A stretch of DNA of 64,000 nt from NCBI RefSeq assembly GCF_000006985.1, contig NC_002932.3:1633551-1697550 (forward strand). The letters run 5' to 3'. Position numbers and translations under genes: made by a program. The notes under the pieces were generated by a model that saw only the letters and a list, made by a program, of their open reading frames with translations, ran no database searches and was not told the origin of the DNA. Below are positions 1 through 64,000 of this stretch, piece by piece (the first letter of the stretch is position 1; each line of letters starts with the position of its first letter). The stretch is from Chlorobaculum tepidum TLS (GTDB taxonomy: Bacteria > Bacteroidota > Chlorobiia > Chlorobiales > Chlorobiaceae).

Positions 1-215
1 TGCTTGTTCACGGTTTCAACCAGCTGTTGAGCCTCGGTGCCCGCTCCGGGCGGAATGGCGATGTAGCCGTTGTCAACCTCGCCGACAAGCCCCTTTGCTC
101 TGGCTGTTTCGAGGTCGAGCGCAAAGGCGGAGGCCGCCGATGCCGCAAGAATGGTGAAGAAGAGGACGAAGGTTTTGGCCAGCGTCGCGAGACGATATGT
201 TGTTATCATGTGCAT
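1..215 (-). CDS. YdbL-like DUF1318 protein (partial, runs off the left edge)
   Basis: The first 71 codons are visible. The protein starts with a signal peptide (positive N-terminus, hydrophobic stretch, Ala-Ser-Ala end near residue 30). It continues with the DUF1318 pattern: DLETARAKGLVGEVDNGYI, then a Gln/Val-rich helix. The ATG at 215 has a GGGAGGA ribosome site about 6 bases upstream. The ynbE-like lipoprotein gene lies 15 bp upstream on the same strand, the same pairing as ynbE-ydbL in enterobacteria, so the two probably act together in the envelope. The C-terminus lies outside the window. Confidence 0.75.
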   Translation of the reverse strand, partial: MHMITTYRLATLAKTFVLFFTILAASAASAFALDLETARAKGLVGEVDNGYIAIPPGAGTEAQQLVETVNK

Positions 216-230
216 GGTGATCCTCCCTGA

Positions 231-440
231 TTAGAAAATGTCCGTTCTTTTACCGATAGCGTTGTCGATGTCGCGATCGACCCTGATCCTGATTTCGTGG
301 TCGATCTTGATGTTCATGTTGATCGTGATCGGCTTGTCCGGCGCCTCCACCTTCACCGTGGGGCTGCAACCGCCGATGACAAGGCCTGCTGAAAGCAAAA
401 TCATTGCTGCAGACAAGGTGCGAGCAGTTGGTCTGTTCAT
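231..440 (-). CDS. YnbE-like small outer-membrane lipoprotein
   Basis: A 69-residue protein with a short positively charged N-terminus, a hydrophobic segment and a lipobox ending IGGC near residue 25, so it should be lipidated. The mature part, including TVKVEAPDKPITINMNIKID, matches the YnbE family. In other bacteria ynbE sits between ydbH and ydbL and takes part in phospholipid transport between the membranes. Here ydbL follows directly, but no ydbH is present upstream; an arsenic operon is there instead. An alternative ATG at 467 would add nine residues; neither start has a strong ribosome site. Confidence 0.75.
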   Translation of the reverse strand: MNRPTARTLSAAMILLSAGLVIGGCSPTVKVEAPDKPITINMNIKIDHEIRIRVDRDIDNAIGKRTDIF

Positions 441-625
441 GTGGTTTCGGGTTTGTATGGGGTTCATTTCAATTCCGATGCATCGGCAAGCCGAAGCCCA
501 GTGCCTGTGTCGGCGATTTTTCCCGAAATATAGCAAGCCCCTTTGTTTTTTCCTGTTTTCCCGCGGAAATCGGGCTGGTTAAATCGCCACGGAGAGGGAA
601 GTGGCGTTTCGGCAGACGGGAGAGA

Positions 626-802
626 TCACTCGACGCTTTTTACCCACTCCTGCAATTTTTCGCGAAGTTCATCGCGAATTTCGCGGAACAGGGCAAGCTG
701 TTCGTCTCTTGTGCCGGTTTTCTCAACGGGGTCAGGTAATGGCCAGAAATAACGGCGGCTGCCGAGCAGGCCGGGCCAGACTCTCGGACAGCTTGTTTTT
801 CC
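626..802 (-). pseudogene. C-terminal remnant of a second ArsC-like low-molecular-weight phosphatase
   Basis: An open stretch of about 58 codons without a start codon lies behind acr3. It reads SCPRVWPG, then WPLPDPVEKTGTRDEQL and FREIRDELREKLQEW, and ends in TGA at 626. This is the C-terminal third of the thioredoxin-coupled arsenate reductase or LMW-phosphatase family; compare [20 protein letters not shown] and [12 protein letters not shown] in the intact arsC at 1891-2325. The catalytic N-terminal loop is absent. It is either a truncated paralogue or the relic of an acr3-arsC fusion. Confidence 0.6.
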
Positions 803-838
803 ATTTTTGTCAGTTTTGTTTAAAGCCGAAAAAAGCAG

Positions 839-1894
839 TTATGCGTTGTCAATAACGCGGAACCATTTTTCCCTGAACCAGAGTGAGACGTTCACCAGTG
901 TGATGAGCGCGGGCACTTCGACAAGCGGGCCGATGACGGCGGCGAAGGCCTCGCCGGAGTCGATTCTGAAGACGGCGACTGCCACGGCGATGGCCAGCTC
1001 GAAGTTGTTGCTCGCCGCTGTGAAGGAAAGCGTGGCCGATTTCGAGTAGTCCGCGCCGATCTTTTTGCCCAGCCAGAACGACACCAAGAACATAATGACA
1101 AAATAGAGCAGCAACGGAATGGCGATGCGCAGCACATCCATCGGAATTTTGACGATGTATTCGCCCTTGAGCGAGAACATCACCACAATCGTGAAGAGCA
1201 GCGCCACCAGCGTCAGCGGGCTGATTTTTGGAATAAACTCCCGCTCGTACCACTCACGGCTTTTGACCCGGAGCATCACGAAGCGCGTCAGAAATCCGGC
1301 GATGAATGGAATGCCGAGGTAGATGAAGACCGAACGGGCGATCTCGCCGATGGTGATCTTGACGTGGAAGGATGTCATGCCGAGTTTCTCCGGCAGCACG
1401 GTCAGAAAGAGCCACGCATAGACCGAAAAGAAGAGCACCTGGAACACCGAGTTGAACGCCACGAGACCGGCGGCGTACTCCGTGTCGCCCTTGGCCAGTT
1501 CGTTCCAGACGATCACCATTGCGATGCACCGCGCCAGCCCGATCATGATGAGACCGGCCATGTAGTGCGGCATGTCGGAGAGAAACGTCACAGCGAGCGC
1601 AAACATCAACACCGGCCCGATCACCCAGTTCTGCAGGAGCGACAGGCCCAGCAACTTCGTGTTGCGGAACACATCGCCCAGCTCCTCGTACTTCACTTTG
1701 GCGAGCGGCGGATACATCATGACGATCAGGCCGATGGCGATGGGAATGTTGGTCGTGCCGGACTGGAACTGGTTCCAGAATCCGGCGATCTGCGGGTAGA
1801 GAAAGCCGGAGAGCACGCCGATGCCCATCGCGAGAAAAATCCAGAGCGTCAAATAACGGTCAAGGAAAGAGAGCTGTTTTGTCGAGATACTCAT
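839..1894 (-). CDS. acr3: ACR3-family arsenite efflux permease
   Basis: A 351-residue polytopic inner-membrane protein with about ten hydrophobic segments. It has the conserved ACR3 stretches [18 protein letters not shown] (the Cys essential for arsenite transport lies in this segment) and [20 protein letters not shown], followed by [18 protein letters not shown]. It exports arsenite using the proton motive force. Its ATG overlaps the arsC stop by four bases (ATGA), so reduction and export are translationally coupled. Full length for the family. Confidence 0.95.
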
Positions 1895-2325
1895 GGTTTT
1901 TCTCCCCGGATGGTTTCACGATAAAATTTCCCAAACTCCTGCTCGATCTCGTCGCGTACCCGGCGGAACTCGGCGAGCACCTCTTCGCTGCTGCCGGTGG
2001 CCGCCGCCGGATCGTCGAAGCCGATGTGCTGGCGGTGCTTGACCTGGCCGGTAAAGAGCGGGCAGCTCTCCTTGGCGCTATCGCAGACCGTCACGACGTA
2101 ATCGAACGGCTTGGTGAGAAATTCGTCCACTTTTTTCGGGCGATTGGCGCTGAGGTCGATCCCTTTTTCCCGCATCACCTGAACGGCCAGCGGATGCACC
2201 TCGCTTGCCGGAACCGTGCCTGCAGAGAACACGTCGAGTTCGGAATCGAACGAACGAAGGAATCCCTCCGCCATCTGGCTGCGGCAGGAGTTGCCAGTGC
2301 AGAGAACAAGTATCGATTTTTTCAT
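1891..2325 (-). CDS. arsC: Thioredoxin-coupled arsenate reductase ArsC
   Basis: A 144-residue cytoplasmic enzyme of the low-molecular-weight phosphatase fold that reduces arsenate to arsenite for export by Acr3. The N-terminal P-loop [15 protein letters not shown] holds the nucleophilic Cys, the Asn and the Arg. The resolving pair lies in [12 protein letters not shown], near residues 81-88, as in the thioredoxin-dependent Staphylococcus/Bacillus type. The conserved FDDPAAATG follows. It overlaps acr3 by four bases. Confidence 0.95.
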
Positions 2326-2345
2326 GACTTATAGGTTTTTGCGGA

Positions 2346-3392
2346 TCAGAAAATCGCATTGAACACGAAACCGACCAGCATGATGCCCGTGGCTACCACT
2401 CCGGCGAAAACCGCGATGAGCTGCGGGCGGAGCACCTTGCGTAAAATGAGCATCTCCGGCGCGGAGAGGGCGATGACGCTCATCATGAATGCCAGTACCG
2501 TACCGAGCGCTGCGCCTTTGCCGAGCAGCGCCTGCACAACGGGAATGATTCCGGCTGCGTTCGAGTACATTGGCACGCCGATCAAGACGGCGGCGGGCAC
2601 CGACCACCAGACCTGGTTGCCCATCAGCGAGGCCATGAAGTTTTGCGGCACGTAGCCGTGGATGCCCGCGCCGAGTCCGACGCCGAGCACGATGAAGAGC
2701 CACACCTTGCCAACGATCTCTCGCACGTGGCGGAGGCCTTCGCGAATCCGCTCCGGCCAGCTCACGGCTTCGGCGGAAAATTCGGACGACACCGCGCTGT
2801 TCTGGAGTTGCCGTACCCACTCTTCGAGAAAGCGCTCAAGCCCGAGCTTGCCGATCACCATCCCCGAAATCACTGCAACCAGAAGCCCCATCGAGAGATA
2901 GAGCAGCGCGACCTTCCAGCCGAACATGCCGAAAAGCAGCGCGAGCGCCACCTCGTTGACCATCGGTGCGGAGATAAGGAACGAGAAGGTGACGCCGAGC
3001 GGCACGCCCGCCTGCAAAAAGCCGATGAAGAGCGGCACCGCCGAGCAGGAGCAGAAGGGTGTCACGATGCCGAGCGTGGCGGCCATCGCGTTGCCGACGC
3101 CGACCCGCCTGCCCGACAGCATGGCCCGCGTCCGTTCAGGCGAAATGAAGGTGTGCACCACCCCCATCACGAAGACCACCGCCGTCAGGAGCATCAGCAC
3201 CTTCGGCGCTTCGTAGATGAAGAAATGGAGCGCCTCGCCAAGCGGGGTGGCGCGGCTCAGGCCGAGCGCTGCGACGAGCAGGTCCGCGCCCGCTTCGAGG
3301 TTGAGGTAGAGCGGAACCCAGAGCGCTACCGCCGCCGCCACCCCGGCGATCCAGGCCGGGGCTGCGGAGCTTTGCCGATCGTGCTGTTGCAT
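2346..3392 (-). CDS. UPF0718/ArsP-type permease (DUF318)
   Basis: A 348-residue protein with about eight membrane segments and the family signature TPFCSCSAVPLFIGF near residues 97-111, repeated in reduced form as VPMYSNAAGIIPVVQALL in the second half. The family exports heavy metals or metalloids; ArsP members export trivalent organoarsenicals. The ATG at 3392 is chosen because the thioredoxin-like gene ends at 3397, leaving a 4-bp gap; the longer reading would overlap it by about 140 bp. The operon context argues for an arsenic role, but the substrate cannot be read from the sequence. Confidence 0.85.
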   Translation of the reverse strand: MQQHDRQSSAAPAWIAGVAAAVALWVPLYLNLEAGADLLVAALGLSRATPLGEALHFFIYEAPKVLMLLTAVVFVMGVVHTFISPERTRAMLSGRRVGVGNAMAATLGIVTPFCSCSAVPLFIGFLQAGVPLGVTFSFLISAPMVNEVALALLFGMFGWKVALLYLSMGLLVAVISGMVIGKLGLERFLEEWVRQLQNSAVSSEFSAEAVSWPERIREGLRHVREIVGKVWLFIVLGVGLGAGIHGYVPQNFMASLMGNQVWWSVPAAVLIGVPMYSNAAGIIPVVQALLGKGAALGTVLAFMMSVIALSAPEMLILRKVLRPQLIAVFAGVVATGIMLVGFVFNAIF

Positions 3393-3396
3393 AGTT

Positions 3397-3699
3397 TCAG
3401 CAGGTTCCGTTCGGTCGGTCCGTACCATTGGCGTAGTCGCCGCAGCAGCAGGAGGGTTTCGGTGCGGCGGTGAGCATCTCGCGCAGCTCGTCGCCGGACG
3501 GGATGCGTCCGCTGCAAACAACCTTGCCATCCACCACGAGGCCGGGCGTTGACATCACGCCATACGACACGATCTGCTGCATGTCTTCGACCTTCTGCAC
3601 CTCGGCCTCGATGTTTTCAGCAGCGATGACGGCCTTGACCGCATCGGTGAGCTGGTTGCATTTGGCGCATCCTGTGCCGAGAATTTTGATCTTTTTCAT
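3397..3699 (-). CDS. Small thioredoxin-fold redox-active disulfide protein
   Basis: A 100-residue protein with the mini-thioredoxin pattern MKKIKILGTGCAKCNQL (CxxC at residues 11-14), the cis-Pro motif MSTPGLVVDG near residue 50, and CSGRIPS. This is the family of about 80 residues often found beside UPF0718 permeases and arsenic genes. The C-terminal tail is unusual: a Cys triplet (SCCCGDY) and a final Cys, which could bind metal or As(III). It is the first gene behind the second ArsR operator. Confidence 0.85.
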   Translation of the reverse strand: MKKIKILGTGCAKCNQLTDAVKAVIAAENIEAEVQKVEDMQQIVSYGVMSTPGLVVDGKVVCSGRIPSGDELREMLTAAPKPSCCCGDYANGTDRPNGTC

Positions 3700-3719
3700 T
3701 GTTCTGTTGTTTTGAGTTT

Positions 3720-3735
3720 ATCGTAAATAAACGAT
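3720..3735. promoter_or_regulatory. ArsR operator 2 (ATCGTAAATAAACGAT)
   Basis: An inverted repeat ATCGT-N6-ACGAT in the gap between the arsR stop and the thioredoxin-like gene. It differs at one base from the operator in front of arsR, which marks both as binding sites for the same repressor. Its place implies a separate regulated promoter for the efflux genes. Confidence 0.75.
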
Positions 3736-3771
3736 TTATAGAAGTGTCTTTCTTGTTAACAAATTCCGTTC

Positions 3772-4104
3772 TCAACAGTTGCACCCGCCGCTTTTTTCGC
3801 AGGCGAAGAACTCCCCGAACAGCGCTTGTGCCTTCGCCCAGTTTTCGCGATGGATGCAGTACTTCACCTTCGGCGGATTGATTTCGCCCTGGATTAACCC
3901 CGCTTCGAGCAGCGCCTTCAGATGCTGCGAAATGGTGGACTGCGCCATTGGAATAAGGCTGGTCAGTTCACCCGTAAAACAGCAGGCCTCGCCGGCAAGC
4001 AACCGCAGAATTTTAATCCGCACCGGATGACCGAGCGCCTTGGCAATGACCGCAAGCGTGACTTCATCGGTGGTGTAGCTGATGTCGGACAGGGTTCTCT
4101 GCAT
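3772..4104 (-). CDS. arsR: ArsR-family metalloid-responsive repressor
   Basis: A 110-residue winged-helix protein. ALGHPVRIKILRLLAGEACCFTGEL is the dimer helix and the start of the DNA-binding region, MAQSTISQHLKALLEAGLI is the recognition helix, and KVKYCI is the wing. Candidate As(III) ligands are the Cys pair in EACCF and the tail CEKSGGCNC. It should repress the ars genes until As(III) or Sb(III) binds. It is preceded by a perfect operator at 4120-4141 and is therefore autoregulated. Confidence 0.93.
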   Translation of the reverse strand: MQRTLSDISYTTDEVTLAVIAKALGHPVRIKILRLLAGEACCFTGELTSLIPMAQSTISQHLKALLEAGLIQGEINPPKVKYCIHRENWAKAQALFGEFFACEKSGGCNC

Positions 4105-4119
4105 GTGCTTCCCGTTTAG

Positions 4120-4141
4120 TTCATCGTAAATATACGATGAA
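4120..4141. promoter_or_regulatory. ArsR operator 1, perfect inverted repeat
   Basis: TTCATCGTA-AATA-TACGATGAA is a perfect 9-4-9 inverted repeat 15 bp upstream of the arsR ATG. Its core ATCGTAAATATACGAT recurs with one change at 3720-3735. Confidence 0.8.
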
Positions 4142-4150
4142 TAGTGGAAG

Positions 4151-4360
4151 ATGCAAATGAAAAAGTGGGCGGAATGGCACGAGGGGGTTATGTCGAGCGA
4201 GAGTATCGGGCGGATGATTATGGTTGTTTCGTCGAGGATTTTGGGCTACTTTTTGAGGCGATTGATGTGCAGGTGTATTCTCGGTCTCGGTTTTGGAGTG
4301 GGTCAGTCGATGGGCTGTGAGCCGTGTTCTTATGCCGATCCGCATAAGAAGCAAAAATAA
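4151..4360 (+). pseudogene. Decayed small chlorobial ORF, left-arm copy
   Basis: The frame ends in ILGLGFGVGQSMGCEPCSYADPHKKQK. Nearly the same C-terminus (FLGLGFGVGKALSMGCKQC, SYADPYKTLK) is encoded on the minus strand at the right end of the island. Similarity starts only at about 4274, so the upstream residues are not trustworthy. I do not recognise the family; a Gly-rich hydrophobic stretch followed by a CxxC is all that can be seen. The copy is probably a gene fragment carried within the flanking repeat. Confidence 0.4.
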
Positions 4361-4493
4361 AACGCAATGCAAGGTTTAAGTAATTAAAAATAAAGTGTTT
4401 AGCAGTATTTGCAATGGTTTTTCGATTGCGTCTTCTATGGATTGAAATTCAAAAATCCGCAGTTTAGGCGGATCAGTATAAACAATGTTAGCC
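4274..4493 (+). repeat. Left flanking repeat of the island, inverted copy at 14198-14425
   Basis: Imperfect match of about 220 bp, read on the plus strand here and on the minus strand at the right end. Shared blocks include the small-ORF C-terminus, GCGTCTTCTATGG, GAAATTCAAAAATCCGC and CAGTATAAACAATGTTAGSC. The inner edge is GTTAGCC here and GTTAGGC on the right, resembling the R' core box of an integron attC site. Coding sequence of the island begins just inside each copy. Confidence 0.8.
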
Positions 4494-4533
4494 TCCCGAA
4501 CCAGCGCATGAGGAAACAGACAGGAAGGGCTTG

Positions 4534-7500
4534 ATGGCACGAAAGAACAAGACCGAGAGCAAGCGCCCGATCGAGTCATACGAGCATCGGGACAAAGAGC
4601 GCGTCAACAACCCGCCGGTGGGGCTGGTAACGCCCGACACCGACCCGGACGCCGGGCAGAAGAAAAAGACCTACGCCTACGACCCGCACCTCGACCCGCA
4701 GCTCGTCTGGACGGGCAAGGCCGAGCACACCTCATTTGAGGTGCCCACCGTCTCGCTGCACGTGCACGAGCGCATCGATCCGCGCACGATCATCGAGGCG
4801 GTGCGCAAGCGCCCCTCACCCCATCCCTCTCCCACGGGGAGAGGGAGACAGGGTGAGGGCATGGCGCAACTCCCACTCTTCGAAGAAGAGCGCAAAGAAC
4901 CCCTGCGCGAAGCGGTCGAGTTCTACCGGCACGCCCACGGCTGGTCGAACCGCCTGATCGCGGGCGATTCCCTGCTCGTGATGAACTCGTTGCTGGAAAA
5001 GGAGGGCATGGCGGGCAAGGTGCAGATGATCTACATCGACCCGCCCTACGGCATCAAGTACGGCTCCAACTTCCAGCCCTTCGTCAACAAGCGCGACGTG
5101 AAAGACGGCAAGGATGAGGATCTGACCGCCGAGCCGGAGCAGATCCGCGCCTTCCGCGACACCTGGGAGCTGGGCATCCATTCCTACCTCACTTACCTGC
5201 GCGACCGGCTGCTGCTGGCGCGGGAACTGCTGACCGAGAGCGGCAGTATCTTTGTGCAGATTTCAGACGAGAACGTCCATCACGTGCGGGAGTTGATGGA
5301 TGAGGTGTTTGGGGCGAGGAATTTCCAAAGAGTAATCACGATAAAAAAGAGGTCACCGCAGCCAGATAAGTTCCTGTCAGGGGTAGCTGACTACCTGATT
5401 TGGTTCTCGAAGGATCGGGACCGATCCAAGTACAATCAGCTGTATTGGCTTTCGGAGGGCGAATACAATGGCAATGAATTCGTGACCAGCGATTTGACTT
5501 CTTCACACGAGTATCATCGAACACCTTTTGAGCATGAAGGGCAGGTGTTCAGCCCCGGCAGCAGGTATTGGTCAACAAGTATCGAAGGGCTAACAAACCT
5601 CGCGAGGTCAGGAAGGCTTGTTGTATCAGGCTCCACATTGAGATACAAAAGGTTCAATAGCGATTGGCCGTGTCAGCTAATTGGTAATATCTGGGACGAC
5701 GTGGTTTTTGCTCCTTTCCTGGAAGATAAGCTGTATGCTGTCCAAACATCTGTAAAAATTCTTCAGCGCTGCCTCCTCATGACCACCGACCCCGGCGACC
5801 TGGTCTTCGATCCCACCTGCGGCAGCGGCACCACGGCGTATGTCGCGGAGCAGTGGGGCCGGCGCTGGATCACCTGCGACACCTCGCGCGTGGCGCTCAC
5901 GCTCGCCCGCCAGCGCCTGATGACCGCGGTGTTCGACTACTACGAGCTGGCTTATCCCTCACCCCACCCCTCTCCCAGTGGGAGAGGGGGTGAAGAAAAC
6001 CCTCTCCCTGCGGGAGAGGGTGGCCGAAGGCCGGGTGAGGGCACAATGGGCGTCTGGAACGGCTTCAAGTACAAGACCGTCCCGCACGTGACGCTCAAAT
6101 CCATCGCCAACAACCCGGAGATCGACGGCATCTACGCCCGCTGGCAGGCGAAACTCGAGCCCATCCGCGCGCAGTTGAACGCCTTGCTATTTCCCTCACC
6201 CCAGCCCTCTCCCAAAGGGAGAGGGAGTAAAGAGGAAGAAGCCAAAGGGAGAGGGCGCGAAGAAAACCCTCTCCTTCCGGGAGAGGGTGGCCGTAGGCCG
6301 GGTGAGGGTTTTGAAGAATGGCAAATCCCGCGCGAGCCGGACGCCGGATGGCCGGAGAAGGCCAAAGCCTTGCTCGCGGACTGGTGGCAGTTACGCCGCC
6401 AGCGCCAGGAAGCGATCGACGCCGCCATCGCCCGCCACGCGCCGCAGGAGACGCTCTACGACCAGCCCTTTGTGGACAAGAAGAAGACACGCGTCACGGG
6501 GCCTTTCACAGTGGAAGCCGTCCCCGCCCCGGCGGTCAAATCAGTGGATGAGATTCTCTCCTCACCCCAACCCTCTCTCAAAGGGAGAGGGGGCGAAGAA
6601 AACCCTCTCCTTCCGGGAGAGGGTGGCCGTAGGCCGGGTGAGGGTAAAAAACCGCTCGATCCAGAATTCCTCGAGTTTGCTCGTCAGCTTCGCAAGGAGC
6701 AAACCGATGCCGAGCAACTGCTTTGGTTCTTGTTGAGGGATCGCCGTCTGGCGGGCTTGAAGTTCCGCCGCCAGCACCCGGTTGAACCGTACGTTGTAGA
6801 TTTCTACTGCCACGAAGCTCGCCTTGCCGTGGAACTCGACGGCGGGCAGCACAACGAACCAGACGAGCGAGCACGAGATGCCAAGCGGGAGGCCTTCCTC
6901 GAAGGAAAGGGTATTCGGATTCTCCGCTTTTGGAACAACGACGTGTTACAGAATACCGAAGGCGTCTTACAGGCGATATATGATGCCCTTGTTTCCCTCA
7001 CCCCAGCCCTCTCCCAGGGGGAGAGGGAGTTATGGGCCGACGCCTCCATCGCCCGCTCCGGCGAGACCCTGCGTCAGGGGGAATGGCGCGACGAGCTGCT
7101 GCGCGCCGGCATCCGCGGCAAGGCCGGCCAGCACATCCGCTTTGCGCGCCTGGAGCCTCTCCCCGGCTGCCGCTGGCTGCACGCCGACGGCGAGACCCGC
7201 CCCAGCGACGAAGGGGCCGACCGGATTCGCGAGACCGGCCCGGCTTACAGTCCGATGCGCGTGGTGGTTTCGTTTGGCCCTGATCACGCGCCGCTGGAAC
7301 AGCGCCAAGTGCAGCAGGCCTGGGAAGAAGCCCGCATGCTAGATCCGAAACCGAAACTGCTGGTCTTCGCGGCCTTCCAGTTCGATCCGGAGGCGGCCAA
7401 GGACATCGACGAGATGAAGCCCGAGCTGGCGGGTATGCAGTTCCTCAAAGTCCAGATGAACGCCGACCTCCTGACCGACGACTTGAAGAAAAAACGCGCC

Positions 7501-7899
7501 ACCAACGAGTCCTTCTGGCTTATCGGCCAGCCGGACGTCGAGGTGCGCAAAGAAAAAGATGGTCGATACGTGGTCGAGGTTCACGGCTTCGACTACTACA
7601 ACACCAAGAACGGCGGCGTTGAATCGGGCGGCGAAGACAAGATCGCCGTCTGGCTGCTCGATACCGACTACGACAGCCGCAGCCTCTATCCGCGTCAGGT
7701 CTTCTTCCCGATGACCGGTGAGAAAGACGGCTGGGCGCGGCTGGCGAAGAACCTCAAGGCCGAGATCGACGAGGCATTGATCGAAGCCTACCGCGGCACG
7801 GTGTCACTGCCCTTCGCGCCGGGTGCGCACAAGCGCATTGCCGTCAAGATCGTGGACGACCGCGGCATCGAGAGCCTGAAGGTGATGGAGGTGGAGTAA
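4534..7899 (+). CDS. mod: Type III-like DNA N6-adenine methyltransferase (Mod) with in-frame repeats and a DUF559 insert
   Basis: A 1121-residue protein. The catalytic motif IYIDPPYGIKYGSNF has DPPY at about residues 169-172. The SAM-binding motif DPTCGSGTT starts at about 426. This order (DPPY before FxGxG) is that of beta-class methylases such as type III Mod. It methylates the strand recognised together with Res. ATG 4534 follows GGAAGG by five bases. Four GC-rich palindromic units interrupt the frame without breaking it, at about residues 94-109, 475-503, 554-592 and 676-704. A complete DUF559 nuclease domain lies at about 705-820, closed by a fifth unit. Residues from about 830 on resemble the usual Mod C-terminus. 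The stop overlaps the res start (TAATG). Whether the enzyme is active with these inserts is unknown. Confidence 0.88.
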   Translation: MARKNKTESKRPIESYEHRDKERVNNPPVGLVTPDTDPDAGQKKKTYAYDPHLDPQLVWTGKAEHTSFEVPTVSLHVHERIDPRTIIEAVRKRPSPHPSPTGRGRQGEGMAQLPLFEEERKEPLREAVEFYRHAHGWSNRLIAGDSLLVMNSLLEKEGMAGKVQMIYIDPPYGIKYGSNFQPFVNKRDVKDGKDEDLTAEPEQIRAFRDTWELGIHSYLTYLRDRLLLARELLTESGSIFVQISDENVHHVRELMDEVFGARNFQRVITIKKRSPQPDKFLSGVADYLIWFSKDRDRSKYNQLYWLSEGEYNGNEFVTSDLTSSHEYHRTPFEHEGQVFSPGSRYWSTSIEGLTNLARSGRLVVSGSTLRYKRFNSDWPCQLIGNIWDDVVFAPFLEDKLYAVQTSVKILQRCLLMTTDPGDLVFDPTCGSGTTAYVAEQWGRRWITCDTSRVALTLARQRLMTAVFDYYELAYPSPHPSPSGRGGEENPLPAGEGGRRPGEGTMGVWNGFKYKTVPHVTLKSIANNPEIDGIYARWQAKLEPIRAQLNALLFPSPQPSPKGRGSKEEEAKGRGREENPLLPGEGGRRPGEGFEEWQIPREPDAGWPEKAKALLADWWQLRRQRQEAIDAAIARHAPQETLYDQPFVDKKKTRVTGPFTVEAVPAPAVKSVDEILSSPQPSLKGRGGEENPLLPGEGGRRPGEGKKPLDPEFLEFARQLRKEQTDAEQLLWFLLRDRRLAGLKFRRQHPVEPYVVDFYCHEARLAVELDGGQHNEPDERARDAKREAFLEGKGIRILRFWNNDVLQNTEGVLQAIYDALVSLTPALSQGERELWADASIARSGETLRQGEWRDELLRAGIRGKAGQHIRFARLEPLPGCRWLHADGETRPSDEGADRIRETGPAYSPMRVVVSFGPDHAPLEQRQVQQAWEEARMLDPKPKLLVFAAFQFDPEAAKDIDEMKPELAGMQFLKVQMNADLLTDDLKKKRATNESFWLIGQPDVEVRKEKDGRYVVEVHGFDYYNTKNGGVESGGEDKIAVWLLDTDYDSRSLYPRQVFFPMTGEKDGWARLAKNLKAEIDEALIEAYRGTVSLPFAPGAHKRIAVKIVDDRGIESLKVMEVE
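4813..4859. repeat. In-frame palindromic repeat A in mod
   Basis: CCCTCACCCC, then CTCTCCC-ACGG-GGAGAGGG, then GGGTGAGGG: an outer and an inner inverted repeat. It encodes PHPSPTGRGRQGEG in the mod frame. Same family as the copies at 5956, 6193, 6559 and 6995. Confidence 0.85.
5956..6041. repeat. In-frame palindromic repeat B in mod (double hairpin)
   Basis: It begins CCCTCACCCC and ends GGGTGAGGG, with two inner hairpins built from CTCTCCC/GGGAGAG and CCTCTCCC/GGGAGAGG. It encodes PSPSGRGGEENPLPAGEGG without breaking the mod frame. Confidence 0.85.
6193..6308. repeat. In-frame palindromic repeat C in mod (extended)
   Basis: Same outer arms as copy B. The block AAAGGGAGAGGG is duplicated inside, so it is about 30 bp longer. 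It shares GAAGAAAACCCTCTCC and the end GGCCGTAGGCCGGGTGAGGG with copy D. Confidence 0.85.
6559..7030 (+). mobile_element. DUF559 (Vsr-like) endonuclease cassette bracketed by palindromic repeats, inserted in frame in mod
   Basis: Left repeat 6559-6644, DUF559 domain 6645-6994, right repeat 6995-7030. The domain reads FARQLRKEQTDAEQLLWFLL, then FRRQHPVEPYVVDFYC, then AVELDGGQHNEPDERA, then GIRILRFWNNDVLQNTEGV. This is the whole core of the DUF559 family (PD-(D/E)xK nuclease fold; Glu/Asp and Gln in VELDGGQH are candidate active-site residues). DUF559 normally exists as a free-standing protein of about 120 residues, often with similar repeats at its ends. Here it has no stop and is fused on both sides to the methylase, which is best explained by insertion of a repeat-flanked unit. 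Confidence 0.75.
6995..7030. repeat. In-frame palindromic repeat E, right border of the DUF559 cassette
   Basis: CCCTCACCCCAGCCCTCTCCC followed by AGGGGGAGAGGGAG. This is a half unit lacking the distal GGGTGAGGG arm. It encodes SLTPALSQGERE and joins the DUF559 domain to the methylase C-terminal part. Confidence 0.8.
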
Positions 7900-10736
7900 T
7901 GGCACGCACCACCATTGACCGCCTCATTATCAACTCGCCCTACGAGGAGCCGGCGCGTCATTGGCGCTACGACCGCGAGACGCGGACCTTCGATCTCGTG
8001 GAGGGCCGTCGCCCGGCAGGCTACGTGGTGGCCTCCAGCGATTCTCGCGCCTTTGACGACCCCGGCATCTTCGTCGAGATTCCGCTGGTCAACCAGATCC
8101 GCCCGCGCGTGAAGGCGTGGCGCGAGGCGGGCTATGCGGGCGTCACCGGCATCACCAAGCGCCTGCTGGAGCACTGGCGCGACCCGGAGGAGTTCGAGAC
8201 GCGGCGCTTCTTTTTCTGCCAGTTGGAGGCGGTGGAGACGCTGATCTGGCTCATGGAGGCGCCCGCCGCCGAGCGCGTGGGCATAGAGATTCCAAGCGAC
8301 GGCGGAGATTTCGTCCGCCAGTGCTGCAAGATGGCCACCGGCTCGGGCAAGACCATCGTGATGGCGATGACGATCGCCTGGCACATCCTCAACAAGGTCG
8401 CCAACCCGCAGGACGCACGCTTTTCCAAGAACGTGCTGGTGATTGCGCCCGGGCTGACGGTGAAGAGCCGGCTGGCGGTGCTGGAGCCGGCGGGCGCTGG
8501 CAACTACTACGAAGCCTTCAACATTGTGCCATCGAGCATGCTCGACAAGCTGCGGCAGGGTAAGGTGCTGGTGCGCAATTGGCACGCGCTGGCCTGGGAG
8601 AGCGAAGAGCAGCTCAAGAAGCGCAAGAGCGTGGACAAACGCGGGGCAAAGAGCGACGAAGCCTATACGCGGGAGGTGCTCGGTGAGATGGCCAATGCCC
8701 GGAACATCCTGATTATCAACGACGAGGCGCACCATGCCTGGCGCGTCAACTGGGAGGCCGAGGGCAAGTACCTGCGCGCCCGCGACCTGAAAGACAGCGC
8801 CGAAGAGGCGACCGTCTGGATCGGTGGCCTCGACCGGCTCAACCGCTCGCGCGGCATCCTTACTTGCTACGACTTCTCCGCCACGCCCTTCACGCCGTCG
8901 GGCAAGAAGAGCAGCGAAGAGGCGCTCTTCGGCTGGATTGTGAGCGACTTCGGCCTGAACGACGCCATCGAATCGGGCCTGGTCAAGACCCCACGTGTGG
9001 TGGTGCGCGACGACGCCGTGCCCGACGCGAAAACCTACAAGTCGAGGCTGTACCACATCTACAACGATCCGGACGTGAAGGACGACCTCAACCGGCGGGC
9101 GCAGCCGGAAGAGCCGCTGCCCGACCTGGTGCTCAATGCCTTCTACCTGCTCGGCTACGACTGGCGCGAAACGTGGAAGACATGGCAGAAGGCGGGGCTT
9201 GCCACCCCGCCGGTGATGATCACGGTCTGCAACCGCACCGAGACCGCGGCGCGCGTGAAGCACGCCTTCGATACCAGGCGAATCCACATCGACGAGCTGT
9301 GCGATCCGGAGCGGGTACTGCACATCGACTCGAAGGTGCTCGACGACGCGGAGGCGCAGGAAGAGCCGGCCGCCGCCGTGGTGGCGCCCGAAGACGACGG
9401 CGACGCGGAGGAGGAAGCCGCTGCTCCAGTTGCCAGAAAACTGACCAAGGCCCAGCAAGCGGAACTGCTGCGGCGCACCGTGGACACGGTCGGCAAGGCT
9501 GGCCAGCCCGGCGAGAAGATTCAAAAGGTCATCTCGGTCGGCATGTTGAGCGAGGGCTGGGACGCGAAGACGGTGACCCACATCATGGGGCTGCGCGCCT
9601 TCACGTCGCAGCTTCTGTGCGAGCAGGTGGTGGGGCGGGGCCTGCGGCGCACCTCCTACGAGGTGAACCCGGAGACGGGGCTGTTCGAGCCGGAGTACGT
9701 CAACATCTTCGGCGTGCCGTTCACCTTCCTGCCACACGAGGGGGGCGAAGACGGCCCGCCGCCGCCCCCGACACCCAAGACGGCGGTCGAACCGGACCCG
9801 TCCAAGGCGCAGTTCGAGATCCGTTGGCCGAACGTGGTGCGCATCGAGCGCGTGTTCCAGCCCACGCTGACGCTGGACTGGTCGAAGGCACGGGTTTTGG
9901 AACTGGACGCGGCGCAGACCGCCCAGGTGGCCGAGCTGGCGCCGGTGCTCGAAGGCAAGCCGGATGTGACCAAGATCGAGCGCATCGAGCTGGAAAGCCT
10001 GGCGCGGCAGTTTCGCACCCAGCGCATCATCTTCGAGACGGCGCGCGACGTGTTCGACCAGATGAAGCACACCTGGCAGGGCAGCCGCGAGGTGCTGCTG
10101 GCGCAGTTGGTGCGGATCGTCGAGGAGTTCATCCGCTCCGACAAGATTGCGATCTCTCCCCCGCTTTTCTACCAGGACGAGCTCCGTCGCCGGCTGATCA
10201 TCACGCTCAACATGTCGCGAGTAGTGCAGCACGTCTGGGAGGCGGTGCGGCAGGAGAACACCGAGCGTCTGACGCCAGTCTTCGACCGCGACCATCCGAT
10301 CCGTTCCACTGACGAGATGCGCACCTGGTACACCGGCAAGCCGTGCGAACGAACGCGCAAGTCGCACATCAACGTCTGCGTCTACGACAGCACCTGGGAG
10401 GCGGCGGACGCCTTCGCGCTCGACAACAGCGATGCGGTGGCGACCTGGGTGAAGAACGACCACCTGGGCTTCGAGATCCTGTATGTCTATCGCGGCGTCG
10501 TGCGCAAGTACCGGCCCGACTTTCTGGTGCGGCTGGCCGACGGTGAGATGCTCGTGCTGGAAACGAAGGGGCAAGACACCGAGCAGGACCGCGTGAAACG
10601 CCGCTATCTGGACGAATGGACGCAGGCTGTCACCGCCCACGGCGGTTTCGGCCGTTGGCGGTGGGCGGTGGCGCAGCATCCCGGCGAGATACGGGACATC
10701 CTGATGCAAGGCGAGGGAGCGCGAGCGGGAGGCTAA
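7899..10736 (+). CDS. res: Type III-like restriction subunit Res (BPTD_3080-type DEAD/DEAH helicase-nuclease)
   Basis: A 945-residue protein. Walker A CKMATGSGKT is at about residue 146, the DEAH box LIINDEAHHAW at about 270, and FSATPFTPSG at about 327. The second helicase lobe has SVGMLSEGWDAKTVTHI and QLLCEQVVGRGLRR (motif VI) near residue 575. A C-terminal PD-(D/E)xK nuclease shows YRPDFLVRLADGEMLVLETKG at about 870-890. It translocates on and cuts DNA that lacks Mod methylation. Start and mod stop share an A (TAATG). No frame damage is seen. The stop codon lies inside the R'' box of the attC-like site at 10731. Confidence 0.92.
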   Translation: MARTTIDRLIINSPYEEPARHWRYDRETRTFDLVEGRRPAGYVVASSDSRAFDDPGIFVEIPLVNQIRPRVKAWREAGYAGVTGITKRLLEHWRDPEEFETRRFFFCQLEAVETLIWLMEAPAAERVGIEIPSDGGDFVRQCCKMATGSGKTIVMAMTIAWHILNKVANPQDARFSKNVLVIAPGLTVKSRLAVLEPAGAGNYYEAFNIVPSSMLDKLRQGKVLVRNWHALAWESEEQLKKRKSVDKRGAKSDEAYTREVLGEMANARNILIINDEAHHAWRVNWEAEGKYLRARDLKDSAEEATVWIGGLDRLNRSRGILTCYDFSATPFTPSGKKSSEEALFGWIVSDFGLNDAIESGLVKTPRVVVRDDAVPDAKTYKSRLYHIYNDPDVKDDLNRRAQPEEPLPDLVLNAFYLLGYDWRETWKTWQKAGLATPPVMITVCNRTETAARVKHAFDTRRIHIDELCDPERVLHIDSKVLDDAEAQEEPAAAVVAPEDDGDAEEEAAAPVARKLTKAQQAELLRRTVDTVGKAGQPGEKIQKVISVGMLSEGWDAKTVTHIMGLRAFTSQLLCEQVVGRGLRRTSYEVNPETGLFEPEYVNIFGVPFTFLPHEGGEDGPPPPPTPKTAVEPDPSKAQFEIRWPNVVRIERVFQPTLTLDWSKARVLELDAAQTAQVAELAPVLEGKPDVTKIERIELESLARQFRTQRIIFETARDVFDQMKHTWQGSREVLLAQLVRIVEEFIRSDKIAISPPLFYQDELRRRLIITLNMSRVVQHVWEAVRQENTERLTPVFDRDHPIRSTDEMRTWYTGKPCERTRKSHINVCVYDSTWEAADAFALDNSDAVATWVKNDHLGFEILYVYRGVVRKYRPDFLVRLADGEMLVLETKGQDTEQDRVKRRYLDEWTQAVTAHGGFGRWRWAVAQHPGEIRDILMQGEGARAGG

Positions 10737-10797
10737 CAACCGTTTGCGGCGGACAACATTCCGCTGCGCGGCCCGCCGCTGATGCTGGGCGTTAGGC
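10731..10797 (+). other. attC-like integron recombination site 1 (plus orientation)
   Basis: It begins GGCTAACAA (R'' box) and ends GGGCGTTAGGC (R' box), 67 bp long, with an inner stem GCGGCGG/CCGCCGC. Spacing and boxes fit the 59-base-element consensus RYYYAAC...GTTRRRY. Its R'' box overlaps the res stop codon, as expected for an attC closing a mod-res cassette. Confidence 0.7.
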
Positions 10798-10843
10798 GCC
10801 ATCCATGAATCAATGAGAAGTTTTTTCATGGATGGCGCCTAAC
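10791..10843. repeat. Perfect 19-bp inverted repeat joining two attC sites
   Basis: Arms 10791-10809 and 10825-10843 are exact reverse complements, GTTAGGCGCCATCCATGAA in the left arm, around a 15-base spacer. Each arm starts with the R' box of one attC. The same post-attC sequence is therefore present on both sides in opposite orientation. Confidence 0.9.
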
Positions 10844-10895
10844 GATTGGGTTCAGGGGCGTAGCGGAGCGCGTCGGCTGCAAGCTGTTGTTAGGC
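10837..10895 (-). other. attC-like integron recombination site 2 (minus orientation)
   Basis: Read on the minus strand: GCCTAACAAC, then GCAGCCGACGCGC, then CCAATCGTTAGGC, 59 bp. It closely follows the classic 59-base element layout with R'', L'', L' and R' boxes. It lies 36 bp behind the TauE gene of the minus-strand arm. Confidence 0.75.
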
Positions 10896-10931
10896 AACCC
10901 ATATCCTGATGCACGTTTGCATGACGGCACG

Positions 10932-11723
10932 TCACTTGCCTGAAACTGCATTCGCCAACATAGCAATGGCGGCTACGATCGTAAGAACACCGGAAATGAT
11001 TTTCAGACTTTTCGGCTTTGTTTTTAGCGCGATTTTGCTACCAATCAGCCCTCCTACTACTGCCGCTGCCCCACATGGAATCGCCAGTTCCGGGTCAAAA
11101 CCTCCGTGCAATGCGTTGCCGGCAAATCCCGTCAATGCTGTTGCCGCCAGCATGGCTGTGGCGGTACCGACAGCCGTGCGCACCGGTACGCCACATCCAA
11201 CAACCATTAATGGGATCAGAAATGATCCCCCTGAAATTCCCACCATTCCAGAGAAAAAACCGGTAGCCATGGTCAATGGCACTGCCACCCACAAATTGAT
11301 GACATACAGGTTGTCGCCTTCTTGGATATTCCAATACCCGAAGCGAGAAATGGCCACCTTGCGGGCCTGTTTTTCGGGAAACAGCATTGCAACGCCAGCA
11401 ACAAACAACAGTAAGGATAAAATAAACTTCAACAGCGTGCCCGTGAACGAGTGCGCCATGAATCCTCCGACGAAGGCCATCGTCGCATTCAGACTGCCAA
11501 AGAAAATGGCTAGCGGCCATGACATCACTCTTGCTTTACCGAAGACGATTGCCCCCACTAACGCACTAGCCAGCAAAATGAACTGGCTGGTTGTGGAAGC
11601 CGTATGCATCTGAACGCCCAAAAGAACAAGCGTCGCAACATAAAAGTTGCCGCCGCCACGTCCGCTCATGATCATGACTACCGTGAGAGCAAAAATGATG
11701 GCGACAATCAAGAAGGTGTTCAT
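10932..11723 (-). CDS. TauE/SafE-family sulfite/anion exporter
   Basis: A 263-residue inner-membrane protein with about eight hydrophobic segments. It has the repeated TauE/SafE motif GFFSGMVGISGGSFLIPLM near residue 155 and the later TAVGTATAMLAATALTGFAG. The family exports sulfite or other sulfur anions. The ATG at 11723 overlaps the stop of the rhodanese frame (ATGA), so the two were one operon. Fits sulfur metabolism, but the gene is part of the acquired island. Confidence 0.88.
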   Translation of the reverse strand: MNTFLIVAIIFALTVVMIMSGRGGGNFYVATLVLLGVQMHTASTTSQFILLASALVGAIVFGKARVMSWPLAIFFGSLNATMAFVGGFMAHSFTGTLLKFILSLLLFVAGVAMLFPEKQARKVAISRFGYWNIQEGDNLYVINLWVAVPLTMATGFFSGMVGISGGSFLIPLMVVGCGVPVRTAVGTATAMLAATALTGFAGNALHGGFDPELAIPCGAAAVVGGLIGSKIALKTKPKSLKIISGVLTIVAAIAMLANAVSGK

Positions 11724-12117
11724 CGTGTTTTGTCTCCCGATTGATGAGAGTTCTGTGATTGCTGAATTGCCTTGTGCAATTTTCCCGGCATAAGCTGACT
11801 GGTAATTGCATCGTAATTGCTGGGGGCAATTCGCACATGTTCGTAACCGAGGGAGCGTAGATATACAGATATACGATGGTAGATCTTGTGCCAGCAGAGC
11901 AAAAAATGCCGATAGTCTTGTCACGGGGTATCTCAGCATAACGATCCGGAATCTCATTAATCGGAATCCACAGCACCCGAATGTGATGTTCCAACCTAAT
12001 CTGAAGCGACTCCACTTCTTGGCGCGATCTCACATCCAGAAAGATTGCATCTTTCGTCGCGAGTAGCGCCTCCATTTCGATCTTGTGTTTTCCACTTCCA
12101 AAGAAATCAAATGTCAT
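11720..12117 (-). pseudogene. Rhodanese-like protein with a 2-nt frameshift
   Basis: The first frame, from ATG 12117, reads MTFDFFGSGKHKIEMEALL, AIFLDVRSRQEVES and IGIFCSAGTRSTIVY (active-site loop CSAGTRS). It then runs into a TA-rich spot near 11860. The continuation YLRSLGYEHVRIAPSNYDAI lies in another frame and ends in TGA at 11720. Removing two bases in TATCTGTATATCTACG restores one frame. It would have been a sulfur-transfer partner for the TauE exporter behind it. Its start codon lies 8 bp from the IS element, so its promoter has also been cut off. Confidence 0.75.
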
Positions 12118-12125
12118 ACTCTTTA

Positions 12126-13402
12126 GGCCACCTCTAAAAAGTCGGCAATAATATAAAGCGTTGAAATATATTGACGTAGCTGCGATATAAGTCTTGAAAT
12201 ATCCGTATGTTGACGTAGTACCTATCAACCCGACTGCGCTGCTATGAAAAACATCAACCCGCCTGGCTTTTTTGATGAGCATTTTCTGCTCGAACGCCTC
12301 ACCAAACTCAAGGATCCGCTCGTCAAACTTGAAGCGCATATCGACTGGCAACTTTTTGCTCCCATTCTCGAAGTAGCTTTCAGCAAGCCAGCCAATCGCA
12401 AGAACATGGGTCGCCCACCGTTCGACCGGTTGATGATGTTCAAACTCCTCATTCTCCAGAGCCTGTACAACCTTTCCGACGACCAGATGGAGTACCAGAT
12501 CACCGACCGTTTGAGCTTCAAGCGATTCCTTGGCCTGAAAGCGAGCGACAAGGTTCCGGACAGCAAAACCATCTGGAAATTCCGGGAAACCCTTATTCAG
12601 GAAGAACTTATCGAGGCGTTGTTTTTCCGCTTCAATCAGGCGCTCGATGAGCAGTGTATCTTTGCTCGAAACGGACAACTGGTCGATGCCAGCATTGTCG
12701 AGGTGCCGCGCCAGCGCAACAGCCGCGACCAAAACGCTCAGATCAAGCAGGGCCAGACGCCGGAAGCCTGGAAACAGAAGCCCAACAAGCTGCGCCAGAA
12801 AGATGTCGATGCCCGGTGGTTGAAGAAAACCATGTCAAGGTCGATAAAGGCACCAAACTCATCAACAACTGGATGGTAACGCCCGCCTGCAAGCACGATT
12901 CCCAAGAGCTGGAAGCGCTGCTCGAAAAACAAGATATGGGCCAGCCGCTGTACGGCGACAGCGCCTATGTCGGACAGCAAGCTATTATCGACGAGTGTGA
13001 AATGACCAATGAAGTCCACGAAAAAGGAACGAAAGGCCATCCGCTGACCGAAGAGCAAAAAGCCTCGAATCGGGTGAAATCAAAGAGCCGTGCGCGAGTC
13101 GAGCATGTGTTTGGATTCATGACCAACTCGATGAAAGCGATGTATGTCAGAACGATCGGCTCTGTGCGGGCCGTTGCGAAGATCGGTCTGACAAACCTGA
13201 CCTACAACCTGATGCGCTGCACGCAGCTCAACAAAAAAGTGCACAACGTCTTTCTCTGGGGATAACTACGCCCTGTCGCGGCTGAAAAGCTGTTTACAGG
13301 GACAATACTGTCAATAAACAACTGCTTTGCAGGGCAGAATGGCCCTGTTTCGTTGAAATACAAAACCGGGAATATTTCAGATCACCCTTTTTAGAGGTGC
13401 CC
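12126..13402 (+). mobile_element. IS5-like insertion sequence, 1277 bp, defective
   Basis: The terminal inverted repeats are GGCCACCTCTAAAAAG at 12126 and GGGCACCTCTAAAAAG, read from 13402 on the minus strand. A 3-bp direct repeat TTA flanks it (12123-12125 and 13403-13405). The insertion lies exactly between the stop codon of the acetyltransferase gene and the rhodanese start. Its transposase gene is broken. Confidence 0.88.
12244..13265 (+). pseudogene. IS5-family transposase, internal deletion with frameshift
   Basis: The N-terminal part has the IS5 pattern MGRPPFDRLMMFKLLILQ and DDQMEYQITDRLSFKRFLGL, then LVDASIVEVPRQRNSRD (first catalytic Asp). At DARWLKK, near 12825, the sequence jumps directly to ENHVKVDKGTKLINNW in another frame; the usual residues in between are missing. 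The second Asp (LYGDSAYVG) and the Glu (RARVEHVFGF) are in the later frame. The element cannot make its own transposase. Confidence 0.88.
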
Positions 13403-14206
13403 TTATATTGTGACTACATCGATGTAGAAACCATTGCGGCACCACTTCACGCCGTGATCTTGAGCACCCTGGTACTTGGCCTTATCCCTGTAGACCAACT
13501 TACCCTCCACTATGATTTCTATGACTGGATCGCGGCTCATGCGGCGAAAGCACTTCGGAAACGATGCACGCTCAGCCAAATAGACCTTTCCATCATCGGC
13601 AACGATGGCGTTGAGGTGATAGCTGGCTATAGCTGGAACATTATCTTGCCAATTTCTTTCCTCGGGAAACGAGCTAATCGTCGCTAATATTGGTCTTCCG
13701 CCAGGCGGTAGCGCTAGATTCTTGGACAAGACTCTGAAGCCCTTGGCGTTTTTTCCGAATTCGCCCTCAACAATCGTGAAGCCCATTGCTTCCCAAAACG
13801 GAATAGAGGAAGAAGGTTTACACTCGACTTGCAAAACCATCTCATCCTGTTGCAAAGCAAGCTCGACACAATGTTCAACAACGAGCCGCCCAAGACCGTT
13901 GCCCCTCCAACCATTACGAACTTGGAGGATGCCCGAACTCAGCAACTGGCCCCACTGATAAGCGACCGGAATGCCTTTAATTTCATCAATCAGAACCAGC
14001 AGCCTGCCTTCTTCATGGCACTGTCGGGTTAGGTTCCAATTGCAGAGGAAATTACCGTGAACTTCCAACGCTTCCTCTTCTTGTAACCAATCGTGAATTT
14101 GTTGCACATCATGGCTGTTAGACCAACGGATCATGAATGGTCGCTCAATGTCATTGATGATATGAATTACCTTTTTGGTCAATGGAATATCCTTGAAGCC
14201 TAACAT
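13403..14206 (-). CDS. GNAT-family N-acetyltransferase with a C-terminal extension
   Basis: 267 residues. The GNAT core has the acetyl-CoA loop VRNGWRGNGLGRLVVEH (Q/RxxGxG/A type) near residue 98 and FWEAMGFTIVEGE, the usual beta-6/beta-7 region. Residues from about 165 on form an extra domain I do not recognise, ending CRNGFYIDVVTI. ATG 14206 lies inside the flanking repeat; an alternative start at 14134 (MIRWSNSHD) begins where the GNAT fold normally starts. Its TAA stop coincides with the target duplication of the IS. It was originally directly upstream of the rhodanese gene. Substrate unknown. Confidence 0.75.
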   Translation of the reverse strand: MLGFKDIPLTKKVIHIINDIERPFMIRWSNSHDVQQIHDWLQEEEALEVHGNFLCNWNLTRQCHEEGRLLVLIDEIKGIPVAYQWGQLLSSGILQVRNGWRGNGLGRLVVEHCVELALQQDEMVLQVECKPSSSIPFWEAMGFTIVEGEFGKNAKGFRVLSKNLALPPGGRPILATISSFPEERNWQDNVPAIASYHLNAIVADDGKVYLAERASFPKCFRRMSRDPVIEIIVEGKLVYRDKAKYQGAQDHGVKWCRNGFYIDVVTI

Positions 14207-14425
14207 TGTTTATACTGACCCGCCTAAACCGCGGATTTTTGAATTTCAGCCCATAGAAGACGCAATTTGAGAAACCATTTTAAATACTGCTAATAACACA
14301 ATGTTTAATCACTTAAGCCTCACATGACATTTTATTTCAGCGTTTTATACGGATCGGCATAAGAACACTGCTTGCAGCCCATCGACAAAGCCTTCCCCAC
14401 CCCAAAACCGAGACCAAGAAAACAC
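14198..14425 (-). repeat. Right flanking repeat of the island, inverted copy of 4274-4493
   Basis: Read on the minus strand it gives the same series of blocks as the left copy: small-ORF C-terminus, GCGTCTTCTATGG, GAAATTCAAAAATCCGC and ACAATGTTAGGC. The inner edge GTTAGGC resembles an attC R' box. Here an extra inverted pair AACATTGT/ACAATGTT is present that the left copy has lost. Confidence 0.8.
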
Positions 14426-14455
14426 CCATAGCTCAGCGCAGTTTGGTCAGCCGTT
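14342..14455 (-). pseudogene. Decayed small chlorobial ORF, right-arm copy
   Basis: The frame gives GVTADQTALSYGCFLGLGFG, then VGKALSMGCKQCSYADPYKTLK and TAA. An in-frame stop occurs just before FSGV and there is no ATG, so it is a 5'-truncated fragment or a small protein starting elsewhere. Same family as the fragment at 4151-4360. Confidence 0.4.
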
Positions 14456-14580
14456 ACTCCGCTAAATCAACAGCTTGAGATATTAGCGCAAAATCCGTGA
14501 CAAACCAAAGCAGCGCTGAACCGGCGTGGATTCAGCGCTGTCGATGAGCCGCAGGCTCGAATGGAGGTCGAAAAAGCAGA

Positions 14581-14991
14581 TTACTTTGCGGGGCAGTCCG
14601 GGGGCTGGAACTTTGGGTCGTAGCTATCCCACAACCACTCCGAAACCGTCCGCAAGTCCCGCGCGTCGAGTTCGACGGCGGGCATCAGGCCGAAGCGCGA
14701 AATGGCGGGCGGCCTCAGCTTCGATTTTTCCACCGCCGGTTTTGCGACGAACTCCATGATGTGGCGAACGCCCTGTTCGCGATCCGCGAATGCTTTGTGA
14801 TAAAAGTAGGACAGCCCGGCGACCGGCGGAGCAGATTTGGGCGGCGGCAGCATTGAGTGACACGCGCTGCAATGGCGCTCGTACAGCTCCTGGCCGCCGG
14901 TCACCTGCGCGAAGGCATTGGTGGAGTATGCCGTGGCAAGCGAAATAGCGGTGCAGCCAATAAGAATGGCAGGCGAGAATCTGAAAGTCAT
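14581..14991 (-). CDS. Periplasmic monoheme cytochrome c
   Basis: 136 residues. A signal peptide ends near AFAQVTGG, followed by ELYERHCSACHSMLPP with the heme motif CSACH. A Met in RFGLMPAVELDARDL is a good candidate for the axial ligand. Size and pattern fit a small class I electron carrier in the periplasm. It stands alone beside the island; the partner is not evident. ATG 14991 is chosen because it starts the signal peptide. Confidence 0.85.
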   Translation of the reverse strand: MTFRFSPAILIGCTAISLATAYSTNAFAQVTGGQELYERHCSACHSMLPPPKSAPPVAGLSYFYHKAFADREQGVRHIMEFVAKPAVEKSKLRPPAISRFGLMPAVELDARDLRTVSEWLWDSYDPKFQPPDCPAK

Positions 14992-15182
14992 GCTTTTATC
15001 GTTATTATTTTTCAATACAACGCAATTCAAGAAAAATGACCACGCGCATTTGCACTGATGCATGGCCATCACAAAACATCGAGTCTGTTGGAGAATCGCA
15101 CAATCCCCTGAGTATAATCAAAACAGGAAAAAACCTTATCTATTTAAGCAAAGTACACTAATCACCTTAATAAAAAAAACTT

Positions 15183-15539
15183 TCAGGCGCACTTGTGCAT
15201 TGCCGGATCGGCGATGGCCGCTGACTCGCACTTTTTCAGGTATCGCTCGCACTGCTTGCGGATGTCATAACCAAGCATCGAGCCGAGCACGAAATCCTCC
15301 TCAGGGGTGAGAGCCTTGAGTTTCTTGCTGGCGCAGATCGACCGAACAACCGCCACGCACTCCGGCGCTCCGAAGAAAACGTTGATGTGCGACTTGCCGA
15401 AGTCGTAGATATGGTAGTCGATGCCGTAATGCCGGAGCTTTCTGGTCGCCTCCTCGCCGAACCGGGCAGGAAGCGTGTGCATGACCAGACTCCGTAACCC
15501 TTTGCGATATTCATAGATATGGTGAATCAGCACTTTCAT
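15183..15539 (-). CDS. DUF2023 family protein
   Basis: A 118-residue cytoplasmic protein beginning MKVLIHHIYEYRKGLRSLVM, then YGIDYHIYDFGKSHINVFFG, the signature of DUF2023. The family has no known activity and is often found next to flavodoxin genes, as here (fldA at 16736). A link to iron limitation or flavodoxin use is therefore an inference from context. The C-terminus has three Cys. Confidence 0.8.
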   Translation of the reverse strand: MKVLIHHIYEYRKGLRSLVMHTLPARFGEEATRKLRHYGIDYHIYDFGKSHINVFFGAPECVAVVRSICASKKLKALTPEEDFVLGSMLGYDIRKQCERYLKKCESAAIADPAMHKCA

Positions 15540-15749
15540 GGTCGTGGTGTTTTTGGATTGTTTAAAAACTCAGCCTCTTTCAGCTCGCGTTCGGAACGTC
15601 ACGCCTCTCGTCTGTTGGCGGCTTCGGCTCGCCTTTCTGCACCTCTTCGCCATTGACGAACAGCACTCTGGCGGTTTACTTGTCTGTTGTCGATGAGTGG
15701 ATCAATGTGTGATCGACTCGTCGCTTCGACAACCAAAACAACTACCGCC

Positions 15750-15938
15750 ATGTCACTGAAAATCACCGAAGAGTGCACCTTCTGCGCCGCCTGCGAACCC
15801 GAATGCCCGGTCAACGCCATCAGCGCGGGCAGCGACATCTACGTCATCGATGAATCGGCCTGCACCGAGTGCGAGGGCTATGCCGACTCACCGGCATGTG
15901 TTGCCGTGTGCCCCGCCGAGTGCATCGTCAAGGCCTGA
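15750..15938 (+). CDS. 2[4Fe-4S] ferredoxin, Chlorobium type
   Basis: 62 residues with CTFCAACEPECP and CTECEGYADSPACVAVCP. The second motif carries the extended spacing typical of Chlorobium ferredoxins. These low-potential carriers take electrons from the type I reaction centre to the reductive TCA cycle and other reductases. ATG 15750 is chosen because it directly precedes the conserved SLKITEECTFC. Confidence 0.93.
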   Translation: MSLKITEECTFCAACEPECPVNAISAGSDIYVIDESACTECEGYADSPACVAVCPAECIVKA

Positions 15939-15947
15939 GCGCCGCGC

Positions 15948-16718
15948 TCACTGAGCGGCGCTTTGCCGGGCTGGCGGCGCGAACGGTTCCGGGCCGCCGC
16001 CAGCCTCGTCGAAACGCTCGTCTGGCTCGGCCTGAACATCGATGATCGACGCGATCTCGAAGGCAATGGCAATGCGCTCCGAACCATCGGCGATGGTCAA
16101 CGGTCCCTGAAACGGGGCCTTTTGCATAACCGTGCAACTCCTGCCGGGCAAGAGACCCAGCTGGGCGATATATTCGAGCACTTCTGGATCGGCGCTCCGC
16201 AACTGCGCGATGCGAACCGTCCGCCCCTCATCGACCGTCGAGAGCGGTTCAAGCAGCTCCGACCTGAGCGCGCCGTCATGCGCCGGAATCGGGTGGCCGT
16301 GGGGATCGTGCATCGGGTAGCCAAGCAGCCGGTCAAGCGCGTCCGAGAGCCGATCCGAAATGACATGCTCCAGACGGCACGCCTCCTCGTGCAGCTCGTG
16401 AATGCCGTAACCGGCCATTTTGAACAGAAAGGTTTCGACCAGCCGCCGCTTTCTCAGAGTCCGGCAGGCGGCTTGCCGCCCCTTCGGCGTCATCGACACC
16501 CCTTCGCGCCACTCGTGACGCAGCAATCCGGCCTCCGTCAGTCGCACGATTTTTTCGGAAACGGTCGAAAGCGAGTGCCCTATCGCTTTGGCGATGTCGC
16601 TCACCGACACCTCGCGCTCTCGTTCAGTCAACCGCCAGATGACCTGAAGGTACATCTCGCTCGACTCGCTCAGCTTTTCCGGTTTCCCGCCGACGGCCCC
16701 GCTGGTTCGCTCCGTCAT
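15948..16718 (-). CDS. DtxR/MntR-family metal-dependent repressor
   Basis: 256 residues. The N-terminal winged helix is SESSEMYLQVIWRLTE, then VSDIAKAIGHSLSTVSEKI. The dimerisation helix carries metal ligands: EEACRLEHVISDRLSDALD. A C-terminal SH3-like FeoA domain follows (LGLLPGRSCTVMQKAPFQGP). It should repress iron or manganese genes when metal is bound. ATG 16718 is preceded by AAAAGGAG at ideal distance; an ATG at 16739 overlapping the flavodoxin stop is the alternative. It probably controls the feo and ferritin genes nearby. Confidence 0.9.
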   Translation of the reverse strand: MTERTSGAVGGKPEKLSESSEMYLQVIWRLTEREREVSVSDIAKAIGHSLSTVSEKIVRLTEAGLLRHEWREGVSMTPKGRQAACRTLRKRRLVETFLFKMAGYGIHELHEEACRLEHVISDRLSDALDRLLGYPMHDPHGHPIPAHDGALRSELLEPLSTVDEGRTVRIAQLRSADPEVLEYIAQLGLLPGRSCTVMQKAPFQGPLTIADGSERIAIAFEIASIIDVQAEPDERFDEAGGGPEPFAPPARQSAAQ

Positions 16719-16735
16719 CCCGCTCCTTTTGCGCG

Positions 16736-17242
16736 TCATGACAGATACGGTCTGATTGAGCACACCCAGCGCCGAATCCGCTCCCGCGTCAAATGCTCCT
16801 GATTGTCCGCATCGAGCGCGAGGCCGACGAACATCCCGTCGCGCAAGGCTTTCGAGGAGGAGAACTCGTAGGTGTCGCTGGGCCAAGCGCCAACCACCTT
16901 CGCGCCACGCGAAACGAAGCGGTCATGCAGAATCCCCATCGCATCGACATACCAATCGCCATAAACGAGCTGGTCGCCAAGCCCGAAAAAAGCGACAGTC
17001 TTGCCCGTCAGATCGAGCTGGTCAAGGGCGGAAACAGCTTCCCGCCACCCATGCGGAAGCTCGCCCGCGCCCCAGGTCGAGGTTCCGATGATCAGCATAT
17101 CGTATTCGGTCAAACGAAGCAGCTCTTCGCGGCTCACCTCGAACAGATCGACATCGGGGCGCCCGATTTCAGTGGCGATCAGCTCGGCGGCCTCTTTGGT
17201 ATTTCCGGTCTGCGACGCCCAGACCACGGCTGTTTTTTTCAT
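16736..17242 (-). CDS. fldA: Flavodoxin
   Basis: A 168-residue protein with the FMN phosphate loop ASQTGNTKEAAE near residue 9, the flavin-stacking loop STWGAGELPHGW near residue 55, and FGLGDQLVYGDWYVDAMG near residue 87, as in long-chain flavodoxins. It replaces ferredoxin as electron carrier when iron is scarce. It is transcribed with ferritin, an unknown protein and the DtxR regulator. Confidence 0.93.
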   Translation of the reverse strand: MKKTAVVWASQTGNTKEAAELIATEIGRPDVDLFEVSREELLRLTEYDMLIIGTSTWGAGELPHGWREAVSALDQLDLTGKTVAFFGLGDQLVYGDWYVDAMGILHDRFVSRGAKVVGAWPSDTYEFSSSKALRDGMFVGLALDADNQEHLTRERIRRWVCSIRPYLS

Positions 17243-17258
17243 GGCGAATCGATGATTT

Positions 17259-17633
17259 TCAGTTTTGCGTTCCATCCGCGAGTCCATTGTCGCCCGCCTC
17301 GGCTCCGGCAAAGAGCCTGCCGATACCGAGATCCTCGTTCACCGCGTCGCCAACCGCCTTGCTGAACGCGGCAAAATCCAGTGGCAAGATCGCAAGCGTT
17401 ACCACGCCAAGCGAAAAAACCATCGCCTCCGGCCTCTGGCCTTCTCGCTTCGCGCACTCCTCTTCGTACCGGAAGCACTCCTCCATGATGAGATAGAGCG
17501 TCTCGCGGGGGATGGCGACATCAACGTAGCGATAGCGGAGATGATACGCCCCGCACCGGCAACGGCTCACGCCAATCGTCGAAATACAGGCGGGCGCTTT
17601 TTGTTCATTGTTTTTGTTCGACTGTTCCTGCAT
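17259..17633 (-). CDS. Unrecognised protein between ferritin and flavodoxin
   Basis: 124 residues, not assigned to a family. After a polar start comes ISTIGVSRCRCGAYHLRYRY, a CxCxxxH cluster that could bind a metal, then an all-hydrophilic helix EECFRYEEECAKREG and a hydrophobic stretch FSLGVVTLAILPLDFAAFS. ATG 17633 has AGGAG at good distance. It lies 16 bp upstream of fldA and about 100 bp behind ferritin on the same strand, so a role in iron handling is plausible but unproven. Confidence 0.7.
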   Translation of the reverse strand: MQEQSNKNNEQKAPACISTIGVSRCRCGAYHLRYRYVDVAIPRETLYLIMEECFRYEEECAKREGQRPEAMVFSLGVVTLAILPLDFAAFSKAVGDAVNEDLGIGRLFAGAEAGDNGLADGTQN

Positions 17634-17734
17634 GTGCTTCTCCTGATTGATGTTATACTCGAACTTCGATACTCCGGCATCCGGAAAACGCCCCCGATCA
17701 CTGTTGATCCGGGGGCGTCCGACAGGCTGACGTT

Positions 17735-18346
17735 TCAATGCCCGGACCAGTGTGACGAATGCTGATGAGCATGGAGGCCATCGTGGCCATCGTGGTGCTT
17801 TGGCGCGGGGCCCACCTGCAGGAACATCGGCTTCTGCTGGTGATGCTCATGGTGAAGCACCGACTTGCGTACCTCCTCGTCGAAGCGGAACAGCGCCCGC
17901 CCATCCATCGTGTTGATGATTCGCGCCTTGTGCAGCATCGAGCTGAACAGGTACTCCTCCTCGTGCTGCTCGGCCACGTACCACTGGAGGAACTGGAAGG
18001 TCGAGTAGTCCTTCTCCCGCAAGGCTGTATCGACCAGATCGTTGATGCTCTGGGTGATCGCCAGTTCGTGGTTATACGCCGCTTCGAGCAGCTCGATGTG
18101 CGACTTCCACTCCGGCGCTGGAGTGGCGACCTCGCCGATCAGCGCCAGCGAGCCGGTTTCGTTGATGTAATCGAACAGTTTCATCATGTGCGCCTTCTCC
18201 TCCTCGGCGTGAGCGCGGAAAAAAGCCGCTGTGCTGTCGAGCGACTGCGTCAGGAGCCACGCGCTCATTTGCAGATAGAGATGCGCCGAAGCCGCTTCGA
18301 AGTTAACCTGATGGTTGAGCTTATCGAGAATGGTTTTACTAAGCAT
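17735..18346 (-). CDS. ftnA: Ferritin with a His-rich C-terminal tail
   Basis: 203 residues. The four-helix ferritin core has ferroxidase residues in QVNFEAASAHLYLQMS, AHAEEEKAHMMKLFDYI and FLQWYVAEQHEEEY. It oxidises Fe2+ and stores it inside a 24-mer. Bacterial FtnA is about 165-175 residues; this one adds about 30 residues rich in His (HHEHHQQK, KHHDGHDGLHAHQHSS), possibly an additional metal-binding tail. It is the first gene of the ferritin/flavodoxin/regulator unit. Confidence 0.93.
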   Translation of the reverse strand: MLSKTILDKLNHQVNFEAASAHLYLQMSAWLLTQSLDSTAAFFRAHAEEEKAHMMKLFDYINETGSLALIGEVATPAPEWKSHIELLEAAYNHELAITQSINDLVDTALREKDYSTFQFLQWYVAEQHEEEYLFSSMLHKARIINTMDGRALFRFDEEVRKSVLHHEHHQQKPMFLQVGPAPKHHDGHDGLHAHQHSSHWSGH

Positions 18347-18486
18347 GGAATGAATTGTTTGGTATTAACTGAATATGGAGTTACGAGAAAAAGAGAAGCT
18401 AGAGACAGCGATCACCTCCTCATCTTATTTAGAAATTGTATAGATAAGAAAACAGGCAAAAAAAATGAGTCTGCCGTTGCCCGGAC

Positions 18487-18720
18487 TTACTCGACCCACT
18501 CGTAGACCCACTCGTAGTGGATATGCTCCTTCCCGCCGCACTTGCCGCAACAGGCCGCGCCGAACACATCGCGCTGCTTCACCACGACGCGCCCTTTGAG
18601 AATCCACTGATCGAGCATCGACTCGACCAGCGACGAATCGGCCTTGAAGTGGCTCGAAATCTGCTTCAGCGAAGCGCTCCGCTCCCGCTGGAGATACTCA
18701 CGAACATCAGTTAAGCTCAT
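18487..18720 (-). CDS. feoC: FeoC-like winged-helix protein
   Basis: 77 residues. SLTDVREYLQRERSASLKQI is followed by SHFKADSSLVESMLDQWILKG, the FeoC winged-helix pattern. The C-terminal wing holds Cys in AACCGKCGGKEH, typical of the Fe-S ligands of FeoC. It assists FeoB or controls its turnover. It follows feoB by about 155 bp on the same strand. Confidence 0.85.
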   Translation of the reverse strand: MSLTDVREYLQRERSASLKQISSHFKADSSLVESMLDQWILKGRVVVKQRDVFGAACCGKCGGKEHIHYEWVYEWVE

Positions 18721-18876
18721 GATTATAAATAGTTTATGGTTTTTTGAAAATGGTTGCGATACAGCTGCACGGAAGTCTCTGGATACTAATATTTGAGACC
18801 GCCTCCCACCAATCATCCCAATCACGACCCCGATTCCGATTCCGATGAAAAAATCAGCCCTCTTCTTTCATCAAAA

Positions 18877-21255
18877 TCAAGCCTCTTCCAAAATCTTTCC
18901 TTTCCTCCCGAACGCACCGTTTCCTGCCAGATACATCAGCGTCACCGCGACGGCGAACACCAGCAGCATTGCCGCAACCCACGCCGCGGATGAGCCGGGG
19001 TGCGCCCCCCACGTACCGATCTGATAGCTCAGCACGGCAAACACGTACGCCAGACCGGTCGTCCACACTACGGAGAAGAGCGTCCAGGCAAGGTTGGTTT
19101 CGCGATAAATCACCCCAATGGACGCCACGCACGGGAAGTAGAGCAGGATGAACACCAGGTAGGCGAACGCACCCACCCTGCCATCGAAACGGTTGACCAT
19201 CGAGCCATAGATCGACGCACTGACGCCCTGCTCCTTGGCCACCGCGCCCCGATCGCTCAGGTCACCAACATTGATGCCGAGCGGGTCGAACAGCGATCCG
19301 GCGATACCCGCCAGATTCTCGGGAATCGTGGCGACCGCTTCGCCGAGTTTCGCCAAGAGGCTAAAACGTTCTCCCCCACCGTCAACCGCGGCCTTTGCTT
19401 CCTTCGCTGCGTAGAAGTTGTTGAGCGTACCGACCACAGCCTCCTTGGCGAACACGCCAGCGAAAAGACCAACGGCAGCGGGCCAGTTCTTCTCCTGTAT
19501 GCCGAACGGCTGTAACACCGGCACGATCGCCTTGCCTGTGGCGACAAGCACGGAGTTTTCGTTCTCTTCGTTGCCGAAGCTGCCGTCAGTACCGATGGAG
19601 CTCATGAAACCGAGCACCACGATCACCGGCACCAGCACCTTGCCCGCCTTCAGGAGAAACGAGCCAAGCCGGTCGCCAACCCTGAGAATCACACCCTTGA
19701 GGGTCGGCAAATGGTAAGGCGGCATCTCCATGATGAAAGGCGACGGTTCACCTTTGAGTAGCGTCTTTTTGAGGATGAAGCCGGTCATGATCGCCACGGC
19801 GATCCCCATCAGGTAGAGCAGGAAGATGAGGTTCTGCCCGCCAGTAGGGAAAAAGGCCGCCGCGAAAAGCGCATAGACCGGCAGTCTTGCGCCGCACGAC
19901 ATGAAGGGGGTCATCATCACCGTCATGATGCGGTCGCGCTCGTCGCTCATCGTGCGGGCGGACATGATCGCCGGCACGTTACAGCCGAAGCCGACCAGAA
20001 GCGGAATAAACGCCTTGCCAGGCAAGCCGATAGCCCGCATCCCGCGATCCATCACGTAGGCCGCGCGGGCCATGTAGCCGGAGTCTTCGAGCATCGACAG
20101 GAAGATGAACATAAAACCGATGGTCGGGATGAAAGTAGCCATCGTCTGCAACGCCCTGCCAACGCCGCTGGCGAGCAGCGCTGTAAGCCATCCGGGTGAG
20201 CCGACAGCGCCAAGCAGTCGCCCGAAACCATCGACAAACAGCGCTCCGGCAGCGATGTCGAAAAAGTCGATGAACGCGCCACCGAGCTTAATCGTAAAAA
20301 GGAACATCAGGTACATCACGCCAAGAAAGAGCGGAATACCGAGAAAACGGTTCAGCACGAGGGAATCGATTTTGTCGGAGAGCGTTTTTCTGGTGCTCTC
20401 CTTGCGGGTAATGGCCGCCGCTGAAAGCTCGGAGACGAAGCGGTAGTGCGCGTCGGCGATCACAATATCGGGATCATCGCCAAGCGCGTCGGCAACCCGT
20501 TTCCGCTCCTCGAAGAGCGACGTAAGGGCCGCACCATCAAGCCGTTTCTCCAGTTCTTGATCGTGTTCGAGCAGCTTCATGGCGAACCATACGGGATCGT
20601 AGCCAAGCTCACGGGCCTGGGTACCGGTCGATTCCGCAACCCGGCGGATCGCCGCATCGAGCTCTGCCGGAAAACGCACCTTCGCGCTGGGCACAGAAGC
20701 ACCGCCAGTCGTAAATCCTTTTGCGATAGCCGCTTTCAGCTCTTCAATCCCCTCGCCACGCGACGCCACCATCGGAATGACGGGACAGCCAAGCAGCGAC
20801 GACAACCGGGCTGGATCGACCGAAATGCCCTGTTCTTCAGCCGCATCAACCATATTAAGCGCCACCACCACCGGCACGCCCATTTCAAGGAGGCGGCTGG
20901 TAAGGTAGAGGTTTCGGTCGGGGTTGGAGGCATCGACGATGTTGACAACAAGACCCGCCTCTCCGGAGAGGATGTAGCTCCGCGCCACCTCTTCGTCCTG
21001 CGACAACGACGAGAGCGAGTAGATGCCGGGAAGATCGACCAGCTCATACTCTTGGCCATCGTGGCGAAAGCGTCCGCTCTTTTTATCGACCGTCACGCCC
21101 GGCCAGTTGCCAACCCGCTGGTTCAACCCGGTTAGGGCGTTAAAAATCGTCGTCTTGCCGCAGTTGGGATTACCCACCACGGCTACGATCCTCTTGAGCG
21201 GTGAGGTCGGAACCTTCGCGCTCACCCGTTGTTTCTGTGCAGCTGTCTCCATCAT
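18877..21255 (-). CDS. feoB: Ferrous iron transporter FeoB
   Basis: 792 residues. The G domain has GNPNCGKTTIFNALTG, DLPGIYSLSSLSQDEE and ALNMVDAAEE. The membrane part has PLLVGFGCNVPAIMSARTM and the second Gate motif GVFAKEAVVGTLNNFY. It imports Fe2+ across the inner membrane. Its ATG overlaps the feoA stop by four bases. Full length. Confidence 0.96.
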   Translation of the reverse strand: MMETAAQKQRVSAKVPTSPLKRIVAVVGNPNCGKTTIFNALTGLNQRVGNWPGVTVDKKSGRFRHDGQEYELVDLPGIYSLSSLSQDEEVARSYILSGEAGLVVNIVDASNPDRNLYLTSRLLEMGVPVVVALNMVDAAEEQGISVDPARLSSLLGCPVIPMVASRGEGIEELKAAIAKGFTTGGASVPSAKVRFPAELDAAIRRVAESTGTQARELGYDPVWFAMKLLEHDQELEKRLDGAALTSLFEERKRVADALGDDPDIVIADAHYRFVSELSAAAITRKESTRKTLSDKIDSLVLNRFLGIPLFLGVMYLMFLFTIKLGGAFIDFFDIAAGALFVDGFGRLLGAVGSPGWLTALLASGVGRALQTMATFIPTIGFMFIFLSMLEDSGYMARAAYVMDRGMRAIGLPGKAFIPLLVGFGCNVPAIMSARTMSDERDRIMTVMMTPFMSCGARLPVYALFAAAFFPTGGQNLIFLLYLMGIAVAIMTGFILKKTLLKGEPSPFIMEMPPYHLPTLKGVILRVGDRLGSFLLKAGKVLVPVIVVLGFMSSIGTDGSFGNEENENSVLVATGKAIVPVLQPFGIQEKNWPAAVGLFAGVFAKEAVVGTLNNFYAAKEAKAAVDGGGERFSLLAKLGEAVATIPENLAGIAGSLFDPLGINVGDLSDRGAVAKEQGVSASIYGSMVNRFDGRVGAFAYLVFILLYFPCVASIGVIYRETNLAWTLFSVVWTTGLAYVFAVLSYQIGTWGAHPGSSAAWVAAMLLVFAVAVTLMYLAGNGAFGRKGKILEEA

Positions 21256-21479
21256 CGCACCTCCTCGACCGTGATGTTCTCGATATCGGACCTGCGCAGC
21301 GACAGCCGGTATCCGCGAACGGTCATCTCAACCGGATCGCCAAGCGGTGCAACGCCCTCGATCCGTACGATCTCGCCGACCAGCATCCCCATCTCGTTCA
21401 GCCGCTTCCGCAACCTACCCGAAGACGGCATGGCGACAATCCTCGCGGACTGGCCCTTTTTCAGTTCAGACAATTTCAT
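21252..21479 (-). CDS. feoA: FeoA (copy adjacent to feoB)
   Basis: A 75-residue SH3-like protein with the pattern MKLSELKKGQSARIVAM, LRKRLNEMGMLVGEIVRIE and RGYRLSLRRSDIENI. It binds and activates FeoB. It overlaps both neighbours by four bases, so all three feo genes are translationally coupled. Confidence 0.93.
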   Translation of the reverse strand: MKLSELKKGQSARIVAMPSSGRLRKRLNEMGMLVGEIVRIEGVAPLGDPVEMTVRGYRLSLRRSDIENITVEEVR

Positions 21480-21757
21480 GATGCAACCCTCCTGACCATG
21501 ATACGCATGGCAACGCCCCGGCCAATAGCCACCCTGCCATCGTGCACCTGCACCAGAAGCGGCATCCCCGGACTATTTTCGATGACTTCAATGGTCTGGC
21601 CGACGGAAAACCCCATCTCGGCCAGACGTTTTCCATTTTCGCGGCCATGTGCGTAATGATGACCGCGCCCAAACCCTGCGCCAGCATCATGCTGGCCGAA
21701 TCGGAGATTGATGATCTCGCCAACCTCCCCTTTGCCGAGCATTCCTAACGGAACCAT
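21476..21757 (-). CDS. feoA: FeoA-like protein (second copy)
   Basis: 93 residues, another FeoA fold: VGEIINLRFGQHDAGAG, GKRLAEMGFSVGQTIEVIEN and HDGRVAIGRGVAMRIMV. It differs from the next gene by a Gly/His-rich insertion (GFGRGHHYAHGREN). GGAGGT lies six bases before ATG 21757; a GTG at 21763 is also possible. Two FeoA proteins per FeoB are common in green sulfur bacteria and deltaproteobacteria. Confidence 0.88.
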   Translation of the reverse strand: MVPLGMLGKGEVGEIINLRFGQHDAGAGFGRGHHYAHGRENGKRLAEMGFSVGQTIEVIENSPGMPLLVQVHDGRVAIGRGVAMRIMVRRVAS

Positions 21758-21771
21758 AACCACACCTCCGC

Positions 21772-22575
21772 TCAGAAACGCATCGTGATGCCCGCCAGCC
21801 AGGTGGTGTCGGTCTCGGCGTCGTTCAGGCCGCCCTTGACACCGAAGTCGAGATCAACATCGTCGGAGACTCCGTAAATAAGTCCACCAAGAATGTAAGC
21901 CGGGTTGGTATCAGAATCTCTCTCCTCATTGGTCTCGACGCCAATGTCGGCGACCGCTTTCAACCTTTTGGCGACCTCGACCTCCCCGGCCAGCGAGGCG
22001 CGCCAAATGCTCTTCCGCGAGGATTCGCGCACCTCGGCGATGCTGTAATTGTTATACTCGTAGCCGAGGTTCAGGTGCAGCGCCCCACGGTCAACAGTGT
22101 GCGTGGCGATCAGCGTCACGTCGCCGCCGACCCGGCCATTGCCGAAACCCTTTTCATCATCGCCGGTCGGCAGTGAAATGCCTGGCTTCAACGCGAAACT
22201 CGTCCGCTTGTCATCGCTCTCAAAAAAGCGCCACTTGAGCTGAAGCGACAGGTCGCCGATGCCGTTCTCGTCACGAACAGTCTGGCCATTCACCCGCACC
22301 TTCGACCAACTCCACGGCACACCTGCCACAAGGTCGATGGTATCAGAAAGACCGTACGAAAACGTGGTGGCCAGCTCCCACTCTTTTTCGCGGACGGAAT
22401 CGCCATTGACTGTTTCGTGATCGCGGGCGTACTCCATCCCGGCTTCGATCTGGAATTTCCCGGCTCCCTGCGTTCCGGTATCATCGGTTTCGAGCGGCAT
22501 CGCCGCAAAGGTAGGCGCGGAGCACAACATGCCCGCGAGGACGAGTGAAGAAGCTTTGGAAAATGAGAGGTTCAT
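21772..22575 (-). CDS. Outer-membrane beta-barrel protein (transporter-like, phenol MetA pathway type)
   Basis: 267 residues with a signal peptide ending TFAAMPL and an early ETDDTGTQGAGKFQIEAGMEY, typical of this porin-like family. Amphipathic strands follow, with a C-terminal aromatic residue (LAGITMRF). It is the first gene of the feo operon, 14 bp before feoA, so a role in iron entry through the outer membrane is likely. The family is usually annotated as transporter without a known substrate. Confidence 0.8.
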   Translation of the reverse strand: MNLSFSKASSLVLAGMLCSAPTFAAMPLETDDTGTQGAGKFQIEAGMEYARDHETVNGDSVREKEWELATTFSYGLSDTIDLVAGVPWSWSKVRVNGQTVRDENGIGDLSLQLKWRFFESDDKRTSFALKPGISLPTGDDEKGFGNGRVGGDVTLIATHTVDRGALHLNLGYEYNNYSIAEVRESSRKSIWRASLAGEVEVAKRLKAVADIGVETNEERDSDTNPAYILGGLIYGVSDDVDLDFGVKGGLNDAETDTTWLAGITMRF

Positions 22576-22587
22576 CGATCTGTAATT

Positions 22588-22623
22588 TTATGGGTTACAC
22601 AGAGCTTATGGGTTACACAGAGC
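22588..22623. repeat. Exact 2 x 18-bp tandem repeat upstream of the feo operon
   Basis: TTATGGGTTACACAGAGC occurs twice without a gap, ending 13 bp from the start codon of the outer-membrane protein, thus in its 5' leader or operator. Confidence 0.9.
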
Positions 22624-22809
22624 AAGGCGCTCCAGAAACTCAAAGAACATAAAACTTATTTGGACAAATTAAAAATAAAAAATCCCGCGAACAACGGTGC
22701 TGAAAGGTTGCGACAAGGTGCCGGAAAACGGGATGACCAGAAAAGACCGAGAAAGGGCCTACAAGAAGCACGACTTTTCAGGAACTATCAAGGCCGTTTC
22801 GGGCTTAAT

Positions 22810-22843
22810 GAGGTACTTCCAAAAAGGAGGTACTTCCAAAAAG
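22810..22843. repeat. Exact 2 x 17-bp tandem repeat in the peroxiredoxin leader
   Basis: GAGGTACTTCCAAAAAG occurs twice without a gap, 45 bp before the peroxiredoxin start. The junction creates AAGGAGG, a perfect ribosome-binding motif with no start codon at the right distance. Confidence 0.9.
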
Positions 22844-22887
22844 CAAAATCAAACGCAACAGAACAAAAGTACAAGGAGCGCTAAACC

Positions 22888-23565
22888 ATGTCACAACAAG
22901 TTGATGACGACCTCTATTATGACATCTCAATGCCGCTGCTCGGGGACGATTTTCCGGAACTGAAGGTTCAAACAACGCATGGCCCGATGAACATTCCGGG
23001 AGACCTGAAAGGCTCGTGGTTCGTGCTTTTCAGCCACCCGGCTGACTTTACGCCGGTCTGCACGACAGAGTTTGTCGCATTCCAGCAGCGGGTAGAGGCG
23101 TTTGAAAAGATCGGCTGCAAGCTCATCGGCATGAGCGTCGATCAGGTCTTCTCGCACATCAAGTGGGTCGAGTGGATCAAGGAGAATCTCGATGTTGACA
23201 TCACCTTCCCGATCGTGGCGGCCAACGACCGTATCGCGAACAAACTTGGGATGTTGCATCCCGGCAAAGGCACGAACACCGTCCGCGCAGTTTTCGTAGG
23301 CGACCCGAACGGCAAGGTACGCCTCGTGCTTTACTATCCACAGGAGATCGGACGGAACATGGACGAGATTCTGCGCGCCGTCAAGGTCTTGCAGATTTCC
23401 GACAGCAACAAGGTTGCCATGCCTGCTGACTGGCCAAACAACTTGCTCATCAAGGATCACGTGATCATTCCGCCAGCAAACAACGTCGAAGACGCCAAAA
23501 AGCGCAAGGAGCAGCAATACGACTGCTACGACTGGTGGTTCTGCCACAAGCCGCTCGACAAGTAA
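22888..23565 (+). CDS. Peroxiredoxin (AhpC/TSA, Prx6-like)
   Basis: A 225-residue thiol peroxidase with the peroxidatic motif [11 protein letters not shown] at about residues 50-60 and [13 protein letters not shown]. The C-terminal extension carries Cys residues ([16 protein letters not shown]), as in the archaeal/Prx6 group. It reduces H2O2 and alkyl peroxides in an anaerobe meeting oxygen. Expression opposite an iron import operon is sensible. A terminator hairpin follows at 23597. Confidence 0.94.
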
Positions 23566-23596
23566 GCCGGTAAGTCGAAGTGATCGAAAACGAAAC

Positions 23597-23643
23597 AGCC
23601 CCGGAACTGTCACAAAACCAGTTCCAGGGCTGATCTGTTTTTG
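23597..23643 (+). terminator. Intrinsic terminator after the peroxiredoxin
   Basis: Stem AGCCCCGGAACTG / CAGTTCCAGGGCT with a nine-base loop and one mismatch, followed by GATCTGTTTTTG. Confidence 0.8.
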
Positions 23644-23692
23644 CTCCGGTTATAAAAAAGGTCAAAGTATTTAAACCCTGAAATTCTTTCTC

Positions 23693-23760
23693 CTTGTCAT
23701 TCTGAGTCCGACTTGTCGGGACTATCGCATGAGTCCGCTTCGCTCCATTCAGAATGACAG
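23693..23760. repeat. Intergenic palindromic repeat (CTTGTCATTCTGA type)
   Basis: Arms TGTCATTCTGA and TCAGAATGACA lie about 45 bp apart, with an inner GTCCGACTTGTCGGGAC hairpin. Repeats beginning CTTGTCATTCTGA are frequent in green sulfur bacterial genomes. It lies between convergent genes. Confidence 0.65.
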
Positions 23761-23835
23761 CCCCTTTTTCGGCAACTCTGCGAAATTATTGCGGCCGAAG
23801 CAGTATAAGCAGACAAGGTCAGCGATCCGGCCTGA

Positions 23836-24630
23836 CTACTTGCGGGCGACAAGCCTCCCCCGCCCTACCTTTCCGGCTGCCGAAGCGTCGCGCCAGAGCA
23901 TAATGCCCTGCTCGACGGCGTCGTACATCTCCTGACCGTAGTTGTCCACGATGGCTTGCCGGTACTGGTTCTGCACCATATCGAGGTAGCCTTGCACATG
24001 CGCTGCGAAATCGGGCGTGAGGTCTTCTTTTTCGATGACCGTCAAGCCAGCCTGTTCGGCGAGCATGGCGTAGCCGTCGAGCGTCTCCATGTAGGGAAAG
24101 ACCATGAAGGTGTTCAGCGCTGTCAACTCTTCGTCGGTCATCGGGCCAGCCTCCAGCCAGTCGGTGAAGGCGAGCACACCGCCCGGCTTGAGCACGCGGG
24201 CGCACTCCCCGATGAGGCGCTGCTTGTCGGTGATGTAGCACCAGGCGTCCTGCCCCCACACCACGTCGAAGCTGCTGGCGGGAAACGGCATGTCGAGCGC
24301 GTTGCCCAAAACGTAATCGATCTTGCCGGACAGGCCAGCCTCGATCGTGCGGCGGATCGCCTCCGCGTGCATCCGCTGCGTGGCGTCGAGGCCGGTGACG
24401 CGGCAGCCGTAATTTTTCGCCAGATACCGCGCCGGGCCGCCGAGTGCGCTGCACACGTCAAGCAGATGCGTCTCCGCCGTGACCCCGGCCTTCCGCGCCA
24501 GTACGTCAGTTTCCGCTTCCGCGCCGACGTGAATCTGCTCGCCCATCAGCATCTCCCAGAGGATTCCGCCCGCGCCGTCGTACACTTCGTTGACGTTGGC
24601 GATGTTGACATCGAGTTTATACTTCGCCAT
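23836..24630 (-). CDS. Class I SAM-dependent methyltransferase (sarcosine/dimethylglycine methyltransferase-like)
   Basis: 264 residues. It starts MAKYKLDVNIANVNEVYDGA and contains EQIHVGAEAE. Motif I is LLDVCSALGGPARYLAKNYG, with DVVWGQDAWCYITDK and ECARVLKPGGVLAFTDW further on. The order resembles sarcosine/dimethylglycine N-methyltransferases (betaine synthesis), but small-molecule substrates vary in this group. GAGAGG lies five bases before the ATG. It is next to a radical-SAM/SPASM gene on the same strand. Confidence 0.8.
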   Translation of the reverse strand: MAKYKLDVNIANVNEVYDGAGGILWEMLMGEQIHVGAEAETDVLARKAGVTAETHLLDVCSALGGPARYLAKNYGCRVTGLDATQRMHAEAIRRTIEAGLSGKIDYVLGNALDMPFPASSFDVVWGQDAWCYITDKQRLIGECARVLKPGGVLAFTDWLEAGPMTDEELTALNTFMVFPYMETLDGYAMLAEQAGLTVIEKEDLTPDFAAHVQGYLDMVQNQYRQAIVDNYGQEMYDAVEQGIMLWRDASAAGKVGRGRLVARK

Positions 24631-24677
24631 AAAAACCTCTCGTTCTTGATTGATAAAGCTATTACTCCTGCAATGAA

Positions 24678-24776
24678 AACTCTTCAACAATTGCCAACTC
24701 TTCAACAATTGCCCTGTCCCGAAAACTTTCGGGACAGGGTTTACGGATAAAACAAAATGAATCAGGGCTTTAGCCC
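24678..24776. repeat. Dispersed intergenic element, copy 1
   Basis: Exact tandem 18-mer AACTCTTCAACAATTGCC (24678-24695 and 24696-24713), the hairpin CCCTGTCCCGAAA/TTCGGGACAGGG (24712-24739) and GGGCTTTAGCCC (24765-24776). The same series occurs at 35258-35330. Its end supplies the last codons and stop of the radical-SAM gene. Confidence 0.75.
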
Positions 24777-25901
24777 AATTTCTTCATCTGTTGACTTTTG
24801 CAAATTATTGTTGACCGAGAAAGAGTCTGACGTTAGCGCAGTCCGGATCAGCCAGCACTTCGGGTCGAGGCCGTCCGCGTCGCCGCTGTAGTGATACGCG
24901 CTGGCCCGACAACCCCAGCAGTGAGCGTTGTTGACGCAGTCGTTACACGGATTGGGCAGGTTCTGCACGTCGTGCAGTGCGGCGTGAACGAGCGTGTCGA
25001 GATGCCGGGCGACAATGTCGCGGAACGGCGTCGTGCGGATGTTGGCCACGCCCTCGCGGATGACCGAGCACGGAGTGACGTCGCCGGTGAACGTTACCGT
25101 AGCCATCGTGCCGCAGTAATATTTGTCGGTGTCCATCGCCGCGATGGAGATGTTGTCGCCGCCGTAATCGATGCGATCGCGCTCGGTATAGACGCGCTGC
25201 ACCTCGTCGAGTTGCGGCTCCAGCGAGCGCCACTCCGCGCCCATCCCGGCGGGATTGAACATCGTCAGGCAGGTGCGCAGGCCCTTCTCGCAGAACCACC
25301 AGCGCATGGTTTTGATAGCGTCCTCCGGCCCCTGCAACGACGTGTAGGTGATGCAGTTAATCATCATGTCGGCGGGCTTGCCGAGCGCGAGCAGGTTATC
25401 GACGCCTTCGACGATGGCCTCGATGAAGTGCGGATTCCCGCCGCGATGCAGCTTCGCATAGACCTCCGGCGTAATGGAATCGACGTGCACCGATACGAAG
25501 CCACCCTCGCTCACCTCGTGCACTCGGGCCGCGACCTCCTTGCTCTTCAGCGGCAAGCCGCTCGTCCAGACGTTGTTGACGAGGCCCAACGAGCGGGCAT
25601 ACTGCATCAACTCGTACCAATCCGGGCGGACGAGCGGATCGCCACCCAGCCAGTCAATGGCGCGAATTTCCAGCGCCGCCGCATCGCGGAGCAGGCCGCG
25701 GATTTCATCTGAGGTAAGACCATGGTGCTCGCGGGGAGTCGAACCGGCGTAACAGAAAATGCACCCCTGCTGGCAGGCATCGGTGGTTTCGATTTGCAGC
25801 GCGTAAAGCCGCTTCTCCGCAAAATACCGTTTCTGCTCATCCTCCCGACCAGCAGCCAGCCCGCCATACCGCTTCAGATGATCGTTAATGCAACCCGCCA
25901 T
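24762..25901 (-). CDS. Radical SAM/SPASM domain protein
   Basis: 379 residues. The radical-SAM motif DACQQGCIFCYAG (CxxxCxxC) is at about residues 42-50. A C-terminal SPASM-like Cys cluster includes NPCNDCVNNAHCWGCRASAY. Such proteins modify peptides or small molecules with auxiliary Fe-S clusters. The ATG at 25901 has GGGAG nine bases upstream. The end (EEIGLKP) is encoded by the dispersed repeat GGGCTTTAGCCC. Substrate not readable; it may act with the methyltransferase downstream. Confidence 0.82.
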   Translation of the reverse strand: MAGCINDHLKRYGGLAAGREDEQKRYFAEKRLYALQIETTDACQQGCIFCYAGSTPREHHGLTSDEIRGLLRDAAALEIRAIDWLGGDPLVRPDWYELMQYARSLGLVNNVWTSGLPLKSKEVAARVHEVSEGGFVSVHVDSITPEVYAKLHRGGNPHFIEAIVEGVDNLLALGKPADMMINCITYTSLQGPEDAIKTMRWWFCEKGLRTCLTMFNPAGMGAEWRSLEPQLDEVQRVYTERDRIDYGGDNISIAAMDTDKYYCGTMATVTFTGDVTPCSVIREGVANIRTTPFRDIVARHLDTLVHAALHDVQNLPNPCNDCVNNAHCWGCRASAYHYSGDADGLDPKCWLIRTALTSDSFSVNNNLQKSTDEEIGLKP

Positions 25902-26185
25902 ACGGTTCATCTCCCTGTTGATTGATGCTGTTACAAACACAGTAAACTCTCTTCAAACAGGTCGTTAACGCTGAAAAAGTTTCCTTCAGACATGGTTTGC
26001 GGAGAGAGACCGTGCTGAAAATTCAAGCGGTTTTTTGAGGCGAGTGCGACAATTTCGCCGATATGACGTTGCCGCTTACGTCATAAATAACTACATTAAC
26101 CTATGCGATACCCCAAATTTTCGCATATATACCCCTCCCGTTCGGGAACCCCTATACCCCTTCAATCCAAACGGAGAAAAAAATC

Positions 26186-26839
26186 ATGAAAGCCAAAGCA
26201 ACAGCTATCGGCATTTTGTTTACCGCCCTCGCCTGGACAGGCGCAAATGCTGCCGTCATCAGCCACAACGACATAACCGGTACTAACCCCGGTCTTCAAA
26301 ATCCCTATACGACGGGGATAACAAGTGATTATTCTGATGACATCACAGCCTCAGGAATCGGGCGTGTTGGCCTCACGGGAAAAACCGCTGATGATCGCTA
26401 TAATGCGAGTGGCTGGTCAACCGGAGCGCTGGACACCGGCAAATATTTCACTTTCACGCTGGACGCGAATGATGGTTACGCAATCAACTTCAGCAGTTTT
26501 GAATATCGCGCTCAGAGATCGAACACTGGGCCAACATCCTTCGCATTCAGGTCAAGCATTGATGGGTTCACGACAAACATTGGTTCGCCAACAGCAACAG
26601 GCGCGACAATCGACCTGACCGCTCCGCAGTTCCAACATCTGACAAACCCTATTGAGTTTCGCCTTTATGGTTATGATTCTGGAAGTGGAAATGGCACCTT
26701 CAGCGTCAACGACTACACCTTTAACGGCACCGTTGAAGCCGTTCCAGAACCCGGTACGCTGGCGCTTGTCGGAGTCGGCTCGCTGCTGATGCTCGGCCAT
26801 GCACGGCACACTCGCAAAAGGATGGACATAATGGCGTAA
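26186..26839 (+). CDS. PEP-CTERM sorting-domain protein
   Basis: 217 residues: signal peptide ending GANAAVIS, a beta-rich secreted domain (FTFTLDANDGYAINFSSFEY), then the C-terminal PEP-CTERM signal VPEPGTLALVGVGSLLML followed by basic residues. Such proteins are processed by an exosortase and sent to the cell surface or extracellular matrix. It stands alone; no exosortase in the window. Confidence 0.88.
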   Translation: MKAKATAIGILFTALAWTGANAAVISHNDITGTNPGLQNPYTTGITSDYSDDITASGIGRVGLTGKTADDRYNASGWSTGALDTGKYFTFTLDANDGYAINFSSFEYRAQRSNTGPTSFAFRSSIDGFTTNIGSPTATGATIDLTAPQFQHLTNPIEFRLYGYDSGSGNGTFSVNDYTFNGTVEAVPEPGTLALVGVGSLLMLGHARHTRKRMDIMA

Positions 26840-26867
26840 CGTCTGAATTTTTCAGCACCTCCGAGAT

Positions 26868-26919
26868 CAGGTCTGACTTGTTTGCTCTGAGAGCGTCAAC
26901 ATTAAACAAGCCAGACCTG
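26868..26919. terminator. Hairpin terminator between the PEP-CTERM gene and the lysozyme gene
   Basis: CAGGTCTGACTTGTTT / AAACAAGCCAGACCTG, 15 of 16 paired, followed by CTCCCTTTTTCC. It can serve both converging genes. Confidence 0.75.
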
Positions 26920-26956
26920 CTCCCTTTTTCCCCGCCTTTTCCTTCACCCAAAAATA

Positions 26957-27596
26957 TCAGGCGATCAACGCGGTTTCCGCAGCTTTGAACAGTTTGAAGC
27001 GCTCCTGAAGACCGACCGTGCCGCCATTGATTATTTTGGTGATCGTGGTGAAATCTTCGAGATCGTTATCGCCCGTGCGATCATCGGCAAGCTCATTAAG
27101 GCCGTGTGACGCCCAGAACCACGCGGCGGACATCGCGGCAACCGCCGGTTCGGTCAGCTGATCGGGATGGTTCAGTAAATCTATGCCAAGCGCTTTCGAG
27201 GCAGACTCGTAATTCGAGCGCCCGGTAAGCTGAATCAGGCCGCGCCCCCGGAACCGGTAGCCATCGCCGGACGACTCCGGGCCATTGCCGATTCTGTTTG
27301 CATACACATAATTCGCGAGCTTTTCCGGATTTCGTTCATACTTCTCGGCTATGGCGAGGGTGGGAAATCGTTTCGGCCACACCTTCATCAAGCGAGCCGC
27401 AGAGTAGGAAAGCTTCTCTTCGAGCACGTTCAGGTGATTTGACTCATGCCCGGTATTGAGTCAGAAACGACGCCACGCGCGCTTCGCTGTTAATGGCATA
27501 TTTTTCTAACGCAGGAATCAACGCCGCAACCCACTCCTCCGGCTTCTTGCAGTCAGGCAATGCCACTTTCAGCAGATCGACCGTAATCAATGACAT
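26957..27596 (-). pseudogene. GH19 chitinase/phage-type endolysin with a 1-nt frameshift
   Basis: Part one starts MSLITVDLLKVALPDCKKPE (27596) and reaches VASFLTQ, where a single extra T sends it to a stop at 27444. Part two, in the next frame, continues TGHESNHLNVLEEKLSYSA, RFRGRGLIQLTGRSNYE and IINGGTVGLQERF. Together they give a normal GH19 enzyme of about 212 residues; the catalytic Glu of TGHES lies right at the shift. The family cleaves peptidoglycan or chitin and is common in prophages. Confidence 0.82.
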
Positions 27597-27784
27597 AACG
27601 CTCTCCCGTTGTGAACTAGTTATGAGAGGAACTGCAAACACTATACAACACTAACCGTATAATTTACTGGAAAAACTCTCTCTTGTATTCAATTTCACTA
27701 TCGGAAAGCCAAAGTTTTTCGCACCTCACAATCAGTCCACTCCTCCGGAAATCCTCACGAAAGAGTGAAAAATAAGCGCCCGTT

Positions 27785-28333
27785 TTACGGCGCGGCGTTG
27801 ACTTTCGAGACCTCGATGCTTTCGACCATCTTCACGTGGCGCGGGCCGTTGGCCCGGTCGTTGTCGCAAAAGATGACGAACGGGCCGCCCGTTTCGACCG
27901 GCTTGCCATTCTCCTCGAATACCAGCCACGCGCCATCGCCTGCAACGCCGTAGCGAAGCTCGTTCATCGTGAAGATGACGTTGTAACCATCCAACGAGCG
28001 GACGAGCGCGTAGTACTCGCCGCGCTCGCGCGGATTTGGCATCACCACTTTGGTCGAATCGAGAATGTCGCGAAGCAGCACCCCCTTGAAGCTCCTCATT
28101 GTCTGCTTCGTCTGGCCGGAATCGCAAACAATCGCCGTCGCGCCTTTCTCGACAGGCTTCATCCTCCGAAGCGATTCGACGGTAAGCGTCAGCGGATGCT
28201 CCACCAGCCCAAAAACCTTCACCTCGCCGGGGCCAGATTGCGCAGGTTCTGCCTGCAAGCCACAGAAGGAGAAAAGCACAACCAGCATCAGAAGAGATGA
28301 ACATGCCTTCCGGATGTTTTTCATTGTCGTCAT
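27785..28333 (-). CDS. Secreted small molybdopterin-binding-domain protein (sulfite-oxidase-like fold)
   Basis: 182 residues with a signal peptide ([15 protein letters not shown]), then [50 protein letters not shown] and [11 protein letters not shown], the layout of the oxidoreductase molybdopterin-binding domain. The Cys in IVCDSG sits where sulfite oxidases have their Mo-ligand Cys. It is much shorter than complete enzymes. It directly follows a TonB receptor gene, so it may bind the imported ligand in the periplasm rather than catalyse. Confidence 0.7.
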
Positions 28334-28336
28334 CAA

Positions 28337-30391
28337 TTACAGTTTGAAATTCAAACCACCATAGAAATAGGTACCCATTGCGCCCGCGCCTTCGTTGTTG
28401 CCATATCCGGTATTGGCGTCGTCGTTGAAGAGGTTATCGACTCCGGCGAACAACTCGGCGTGTTTCGAGACCGATTTGGAGAGGTAGCAGTTCACGAGCG
28501 TGTAGCCGGAAATCTTCTCATCCGCCGAGCTGTACTGCGTGCCGGTGGAGACAACTCTGACGTTGCCTTTCAGGCCGAACCGGCTATTGGCGTAATCGAG
28601 CCGGAGAACATTGGCGACATCGGGCGCGAAGAACAGCGCTTCGCCGGTATCGAGGTTCTCCGTATCGAGAAAGCTGACCCGGTCGGAGAGCGTGAAGCCG
28701 TGCGGCAGCGCGAGCGATGCGCTGATTTCGATGCCGCGCGTCATCGCTTTCGAGAGGTTCTGGTACTGGTAGGTGTCGGGCGTGGTGGTGTCATCGGCCA
28801 GCACCAGCGAAATCATGTTCCTGACCTCGTTGCGAAAAGCGGTCACACCTGCGTTGAAACCACCCCGTGAAAAGTCAGCGCCAACCTCCCAAGTCTTCGA
28901 GCGTTCAGCTTTGAGATCGGGATTCGACAGGACGATGCTTCTTCTGGTCGTCAGCGAACCGGTGTAGAGTTCGTAAATCGATGGCGCACGAAAGCCCTCG
29001 CCGTATGAAGCCCGCAGTTTGAGATGCGAATCGACGGGCAAAAGCACCGCAACCTTGGGGCTGTACTCCGAACCGAAATCGGAATGGTCGTCGTACCGCA
29101 CACCGGCGATGATCGTCAGCGGCTTCAAGCCGGTGAACTCGTCCTGGAGGTAGAGGCCGAGATTATCGACATCGTGCGAAATATCCGTCTTGTCTGTCGC
29201 CACCATCGTTGTCGGCCCGCTGTTGACCAATCCGGTTTTGGTGACCACCTTTGTCGTGACGGTGCTGCCCGAATCCGTGCGCGTCTCGGTACGATATTCA
29301 ACTCCGGTAGTCAGGCGATGGACTTCGGCGATGCGCCCCGTCCAGCGAGCATCGAACTGGTCGTAATCCTGCGACACCTTCGTGCGGCTGGCCATCGTCG
29401 TTTCAGTGGTCGTCGTGGTGCCGGATGCTGTTGCGCTGGTGACGGTCGGCACGCCGTCGTGATTGTCCATGTCTGACCGCCAGTCGTAGGTGCTGCGGGC
29501 AACCTTCAACGAAAGGTTCGACTCTTCGCCTGTTTTTATTTCCGCTCCGGCATGCACAAGCAGGCGGTCGCTATCCACCCAGCGGTCGAAATCACCCGAG
29601 TTTTGCGTACGGATGCCATCGAGCGAGTTGTCGGCATAGACGATACCGCCGGTCAGTTTCACACCCGGCGTCAGGTCGCAGGTCAGCGAGGCCGATCCGG
29701 AGGCGATGCGACGGTCGTCGCCATCGGTCATGAGGTCGGACTGGTCGCGGTCGTAACGGTCACGATCGTAATAGGTCCCAGCCACCGCGAAGCCGAGCTT
29801 GCCCGCCGAACCGCTCACCCAACCATCGGTCTCGACAGTGCCCGCCTCTCCGGCGCGGCTCTCGCCCCCGGAAATTGACAGGCCACCATGCAAATCCTTC
29901 GTCGGCTTGCGGGTGATGATGTTGATGACGCCGCCCACCGCATCGCTGCCGTAGAGCGCCGAGCCGGAACCCCTGACGATTTCGATGCGCTCGATCATAC
30001 CGGCCGGAATTTCACGCAGGTCGGAGTAGCCCTGAAACCCGGACTGCAACCGGTAGCCATCGATGAGCACCAGCGTCAGGCTGCTACCAAGGCCGCGTAA
30101 TTTTGCCACGCCAAGCCGTCCGTTCACCGGTTCGAGAGCATTGACATCCTCCGCCTCCGCAAGCACGTCGGCAAGATTCAGGGAGCCGCTCTCTTCAATC
30201 TCCTGCCGGGTGATCACCTCGACGGCCATTGGCAGTTTGGAGACAGGGTTTTCAGTTCGGGTAGCAGTAATGACAATTTCGTCAGCCGTCCAGCCTGGAA
30301 CGGTATCAGCGGCCCAAGCCTGCGAGCTTGCGGAACCGATGATAGCCGCCACCATAAGTATCCGGCAGGATCGGGAATTCAGTACATTCAT
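28337..30391 (-). CDS. TonB-dependent outer-membrane receptor 1 (BtuB-like)
   Basis: 684 residues. Signal peptide ending AWAADT, TonB box-like ADEIVITATRTENP, plug domain with LRGLGSSLTLVLIDGYRLQSG and YGSDAVGGVINIITRKP, and a C-terminal barrel ending GGLNFKL. It imports a large chelate (cobalamin, siderophore or metallophore) with TonB energy. ATG 30391 starts the signal peptide. A GTTATAACGAT motif lies 18 bp before the start. Confidence 0.9.
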   Translation of the reverse strand: MNVLNSRSCRILMVAAIIGSASSQAWAADTVPGWTADEIVITATRTENPVSKLPMAVEVITRQEIEESGSLNLADVLAEAEDVNALEPVNGRLGVAKLRGLGSSLTLVLIDGYRLQSGFQGYSDLREIPAGMIERIEIVRGSGSALYGSDAVGGVINIITRKPTKDLHGGLSISGGESRAGEAGTVETDGWVSGSAGKLGFAVAGTYYDRDRYDRDQSDLMTDGDDRRIASGSASLTCDLTPGVKLTGGIVYADNSLDGIRTQNSGDFDRWVDSDRLLVHAGAEIKTGEESNLSLKVARSTYDWRSDMDNHDGVPTVTSATASGTTTTTETTMASRTKVSQDYDQFDARWTGRIAEVHRLTTGVEYRTETRTDSGSTVTTKVVTKTGLVNSGPTTMVATDKTDISHDVDNLGLYLQDEFTGLKPLTIIAGVRYDDHSDFGSEYSPKVAVLLPVDSHLKLRASYGEGFRAPSIYELYTGSLTTRRSIVLSNPDLKAERSKTWEVGADFSRGGFNAGVTAFRNEVRNMISLVLADDTTTPDTYQYQNLSKAMTRGIEISASLALPHGFTLSDRVSFLDTENLDTGEALFFAPDVANVLRLDYANSRFGLKGNVRVVSTGTQYSSADEKISGYTLVNCYLSKSVSKHAELFAGVDNLFNDDANTGYGNNEGAGAMGTYFYGGLNFKL

Positions 30392-30474
30392 GAACGATAT
30401 GTTTTTACAGTTATAACGATGGATAAAAAATGAGTCTGATCGGCATTCACGACAAATCATCGGTACACGAGGGA

Positions 30475-31470
30475 TTACCCCGCGTCTTCGATCAGCTCGC
30501 CACTGCGGAGCCTTGTGCGAAGCGCGAGAAGGCGGTTGTCGAGGGCTTCGAGCTTTTCGAGGTTCTCTTTTTCCTTCGGTGTCGTCGTGATCACCTTGAG
30601 GATGCCGCCGTTTCTGATGACCAGACGACGCTCGGCCATCAGCGCCAGAATCGGGTCGTGGGTGGCCATGAGCACGATCTTCTCTTTCCGGACCAGGAGT
30701 GAGAGCGCTTTTTTGCGATCGATGCCTGCATTCTCGATTTCGTCGATCAAGACGACAGGCGAGGAGCTGAGGAAGGCGGTGTCGGCGATCATCAGCGCCC
30801 TCGACTGGCCACCGGAGAGTGAGGTAACGGGCGTCGTAGCCTCAAAAGGCTCGCCCGCCAGCAGGTTTGCCTGCGTGACGATCTCGCGCACCACCTCCTC
30901 GACACGCTCCACCATGCGGCTCTCGGCGTGCATGGCGACGAACTCGGCAACCGTAGTGTCCATGACGAAGTTCATGTTCTGCGAAAGCTGCGCCACCAGC
31001 TTGTATTCGAGCGAGAAGCGCAGATCGGTGTCGGGCAGCTCGCCGTTGACGAGAATCCGGCGACCTGTCGGCGTGTCGTTCTGCGCCATCCATTCGATGT
31101 CGGCAAGCAGGCGGCTCTTGCCCGAGCCGGTCGGGCCAACGATGCTCGTCACCGAGCCGCGCGTGAGCGTCAAGCGCACCTCTTCAGGCGTGCCGCTCTT
31201 GTCGTGGCCGCCGATGATGGTGATGTCGCCGACCGGCGGGAGCTTGCCGAGTTGCATCATCTCGAGCTGGCGAAGGTACTCTTCGAGATTCTCCACCAGC
31301 CCCTCGCGATCGATGCCGATGTCTTCGTATATCTCCTCGGGCAACGATTCGAGCCAGTGGCCGAGCGGAATGCCGCGTTCGAGCGGGTCGAGGCCGTAGT
31401 CGCCAAGAAACATCGACACCTCGGGAATCTCTTCGTAAATTTCCGCAATGGTTCGTTCAAGCAACTTCAT
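30475..31470 (-). CDS. Soluble ABC-type ATPase of an uncharacterised metal/cofactor cluster
   Basis: 331 residues. An N-terminal helical region (MKLLERTIAEIYEEIPEVSM, acidic, about 80 residues) precedes a full ABC domain: Walker A IVGPTGSGKSRLL, signature TSLSGGQSRALMIA, Walker B VVLIDEIENAG and switch His MATHD. No permease is next to it; instead the following frame partner is a GTPase, overlapped by four bases. It may work on a metal-loading or maturation step in the cytoplasm rather than transport. Confidence 0.8.
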   Translation of the reverse strand: MKLLERTIAEIYEEIPEVSMFLGDYGLDPLERGIPLGHWLESLPEEIYEDIGIDREGLVENLEEYLRQLEMMQLGKLPPVGDITIIGGHDKSGTPEEVRLTLTRGSVTSIVGPTGSGKSRLLADIEWMAQNDTPTGRRILVNGELPDTDLRFSLEYKLVAQLSQNMNFVMDTTVAEFVAMHAESRMVERVEEVVREIVTQANLLAGEPFEATTPVTSLSGGQSRALMIADTAFLSSSPVVLIDEIENAGIDRKKALSLLVRKEKIVLMATHDPILALMAERRLVIRNGGILKVITTTPKEKENLEKLEALDNRLLALRTRLRSGELIEDAG

Positions 31471-32168
31471 CGGGCAGGCTCCTCGCTCATTTTGATTTTT
31501 TTGACGTTACCGAGCTGAAACTCCATGCCGATCCTCGTTTCGCCGAGGCAATAGGAGCAAAGCGCTGCTGGCATGGAGAAGCGCAGGCGCGATCCGTCGA
31601 GGCAGGTGGTTTCGGGGGCAAGCAGGAATTGCGATGCGAGTTCGCCCGCGCCCTGCCCGGTAATGCCGTTGACGTGCATGATTTTGGCGCGCGGATTGGC
31701 GCGGCGCACCTGAAAGGCGAACACCTCACGTTCGGCCTGCGAGACGATATCGCCTTTCGTAATGACCACGATGTCGGCATACTTGAGCATTGGCCCGATC
31801 TTTTTCGGCGTGGTCGCGCCCATGAGGTTGTCGATGACGCAGACGGCGAGCACTCCCTTAATATGCGGCGCACAGCGGTTGCAGAGGCCCGCGCTCTCGG
31901 AGAGCAGAAAATCGAAGCCTTCGCGAATGCCCCAGTCGAGACACTCCTCGATATTGCTCACGAAGTAGTGGTCGGGGCAGAGATTACCCGACAGCCCGGT
32001 CTGGACAGGCACGCCAATGGCGCGAAACACGTCGTCGTCATTGGTGGCGAGACAGTCATACTTGAGCGCCCCGACCTTAAGCCCGGAGGCCATCATGGCG
32101 CGAATGACTCCGGCAAGCACGGCGGTCTTGCCGGAAGACGGAGGGCCGGATATGGTAACAAGTTTCAT
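31467..32168 (-). CDS. G3E/SIMIBI-type P-loop GTPase, metallochaperone-like
   Basis: 233 residues. P-loop ISGPPSSGKTAVLAGVI at the N-terminus and TKGDIVSQAE (G4-type motif) near residue 137. Two Cys clusters are notable: SAGLCNRCAPH near residue 93 and LCSYCLGETRIG near the C-terminus. The arrangement resembles HypB/UreG/CobW-like metal insertion GTPases, but it is not one of the standard members I know. It overlaps the ABC ATPase by four bases. Confidence 0.75.
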   Translation of the reverse strand: MKLVTISGPPSSGKTAVLAGVIRAMMASGLKVGALKYDCLATNDDDVFRAIGVPVQTGLSGNLCPDHYFVSNIEECLDWGIREGFDFLLSESAGLCNRCAPHIKGVLAVCVIDNLMGATTPKKIGPMLKYADIVVITKGDIVSQAEREVFAFQVRRANPRAKIMHVNGITGQGAGELASQFLLAPETTCLDGSRLRFSMPAALCSYCLGETRIGMEFQLGNVKKIKMSEEPAR

Positions 32169-32259
32169 GGTGTGATGGTGATTCTCTTGAAGCCGAAATG
32201 AAAAATGGTTTGAAGCAACTTCTTTCTCCTGAATGAGTTATATGACCTATAACGAGCTA

Positions 32260-33330
32260 TCACGAGCTGGACACATCCTCCCGCAGCCCTTTCTTCAACT
32301 CGACATCGAGCGCGGCGCTCAGGGTTTCGTAGTCGTTTTGGAGCAGGAACTCCCATGACGGGAAGCTGAAGGGCTGCGTCCAGTCGAACTCGTCGGCAAG
32401 GTGAAAATCGCCACGGCGCAGCGCTTGCCGGATGACGTTGCTGTGCATGAAGTTCACGAGCGGCTGGCACTCCTCCTTCCGCGAGCGCTTGACGTACATG
32501 AGCATCGGGGCGAGCACCGGGCCGTCCTCGAATTCGAGGATCGCCGCCCGCTTCTTCGACGGCATCTGCACCGTGGCGGCGTTCGGCAGCAGGTTGAAAA
32601 GCGTGCGGCGCGGCTCCGCTGAATCGATGCGCTTGAGGATTTCGGCGAAGTGCCAGATGTTGCGGATGTTGCCCGCGAAGTCGGTCACGGCGCGGCTGCC
32701 GAGCTGCTCCCGGAGAAGCAGCAAAAGCGCGGCGATGCTCGCCTTGCCGTTGTAGCCATGCACCGTGATGAGGTCTTTGTAGAGCGGATCGACCAGATCC
32801 GTCCAGCGCCTCGGGTAGGGCACGATGGTTTCGAGCGACAGGTCGCACACCACGCTCCAGAAGCCGGTGCTGAACAGGCCGATGTTGTGCTCCGTCACCA
32901 GCTTGCGGTACGACTCCGGCATCCGCGCGAGCGCCGCCTGGCTCGTCACGCCCTCGTAAATCCCGCTCTCGATGAAGCGCTCGCGGAACCCCTTCGCCAT
33001 CACCGTGTGCAGGCCGGAAGCTACGAGCACCTCGGGCAATTCATCCTCGCTCATCGCCGCTTTCAGTTCGCCCTCGATCCCTTTGGTGTCGCCATCGAGC
33101 AGCATCGGCGAGTAGATCGGCGTTTCGTGCGAGGCGTTGTAGAGCGCCGCGAATTCGCCGATGGCCATCTTGCAGGCCACCTTGAGCGGGCAGGGCATGT
33201 TCATGTAGAAGTTGATCGCCCCCTTTTTGATGAGCGGCACGCCGTTGCCCGTGGTTCGGCGGTGCAGCGGCGGCTGGCTGCACACCGCGAGGACGTTGCC
33301 GTCCTTGTCCATCTTATCGACTGGTTTCAT
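32260..33330 (-). CDS. Substrate-binding-protein-like protein without a signal peptide
   Basis: 356 residues. The body resembles ABC iron-type (class II) binding proteins: IYSPMLLDGDTKGIEGELKA, LPEVLVASGLHTVMAKGF and TDLVDPLYKDLITVHGYNG. It starts MKPVDKMDKDGNVLAVCSQP without a hydrophobic leader, so it should stay in the cytoplasm. This is odd for the fold and suggests intracellular ligand handling. The start overlaps the end of the lipoprotein gene by about 17 bases. Confidence 0.7.
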   Translation of the reverse strand: MKPVDKMDKDGNVLAVCSQPPLHRRTTGNGVPLIKKGAINFYMNMPCPLKVACKMAIGEFAALYNASHETPIYSPMLLDGDTKGIEGELKAAMSEDELPEVLVASGLHTVMAKGFRERFIESGIYEGVTSQAALARMPESYRKLVTEHNIGLFSTGFWSVVCDLSLETIVPYPRRWTDLVDPLYKDLITVHGYNGKASIAALLLLLREQLGSRAVTDFAGNIRNIWHFAEILKRIDSAEPRRTLFNLLPNAATVQMPSKKRAAILEFEDGPVLAPMLMYVKRSRKEECQPLVNFMHSNVIRQALRRGDFHLADEFDWTQPFSFPSWEFLLQNDYETLSAALDVELKKGLREDVSSS

Positions 33331-34435
33331 CATGTCCCGGTTTTGATTTTGCGCTCTGTACCGGCGCGACATCCGTGAAGGCGAAAGGGTGCAACACCTC
33401 GCGCAGCTCGGCGTCGGTCAGGTCGCGGTGAAAGAAAATGGTGAAGTACTCTCTGGTAGCAGTTTCGAGATCGATGTGATAGACCTCGGGATAAACCAAT
33501 TGGGCGAGCCAGAGCGCTCCGAGAATCCGGTTCGTGCCCGGCGGGCGGTCAAACCAGCCGAAGGGGAGAAACGGAATCTGGTGGATGCGCCCCTTGCGGA
33601 CGGCGGGAACCCGCTGCCAGAGCGGATCGGCGGCGATGGCGCGATAGGTGGTCATCGACGGCCCCATGCCCGTCCAGACGATCACCTCGTCGGGATTCCA
33701 TTGCAAGACCTGCTCCATCGACACGGCGCTCATCCCCTTGCCGGAGAGCCGGTTGACCTGGGCGACGTTGGTCGCGCCGACCAGATCGATGATCTGACTG
33801 TGGAACGATCCCGATGGATCGGTGTTCAGGCCACGATTGCCTTCGGCGTAATAGACTCGCTTCCGCTGGCTGACGGGAATCTGGGCAGCTTTGGCGAACA
33901 CCGGCAGCAGCCACTTTTCGATGTATGCCGTCATCTTCGCCGCCTGCTCCTGCCTGCCGAGCAGCTCGCCCATCGCCGCGAACGCTTCGGGGTAGCGCTT
34001 CATCTCCATATCGACCATGAAGACCGGAATGCCGGTTCGCTGACTGAGCCGGTCGGCCTGGTCGATGCTTTGCGGATTGATCGCAAAGTAGGAGATGATG
34101 ACGTCGGGATGAAGCTTGACGATCTCCTCGGCTGAACCATCCGAGAACGGCAGTTTGAGATACGCGGGACTCATGAAGCGTTCCGCGCCGTCGGTCATCC
34201 AGAGCGAGCGGTTCACCATCAGGTCGGGCGCGACGGCGTAGAGCGTCACGCTGCCGGGTCGCGTTGCGTAGGCCCGATCGATGGTGACGGGAACCGTCAT
34301 GCGCCGCCCGGCCATATCGACCACCTCGCGCGTCGCCGCATCGGGCTTCTTGCCGCCGGACGGCTGGCAGGCTGCCAGCAACAGCAGGAAGAACGGCAGA
34401 AGCCAGAGGAGGGTGCGAGTCGATGCGGCTCTCAT
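33314..34435 (-). CDS. ABC transporter periplasmic-binding lipoprotein (BtuF/FepB-like)
   Basis: 373 residues. The lipoprotein signal ends LLLLAACQPSG, followed by the two-lobed class III binding-protein pattern: VVDMAGRRMTVPVTIDRAYA, EEIVKLHPDVIISYFA, TGIPVFMVDME and WNPDEVIVWTGMG. It delivers a chelated metal, corrinoid or oxyanion to the permease/ATPase upstream. It overlaps the methyltransferase stop (ATGA). Closest layout: FecCD/BtuCD-type systems, which also include MolBC molybdate importers. Confidence 0.88.
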   Translation of the reverse strand: MRAASTRTLLWLLPFFLLLLAACQPSGGKKPDAATREVVDMAGRRMTVPVTIDRAYATRPGSVTLYAVAPDLMVNRSLWMTDGAERFMSPAYLKLPFSDGSAEEIVKLHPDVIISYFAINPQSIDQADRLSQRTGIPVFMVDMEMKRYPEAFAAMGELLGRQEQAAKMTAYIEKWLLPVFAKAAQIPVSQRKRVYYAEGNRGLNTDPSGSFHSQIIDLVGATNVAQVNRLSGKGMSAVSMEQVLQWNPDEVIVWTGMGPSMTTYRAIAADPLWQRVPAVRKGRIHQIPFLPFGWFDRPPGTNRILGALWLAQLVYPEVYHIDLETATREYFTIFFHRDLTDAELREVLHPFAFTDVAPVQSAKSKPGHDETSR

Positions 34436-35067
34436 GCTTCCACCTCCGCAGGTTTGCGGAAAATGATCCAGGTTCCGGCCTCCTGATGCTCCACGACGCC
34501 ATCGATGCCGAGCCGTTCGAGTATCGCTCTGAAGTGCTCGGGCGGATTCTGCGTCATACGCTCCCTGCGCTTGCGGTTCCACTCGGGATCGTCGGCTTTG
34601 GCTGCCTCGATTTCGCGCAGCAGCTCCGCCGTGCCGAAGCCACCGCCGATCCACGCCCAGCCGCCGGGCCGCAGGACGCGATACACCTCGGCAAGCCCTT
34701 TTTGCTGATCCTCCCAGAAAAAGATCGAACCCCGGCTCACTACCAGATCGATCGATGCGTCATCGAACGGCAACGCTTCGGCCACCCCCTGCACGACATC
34801 AACGCGCTCGGCGACGCCCGCTTCGGCACTGTTCTCGCGGGCCAGCTCGACGCACTCCGGCATGAGATCGACCACCGTCACAGTCAGCGAGGTGATTTTA
34901 GCCAGACAGACGCCGAGCATCCCCGGCCCGCCGCCGAGATCGACGCAGCGCCCGGAACGCACGCCCGTCCGCTCGACGATCTGCGCGGCGATGACCGGAT
35001 AGATTTTGCGGAAATGGCCCTTCATGATCTTCTCGTTGAACTCCGCCGCATTCATAGTGTAACTCAT
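34432..35067 (-). CDS. Class I SAM-dependent methyltransferase in the uptake cluster
   Basis: 211 residues. Motif I is CVDLGGGPGMLGVCLAKIT near residue 42, then VVDLMPECVELARENSAEAG, IDLVVSRGSIFFWED and EVYRVLRPGGWAWIGGGFG. Small UbiE-like methylase without an identifiable substrate domain. It sits between the importer ATPase and the binding lipoprotein, overlapping the latter by four bases, so it probably modifies the imported ligand. Confidence 0.85.
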   Translation of the reverse strand: MSYTMNAAEFNEKIMKGHFRKIYPVIAAQIVERTGVRSGRCVDLGGGPGMLGVCLAKITSLTVTVVDLMPECVELARENSAEAGVAERVDVVQGVAEALPFDDASIDLVVSRGSIFFWEDQQKGLAEVYRVLRPGGWAWIGGGFGTAELLREIEAAKADDPEWNRKRRERMTQNPPEHFRAILERLGIDGVVEHQEAGTWIIFRKPAEVEA

Positions 35068-35342
35068 TGTTTTATAGCGTTTTGTTATTGCTCTAACAAC
35101 AACGACTCGCGAAGGTTGTCGAGCAAGATTTTGGGCTGAAGCCCATGATTTTTTTGTGCCTTGAACCCCGTCCCGAAAGCATTCGGGACAAGGCAATTTT
35201 GGAAAACTCACTTTTCCAAAGTCATCCGCCTCCTCCTGTTTTTTGCTCTGCCCTTTCAAACTCTTGACAATTGCCCCGGACTTCAGTCCGGGGTATGCAG
35301 ATAACGCATAGTAAGTAAGGGCTTTAGCCCAATCCCTCCCCC
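35068..35342. repeat. Intercistronic region with three hairpins of the dispersed element
   Basis: Between the ATPase and methyltransferase genes: GCCTTG/CAAGGC around GTCCCGAA/TTCGGGAC (35158-35194), CCCCGGACT/AGTCCGGGG (35274-35293) and GGGCTTTAGCCC (35319-35330), plus AACTCTTGACAATTGCC (35259). This matches copy 1 at 24678. It could attenuate transcription inside the operon. Confidence 0.7.
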
Positions 35343-36143
35343 CTACTCCACCACCGGAGCGCAGACCCTTCGGCTGGCGTGGCCGTTTTGCGGGGTGTCG
35401 AACACCTGCACCTCGACGCCGTAGATGCTCCGCAGCGTATCCGGGGTGAGCGTCGCTTCGGGCGGGCCGTCGTGGCTCAGCTTGCCGCCGGAAAGCACCG
35501 CCACGCGCGAGGCCGCCATGAAGGCGTGGTCGGGGTGGTGCGTCGCCATCAGAATGCCGATGCCGCGCCCGGCAAGCGCCCTGACTTTGCGGAGCAGCCG
35601 CACCTGGTTGCCGTAGTCGAGGTTCGAGGCCGGTTCGTCGAGAATCATGAACCGCGCCTCCTGCGCCAGCGCCCGCGCAATGACGACCATCTGCCGCTCG
35701 CCGCCGCTCAACTCGTTGAACGGGCGACTGGCGAGATGACCGATTTCGAGCAGTTCGAGGCACTCCGCCGCAATCCGGCGATCACGCGCTCCCGGCGAGG
35801 CGAAGAGGCCGAGATGCGCGCTCCGGCCGAAAAGCACCACATCACTTACCGGATAGGCGAACGGCATGGCGTAGGATTGCGGCACGTAGGAGACGATACG
35901 CGCAATCTCCGTCGGCGAAAGGCGAGAGACTTCGCGACCCGCAAGCGTCACCGAGCCATTAACCGGAGCGATGAAGCCGAGCATCGTCCTGAACAGCGTG
36001 GTTTTGCCCGCGCCGTTCTGGCCGAGCAGGCAGATGATTTCGCCCGGCTCAATCTCCAGATCGACATTGTTCAGAATCGCCCTGCCGTTGTAGCCAAGTC
36101 CGGCGTTCCGCAGGGCAATCGACTGTTCCTTGAGCTTCACCAT
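35343..36143 (-). CDS. ABC importer ATPase (BtuD/FecE-like)
   Basis: 266 residues: Walker A LLGQNGAGKTTLFRTMLG, signature NELSGGERQMVVIARAL, Walker B ARFMILDEPASNLD and switch ATHHPDHAF. It powers the neighbouring FecCD-type permease, whose reading frame it overlaps by seven bases. Confidence 0.93.
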   Translation of the reverse strand: MVKLKEQSIALRNAGLGYNGRAILNNVDLEIEPGEIICLLGQNGAGKTTLFRTMLGFIAPVNGSVTLAGREVSRLSPTEIARIVSYVPQSYAMPFAYPVSDVVLFGRSAHLGLFASPGARDRRIAAECLELLEIGHLASRPFNELSGGERQMVVIARALAQEARFMILDEPASNLDYGNQVRLLRKVRALAGRGIGILMATHHPDHAFMAASRVAVLSGGKLSHDGPPEATLTPDTLRSIYGVEVQVFDTPQNGHASRRVCAPVVE

Positions 36144-37132
36144 GCGCGTAGCGATGAGCGTTTCATGATCCAGATGAAAAAGGGCGCACCAAGCACCGCC
36201 GTGATGATGCCGACCGGAATCTCCACCGACGCCGCCGAGCGGGCGACCGTATCGACCGCCACCATGAAGGCCGCGCCGACGAGGAACGAGACCGGCATGA
36301 GCCGCCGGTGGTTCGCTCCGCCGAGAAACCGCGAGATGTGCGGCACGACGAGGCCGACCCAGCCGATGATGCCGCAGATGGAAATCATGCTCGCCGTCAC
36401 GAGCGTCGCCGAGAGGATCACGGCGACGCGCATCCGTTCGGTGTGCAGGCCGAGCGAGCGGGCCTCCTCCTCGCCGAACGAGAGCACGTTCAGCCGCCAG
36501 CTCACGAGCAGCAGCGGAATCGCGCCCGCGAACACCATCGCCACCGCTGCGCCAAGTTCGCCCGTGCGGATGTCGGCGAAGCTGCCCATGAGCCAGTAGG
36601 TGATGGCGGGCAGCTTGTCGAGCGGATCGGCGATGTACTTGAGCAGCGAGAGCAGGGCCCCGAAGAGCGACGAGATCACGATGCCCGACAGCACGAGTAC
36701 CAGCACCGAATCGCCGTTTCGCCCGATGGCGCGGCTGACCAGCACTGCGGCGAACACGGCGGTGATGCCGCCCGCCAGCGACAGCGCCTGCACGGCGGCC
36801 ACCGGCAGCGAAAAGAGAATCCCCAGCGCCGCGCCGAAACCGGAGCCGGACGAGACGCCGAGAATGTCGGGACTCACCATCGGATTGCGGAACAGCCCCT
36901 GATACGCCGCGCCGGAGAGCGACAGCGCTCCTCCGGCCGCGATGGCAGCAATCAGCCGCGGCAGGCGGATGTTGAGCAGCACCACCGGAAGGTTCGAGTC
37001 GGCGCTCCTGCCTGTCAGGAGCCACGAAAGAATCGCGAGCGGCGAGACAGGATAGCGCCCCACGCCGAGCGAGAGCAGGCTCGCGCCGCCAAGCGCGAAG
37101 AGGCAGACGAGAATCAGCGGTACTCCTTTCAT
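36137..37132 (-). CDS. ABC importer permease (BtuC/FecCD-like)
   Basis: A 331-residue membrane protein with LNIRLPRLIAAIAAGGALSL, GAAYQGLFRNPMVSPDILGV, the coupling region EEEARSLGLHTERMRV and GWVGLVVPHISRFLGGANHR, the typical FecCD signature. It transports siderophores, corrinoids, heme or molybdate as a dimer. ATG 37132 lies just 9 bp from the TonB receptor stop. Confidence 0.92.
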   Translation of the reverse strand: MKGVPLILVCLFALGGASLLSLGVGRYPVSPLAILSWLLTGRSADSNLPVVLLNIRLPRLIAAIAAGGALSLSGAAYQGLFRNPMVSPDILGVSSGSGFGAALGILFSLPVAAVQALSLAGGITAVFAAVLVSRAIGRNGDSVLVLVLSGIVISSLFGALLSLLKYIADPLDKLPAITYWLMGSFADIRTGELGAAVAMVFAGAIPLLLVSWRLNVLSFGEEEARSLGLHTERMRVAVILSATLVTASMISICGIIGWVGLVVPHISRFLGGANHRRLMPVSFLVGAAFMVAVDTVARSAASVEIPVGIITAVLGAPFFIWIMKRSSLRAW

Positions 37133-37140
37133 CGAGCTGC

Positions 37141-39159
37141 TCAGAATGCGTAATTCATCGACGCGATATACTCGCGCCCGGCTTCCGGATACCCCTCCGC
37201 GACCTCGTAGTTGCGGTCGAAGAGATTGTTGACCGCCGCATGAAGCGAGAGCGCGTCGGTCAGCCCGGCGTTTATGTGCAGATTCAGGAGGCCATAAGGC
37301 GATGCCGTGTACTTCCCGTCGCTGGTGCTGTAACGCTTCGTGTTGTATTCGCTCTCGACAAGCACCCAGGTCTCCTTGTTCAACAGGAACTGCACGGAGC
37401 CATTGAGCTTGTGCTTCGGCACATCGGTAAAGACCAGATCGGGATTGCTGTCGTTCTGCCGGTCGATGTAACTGTAGGCCACATGCGCTTTCAGCCACGC
37501 TTCCGGCTGCCAGTCCATTGAATATTCGAAGCCGGTGAAGGTTGACTTGCCGGTATTCTGCATCTGCCAGAGCCAGGTGCTGGTCGCCGTATCATAGGCG
37601 ACATTGTTGACCTGCTGGATGGTGTCGTCGAGCTTGCTCCGGTAAACCGACGCGTGAAGCGAAAATTTTCCGGAGGGTGTAAAAGCGTAATCGAGACCGT
37701 AGTTCAGGCTCTGTTCAGGATCGAGGCCGGGGTTGGCAATCGCCCTGCCCATCCGGTAGGAGTAGCGATCCTTCAGCGTGGGAAAGCGCGTCGTCCGCGC
37801 CACATAGCTGGTCAGCGTGTTGCAGGCGTCCAGATGCCCGACCATGGCGAGCTGCGCGTTGGCTGCCCGGTTGTCTTCGAGATCGAACGAATGGATGGCC
37901 GTATGAGTGTTGTCGGTGAACTCCTGCGCCTCGATGGTGGAGCGGAAATCCTGACGGACACCGGCGATGAGCGTGAGATTTTTCGAGGCATTCCAGGTGT
38001 TCTCGACGGCAATCGAGAAGGTGTTGTCCGCGAACTTCAGCGGCTCCTCGCCGGTGTTACCGATTTCGTTGTGCATGTCGTACTTGTCGTGCAGCGCGAC
38101 TTTGAGGATGTCGCTCTGCGCGATGCTGGTGCCGAACTCCACCGAACCGCCGACCGTGTGGTCATCATAGCGGCTCGAAAAAGCTTTATTGCTATGCTGA
38201 GTGGTGTAGGTAGCGTCATCGTAGCTTTCGAGCGTGTTGTAATAATTATCGAAATAGGCCCGCGTTTTCAGGTAGCTCTTCTCGCCGAGGCTGGTGCGGC
38301 CGATGTAGTACAGGCTGGTTTTGTCCCAGTTGGTGAAGCGCCAGAAGCGGCTCTTGTTGTTCGGATTCGATCCGGTATAAAGCGGCACGCCCTTGACCGA
38401 GTGCTGGCTGTTGAGGGTGATGGAGTACTCGTCCGTGCTGTTGGGTGTGTAACCGATTTTGATCGTGGCGTTCCGGTCACGGGTATCGGAGTTGCCACGC
38501 TCGCCGCCGTCTTCGTTCGCGACAGGTTCAAACGAGGAGGAGAGTGGCATGAAGTCGCGACTCAGCACGGAAAGCCCGGCCTGCACGTACCACTTGCCCT
38601 GATTCGAGCCGATGTTGACGCTTTCAAATCCGGCGTCGATCTCGTCGTTGCCCATCGATCCGCCAGCGCTAACGTTGCCTTCAAGCTTTTTTTCCGGCTT
38701 GCGGCTGACCATGTTGATCGCGCCGCCAAGCGTGTTCGGGCCGTACAGCACCGAGGTGAAGCCTTTGGAAACGCTGACTTCCGACAGGTTCATCGTCAAA
38801 AAGCGGTTCGGATCGACATAGCCGTCGTACGGCACGTAGAGCGGAACGCCGTCGAGGTAGAGCGGCACCTGGCGCATGTCGAAGCCGCGCACGTAGATCA
38901 TCCCTTCATTGCGCCCGCCGACATTACTGATCGTGACGCCCGGCAGAAGATCGGCGGCTTCGGAGAGATTCTGCTTGTCGAGCATTTCCATCTCGGCGGC
39001 GGGAACCGTTTCGGAGGAGTTGGCACTCTTGCCCGTGACGACGATCTCGCCCGCCGTGAAAACCGGCGTGGCGCTCTGGTCGCTCGATGCAATGGTTTCG
39101 GCTGCAATTGCCGGCCTGACCGCGGCCAGCAGCAACACCATCAATACTGCTTTCTTCAT
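37141..39159 (-). CDS. TonB-dependent outer-membrane receptor 2
   Basis: 672 residues. Signal peptide RPAIAAET, TonB box-like AGEIVVTGKSAN, plug with GMIYVRGFDMRQVPLYLDGV and YGPNTLGGAINMVSRKPEKK, C-terminal barrel ending YIASMNYAF. It should bring the ligand for the BtuCDF-like system directly downstream into the periplasm. A CGTTATAAC motif lies 16 bp before the start codon. Confidence 0.92.
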   Translation of the reverse strand: MKKAVLMVLLLAAVRPAIAAETIASSDQSATPVFTAGEIVVTGKSANSSETVPAAEMEMLDKQNLSEAADLLPGVTISNVGGRNEGMIYVRGFDMRQVPLYLDGVPLYVPYDGYVDPNRFLTMNLSEVSVSKGFTSVLYGPNTLGGAINMVSRKPEKKLEGNVSAGGSMGNDEIDAGFESVNIGSNQGKWYVQAGLSVLSRDFMPLSSSFEPVANEDGGERGNSDTRDRNATIKIGYTPNSTDEYSITLNSQHSVKGVPLYTGSNPNNKSRFWRFTNWDKTSLYYIGRTSLGEKSYLKTRAYFDNYYNTLESYDDATYTTQHSNKAFSSRYDDHTVGGSVEFGTSIAQSDILKVALHDKYDMHNEIGNTGEEPLKFADNTFSIAVENTWNASKNLTLIAGVRQDFRSTIEAQEFTDNTHTAIHSFDLEDNRAANAQLAMVGHLDACNTLTSYVARTTRFPTLKDRYSYRMGRAIANPGLDPEQSLNYGLDYAFTPSGKFSLHASVYRSKLDDTIQQVNNVAYDTATSTWLWQMQNTGKSTFTGFEYSMDWQPEAWLKAHVAYSYIDRQNDSNPDLVFTDVPKHKLNGSVQFLLNKETWVLVESEYNTKRYSTSDGKYTASPYGLLNLHINAGLTDALSLHAAVNNLFDRNYEVAEGYPEAGREYIASMNYAF

Positions 39160-39215
39160 GGATATGGTTGATTTCGTTATAACTCTTAATATATAATGCT
39201 GTACAAAAAAAGGGG

Positions 39216-40013
39216 CTACCCGGCGTTTTCGGGGGCCTTGACAAAAAACTCTTGCGATCCCGCAGGAACGTTCCGAACTCTCACGTACCGCCCGATATGG
39301 TACACCACCGGCTCCGGCAGGGCGATCGAACAACCAGCCGCCGTTAGCTCGCCAAGAGTCGTCCGCGCAAACGCCTCATCCGGCCATCCGGCCTTGCTCA
39401 CCGCCACGACCGGCATTGCATCAGGCACGCCCGCTTCACGAAAAGTCCGGAGGATACCCGGCAGATTCGCCGTCGCCATGTAGAGCACGACCGTCGCGCC
39501 ATGGCCGAGCAAGTGTGCGGCATCGCGGATGAGCGCGAAGTCGTCGGTGATCGCGGCGGCGATGAGGTTGAGCACGGCGTCGCTCTCGAACTTGCGGCTG
39601 ATCGGCAGGGCGTAGGCGCTCGCCGCCGCCGCTCCGGCACAGATGCCGGGAATAGCGGCCCACGGAATGCCGAGCCGCGTGAGCACGTCGCCCTCATCAA
39701 CTTCGCCGCCGAACAGCGACGGATCGCCGGTTTTCAGCCGCACGACGCGCAAGCCACGATCACGATACTCCCGAATCACCACGATCATCGGCGTCTGTTC
39801 GCGACGCCCCTCGCCGGTTTCATATGGCGAACGATCCACGCGAACAATCGCGGCGCGTTCGGATGCCAGCGCGAGTACCGGCTCGACCGTCCCGCAGTCG
39901 TAGAGAATGACATCGGCCTCGCGGATGGCCGCCGCGCCGCGCACCGTCAGCAGCTCCGGATCGCCCGGCCCCGCGCCGACAATCAGAACCCTGTTTTCTC
40001 CATGCTCCGCCAT
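39216..40013 (-). CDS. Divergent tetrapyrrole methylase (SUMT/CobA-like)
   Basis: 265 residues with the SAM-methylase fold: VLIVGAGPGDPELLTVRGAA, VRLKTGDPSLFGGEVDEGDV, IPGICAGAAAASAYALPIS and VVLYMATANLPGI. Standard uroporphyrinogen-III methyltransferases read KGGDPFIFGRGGEE at the second motif; this one has KTGDPSLFGGEVDE, so it may methylate another tetrapyrrole. It is the first gene of the uptake operon. ATG 40013 directly precedes the conserved core; longer starts add an unrelated stretch. Confidence 0.8.
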   Translation of the reverse strand: MAEHGENRVLIVGAGPGDPELLTVRGAAAIREADVILYDCGTVEPVLALASERAAIVRVDRSPYETGEGRREQTPMIVVIREYRDRGLRVVRLKTGDPSLFGGEVDEGDVLTRLGIPWAAIPGICAGAAAASAYALPISRKFESDAVLNLIAAAITDDFALIRDAAHLLGHGATVVLYMATANLPGILRTFREAGVPDAMPVVAVSKAGWPDEAFARTTLGELTAAGCSIALPEPVVYHIGRYVRVRNVPAGSQEFFVKAPENAG

Positions 40014-40419
40014 CTGATGAATCACTTTACGGCTTTCATTATTTCCTAAAAAATATAACGCCTGACAAAAAAAGAGGTGAAGTACTTTTCTTGTCAGAAT
40101 TTGCGACATCTTCACCATTATTCAAACAATTCCTACCTATTGGTATATAAATTTACAGAAAACAGCTTTTCTTATTAAAAAATTAAGGTTTCTTAATCTC
40201 ATCCATTGCCGTAAAAGAAAAATTTCATTATTTTAAGCAGTGCGTTATAACAGAGCCAACAGATCGATTTGACCCCATGTATTCGCGCATCCAGACGCTT
40301 GACAAGAACCGGCCCGGAAACGAGAAAATTCGGTTCACCGCCGCAGGATACGCCATGCAGCTTTCAATGCATCATCTCAACAACGCTTAGCTCCACCAAT
40401 CCCTATCAGGAGTAACACC
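40014..40419. promoter_or_regulatory. Divergent promoter region between the tetrapyrrole methylase and the molbindin
   Basis: 406 AT-rich bases without a convincing gene. It contains CGTTATAAC at 40243-40251, the same motif found before both TonB receptors, and TATAACG at 40054-40060. AGGAG lies nine bases before the molbindin ATG. An AT-rich run (TTCTTATTAAAAAATTAAGG) sits in the middle. Confidence 0.5.
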
Positions 40420-40845
40420 ATGAACATCAGTGCACGCAACATCTTCAAAGGCTCCATCTCGTCGATCGTCAAGGGCGCGGTCAACGCCGAAGTGACCATC
40501 ACGCTCGCCAGCGGCACTCCGATTGTATCGATCGTCACCATCGGAGCTGTCGAAAGGCTCGGCTTGCAAGAGGGTATGGCGGCCAGCGCCATCATCAAGG
40601 CGAGCACGGTCATTCTCGGCACCAATCTGCACGACGCGAAAATGAGCGCCCGGAACATCCTTTGCGGCACCGTGACCCGCGTGATCGACGGGCCGGTGAG
40701 CTGCGAGGTCGATCTGGAGATCGGCGTCGGCGAGGTGCTGTCGGCGGTCATCACCCACGGCAGCGCCGAGAAGCTCGGCTTCGCCGAAGGCAGCCACGCC
40801 TGCGCCATCTTCAAGGCATCGAGCGTAATCATCGGCGTGGATTGA
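40420..40845 (+). CDS. Molbindin (two Mop domains), molybdate/tungstate-binding protein
   Basis: 141 residues made of two repeated Mop domains. First: MNISARNIFKGSISSIVKGA, then SIVTIGAVERLGLQEG. Second: MSARNILCGTVTRVIDGPVS, then SAVITHGSAEKLGFAEG. Both end AxxKASxVI. Mop proteins bind molybdate oligomers for storage or homeostasis. Divergent placement from the uptake operon hints that the operon handles Mo or W. A terminator follows at 40881. Confidence 0.93.
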   Translation: MNISARNIFKGSISSIVKGAVNAEVTITLASGTPIVSIVTIGAVERLGLQEGMAASAIIKASTVILGTNLHDAKMSARNILCGTVTRVIDGPVSCEVDLEIGVGEVLSAVITHGSAEKLGFAEGSHACAIFKASSVIIGVD

Positions 40846-40880
40846 GCAATCGGGCTGCGCGCTCCCAATCCTTCTCCTCT

Positions 40881-40924
40881 ATGCCCTACAAGTCCTATAG
40901 GATTTATAGGGCATATTTTTTATT
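40881..40924 (+). terminator. Intrinsic terminator after the molbindin
   Basis: ATGCCCTA.../TATAGGGCAT hairpin with an inner TCCTATAGGA, followed by ATTTTTTATT. Confidence 0.8.
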
Positions 40925-40963
40925 ACCTTGAAGAAAACGCCATCTCAACCAGCTTTTACCACC

Positions 40964-41701
40964 ATGAGCGTTTCAGGAAAAAAGGTGTGCTTCATGACCG
41001 GAGCTTCTGGCAAGCTCGGAAGTGAAATCGCACTCGCTATCGCCGGGCAGGGCTATTCAATCTTTTTCACCTGGCAGCACTCGGAGAAGAAGGCAAAGGA
41101 AACGCTTGAAAAAATCCGCTGGGTCAGCCCAGAATCGCAGATGGTGCGGTGCGACGTTTCGAACATCGCCGAGATCGAAAAGGCATTCGCGATCTTCAGC
41201 GAGCACTTCAACCGCCTCGACCTGCTCATCACAAGCGCCTCAAACTTTTTCCGCACTCCCCTGCTCGACGTGACCGAACCGGAATGGGACAGCCTCGTCG
41301 ATACCAATCTCAAAGGTGCATTCTTCACGATGCAACAGGCTTCGCGGATCATGCTGAAACAGCCGTTCGTCTCACGCATCATCACGATGACCGATATTTC
41401 AGCAAATCTCGTTTGGCGCAACTACGCGCCGTACACGGTCTCGAAGTCGGGCATCCAGCACCTCACGAGAATTTTCGCCAAGGAAATGGCTCCAAAAATT
41501 CTTGTCAACTCCATTGCGCCGGGCACCATCTCGGCCTACTCCGGGCGCGACGAGGAGCCGGAAGCCGACCTTGTCGGCAAAATCCCGCTGGAGCGCCTCG
41601 GCGACCCGATGGACATCGTCATGGCAATCCGGTTCCTGATGGAAACCGAATACATCACCGGCCAGGTGATCAACGTGGACGGCGGGCGGATGTTGTTCTG
41701 A
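40964..41701 (+). CDS. Short-chain dehydrogenase/reductase (pteridine reductase/FolM-like)
   Basis: 245 residues. NADP motif TGASGKLGSEIA, LLITSASNFFRTPLLD (NASxF-like segment of pteridine reductases), catalytic Tyr-Lys in YTVSKSGIQHL, and GQVINVDGGRML. It could reduce a pterin, which would fit the adjacent molybdenum genes, but general SDR activity cannot be excluded. A TTG at 40928 would add twelve residues. Confidence 0.82.
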   Translation: MSVSGKKVCFMTGASGKLGSEIALAIAGQGYSIFFTWQHSEKKAKETLEKIRWVSPESQMVRCDVSNIAEIEKAFAIFSEHFNRLDLLITSASNFFRTPLLDVTEPEWDSLVDTNLKGAFFTMQQASRIMLKQPFVSRIITMTDISANLVWRNYAPYTVSKSGIQHLTRIFAKEMAPKILVNSIAPGTISAYSGRDEEPEADLVGKIPLERLGDPMDIVMAIRFLMETEYITGQVINVDGGRMLF

Positions 41702-41836
41702 GCGGCGGCCCGGCTTGCCTATCCGACCGATCGGCTGGATATGTCTGATCTTGTCCCCGGCTCCGCCTTCCTCTTCCGTTATTTTTTTATATTCAAGCAG
41801 TAATCAGCCCGCAAACCTATTATTCCATCCACTACC

Positions 41837-42103
41837 ATGGAACATCAGATACCGGTCAACGATACTTCCCAGGAGCAGCCCAAAACTGGCCCTGCTGTTC
41901 ATGATGAAATTCCTGAGCCGTTCAGGAAGATCAGCCAGAAAGTTTCGGAAGCTTTCAGCGAATTCAAGGAGAGCGAAACCTGGGAAAAAATGCTTGACGC
42001 TCGCGACAAGGCTCGCGATTATATCACGGAAAATCCGGTGAACTCGTTCTTCTACGCCCTCGGCGCCGGCATGTTTCTTGGCTTTCTGCTGAAAAGGAAA
42101 TAA
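41837..42103 (+). CDS. YqjD/ElaB-like (DUF883) membrane-anchored protein
   Basis: 88 residues: amphipathic helix KISQKVSEAFSEFKESETWE followed by DYITENPVNSFFYALGAGMF and a single membrane segment ending KRK. The family anchors at the inner membrane and in E. coli binds ribosomes. First of three small genes resembling yqjDEK. Confidence 0.78.
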   Translation: MEHQIPVNDTSQEQPKTGPAVHDEIPEPFRKISQKVSEAFSEFKESETWEKMLDARDKARDYITENPVNSFFYALGAGMFLGFLLKRK

Positions 42104-42121
42104 CAGGAAACCTATGATCGC

Positions 42122-42520
42122 ATGAGCCGGATGAAACAGGAGCCTACCAACGTTAACCGTAAAGAGGAGCGGGAGCGCCAAAGAAAAGGCATTCCCGGAC
42201 TGATCGACAGCACGGTGAGTTCAACCATCGATGACCTGAAGGCGATCATCGACGCCAAACTTGAGCTATTCAAAATAGAACTGACCGAAAAGGTGGCGCT
42301 GGTCAGCGCTTTCGTGCTGCTGCTCGTCGTGCTCATGATTGGCGTGGCCTACCTGATCACCACCATCGCCCTGCTTTTTGGCGAACTCTTCGGCCACGTC
42401 TGGCTTGGTTATCTCCTTGTAAGCATGGTATTTATCCTGACTTTTGCATTCTTTACCAAAGTCAAGCCGAATGCGCTGAAGAACTTCATCCATAAAATTC
42501 TTCTCTCCGCCAATGACTAA
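42122..42520 (+). CDS. YqjE-like (phage holin family) inner-membrane protein
   Basis: 132 residues with two membrane segments (VALVSAFVLLLVVLMIGVAY and VWLGYLLVSMVFILTFAFF) after a charged N-terminus. Matches the YqjE/holin superfamily family III. Middle gene of the yqjDEK-like group; its end overlaps the next gene by eight bases. Confidence 0.78.
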   Translation: MSRMKQEPTNVNRKEERERQRKGIPGLIDSTVSSTIDDLKAIIDAKLELFKIELTEKVALVSAFVLLLVVLMIGVAYLITTIALLFGELFGHVWLGYLLVSMVFILTFAFFTKVKPNALKNFIHKILLSAND

Positions 42521-42932
42521 AGCAAATGACCCGATCAAAAACATCCAGTCGAGAATCGACGAGCTGGAACAGACGATAAACGAACGCGGGGAACAGATCA
42601 GGAAACGAACCCGGCAGTTGAAAGAGGATTTGCAGGCGGAGCTGTCACCGATGGAGATGCTCAAGCGGCACCCGGTGGAGGCAGCCGGAGCCTCCTTCGT
42701 TACCGGCATTGTTGCGGGCCGCGTGATCCGGTCGCTCTTCGGCAGAAAACCTCGCGCCGCAGCCATTCAACCTTCGGCAGAGAGCGCGCCTCAGGCAGCT
42801 CATGCTCCCCAGCAAAAACAGCCCTCGCAAATCGGAGTCGCCGTGGGAGCCATCGGCGTGGAACTCCTGCACGCCGCCAAAGACCTTGCAGTCACTTGGC
42901 TCAAAAGCCAGGTCGAGGCAAAGAAAAAGTAA
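42513..42932 (+). CDS. YqjK-like coiled-coil protein
   Basis: 139 residues: coiled coil IQSRIDELEQTINERGEQIR, a hydrophobic patch AAGASFVTGIVAGRVI, an Ala/Pro/Gln linker and a C-terminal amphipathic helix. Probably a membrane-associated partner of the two preceding proteins. No known activity. Confidence 0.65.
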   Translation: MTKANDPIKNIQSRIDELEQTINERGEQIRKRTRQLKEDLQAELSPMEMLKRHPVEAAGASFVTGIVAGRVIRSLFGRKPRAAAIQPSAESAPQAAHAPQQKQPSQIGVAVGAIGVELLHAAKDLAVTWLKSQVEAKKK

Positions 42933-42946
42933 AGCCGGTTTTTCAG

Positions 42947-42989
42947 ATTGGTCAGATCAGACGAATCGGACTGATCCGACCGATCTGGC
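42947..42989. repeat. Dispersed GATC/GGTC repeat, copy 1
   Basis: TTGGTCAGATCAGACGAATC followed by GGACTGATCCGACCGATCTGGC. A related unit ends recX at 51851-51880. Confidence 0.6.
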
Positions 42990-43049
42990 AAAAACCCGCC
43001 ACCCCCTCTTCAATTCATCATTCAGCATTCATAATTCATAATGCTCTTC

Positions 43050-43559
43050 TCACCAGTTCGAGATCATCTGATTGAACAGGTCGTCTAAGGCCATGTTGTA
43101 GGCGCTCTGGATAGCGGTTTGCTGAGCGGTGTAATTTCCGGTCTGGTAATCGGCGAAGCCGACGAAGGTTTGCGAGAAGAGCTTGCTGTTTTTGACTTGG
43201 TCGTCGAAATCAGCTTGCAGCACAATGGTGATCCGGTTGGTCACTGCTCGCTCCGTAGCGCTGCCGAGCTGGCTTGGTTCGTCGCTGTAGGAGACGATTG
43301 CGCCCTTCAGCACCGCATCGGCGCGTGATGGATCTGGCTCGATCGAAAGCGTACTCTGCGATTCGATCTTGTTGATGAGACTTCGGGTAATGCCCTCCCT
43401 GAACTCCGCAATACCGGCCTGTGTGGTGTCATCGAACAGCGGCACGGCGACCGTGTGCAAATGCGGGGGAAGCGCTCCGCCAGAAAAGCTGTAGCATCCC
43501 TGCAAAATGAGCGTCACAAGTGTAAGAAGCACGAAAAGAGTTCCGGTCGTCTTGCGCAT
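43050..43559 (-). CDS. lptE: LptE-type LPS assembly lipoprotein
   Basis: 169 residues. Lipobox LILQGCYSFSGG, then LPPHLHTVAVPLFDDTTQAG, the signature of the Bacteroidota/Chlorobi LptE family, and ITIVLQADFDDQVKNSKLFSQ. It plugs the LptD barrel for LPS export. Located 12 bp behind the SDR gene. Confidence 0.85.
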   Translation of the reverse strand: MRKTTGTLFVLLTLVTLILQGCYSFSGGALPPHLHTVAVPLFDDTTQAGIAEFREGITRSLINKIESQSTLSIEPDPSRADAVLKGAIVSYSDEPSQLGSATERAVTNRITIVLQADFDDQVKNSKLFSQTFVGFADYQTGNYTAQQTAIQSAYNMALDDLFNQMISNW

Positions 43560-43570
43560 GGCTGTCGTGA

Positions 43571-44395
43571 TTAATAAGTTTGCCGGTCGATTCTGTTGAA
43601 CAGTTTACGAAACGGATAGCTCAGAAGCATCATCTTCTTGCGTTTTCCGTCAAGCGCGGAGAGATAGAGTCCCGTCTTGCCGTCGCTCCACGAAGATGCC
43701 ATTTTGACAGCATATCGCACGGCCAGATCGGGGCTTTGTGCGAAGATGTCGAGAATGATATTGAAGGTTTTGAGCTGCTTTTGCAGTTCGGGCGTCGTCC
43801 GCTCCGGATGATTGATCTCTGTCCTGACCAGGCCTGGATGGAGCAGCATGATCGAAAGACCGGCGTTGCGGTACTCTTCAGCCATGGCAAAGGTGAAGCG
43901 AGCAATGGCCGCCTTGGTCGAGCCGTAGGCCGAAATAAAAGGGGTGTTCGAACCTTTGTCGGTGCCCGATCCAGCCATATTGATAATTTTGCCGCGCCTG
44001 CCTACCGACAGGAAGTAGCGGGCGGCGGCCCGGCTGCCATTGTAGGTACCCTTGAGGTTGGTGTCGATCACGCGGCTCCACACCGCCGGATCGCTGTCGC
44101 AGACGCTGGTGAAAGGGTCGGAGATTCCGGCGTTGTTGATAAAGCAGTCAAGCGCGCCGAACCGCCGAACGGCGGCATCGACGAGCGACTCGACGCTGGC
44201 ATATGACGACACGTCACTGACGTGGCCATGAACCAAATCTTTGGGATATTCGCGGAGGGCGGCTTCGACATTCTCCTGACGGCTGGAGGTAATAACCACC
44301 TTGGCTCCCTGCCGGACGAACTCGCGGGCAATTGCCCTGCCGATGCCTTTGGTCGAGCCGGTGATAACGGCGACCCTGTTCTCAAGCTGTTTCAT
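43571..44395 (-). CDS. Short-chain dehydrogenase/reductase
   Basis: 274 residues with AVITGSTKGIGRAIAREFV, FINNAGISDP, AYGSTKAAIARFTFA (catalytic YxxxK) and HPGLVRTEINHPE. It lies behind the RuBisCO-like gene on the same strand, so it may act on a related sugar or thio compound. Substrate not predictable. Confidence 0.85.
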   Translation of the reverse strand: MKQLENRVAVITGSTKGIGRAIAREFVRQGAKVVITSSRQENVEAALREYPKDLVHGHVSDVSSYASVESLVDAAVRRFGALDCFINNAGISDPFTSVCDSDPAVWSRVIDTNLKGTYNGSRAAARYFLSVGRRGKIINMAGSGTDKGSNTPFISAYGSTKAAIARFTFAMAEEYRNAGLSIMLLHPGLVRTEINHPERTTPELQKQLKTFNIILDIFAQSPDLAVRYAVKMASSWSDGKTGLYLSALDGKRKKMMLLSYPFRKLFNRIDRQTY

Positions 44396-44429
44396 GACGA
44401 CACGTTTCAGCCCCCGGCAGCGCCGCGTT

Positions 44430-45737
44430 TCAGTCCTGCTTCTTCAGCAAGCTTTGATCGACCATGGCCTGGAGTTCGGGATGGGTCTCGGCCCAGGTTT
44501 CAATTGAAATACCCTGCTCGATAGCCTCCCAAGCCTGCCTGATGCTTTTGGCGCCAGCTTTCGGCCCCATCGGATGGCCGAACACGCCGCGCCCCGGTAC
44601 AAAGCCAAAGTCCACGTTGCCGACCTTTTCATACACGGTCTGAAGCGTCAGCGCTGAATCGCTGCCGCCGGGCACCGGAAGGCACGGCTTGATGCGACCC
44701 ATCGGTTTGGTGCACTCGATCACGTTTTCGAGCACCTCCTCCTCGGGAGTCATCATGCGATCGCCGAAGCCGGGCATGATCACCGCGTCGAGACCGGCAA
44801 GGCGCTGCAACTTGGTCATCACCTTGGAGTGAATGCCATATTTTTCCATGCGGCTGAACGAGGCAATGAACGGAAAATGACCGATCAGCGGCACCTGCGT
44901 GTAGTTGCTGAGCATCCGGACGGCACTCAGTCCCACCGGAAGCGCATTGATGAGCAAGGCATTGGCTCCGTTGCGTACGGCAACATCGTGCTTCTCCATC
45001 AGGCTGTCCACCTCGTCAGTGATGTTGGCCAGGTAAATCTTGGGTTCACCGGTCTCGGCTTCGGCCTTGCGCCGCGCCTTACCGAGATGAGCCGCACGCT
45101 CTTCGATGCTCGACCAGGTCACATCGGCCAGCATCTCATCATCCTTGGCGATATCGAGTCCGCCCAGCCAGCTCTGGTAGGCGATCTCGGCAAACTCCCC
45201 AGGACTGAGACCGATATTTGGTTTGACGACCCCAAAGAAGATCGGACGCCCGTGAGCGTTGAGAATGTCGCGCAACCCCTCGATGCCGAACTTCGGCCCC
45301 TCGAAATCGGCGAGGTAGGTGTCGGGAAAGTGAATGTCCATCAGCTTCACCACCGGTACGCCCGGCGTGAAGTAGGTGCCCTCGCCGCAAACGGCGGTCA
45401 GAAGATTGGGAATCTTCGGCCCGAAATTGCAGTGCGGATGAGCAATCGTCACGCGACAGGCATGAATCTTGCCGGTCTCGGAGTGCTTGACCGGATAGCT
45501 GAGCTGCTCAAGCTCCTCGATCACCTCGTAATCGATCACCTTGGCGGCGTGCACCAAACGGAAATCCTCATCGACGCCGACCCTCTTCCACTGAGCAGTT
45601 GACTGCTCGCTGCAGAAATGGGCAAGCGCCGTCTCTATATCCCCGACAGATTCGAGGTAGTAGTCGAGAACGAGGTATTGCTCCATGTCGAGCGATTCCC
45701 TGGAAGCAAAAAAACCTTTGACGTCTTCAGCATTCAT
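44430..45737 (-). CDS. RuBisCO-like protein (form IV)
   Basis: 435 residues with the large-subunit TIM barrel. Motif [20 protein letters not shown] replaces the GTxKPxxG active-site stretch, [14 protein letters not shown] replaces the GGxDFxKDDE carbamylation motif, and [14 protein letters not shown] is the region of the phosphate loop. It lacks the complete carboxylase active site and does not fix CO2. The C. tepidum homologue, also 435 residues, is linked to thiosulfate oxidation and oxidative stress. Preceded by an aldolase and a RhaD-like gene. Confidence 0.96.
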
Positions 45738-45776
45738 AATTTGATCCGGTCAGCCACTGCACAGTTATAAAATTTG

Positions 45777-45799
45777 GGAGGTGGCTGGAGCCGCCTCCC
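45777..45799 (-). terminator. Hairpin between the aldolase and the RuBisCO-like gene
   Basis: On the minus strand GGGAGGCGGC-TCCA-GCCACCTCCC is followed by AAATTTTATAAC. It is a strong stem, so a terminator or attenuator; the RuBisCO-like protein may then depend partly on readthrough or its own promoter. Confidence 0.6.
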
Positions 45800-45836
45800 G
45801 GTTGACAATCAAGGCGGAACAGCGCCGCCACAGAAA

Positions 45837-46718
45837 TCACTTCGCGGCCACGAGCGTATTAAAGTACTCGTAAGCTTCGTTCGGGGTGAATCCCTCGTGA
45901 ACGATCTTGTTGACTGCGAGCATCATCTCTTCGGGATTGTCGCTCTGGAAGATGTTGCGGCCCATATCGACACCTGCCGCACCCTCCTGAATAGCGTTGT
46001 ACGACATGGTCAGCGCGTCGAGCTCGGGAATTTTCTTGCCGCCAGCCATTACGATCGGCACCGGGCAGGAGGCGATGACGGTCTCGAAATCTTCCGGCAC
46101 ATAGTAGGTCTTGACGATCTGAGCACCAAGTTCCGCGCAGATGCGGGTGGCGAGGCGGAAGTACTTCGCGTCGCGCACCATGTCCTTGCCGACAGCGGTC
46201 ACGGCCATCGTCGGAATGCCATAGCGCAGGCCCATATCGACCAGTTTGGTCATGTTGTGGATCGAACGGGTCTCGTACTCGCCGCCAATGAAGACCTGAA
46301 GCGTGATGCAGGCCACGTTCATGCGGATGGCGTCCTCGATGTCAACGGCCAGCTCCTCGTCCGACAGCTCCTTGAGAATGCTCGGGCCGCCGCTGCACCG
46401 CATGACGACCGCTTTGGTGAGGCTCGGCGGCACGGTGGTGCGCAGCATGCCGCGGGTCAGCATGATGGCGTCGGCGTGCTTCATGAGCGGCACGATGTTC
46501 ACGTCGGGGCGTTCGAGGCCGGTGGTCGGCCCCTGGAAGTAACCGTGGTCGATGGCGAACATCACCGTCTTGCCGGTATCGGGACGGAAAATCCTCGAAA
46601 GGCGGTTCTTCATGCCCCAGTCGAGCGAGTGAGCGCCTTTAAGAAAAAAGCCGTGGGTATTGACCGGAATGTCGGTGTAATACTCTTTCGCCTGTTTGTC
46701 CTTATCGTACTCCGCCAT
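45837..46718 (-). CDS. DhnA/LsrF-type class I aldolase family protein
   Basis: 293 residues. [20 protein letters not shown] is the phosphate/substrate loop of the LsrF/DhnA group, [14 protein letters not shown] holds the Schiff-base Lys, and [16 protein letters not shown] is the second phosphate loop. It cleaves or transfers on a phosphorylated keto sugar. It is upstream of the RuBisCO-like gene and may supply or consume its substrate. Confidence 0.88.
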
Positions 46719-46770
46719 CGTGTGATCTCCTGGTTCGGTTATGGTTTTAAATGAAAAGCTACGCTATTGA

Positions 46771-48891
46771 TTACCGCAGCGCGGCGGCGATGTTGCCTCC
46801 GTCCACCGTGGTGATCGAGCCGGTCGTCTTGGTTTCGAGCGCCAGATGGACGAACGCATCCGCCACATCCTCCGCCGACACTTCGAGGCCGAGCAGATTG
46901 CCGGCCATATAATCTCTTTCGGAAAGGCCGCGCGCCGCCGAACGGGCCTTGATCATCTCCGGCGTGAGCAGGCCGCTGCGAATGCGGTCGGCGTTGACGC
47001 CGTTGGCGCGGATACCGTCGCGCCCGTGATCGAGCGCGTACTGTCGGAGCAAAAAGAGCGTCGCGGCTTTGGGCAGACCGTACGGGCCAAAATCCGGACC
47101 GGGATTGACCGCCTGCTTGGAAACGTTGTAAAGCAGCACACCACCGATGCCCTGACGGCGCATGATCCTGACAGCGTTCTGCGAAACGGTCTGGTGCGAG
47201 AAGAAGTTCAATTCAAAGCTCCTGCGGAGCAGCTCGTCGGAGACATCACCAATTCTGCCCTGCCATGCGACGCCGACGTTCGAGACGACGATGTCGAGGC
47301 CGCCGAAGGTGCGGCAGACCGTGTCGAACGCCTCGCGAACCGCAGCGGCATTCGTGACGTCGCACGGAATCGTGAGCGTGCCGGAGCCGAGTTCAGCCGC
47401 AGCCTTTTCGAGCGCGGCCGGATCGATATCCATGATGACAATCTCCGCGCCTTTGGCCTTGAACGCCTTCGCCGTGGCAAGGCCGATGGCACCCGCGCCG
47501 CCGGTGACGAGCGCCACCTTGCCAGCGAACTCGCCGCCGTTATGGCTCTTGCGCACCTTGGCCTGCTCCATATCCCAGTACTCGATCTCAAAAGCCTCCT
47601 TCTCGGAGATCGACTCGAAGCAACCGATCGACTCGGCGTCGAGCATCGCCACCGCCGAGTGCTCGGCGATATCCGCCGTGAGCTTCGCGTCGGCTGCCGA
47701 AAGGCCCAGGCCAAACAGCCCCAGCCCCGGCACCAGCACCACGCGCGGCATCGGATCGATCATGGAAACATCCATGCCGGTCGCCTGCTGCTGGCGCTCG
47801 AAGTAGCTGCGATACTCCTCCGTGAAGCGTTTGGCGCGCGCCCTGAGTTCCTTGCCGAACCCTTCAAGATCGGCGGCATCCGGTGCCGGAGCCACAAGGG
47901 GGTGATTCTTGGTGCGAATGATGAAATCCGGCGTCATCGCCCCTTTTTTGCTGAACGCTTCGAGGTCGGCGATCTTGAGATAATCGAGCAGCGCGGGCGA
48001 GGTTCTGAATTCAAGCACGAAGCTCTGGTAATCCTTCTCACCGGGGGTTTTCTCAAACGAACACGCGCCGCGCACAATGGGGGCAACCTCTTCGACGCTG
48101 GCGATCGCTGTCGGCATCGGAGCCGAAGCGAACACCTTGCGGGCGGCGGAAGCGATGCGCTCCTCGATGCGGTTGACGCCGTCGATCATGCGATCATACG
48201 CCTCCTTGGCCGAATCACCGAAGGTCACCAGACCATGCTTGTGCAGCACGAGCCCCTCGATAGAGGGATTCTTCTCGTATGCGTCATGGGCGAGATTGGC
48301 CAGGCCGAGACCAGGCTGGATGTAGGGAACCTGTCCGTAGCCATCGCCAAGTGCCTCGCGGCAAAGACGCTCGCCATCGGTCTGGTTGCTCAGCGTGAGC
48401 AGGGCCAGCGAGTGGGTATGGAGAATGTAGCGGTGTGGCAGAAAGGCGTGGAGCAGCGTCTCGATCGACGGGCTTAGCGACCGGCTCACCATGTGATCGG
48501 TCAGGGTAAAGAGGTTGAGATAGAGGAAATTCTTGAACTCCCTGGTCGAGAAACGGCGGATATCCTCCTCGCTGTGCCGCTGCCCGGACTCGTACATCTT
48601 TTGGAGCTTGCGGAGAGGATCGATGCGCACCGGCGTGAAATCTCCGGCATCGACCGACGCCAGATTGACGCCGCTCGCCTTGATGAAGATGACGTTGACA
48701 TGGTTGCCGATAAAATCGGTCAGTTCGCACTTCACGGAGGTATTGCCGCCGCCGTGCATGACCAGCCGGTCATCCTTGCCCAGCAGCCTCGACGCATAGA
48801 CCAGCTCTACCAGTTCCGCGGGAGTATCGGCGGCGTCGATACGGCCAGCCTCCATCATGTTCAGATCGGACTCGTTCCAGAGATTCTTCAT
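46771..48891 (-). CDS. Bifunctional RhaD-like class II aldolase / short-chain dehydrogenase
   Basis: 706 residues. Residues 1 to about 420 are an aldolase-class-II/adducin domain (VMHGGGNTSVK, then HTHSLALLTL, with Zn-ligand His). Residues from about 455 on are an SDR (LVTGGAGAIGLATAKAF, VVSNVGVAWQ, PYGLPKAATLFLLRQ). Normal length for RhaD-type fusion proteins that handle rhamnulose- or other deoxypentose-type compounds. First of the aldolase/RuBisCO-like set. Confidence 0.92.
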   Translation of the reverse strand: MKNLWNESDLNMMEAGRIDAADTPAELVELVYASRLLGKDDRLVMHGGGNTSVKCELTDFIGNHVNVIFIKASGVNLASVDAGDFTPVRIDPLRKLQKMYESGQRHSEEDIRRFSTREFKNFLYLNLFTLTDHMVSRSLSPSIETLLHAFLPHRYILHTHSLALLTLSNQTDGERLCREALGDGYGQVPYIQPGLGLANLAHDAYEKNPSIEGLVLHKHGLVTFGDSAKEAYDRMIDGVNRIEERIASAARKVFASAPMPTAIASVEEVAPIVRGACSFEKTPGEKDYQSFVLEFRTSPALLDYLKIADLEAFSKKGAMTPDFIIRTKNHPLVAPAPDAADLEGFGKELRARAKRFTEEYRSYFERQQQATGMDVSMIDPMPRVVLVPGLGLFGLGLSAADAKLTADIAEHSAVAMLDAESIGCFESISEKEAFEIEYWDMEQAKVRKSHNGGEFAGKVALVTGGAGAIGLATAKAFKAKGAEIVIMDIDPAALEKAAAELGSGTLTIPCDVTNAAAVREAFDTVCRTFGGLDIVVSNVGVAWQGRIGDVSDELLRRSFELNFFSHQTVSQNAVRIMRRQGIGGVLLYNVSKQAVNPGPDFGPYGLPKAATLFLLRQYALDHGRDGIRANGVNADRIRSGLLTPEMIKARSAARGLSERDYMAGNLLGLEVSAEDVADAFVHLALETKTTGSITTVDGGNIAAALR

Positions 48892-48939
48892 AAGGATTGA
48901 ACTATTCCTGTAATCACGGTTAAAGTTGCGATGCGCTGC

Positions 48940-49161
48940 TCAGGAATGCTGACCCTGTATTTTTTTCGCATGACGCTTCTGGATCAGAAAACCTGACACA
49001 TAGATCAGGATAAAGCCCGGAATGACCAGGCCAAGAAAAAGAGTATGATCTTCCGCTGTTTTGAGCTGTCCGGATGACCAGATCATCCAGACAAGCACGA
49101 ACCAGACCGGCCCGACAGCGAGAAACATCGCATTCCAGAGCGTCTTGAAACTGTAATTCAT
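48940..49161 (-). CDS. Small two-span membrane protein behind bchV
   Basis: 73 residues with two hydrophobic spans (TLWNAMFLAVGPVWFVLVWM and LFLGLVIPGFILIYVSGFL) and a basic tail. Family not recognised. It follows bchV by 44 bp on the same strand, so a role near pigment synthesis or chlorosomes is possible. Confidence 0.65.
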   Translation of the reverse strand: MNYSFKTLWNAMFLAVGPVWFVLVWMIWSSGQLKTAEDHTLFLGLVIPGFILIYVSGFLIQKRHAKKIQGQHS

Positions 49162-49205
49162 AATCGGCGCAAGCTATGCTGACAAGCGGCAAAACAGGAC
49201 GGAGA

Positions 49206-49679
49206 TCAGATCGCCCCCTGCCCCTTCAGCTTTCGTTCGTTGTTTTTTTCGAGAATGATCCTCACCAGATACTGCAAGGCGTTGAGCACATAGGTCAGGT
49301 ATGCGATGTACGCCTCGACGACCAGCACATGCTCTGGATACTCCATCCACGCCATCACGAAATAGAGCAGGTGGAAAAAGGCCGCTACGGTGCTGCCCAC
49401 ATCCTCCCAAAGAAACTCTTTGGAGTAGATCCAATGGTTGAAAATCTCCTTCTCGAAAAACATGCCCGTGATAAAGAGAATGGCGAAAAAGAGGGTCTTG
49501 AACAGAATGGCAATGCTGATCCAGTAAAAATCGATGCCGGCCAGATTGAAATAGTAAAGGGTATTGAGCGTTATGCCACCAAGAAAGATGAAAAACTGTA
49601 TGGGCGCGAGAATGATCTGGATGTCGGTCCAGACCGATGCGTTGCGTTTGGCGAGCTGTTCAGGTGTATAGCGAGGCAT
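49206..49679 (-). CDS. bchV: 3-vinyl bacteriochlorophyllide hydratase BchV (BchF family)
   Basis: 157 residues: [40 protein letters not shown] and [20 protein letters not shown], the membrane BchF/BchV family. It hydrates the C-3 vinyl group of the bacteriochlorophyll c/d precursor. In C. tepidum bchV is the neighbour of bchQ, as here. ATG 49679 matches the family N-terminus (MPRYTPEQL). Confidence 0.93.
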
Positions 49680-49977
49680 GAAGTCTTTTGCTTGCAACTG
49701 GTTTGGACGATTGAAACAGCCTCCCGAGCTGTATGAAGCAGGGAATATAGTAAAATCCGGATAGCCTGAAAAACACATGAAAACCGAAATTGCACCGATG
49801 TAACCATCTTTATTACGGCATTGACGCAATTGTCATAACCGGAATATTTTGCTAAATTTGGCAGGTTTTGTAGGTTTCATCAGACAGGTTGAACGCCCTG
49901 AAACACGCTCATTTCAAACCGGGCAATCCTGCAATACAGAGTCATGGTTTTTTCGATCAATCCGGTTTTTTCACCTG

Positions 49978-51399
49978 ATGCAATCTCCTGACCCAGCAGC
50001 CACCCGGCCCCTGAAAATCCTGCTCATATCCCCGCAGGGCAAAATGGATGACGACAGCAACCAGAAGCCCCTCTTCCACATGGCGCTCGGCGTGCTCACC
50101 AGCCTGACGCCGCCCCAGCATCACATCGAACTCGTGGACGAGCACTTCCACGACAAGATCAACTACGATGGCGACTACGACATGGTCGGCATCACCTCGC
50201 GAACCATCGAAGCAACCCGCGCCTACGAGATCGCCGACGAGTTCCGCAAGCGCGGCAAAACCGTGGTGCTCGGCGGCCTGCATATTTCGTTCAACCCCGA
50301 AGAGGCCGCGGCTCACGCAGACTGTATCGTGGTTGGCGAGGCCGACAATCTCTGGACGACCCTGCTCGACGATGTAGCCAATAACCGGCTTAAAGAACGT
50401 TACGACTCCAAGGATTTTCCGCCGGTCAAAGCGATCACGCCGCTCGATTACGCCAGAATTGCCAAAGCCTCGAAGCGCACCAAGGTCGATGGCACCAAAT
50501 CGATTCCGATTTACGTCACTCGCGGCTGCCCGTTCAACTGCTCTTTTTGCGTCACGCCAAACTTCACCGGAAAGCAGTACCGCGTACAGGATCCCAAGTT
50601 GCTGAAGCATCAGATCGAGGAGGCCAAAAAGTACTTCTTCAAGGCAAACGGCAAGAACTCAAAGCCCTGGTTCATGCTGACCGACGAGAACCTCGGCATC
50701 AACAAGAAGAAGCTCTGGGAGTCGCTCGACCTGCTCAAGGAGTGCGACATCACCTTCAGCGTCTTCCTCAGCATCAACTTCCTTGAAGACCCGACCACGG
50801 TCAAAAAGCTGGTGGATGCCGGATGCAACTTCGTGCTGGCCGGTCTCGAATCGATCAAGCAGAGCACACTCGAAGCCTACAACAAAGGCCACGTCAACTC
50901 GGCTGAAAAGTACTCGAAGATCATCGAGGACTGCCGCAAAGCCGGTTTGAACATCCAGGGAAACTTCCTTTTCAACCCGGCCATCGACACCTTCGAGGAC
51001 ATCGACGAGCTGGTACAATTCGTGAAAAAGAACCACATCTTCATGCCCATCTTCCAGATCATCACCCCCTATCCGGGTACGCAGATGTACCATGAATACA
51101 GGGAAAGCGGGCTGATCACCATCGAGGACTGGGAAAAGTACAACGCCCTGCACCTGGTCATCAAGTCCGATCGCTACGAGCCGCTGCTCTTCCAGTACAA
51201 GGTTCTCAAGAGCTACGTCGAGGTCTATACGTGGAAAGAGATTCTGCTCAGAACCCTCTACAATCCGAGGAAACTGATCAACCTGGTCACCAGCATCGCC
51301 TTCAAAAAGCACCTGGCCGCCCAGTTAAAGGCCTTCGAGCGTAACCACAAGATGAACCCAGCCATGCTTTCAGGCGTGAAACCGGTCATGAATGGATGA
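49978..51399 (+). CDS. bchQ: Bacteriochlorophyll C-8(2) methyltransferase BchQ (radical SAM)
   Basis: 473 residues. N-terminal B12-binding-like domain ([36 protein letters not shown]), radical-SAM motif [20 protein letters not shown], then the B12-dependent class B layout. It adds a methyl group to the C-8 side chain of bacteriochlorophyll c, which shifts chlorosome absorption to the red. It is divergent from bchV and overlaps recX by eight bases. The paralogue BchR acts at C-12; synteny with bchV favours BchQ. Confidence 0.9.
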
Positions 51400-51874
51400 G
51401 GGAAAAAAGAGTTCAGCGCTCGACCATGCCTTGCGGCTCCTGGCTGGAAGGGCCCACGGCAGGGCTGAACTCGAATCCAAGCTGAAGAAAAAAGGGTTCG
51501 ATTCCGAATCGATCGCCAAAGCTCTTGCAAGACTCGACGAGCTCAACCTCACCGACGACCGCGCTTTCGCGCAAAGCTGCACAGCGAGCATGGCCCGCCG
51601 CAAGCCTGAAGGCCGCCTCAAGACCCGCGCCCGCCTCAAGCAGAAAGGGCTCCCCGATAACATCATCGACGAAGCGCTCAACGGCTGTGACCAGACCGAG
51701 TTGTGCCGGTCAGCCGCCGAAAAAAAGCTGCGAACCCTCCCGGCCTCCCCTGACCAGAAAAAGAAAAAACTCATCACCTTTCTCAAGAACCGCGGTTTCG
51801 ACTGGGAAACCATTCGTGAAACGGTGAAGCTGGTGTTGGGCGAAGAATCGGCCAGATCCGACCAATTGGACTGA
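51392..51874 (+). CDS. recX: RecX family regulator of RecA
   Basis: 160 residues of three-helix repeats: [35 protein letters not shown] and [19 protein letters not shown]. It modulates RecA filaments. The last residues (ARSDQLD) and the stop are encoded by a dispersed repeat. Confidence 0.9.
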
Positions 51875-51880
51875 TCTGGC
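51851..51880. repeat. Dispersed GATC/GGTC repeat, copy 2, forming the recX 3' end
   Basis: GCCAGATC and GATCTGGC are 8-bp arms around CGACCAATTGGACT. The recX TGA lies inside the right arm. Confidence 0.65.
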
Positions 51881-51951
51881 AAACGCCCCCAAAACAAAAG
51901 GGCGAACCAACCAGCTCGCCCCCTTCAATGATCAACGATCCATTTTATCAG

Positions 51952-52671
51952 CTACTCTTCCCCCACGTGCACCAGCGTACCAATCGGTTCACCCTTGAGC
52001 AGACGAGTGAAGTTGCCCTTAATGTTCATGTTCATCACCACGATCGGCAGAGTGTTTTCTCGGCAGAGCGTAATAGCGGTCATATCCATCACCCTGAGGT
52101 TTTTGCGGATCACATCAACGTAGGAGATCTTGGGGAAGAACTCCGCATTGGGATTCTTTTCGGGATCGGAATCGTAAACCCCTTCGACTCTGGTGCCCTT
52201 GACGATGACGTCGGCCTCGATCTCGATGGCGCGAAGCGAGGCGGCTGTATCGGTGGTGAAATAGGGGTTGCCGGTACCGGCACCAAAAATCACGACACGC
52301 CCTTTTTCGAGGTGACGCACGGCGCGGCGGCGGATGAACGGCTCGGCGATCTGCTCCATCTTGATCGCGGTCACAAGGCGGGTGAAAATGCCTTTCCGCT
52401 CAAGCGCATCCTGGAGCGCCAGCGAGTTGATAACCGTGGCGAGCATTCCCATGTAATCGGCCTGCACGCGATCCATCGACGCAGCCGCCGCGGAAAGCCC
52501 CCGGAAAATATTGCCACCGCCAATCACCAGCGCAATTTCGGCACCGAGATCAGTGGCCTCCTTAATGTCGTCAGCAAAGCTTTCCAGAACACCGGCATCG
52601 ATGCCATATCCGCTCTCTCCAGCAAGTGATTCGCCACTGATCTTGAGCAGGATTCTCCGGTATTTTCGCAT
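51952..52671 (-). CDS. pyrH: UMP kinase
   Basis: 239 residues with [52 protein letters not shown] and [16 protein letters not shown]. Makes UDP from UMP. Last gene of the rplM-rpsI-rpsB-tsf-pyrH order. Confidence 0.97.
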
Positions 52672-52736
52672 GGCTGGTTCTCCTTGTTTCTATTTGACTC
52701 TTGCGACATAACTGATCGGGACTTTCAAATAAGCAA

Positions 52737-52766
52737 AAAAAAGCCTCGCGTCAACGAGGCTTTTTT
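52737..52766 (-). terminator. Intrinsic terminator after tsf
   Basis: AAAAAAGCCTCG / CGAGGCTTTTTT with a six-base loop; symmetric, so it can also work on the other strand. Confidence 0.88.
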
Positions 52767-52771
52767 CAGTT

Positions 52772-53638
52772 TCAGGCTCCTAACTGATACCTGACAAATG
52801 CTTTGACCTTGACTTGCGCCTGGTTCTTCTTCATGAAGTCGTCGAGCACGCCGGAGACCTTGGTGTTCTGATCCTTGATGAAGGTCTGCTCGGTCAGCAC
52901 CACCTCCTGGTAGTATTTGTTGAGGCGACCCATGACGATCTTGTCAACGAACTCCTCTTTCTTGCCCTCGGCAAGCGCCTGCTGACGATAAATCTCTTTC
53001 TCTTTTTCGACAAGTTCCGTCGACACAGCATCACGACTGACTTCGATCGGTGCAGCAGCTGCCACCTGCATGGCGAGGTCTTTGGCGAGCGCTTTGGCCT
53101 CTGCCGGCTTGTCGGTATCGATAGCGATCAGCGCACCAAGCTGGGATCCGGGGTGGATATAGCTTTCAAGCACGCCTGCTTCAGCGGTGAGGCGAGCCAT
53201 GCGTTTGAGTTCGAGTTTCTCACCAACCTTGCCGGTCATCGACTTGAGGGCCTCTTCAACGGTTTCGTTCCCGTAAGCCTCGCCAAGTTTAATACCAAGC
53301 AAATCTTCTCTCGACTCACAGTTGTTGGACAAGGCAAGAGTGGCAAGCTCGTTGGCAAAGCCGGTGAACACTTCACCACGAGCCACGAAATCGGTCTCGC
53401 AATTGAGTTCCAGAATCACACCGGTTTTCTGGTCGTCGCTCATCAGAATGCAAACCACGCCTTCGGAAGCTTCGCGATCAGCGCGCTTGGCTGCCATCGC
53501 GGCGCCTTTCTTGCGGAGATATTCGACGGCTTTCTGCATGTCTCCACCGGTCTCTTCGAGGGCTTTCTTGCACTCCATCATGCCGACGCCGGTGGTATCC
53601 CTGAGTTCCTTGACGTCTTTGGCAGAAATCTGGCTCAT
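52772..53638 (-). CDS. tsf: Elongation factor Ts
   Basis: 288 residues: [37 protein letters not shown] (nucleotide-exchange core) and YHPGSQ-like [14 protein letters not shown]. Exchanges GDP on EF-Tu. Confidence 0.97.
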
Positions 53639-53723
53639 AATAAACTATGGGTATGTATCGTGATTGGTTGCGGAAAACGAGACTGGAGCGCGGAATTCCA
53701 GCCTCGTTCCAGTAACATTAAGA

Positions 53724-54473
53724 TTAGTCGTTGGCCGTCTCTTCTTCGGCGGCTTCGTCCATTTCAGCGAGCACCTCCTGTTCGACCTGCAGGGTGCGGG
53801 CTTCGAGAATGGTGTCGGCAACCGCCTTGACCATCAGATCGATTGAACGGATAGCGTCGTCGTTGGCCGGAATGACGTAATCAACCTCGTCAGGATCGCA
53901 GTTGGTGTCAACCATGGCGAAGATCGGAATGCCGAGCGAGCGGGCCTCCTTGACAGCAATGTGCTCTTTCTTGATATCGACCACGAAGAGTGCGGCAGGC
54001 AAGCGATTCATATTGGCAATACCGCCGAGGATGCGCACCAGCTTGTCCTTTTCGCGGATCAGCATGAGGCGCTCTTTCTTGGTGATCATGTCGAAGGTGC
54101 CGTCGGTCTCCATGCGTTCGATGGCATTCATGCGGCGGATGCTCTGGCGGATGGTCGAAAAGTTGGTCAGCATACCGCCGAGCCAGCGCTCGCAAACGTA
54201 CGGCATACCGGCACGCTCGGCCTGTTCGGCAATGATGACCTTGGCCTGTTTCTTGGTGCCGACCAGCATGATCTCGCGGCCGGTCGAAGCGATAGCCTCG
54301 ATGGCTTTGAGCGCCTCTTCAGCCATGACGAGGGTTTTCTTGAGGTCGATGATGTGCACGCCGTTCTTCTCCATGAAGATGTACGGCTTCATTTTCGGGT
54401 TCCAGCGACGGGCGAGGTGGCCGAAGTGCACACCTGCGCGAAGCATCTCTTCAAGCTGGAATTTTGTTGGCAT
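53724..54473 (-). CDS. rpsB: Ribosomal protein S2
   Basis: 249 residues: [51 protein letters not shown] and [15 protein letters not shown]. Preceded by a structured leader at 54502-54585. Confidence 0.98.
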
Positions 54474-54501
54474 GAGTGTCTCCTTTGGTTAGTTGAACCT
54501 C

Positions 54502-54585
54502 TACCCTGCCGACGCCAGAGGGATTCCGACTCTGTCGGAACACTCCCCTCCAACTTTATCCGGCAAGCCTGAATGGGGCAGGGTA
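54502..54585 (-). promoter_or_regulatory. Nested stem-loop leader before rpsB
   Basis: In the 138-bp gap between rpsI and rpsB the outer arms TACCCTGCC/GGCAGGGTA (54502-54510, 54577-54585) pair perfectly, and the inner arms TTCCGAC/GTCGGAA (54524-54530, 54534-54540) form a tight hairpin with a three-base loop. The ribosome site GGAG follows outside. It may be an S2 autoregulatory leader. Confidence 0.55.
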
Positions 54586-54611
54586 TGTGAGTTGTTGTTG
54601 CTACGAAAAAA

Positions 54612-55001
54612 TCAGCGTTTCGAGAACTGGAAGGATTTGCGGGCCTTTTTCTTGCCATATTTCTTCCTCTCGACCATGCGGGGATCGCGGGTGAGCAGGC
54701 GATCGGGCCTGAGCGCGGCACGGATCGACTCGTCGAACTCGACCAGCGCTCTGGCGATGGCGAGGCTGACCGCGCCGGACTGGCCGGTGAGGCCGCCGCC
54801 CTTGACATTGATCGTGATATCGAAATCGTTTTGCTTCTCTGCGACTGCCAGCGGCTTCAGCGCCTGGCTTCTCTTAAACTCATCCTTGAAATACTCTTCG
54901 ACCGGCAGCTTATTGACCACGATCTTGCCTTTGCCCGGCGACATGAACACCCGTGCAACCGAAGTCTTGCGGCGGCCTACGGTATCGATAACCTCTTTCA
55001 T
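54612..55001 (-). CDS. rpsI: Ribosomal protein S9
   Basis: 129 residues: [40 protein letters not shown] and the C-terminal [18 protein letters not shown]. It lies 15 bp behind rplM. Confidence 0.98.
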
Positions 55002-55016
55002 CAGTATGCGTTATGT

Positions 55017-55469
55017 TTATTGATTGATTTTCATTTCCACCGGCATCTGGGCAGCGTGCGGATGCTCCGGGCCTGCATAGACCTTCAGCTTCTTGAAGAG
55101 CTGGCGGCCAAGGTTGTTGTGCGGCAGCATACCCCACACAGCGTGCTCGATCACCTTTTCCGGCTTTTTCTGGAGAAGGTCCTTTACACTGTCGATCCTG
55201 ACGCCACCCGGATAGTGGGAGTGCGAGAAGTAGGTTTTGTCGTCGCGTTTCTTACCGCTCAGCGCAACTTTGGCGGCGTTGGTCACGACCACGAAATCAC
55301 CGGTATCGATGTGGGGGGTGAACTGCGGCTTGTGCTTTCCCCTCAGAACATTGGCGATCTGGGCAGCCATTCTACCGAGCACCTGGTTCTCCGCATCAAT
55401 GATGTGCCATGTCCTTTTCACCTCGCCCGGTTTGGCTGAGTATGTTTTAAAACTTAACGTTTTGCTCAT
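55017..55469 (-). CDS. rplM: Ribosomal protein L13
   Basis: 150 residues: [40 protein letters not shown] and [20 protein letters not shown]. First gene of the rplM-rpsI unit, divergent from der. Confidence 0.98.
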
Positions 55470-55618
55470 GCTTCTCTTTGATTATCTGGTCTATTCCGAA
55501 AAATAAGGTCGAACAATGTAATTTATTCCAATTAATTCTACAAACTATTACCTTGTTCTCTTTGCAAGAAGTTATTCAAACCGAAAACGTCCGACAGACG
55601 TTCTCACGCCGCTTAGAG

Positions 55619-56932
55619 ATGAAACCACTGATCGCCCTGGTAGGTCGGCCCAACGTCGGCAAATCGACCCTTTTTAACCGCATTCTCAGGCAGAAAAGCG
55701 CCATCGTCGATCCCACGCCGGGCGTGACCCGGGACCGCCACATCAGCCCCGGCGAGTGGCAGGGCAAGCAGTTTTTGCTCATGGACACCGGCGGCTACGC
55801 ACCCGAAAACGACACGCTCAGCAAGGCGATGCTCGAACAGACCATGCGCGCCATCGAGGATGCCGATGCGGTGATCTTCATAGTGGACGCCCGCTCCGGG
55901 TTGACCTATCTCGACCTCGACATCGCAAAGATTCTCCAGAAGACCTTCAAGGACAAGAAAATCTTTTTTGTGGCCAACAAGGTGGATAATCCACAGGTCG
56001 CGCTCGAAGCTCAGTCGCTGGTCAAAAGCGGCTTTACCGAACCCTATCTCATCTCGGCGCGCGACGGCGCTGGCGTGGCCGACATGCTCGAAGACGTTCT
56101 CAACTCGCTGCCATGCCCGGAGGGTGAGGAGATCGAAGAGGACGACTCGATCAAGCTCGCCGTGCTCGGGCGGCCGAACGTCGGCAAGTCGAGCCTGGTC
56201 AACGCCCTGCTCGGCACTGAACGGCACATCGTCTCGGACGTGCCCGGCACCACGCGCGACGCCATCGACTCGGTGCTGAAACGCAACGGCGAGGAGTACG
56301 TGCTGATCGACACGGCTGGCCTGCGCAAGCGCACGAAAATCGACGCCGGCATCGAGTTCTACAGCTCGCTCCGCACGGCTCGCGCCATCGAACGCTGCGA
56401 CGTGGCGCTGGTGCTGCTCGACGCCCGGCTCGGCCTCGAAAGCCAGGACATGAAGATCATCCACATGGCCATCGAGCGCAAAAAGGGCGTGCTGATTCTG
56501 GTCAACAAATGGGATCTGGTCGAGAAGGACTCCAAAACCAGCAAGGCATTCACCGACAACCTGCAAAACCAGCTCGGCAACATCGGGTACATTCCGGTGA
56601 TCTTCACCTCGGCCTTGACAAAGAAGAACTGCTACCGTGCCATCGACACCGCTGCGGAGATCGCGCTGAACCGTCGACAGAAGATCAGCACCAGCAACCT
56701 GAACCGTTTTTTGCAGGAGACGCTCACCATGCGCCACCCGGCGACCAAATCGGGCAAGGAGCTGAAAATCAAGTACATGACGCAGATCGACTCGGACCAT
56801 CCGGTTTTCGCCTTCTTCTGCAACGACCCGGAGCTGCTCGAAAACAACTTCCGTCGCTTCCTCGAAAAACGCCTGCGCGAGAGCTTCGACTTTGCAGGCA
56901 TTCCGATCACCATGCGCTTTCTACGGAAATGA
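55619..56932 (+). CDS. der: Ribosome-assembly GTPase Der (EngA)
   Basis: 437 residues with two G domains: [15 protein letters not shown] / [10 protein letters not shown] and [16 protein letters not shown] / [12 protein letters not shown], then a KH-like domain. Acts in 50S subunit maturation. ATG 55619 is the conserved start [10 protein letters not shown]. Confidence 0.97.
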
Positions 56933-57049
56933 GCCCGGGAACCGCCTGGCGTAAAGCGCAGTTCTTGTAACGGCTTTAACCAAGGCGGTGCTGGCTGACC
57001 AAACTGATCACACAAATCCGATTAATCTAAAATCATAAACTAATACTCT

Positions 57050-58177
57050 ATGTCTTCAATACAGAAATCGCAGATCGAGGCCGCGCTTGGCACGGTCATG
57101 GAACCCGACCTCGGTCGTGACCTCATGACGCTCGGCATGGTTGAAAACATCGCCGTCGATGAGGCTGGCAACGTTTCTTTCACTGTGGTGCTCACCACAC
57201 CGGCCTGCCCAATGAAAGAGAAAATCAAGAACTCCTGCGTCGAGGCCATCAAGGCCGCCGTACCGGAGGTGGGTTCGATCGACGTCAACATGACCTCGAA
57301 GGTCACCTCTTCGTGCAGCCACGGTGGTCACGGCAATCACGACGGGCACGGCCATCATGGTGCTCAGGGCGGCCACGGCGCTCCGCAGAAAATCGACCTG
57401 CCGAACGTCAAGAACATCATTGCCGTGGCATCCGGCAAGGGCGGCGTCGGAAAATCGACCGTCTCGCTCAACCTCGCCGTCAGCCTTGCCGCGTCGGGCG
57501 CGAAGGTTGGCCTGATCGACGCCGATCTCTACGGCCCGAGCATTCCGACAATGGTCGGCCTCCAGAACGTCAAGCCCGAGGTGCAGAACCAGAAGCTCAT
57601 GCCGATCGAGAAGTTCGGCGTCAAGATGATGTCCATCGGCTTCCTCGTTGATCCAGAGACAGCCTTGATCTGGCGCGGCCCGATGGCTTCGAGCGCCATG
57701 CGCCAGCTCATCACCGACGTTGACTGGCAGGAGCTCGACTACCTGATCTTCGACCTGCCTCCCGGCACCGGCGACATTCAGCTCACCCTCGTGCAGAACC
57801 TCGCCATCAGCGGCGCGGTCATCGTCACCACCCCTCAGGAGGTGGCACTCGCCGACGTCGCCAAGGCGGTCACGATGTTCCGAAAGGTTGGCGTGCCGAT
57901 TCTCGGTCTCGTCGAGAACATGAGCTGGTACGAGCTGCCCGACGGCACACGCGACTACATCTTCGGACGCCAGGGCGGTGAAACATTCGCCAAAACCAAC
58001 GCAATAACCTTCCTCGGTTCGATCCCGATCAGCAGTTCGGTGCGCGAAGGCGGCGACAACGGCATTCCGGCGATCATCGCCAACCCGGACGCGCCGACCT
58101 CGCAGGCGGCAAGCCGCGTCGCGGGAGAGATTGCCCGGCAGGTCTCGATCCTGAACGCAAACTGCTCGATGAACTGA
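57050..58177 (+). CDS. apbC: Mrp/ApbC (NBP35-type) Fe-S carrier ATPase with a His-rich linker
   Basis: 375 residues. N-terminal DUF59/MIP18 domain with VVLTTPACPMKEKIKNSC, a linker packed with His and Gly (SHGGHGNHDGHGHHG) at about residues 88-105, then deviant Walker A ASGKGGVGKSTVSLNLAV and DADLYGPSIPTMVG. The usual C-terminal Fe-S-binding CxxC is not seen; the sequence reads VENMSWYELPDG. It carries or inserts Fe-S clusters. An Nfu-domain protein follows. Confidence 0.92.
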   Translation: MSSIQKSQIEAALGTVMEPDLGRDLMTLGMVENIAVDEAGNVSFTVVLTTPACPMKEKIKNSCVEAIKAAVPEVGSIDVNMTSKVTSSCSHGGHGNHDGHGHHGAQGGHGAPQKIDLPNVKNIIAVASGKGGVGKSTVSLNLAVSLAASGAKVGLIDADLYGPSIPTMVGLQNVKPEVQNQKLMPIEKFGVKMMSIGFLVDPETALIWRGPMASSAMRQLITDVDWQELDYLIFDLPPGTGDIQLTLVQNLAISGAVIVTTPQEVALADVAKAVTMFRKVGVPILGLVENMSWYELPDGTRDYIFGRQGGETFAKTNAITFLGSIPISSSVREGGDNGIPAIIANPDAPTSQAASRVAGEIARQVSILNANCSMN

Positions 58178-58195
58178 GATCACCGTCGCGAAATG

Positions 58196-58228
58196 CAACC
58201 CTGAAAAATTTCGGATTTTTCAGGGTTG
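58196..58228 (+). terminator. Hairpin after apbC
   Basis: CAACCCTGAAAAAT / ATTTTTCAGGGTTG, a perfect 14-bp stem. No strong T-run follows, so termination efficiency is uncertain. Confidence 0.6.
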
Positions 58229-58308
58229 CCCCTCTGTTATTATATTGGACTCACTCCGGAAGGCTTCCGCCCCCGTTTCTTCAACAACACACCATCTGAT
58301 TCAGTACC

Positions 58309-58560
58309 ATGAAGGATTATCTGCCAAAAACCGACCCGTTGTACGACAAAGTCATCAGCGCCCTTGAAACCGTCCGTCCCTACCTTCAGGTTGATGGCGG
58401 CGACTGCCAGCTCGTCGGCATCACCAAGGATATGGTCGTCGATGTGAAGCTGCTCGGCGCCTGCGGCTCCTGCCCGATGAGCACCCTCACGCTCCGCGCC
58501 GGGGTCGAACAGGCCATTAAAAAGGCCAACCCCGAGATCGTCCGCGTCGAATCGGTCTGA
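58309..58560 (+). CDS. NifU C-terminal (Nfu) domain Fe-S scaffold
   Basis: 83 residues: VRPYLQVDGGDCQLVGITKD, then LLGACGSCPMSTLTLRAGVE with the cluster-binding CxxC. Delivers [4Fe-4S] clusters. It is downstream of apbC on the same strand. Confidence 0.95.
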   Translation: MKDYLPKTDPLYDKVISALETVRPYLQVDGGDCQLVGITKDMVVDVKLLGACGSCPMSTLTLRAGVEQAIKKANPEIVRVESV

Positions 58561-58584
58561 CCGGCTGAAGAGCACAGCAATGCG

Positions 58585-58619
58585 AAACGGCTGCCCGGAA
58601 GTTACCGAGGCAGCCGTTT
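58585..58619 (+). terminator. Terminator after the Nfu gene
   Basis: AAACGGCTGCC / GGCAGCCGTTT hairpin followed by TCGTTTCTG; symmetric and shared with the converging ftsK. Confidence 0.75.
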
Positions 58620-58659
58620 TCGTTTCTGACCTATAAGGACAAAAAACACACCCGGATTT

Positions 58660-61146
58660 TCAATCCAGATTTCTCAGCAGCAGCTCAAGCGAGTCTTCGT
58701 TCTTGACAAGCACCTCTCTTGGCTTGCTGCCGTCGCCGGCGCTGACGATACCGCTCTGTTCGAGCTGATCCATCACCCGTCCCGCGCGGCTGAAACCCAG
58801 CCGCAAGCGGCGCTGCAGAAGGGAGACGCTGGCCTGCTGGTGCATGACGACGAGCCTGGCTGCCTCCTCGAACATGCTGTCGCGCCGGCCCCTGTCCTGA
58901 TCAAATCCCGATGAGGAGCCATTGCCGCTGGACGATGGCGGCTCTGGCAGCATACACTCGGCTCGAAGCGGCGGCTGCTGGCCAATAAACTCTGTTATCG
59001 CATCGACTTCTGAGAGGGAAATATAGGGGCACTGTATCCGTTGCGGTTTGGACATCTTTGCCGACTGGAACAGCATGTCGCCACTGCCAAGCAACTGCTC
59101 TGCGCCAGACACGTCAAGAATGGTGCGGGAATCGACCTTGCTGGCCACCTGGAAAGCGATGCGCGAGGGGAAGTTGGCCTTGATGATACCGGTGATGATA
59201 TCAACCGACGGGCGCTGCGTAGCCACGATCAGGTGAATGCCGACCGCCCTGGCCATCTGCGCGAGCCTCGTGATAGGCTCCTCGACCTCGCGACCTGCCG
59301 TGATCATCAGGTCGGCAAGCTCGTCAACAACGACGACCAGGTAGAACATCGCCTCGTCTTTCATCTTCCGGTTGTACTCGCCGATGTTGCGCACGCCGCA
59401 CTGTTCGAGCAGCTCGTACCGGTGCTCCATCTCCCTGACCACCGACCTGAGCGCGGACACCGCTTTCTGTGGATCGGTGACGATGATCTGCTCCTCCATG
59501 CCGGGAATTTTCGGCAGGAAATGGTCTTTCAGAAGCTTGTACGGCTTGAGCTCGACCCGCTTCGGATCGATCAGCACGAATTTGACCTCGTCCGGTTTCT
59601 TCGAATAAAGCAGACTCGTGAGCAGTACATTGATCGCCACCGACTTGCCCGCACCGGTCGCGCCCGCAATGAGGAGGTGCGGCATGGCGGCCAGGTCATC
59701 GACGATCACTTCGTTCGAGATGCTCTTGCCGAGGACGATTGGCAGAGCCATCGAATTGTTCTTGAACTTTTCGACCTGAAGCACCGAGCGCATCACCACC
59801 GGCCGCGGCTTGCTGATCGGTATTTCGACGCCAATGGCGTTCTTGCCGGGAATGGGAGCAATGATCCTGATGCCGCCGGACGAGGAGGCCATCGCCATGG
59901 CGAGATCGTTTTCGAGCGACTTGATCCGGCTGATCTTCACCTCCGGCGCAAGTTCGAGCTCGAAAAGCGCCACTCGCGGGCCAACGGTGGTGGCGATACG
60001 AATGACGTCGATTTTGTAAATCCTGAGCTTTTCAAGCAGGCGATCCTTGGTTTCGGCCAGGTGGCGCTCGTCGTAGCTTTCGTCCTCGTCCTTGGGACGC
60101 CGCAACAGGTCAATCGACGGAAAGCGATACTTGACATGGTCATGCGTCCTGACCTTGAGCGCCCGTTCGTCCAGATCGGCCTCCGCCTCCTGCACCCCCG
60201 GCTTGATGATCATCTCCGGCCCCTCTTCCGGCCTGACGGGAGCCGGTTCCGGCGTGCGAATCTCCTCGACCTCCGCAGGAATAACGACAGGTTCGGACAC
60301 GGCCGGATTGAGCAGTGGCGGCGCGGGCTCCACATCCATCACAGGAGCTGGAGTCTCTGGCGAATTTTCGAATGGAGCCGCCTTTTGCTTTGAAGCGTCG
60401 CCAGCTTTCCTTGCGCGTTGTGCTTTCTTGTCCCTCTTTCTCTGCTCCTTTTCAAGGACGGCTGCCATCCGCTCCGCCTTTTTCCGTACCCGCATCTCCT
60501 CCTTTTCCCGGCGCTTTCTGTGGCGTTCGGCCCTGATCGCCTGCACGGTTGCCAACAGTTTTCCGAAAAAGCCACTCACGCCGGCAATCGTATCCACAAT
60601 AAAATCCCGACCCATATAGAAGGTCAGCACCGCAGCGATAATGGCGGTCAGCGCCCACGCCCCGGGATAGCCGATGACGGTAGAGAGGAACGAAGCCATC
60701 ATCCGGCCAGTCGCTCCGGACATGAGATCGGCCAGAGGCAACATCGAAAGACCGAACATGGCTGACAAATCGAGCGCCATCAGGAGGGTGTACACAAGGA
60801 AAAACAGCCCGGGTCCGAGAGGTTTCGCCCGGAACAGATGCCATCCGAGCACAAGGAAACCAAAAAGAGGCATCACCGATGGATAGCCAAGTAAAACACG
60901 AATAAAAAAGACCGACACCCTCGCGCCAAACAGGCCGAAGGGGTTGTGAATCGTTCCGGCAACCGCCTTGGCCGCGCTGGAGAAAAGCTCATACCAGGGC
61001 AACGTCACAATGTACGGTTCGTCCTCGGCATGAAAACCGAACACCGCGGCAATGCTGAAGAGCGCGGCGAGCATCAAGGCGATACCAGCAACTTCAGTGA
61101 CGAGACTATCCGTGCAGAAAGCCTTTATGTTGATCTTGTTTTTCAA
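58660..61146 (-). CDS. ftsK: DNA translocase FtsK/SpoIIIE
   Basis: 828 residues. Four or five N-terminal membrane segments, a charged/Pro linker (residues 210-330), then the motor: HLLIAGATGAGKSVAINVLL (Walker A), YLVVVVDELADLMITAGREV (Walker B) and a C-terminal gamma winged-helix domain (ARLVVMHQQASVSLLQRRLR). Moves chromosome termini through the septum. Confidence 0.95.
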   Translation of the reverse strand: MKNKINIKAFCTDSLVTEVAGIALMLAALFSIAAVFGFHAEDEPYIVTLPWYELFSSAAKAVAGTIHNPFGLFGARVSVFFIRVLLGYPSVMPLFGFLVLGWHLFRAKPLGPGLFFLVYTLLMALDLSAMFGLSMLPLADLMSGATGRMMASFLSTVIGYPGAWALTAIIAAVLTFYMGRDFIVDTIAGVSGFFGKLLATVQAIRAERHRKRREKEEMRVRKKAERMAAVLEKEQRKRDKKAQRARKAGDASKQKAAPFENSPETPAPVMDVEPAPPLLNPAVSEPVVIPAEVEEIRTPEPAPVRPEEGPEMIIKPGVQEAEADLDERALKVRTHDHVKYRFPSIDLLRRPKDEDESYDERHLAETKDRLLEKLRIYKIDVIRIATTVGPRVALFELELAPEVKISRIKSLENDLAMAMASSSGGIRIIAPIPGKNAIGVEIPISKPRPVVMRSVLQVEKFKNNSMALPIVLGKSISNEVIVDDLAAMPHLLIAGATGAGKSVAINVLLTSLLYSKKPDEVKFVLIDPKRVELKPYKLLKDHFLPKIPGMEEQIIVTDPQKAVSALRSVVREMEHRYELLEQCGVRNIGEYNRKMKDEAMFYLVVVVDELADLMITAGREVEEPITRLAQMARAVGIHLIVATQRPSVDIITGIIKANFPSRIAFQVASKVDSRTILDVSGAEQLLGSGDMLFQSAKMSKPQRIQCPYISLSEVDAITEFIGQQPPLRAECMLPEPPSSSGNGSSSGFDQDRGRRDSMFEEAARLVVMHQQASVSLLQRRLRLGFSRAGRVMDQLEQSGIVSAGDGSKPREVLVKNEDSLELLLRNLD

Positions 61147-61170
61147 GGGGGAGACCGGCTTGTGATCAGT

Positions 61171-62268
61171 TCATGGACGGTCAGCGTGCACGAACGGCAG
61201 GCGCCTGACCGCACCGGGTTGCATGGTTCCGCGAATTTCAACGAAGATCGGCGTACCGGGCTGCGCGTAGTCGAGCAGAAGGCTCGCCGTGCCAATCGGC
61301 TCCTGAAGGGTCGGCGACACCGTGCCGCTGCACACCTCACCAATCTCCTGCTTGTCGGAGTTATAGACCTTGAAGTGCTGGCGCGGAATAGCGCGGCCTT
61401 CGAGGCTGAAGCCAACCACGCTCTTGCGTGGATTGATCTCAACCTGCTCGCACGCCTGCTTGCCGATGAAGTTTGGTTTGTTCAGCTTCACCACCCATTT
61501 GAGCCGTGCTTCGAGCGGATTGACATCCCTCTCGATCTCGTGGCCGTAGAGCGAATAGCCCATCTCCAGCCGCAACGTATCGCGCGCGCCGAGACCGATC
61601 GGCTGGATGCCGTCACTCTTTCCTGCCTCCATCAGCGCCGACCAGAGCGCAACCGCCCTTTCGTTCGGAAGGCAGATTTCGACGCCCGCCTCGCCGGTGT
61701 AGCCGGTGCGGGCCACCATGATCTCCGCTCCCTCGAACGGCAGCTTTATGAAGTGGAACGAACCGAGCTTGTCGATGCCCGCGCCAGGGAAAACCCGCGC
61801 CAGAATATCGAACGACTTCGGCCCCTGCAGGGCGATGAGCGAAAGCTCGCTGGTGTGGTTTTCGAGCGCCACCCCCTCGAACTGGCCGATATGGCTCGAA
61901 AGCCAGTCGAAATCCTTTTCGCAGTTGCTCGCGTTGACGATGAGGAAAAAGGTGTCGGCGCTCACCCGGTAGATGATAAGGTCATCGACGATGCCGCCAT
62001 CGGGATAGAGCATCAGCGTGTACTGCGCTTGCCCGTCCACGATTTTTGCGAGATCGTTGGTGGTCATGTACTGAAGGAACTCCAGCGCCCGCGCTCCCCT
62101 GACGTAGAAATTACCCATGTGAGACACATCGAAAAGCCCCGCCGCTTCGCGGACGGCCTTGTGCTCGGCGATAATCCCGGTGTACTGCACCGGCATCAGA
62201 AATCCGCCGAAATCGATCATTTTCGCACCGGCAGCTTCATGCCAGGCTGAGAGCGCAGTCTTTTTCAT
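61171..62268 (-). CDS. gcvT: Glycine cleavage system T protein
   Basis: 365 residues: [57 protein letters not shown] and [20 protein letters not shown]. Tetrahydrofolate-dependent aminomethyltransferase. The other gcv genes are not in the window. Confidence 0.96.
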
Positions 62269-62380
62269 TGATCTCCTTTATTTGGATAGCTATGTTGGAA
62301 TGCCTTGTAAAAAAACAATTTGCGGAAAAGTTCAAAGCCTTTTTCAACTCTTTGCGACACCTGGTTTTCAGCCTCCGGAA

Positions 62381-63190
62381 CTACCAGTTGTCCGACGCTC
62401 CGCCGCCGCCAAAATCACCGCCGCCGCCACTGAAGCCGCCGTCGTCGGACGAGCCGCCTCCCCCGCCGAAACCGCCGCCGGGGAAAAAGCCGCCGCCCGG
62501 CCCGCCAAAGCCGAAAGGTCCGCCGCCACCACCGAAAAAGCGCATGAAACGGGACGCGACAAACAGCACGAAAAGGATGATGAAAATCAGAAATGGAGAG
62601 GGCGCACCATCATCGTTTTTCCTTTTCGGCGCTTTGTACTCCCCCTTGACCGAGGCAACAATGGCATCGACGCCATCGATGAACCCCTTGTCGTAATCGC
62701 CGCTTTTGAAGGCCGGCTTGATGACATCGCGGGTAATCCGGCCCGCCTGAAGATCGGTCAGGCGCCCTTCGAGGCCGTAGCCAACCTCGATTCTCATCGC
62801 CCGGTCATTTTTCGAGACGATGAAAAGAATGCCGTTATCCCTCCCTTTTTGCCCGATCTTCCACGCCTCGGCCACCTTGATCGAAAACTCTTCGATGGGC
62901 TGGCCATCGAGCGAAGGCACAGTCAGCACCGCAACCTGCGTGCCGTCCTCGGCTTCGAGCGCCTTGAGCTTCTGGTCGATGATCGAGCGAGCCTGCGGCG
63001 AAATCATCCCGGCGTAATCGTTGACCCTGCCGACAAGCGCCGGAACACCGGCGGCCTTTGCCATCAGCGGAAAAACGCAGATCGCCAGCAGCGCGAGAAA
63101 CGCCAGCCATCCGGGCAGGAAACGCCGGTCGAGCGGCATCGGGAAATAACGCCCAACCGGCGAACAGTGATTTTTGGAATGACCGTCCAT
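62381..63190 (-). CDS. TPM-domain membrane protein (YgcG-like)
   Basis: 269 residues. Signal or first membrane segment, then [20 protein letters not shown] and the TPM domain ([20 protein letters not shown]), a second membrane segment and a Gly-rich tail ([18 protein letters not shown]). Often paired with LemA, as here. A start at 63139 would place the signal peptide at the N-terminus. Confidence 0.88.
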
Positions 63191-63191
63191 C

Positions 63192-63779
63192 TCAGAAACT
63201 GACCTTCGGCACGGCTCGGGCAGCTTCGTCAGCCTTGAAGTAGGCCTTGGGTTTGAGCTTGAGCACCAAGCTGTTGGTCAGGGAGTTCGGGAAAACGCGG
63301 ATGGAGGAGTTGAAGACCTGCACCGCCTCGTTGTAGCGCTGGCGGGCGACACTGATGCGGTTCTCCGTGCCTTCGAGCTGCACCTGCAAATCCCGGAAAT
63401 TCTGCGTAGCCTTCAGCTCGGGGTAGCGCTCGACGGCAACCAGAAGCCGCGACAGCGAGGAAGAGAGCTCGCCCTGGGCGGACTGGAACTTCGACATGGC
63501 ATCCGGATCGCTGAGCATCTCCGGAGTGAGCTGGATGGAGGTCGCCTTTGCGCGGGCTTCGATGACCGCCTGAAGCGTCTCCTTTTCGAAATTCGCCGCA
63601 CCCTTTACCGTGGCAACAAGGTTCGGCACCAGATCGGCGCGCCGCTGAAGCTGCGACTCCAGATCGCCCCATGCGCGATTGACAGCTTCTTCGTTCTGCT
63701 GCATCGTATTGTAACCACATCCGCTGAGCATGACGAGCGCAAGAAGAAAGGGAAATACTCTTGAAATATATCGTATCAT
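63192..63779 (-). CDS. LemA family lipoprotein
   Basis: 195 residues. Lipobox [10 protein letters not shown], then [37 protein letters not shown] and [12 protein letters not shown], the LemA pattern of four helices. Partner of the TPM protein; the gap between the genes is one base. Confidence 0.92.
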
Positions 63780-63843
63780 TGCATTGTGCTTTCGGTTTGA
63801 AAAGTCTGGTAACACCGCTCAAAATAGAACATTCCCCCGCCCG

Positions 63844-64000
63844 ATGCAAAACAGAGACGTCAAAGGCAACAATGGCTCAAAAGGCAAAGAAAGAATATCG
63901 AGTGCCGTTCTTTGCCCACCATGTCCACGCCGTCCACCCTCAGCAAATCCGCGGCAACTGCTCGCCGAGGGGCATTTCGACAATGCGGCGGCTGCCGAAG
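63844..64000 (+). CDS. Start of an unidentified gene (partial, runs off the right edge)
   Basis: An open frame from ATG 63844 to the window edge (52 codons), with a polar N-terminus and then RQLLAEGHFDNAAAAE, which could be the first helix of a TPR-type repeat. No strong ribosome site is seen. Other frames are also open, so this is tentative. Confidence 0.3.
   Translation, partial: MQNRDVKGNNGSKGKERISSAVLCPPCPRRPPSANPRQLLAEGHFDNAAAAE

Follow-up and report, generated by a model that had tools for sequence, protein, structure and literature searches.

The class II ferric-binding proteins FbpA, AfuA, and FutA (PF13343, SBP cluster) are the nearest described relatives, by fold, of a protein encoded near the middle of the window, the whole stretch of 64,000 nucleotides from Chlorobaculum tepidum TLS that we analyzed. 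This protein, here called the receptor, shares with them the fold, the domain length, and the ligand loop after strand 1, but it has no signal peptide and no permease of its own and is only ∼12 to 16% identical to them. The loop that carries the His iron ligand in FbpA appears to hold an invariant Cys in the receptor, as placed from predicted secondary structure. A class II SBP fold is known to work in the cytosol in LysR effector domains, Thi5/NMT1, and MqnA/MqnD, but these are sensors or enzymes, and none is known to be tied to both a GTPase and an ABC ATPase. The GTPase encoded next to the receptor has the same G domain as HypB, UreG, and CobW, including PF02492, the P-loop, and the ESAG and TKGD motifs, and a Cys pair lies near the position of the HypB metal site as judged by eye. 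It differs from HypB and UreG in scoring far below their equivalog cut-offs, in having extra invariant Cys pairs, and in being accompanied by a binding-protein fold and an ABC ATPase instead of hydrogenase or urease factors.

The importer encoded beside the receptor, GTPase, and ATPase (the trio) also has a described counterpart. MolA is the molybdate/tungstate receptor of the Haemophilus influenzae MolBC-A importer (PMC4031551). The neighboring importer is likewise a FecCD/FecE/FecB type II system, and MolA (HI_1472) is the third PDB match of its lipoprotein (E=4e-13). It departs from MolBC-A in the presence of TonB receptors and the predicted cytoplasmic trio and in the closer relationship of its lipoprotein to the uncharacterized protein 4pag (E=2e-40). 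The alternative-nitrogenase regulon of Azotobacter vinelandii includes TonB receptor/ABC operons, and vnfA and anfA are repressed by ModE in this species (PMC9542535). The A. vinelandii ModE regulon resembles the present one in its ModE boxes before modA and anfA and in metal-acquisition TonB/ABC operons that respond to metal supply (PMC9542535), whereas we found no description of a cytoplasmic SBP/GTPase/ATPase trio as a member of a diazotroph ModE regulon. No description of such a trio was found in the open-access literature that we searched, most subscription papers lying outside it. Judged from its genes, we do not file the trio as a periplasmic binding protein, as HypB/UreG, or as part of an ABC transporter, because the export signal is absent, the equivalog scores are far below cut-off, and there is no membrane partner; it would work more like an inward-turned receptor/ATPase pair with a metallochaperone-type GTPase. 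The features of the locus are collected in Table 1.

Table 1. Genes and ModE boxes around the receptor gene, in window coordinates
Feature	Position	Strand	Basis
Small Oxidored_molyb (PF00174) protein, apparent N-terminal signal sequence	27785..28336	-	E=1.4e-9
TonB-dependent receptor 2, downstream of trio	28337..30391	-	Plug and barrel domains
Weaker ModE box at start of TonB receptor 2	30395..30418	.	
Soluble ABC-type ATPase, 331 aa	30475..31470	-	Intact Walker A, LSGGQ, Walker B, H-loop
CobW/HypB/UreG-family GTPase, 233 aa	31467..32168	-	Pfam cobW, PDB profile matches, alignment
Receptor, predicted cytoplasmic class II binding-protein fold (SBP_bac_6)	32260..33330	-	PF13343, fold match
FecB/MolA-like lipoprotein, type II importer	33314..34429 (start approximate)	-	PF01497
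Class I SAM-dependent methyltransferase	34432..35055 (start approximate)	-	Methyltransf_11, E=1e-21
FecE-like importer ATPase	35343..36140 (start approximate)	-	PF00005; corrinoid/heme/Fe-type ATPase models
FecCD-family permease	36137..37132	-	PF01032, E=9e-84
TonB-dependent receptor 1	37141..39159	-	Plug and barrel domains
ModE box CGTTATAACTCTTAATATATAATG, 16 bp upstream of TonB receptor 1	39175..39198	.	One of three matches in the genome; 0 expected in window
Uroporphyrinogen-III C-methyltransferase-like (CobA/CysG-like) gene	39216..40013	-	TP_methylase
Weaker ModE box before CobA-like gene, overlapping promoter-like -10	40037..40060	.	
Di-Mop (molbindin-type) protein	40420..40842	+	NCBIfam Mop, E=3e-41; Pfam TOBE, E=1.5e-30

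A class II fold without a leader

The receptor ORF encodes 356 aa on the minus strand, starting at the ATG at 33330 (within ATGATG at 33333/33330) and ending at 32260, and it is under purifying selection, with a dN/dS of 0.09 to 0.14 against four relatives from the Chlorobaculum group. An earlier note on this DNA had called the product class II binding-protein-like, and the label is right: the protein matches PF13343 (SBP_bac_6) with E=7e-60 in Pfam, and the best Foldseek matches of its AlphaFold2 model are the ferric-binding proteins FbpA/AfuA/FutA, with E down to 7e-8 and TM ∼0.5. The model has a pLDDT of 71.5 and a pTM of 0.72, with a C-lobe that is partly poor and residues 228 to 273 unreliable; a comparison of the receptor sequence with the PDB gave no significant relative. 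Ligand contacts in class II receptors usually lie at the first helix after strand 1, and in the predicted structure Cys47 of the receptor is placed at the N-terminal end of this helix. Cys47 is invariant and is aligned also in Fusobacterium.

Upstream of the start, the reading frame stays open for another 29 codons, among them an ATG at 33372, and the sequences of relatives contradict a start in this region that would add a signal peptide. Four relatives (L022, L023, L026, and L034) have an in-frame stop 2 to 5 codons 5′ of the receptor start, which leaves no room for a signal peptide. The most hydrophobic 15-residue stretch upstream of the receptor scores −0.03 on the Kyte-Doolittle scale, compared with 2.64 in the adjacent lipoprotein (P0004) with its lipobox LLLLAAC, and none of the receptor relatives compared has a hydrophobic N-terminal stretch. 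The contrast drawn earlier between a receptor without a leader and a neighboring lipoprotein that has one is therefore confirmed. Measured against periplasmic ABC substrate-binding proteins, the receptor has the class II fold and neither a signal peptide nor a lipobox for export. A cognate permease is absent from the same unit; the FecCD permease has a lipoprotein and a FecE of its own, and the trio occurs without a FecCD permease in L022, L023, and L033.

These features support a receptor that stays in the cytoplasm. A periplasmic binding protein of the usual kind, its export signal overlooked because of a wrong start or non-classical export, would accord with the normally periplasmic PF13343 family and with the adjacent importer operon. 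We nevertheless regard it as very improbable in light of the upstream stops and the uniform lack of a hydrophobic stretch, and also of the importer having its own binding lipoprotein and of the Fusobacterium receptor carrying a DUF1858 N-domain where a leader would be.

GTPase and ATPase partners

The two genes that follow were previously described as a metallochaperone-like GTPase and a soluble ABC ATPase, and both assignments are borne out. The GTPase matches PF02492 (cobW) in Pfam above the cut-off (E=3e-11), its PDB profile matches are UreG and HypB chains, and seven Cys residues (C39, C64, C96, C99, C110, C204, and C207) are invariant as far as Fusobacterium. It does not qualify as a HypB or UreG equivalog, scoring 49.5 bits against a required 121 for HypB and 23.5 against 204 for UreG. 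The Walker A, LSGGQ, Walker B, and H-loop motifs of the ATPase are all invariant from Chlorobia to Fusobacterium, and the conserved unit contains no unassigned permease that could be its transmembrane partner.

The N-terminal ∼75 aa of the Chlorobia ATPase constitute an extra helical, DUF1858-like domain with a pLDDT of 89 in the predicted structure. Pfam gives no DUF1858 match to this domain at the gathering score, and hhalign relates it to DUF1858 weakly (P=0.001, probability 21%). The first PDB match of the domain model is 2k53 (prob 0.94, TM 0.52, E=0.16) and the fourth is 2k5e, neither with an E-value significant alone, and we take both to be DUF1858 proteins. In Fusobacterium, it is the receptor that has an N-terminal DUF1858 (E=1.7e-14), and the ATPase has no N-domain. 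If the structural match is correct, one DUF1858-type domain would have moved between receptor and ATPase, which suggests that the two work together in the same compartment.

Conservation of the trio

Among 394 Bacteroidota genomes, the GTPase is found in 22 Chlorobia genomes, and the receptor is present in 22/22 of these; beyond them, G009 and G015 have receptor fragments only. Loss seems to have overtaken the genes jointly in G210, where only decayed remnants of receptor and GTPase are left. G009 has a receptor stub, no GTPase was found there, and the importer genes are kept, so import does not need the trio. Chloroherpeton and a Bacteroidales MAG (L034) keep the gene order, and a record of Fusobacterium vincentii has the same three genes in the same order, with 58.6% identity in the GTPase and 64% in the ATPase core. 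Genes for two ZnuA-like proteins and for a Zn/Mn-type ABC ATPase and permease come after the trio at this Fusobacterium locus (L056:15956-26000), and there is no ModE box. A plasmid search returned nothing for the receptor and, as the only close match for GTPase and ATPase, one Fusobacterium record. The contig scan for the trio outside Bacteroidota used Chlorobia-biased patterns, and its spread in other phyla is thus underestimated. The co-occurrence, the recurrence in the Bacteroidales MAG and Fusobacterium, and the DUF1858 placement are evidence for one cytoplasmic unit, and the comparisons support the view that receptor, GTPase, and ATPase form a genetic unit. A decayed-looking cluster in one relative (L091 in G016) retains TonB receptors, a CobA-like gene, and a fused GTPase-ATPase from which the P-loop region of the ATPase is missing.

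Importer and surrounding cluster

The end of the importer lipoprotein gene overlaps the start of the receptor gene, and the methyltransferase is a conserved neighbor of the trio in most loci. The neighboring operon has a MolABC-type make-up, with FecCD permease, FecE ATPase, and MolA-like lipoprotein all present, and its gene content fits a role of the importer in molybdenum acquisition under scarcity. Given this arrangement, the cytoplasmic receptor might bind a whole imported chelate, from which the GTPase, the ATPase, and perhaps the methyltransferase would free the metal; a TonB receptor, a FecCD/FecE/FecB-type importer, and a methyltransferase do share the operon with the trio, and small chelates suit the class II cleft. 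However, in L022 and L023 the trio has neither the methyltransferase nor the importer next to it, G009 retains the importer after loss of the trio, and we noticed no chelator biosynthesis genes, and we consider a chelate receptor distinctly unlikely.

A corrinoid/B12 or heme role, which the TonB/FecCDE and CobA-like genes could suggest, was superseded by the ModE evidence described below; a search of the window and nine related loci revealed no riboswitch. The CobA-like gene matches NCBIfam cobA_cysG with E=1e-44, below the cut-off. This CobA/CysG-like tetrapyrrole methylase gene heads the cluster behind a ModE-like box, which would place a tetrapyrrole methylase under molybdenum control.

ModE boxes, molybdenum genes, and nitrogenase

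The published ModE consensus is ATCGCTATATA-N6-TATATAACGAT, and a published site, ATCGCTATATANNNNNNTATATAACGAT, has a spacing of 6 (PMC2700814). Scanning for the half-sites CGTTATATA/TATATAACG with spacings of 0 to 10 gave 35 matches in 27 loci compared with 2 to 3 in shuffled DNA, and the spacing was 6 in nearly all. The genome of the window (2.15 Mb) has three such boxes, with 0 in the reversed control: one before TonB receptor 1, one before modABC-like genes, and one before an operon for a molybdopterin oxidoreductase. A looser pattern, allowing 2 mismatches to CGTTATA-N10-TATAACG, has 3 matches in the window, the boxes of Table 1, against 0.02 expected. In 11 genomes that carry the trio, 11/38 ModE boxes are no more than 12 kb from a receptor gene; a uniform distribution would place ∼0.4 there, and no formal probability attaches to this enrichment because the genomes are related. 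A box stands directly 5′ of the receptor gene in L023 and of a second receptor copy in Chloroherpeton. The same genome encodes a full-length ModE near nif (G000:C1:1447840-1448634), with ModE and Mop domains and 70% identity to Chlorobium ModE, and the di-Mop gene of Table 1 flanks the cluster. From these sites, we conclude that the trio cluster is probably ModE-controlled.

Two observations elsewhere in this genome concern the same regulator and metal. The molybdopterin oxidoreductase operon behind its ModE box (L126:6849) is PsrA/PhsA-like (L126:3789-6578). A protein encoded between nifB and modE/modA (L128:8467-10695) is 68% identical to a TonB receptor of L022 and is possibly another TonB-dependent route of molybdenum uptake.

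The neighborhood in relatives also supports a link of the module to molybdenum and nitrogenase. The trio cluster is adjoined by modABC or modD in L020, L026, L032, and L094 and by modE in L025, L030, L095, and L096, some of these loci being one genome reached twice. In the Bacteroidales locus, the ATPase gene is followed by one whose product carries a ModE DNA-binding domain (TIGR00637, E=6e-23, below cut-off). The trio cluster faces anfH-anfD-anfG in G172 and is separated from anf by 14 kb in G030. The second Chloroherpeton receptor copy (L090:7608-8750) lies directly after anfO in an Fe-only nitrogenase operon and has no GTPase or ATPase of its own. A strict partnership between the trio and Fe-only nitrogenase was rejected, as the two overlap in only 6 of ∼21 trio-bearing Chlorobia.

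These neighbors bear on the earlier proposal that receptor, GTPase, and ATPase make up a three-part insertion machine. The linkage of the three proteins stands, strengthened by co-occurrence, gene order, and DUF1858 placement, whereas the ModE boxes and the molybdenum and nitrogenase neighbors shift their likely role to metal handling under molybdenum scarcity. In a machine dedicated to one metalloenzyme, nitrogenase or a molybdoenzyme, the receptor would present the metal for an insertion driven by the GTPase and ATPase, and this view could appeal to the HypB/UreG insertion GTPases in the GTPase family and to the receptor paralog within the anf operon. With only partial overlap between the trio and Fe-only nitrogenase, the sole target tested for co-occurrence, such a machine seems improbable to us.

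The handling of iron or another divalent metal instead of molybdenum deserves more weight, although we still think it rather unlikely. The module would then provide extra iron for Fe-only or residual Mo nitrogenase under molybdenum scarcity and, in Fusobacterium, take part in Zn/Mn/Fe homeostasis. Such a function would agree with the ferric-binding proteins as nearest folds of the receptor, with the receptor copy after anfO, with the Zn/Mn-type importers around the Fusobacterium trio, and with a GTPase family of Ni/Zn/Co type. Fe-only nitrogenase, however, is confined to the minority of trio-bearing Chlorobia noted above and is absent from the genome of the window, which has no AnfG, and the regulation together with the Mop, modABC, and modE neighbors points to molybdenum.

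Proposed role of the module

We propose that the trio is a cytoplasmic metal-handling module of the ModE regulon, serving under molybdenum scarcity, that receives imported molybdenum or a molybdenum complex and hands it on with the help of GTP and ATP, a reading that we consider about evenly balanced between true and false. In this scheme, the ModE regulon, including the trio, would be de-repressed when molybdenum is scarce, and a TonB-dependent, MolABC-like importer would bring molybdenum in as an anion or complex. The receptor may then bind this molybdenum (oxyanion, thiomolybdate, or chelate), or else a different metal, in a cleft where Cys47 forms part of the site; release from the receptor would be driven by its partners at the expense of GTP and ATP, and the released metal may be passed to storage in Mop and to FeMo-co or Mo-cofactor assembly. 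Several observations count against the molybdenum module: the Fusobacterium trio lies beside Zn/Mn-type importers and has no ModE box, the importer lipoprotein is closer to 4pag than to MolA, the receptor's nearest folds bind Fe(III), and G009 kept the importer and lost the trio. The Fusobacterium context means that the ligand need not be molybdenum everywhere and, together with the ferric nearest folds, lends serious weight to the alternative of a general metal module brought under molybdenum control in Chlorobia.

More tentatively, and with the chances somewhat against it, the trio may represent a new "inside-out" ABC class, in which a receptor and an ATPase without a membrane part act with a metallochaperone-type GTPase to carry metal from a TonB-dependent importer to nitrogenase and molybdoenzyme assembly. 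If so, the metal in green sulfur bacteria would be molybdenum or its sulfide or chelate form, Fusobacteria and Bacteroidota would have counterparts that serve other metals, and a binding-protein fold together with an ABC ATPase would have been recruited to move metal within the cytoplasm. Sulfidic water offers little free molybdate, the uptake and internal hand-over of molybdenum by cells living there are little understood, and few parts are known for TonB-dependent molybdenum uptake or for cytoplasmic hand-over. The conserved and probably ModE-controlled trio offers concrete test genes in an established green sulfur bacterium, and the Fusobacterium trio near Zn/Mn importers indicates that the result could extend beyond molybdenum.

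Two further features of the window lie outside the cluster. At 24762-25940, near the cluster, it encodes a radical SAM/SPASM protein that is 94% conserved in a neighboring species (L109). At 44430-48891, a RuBisCO-like protein adjoins an LsrF-like thiolase and a RhaD-type aldolase/dehydrogenase.
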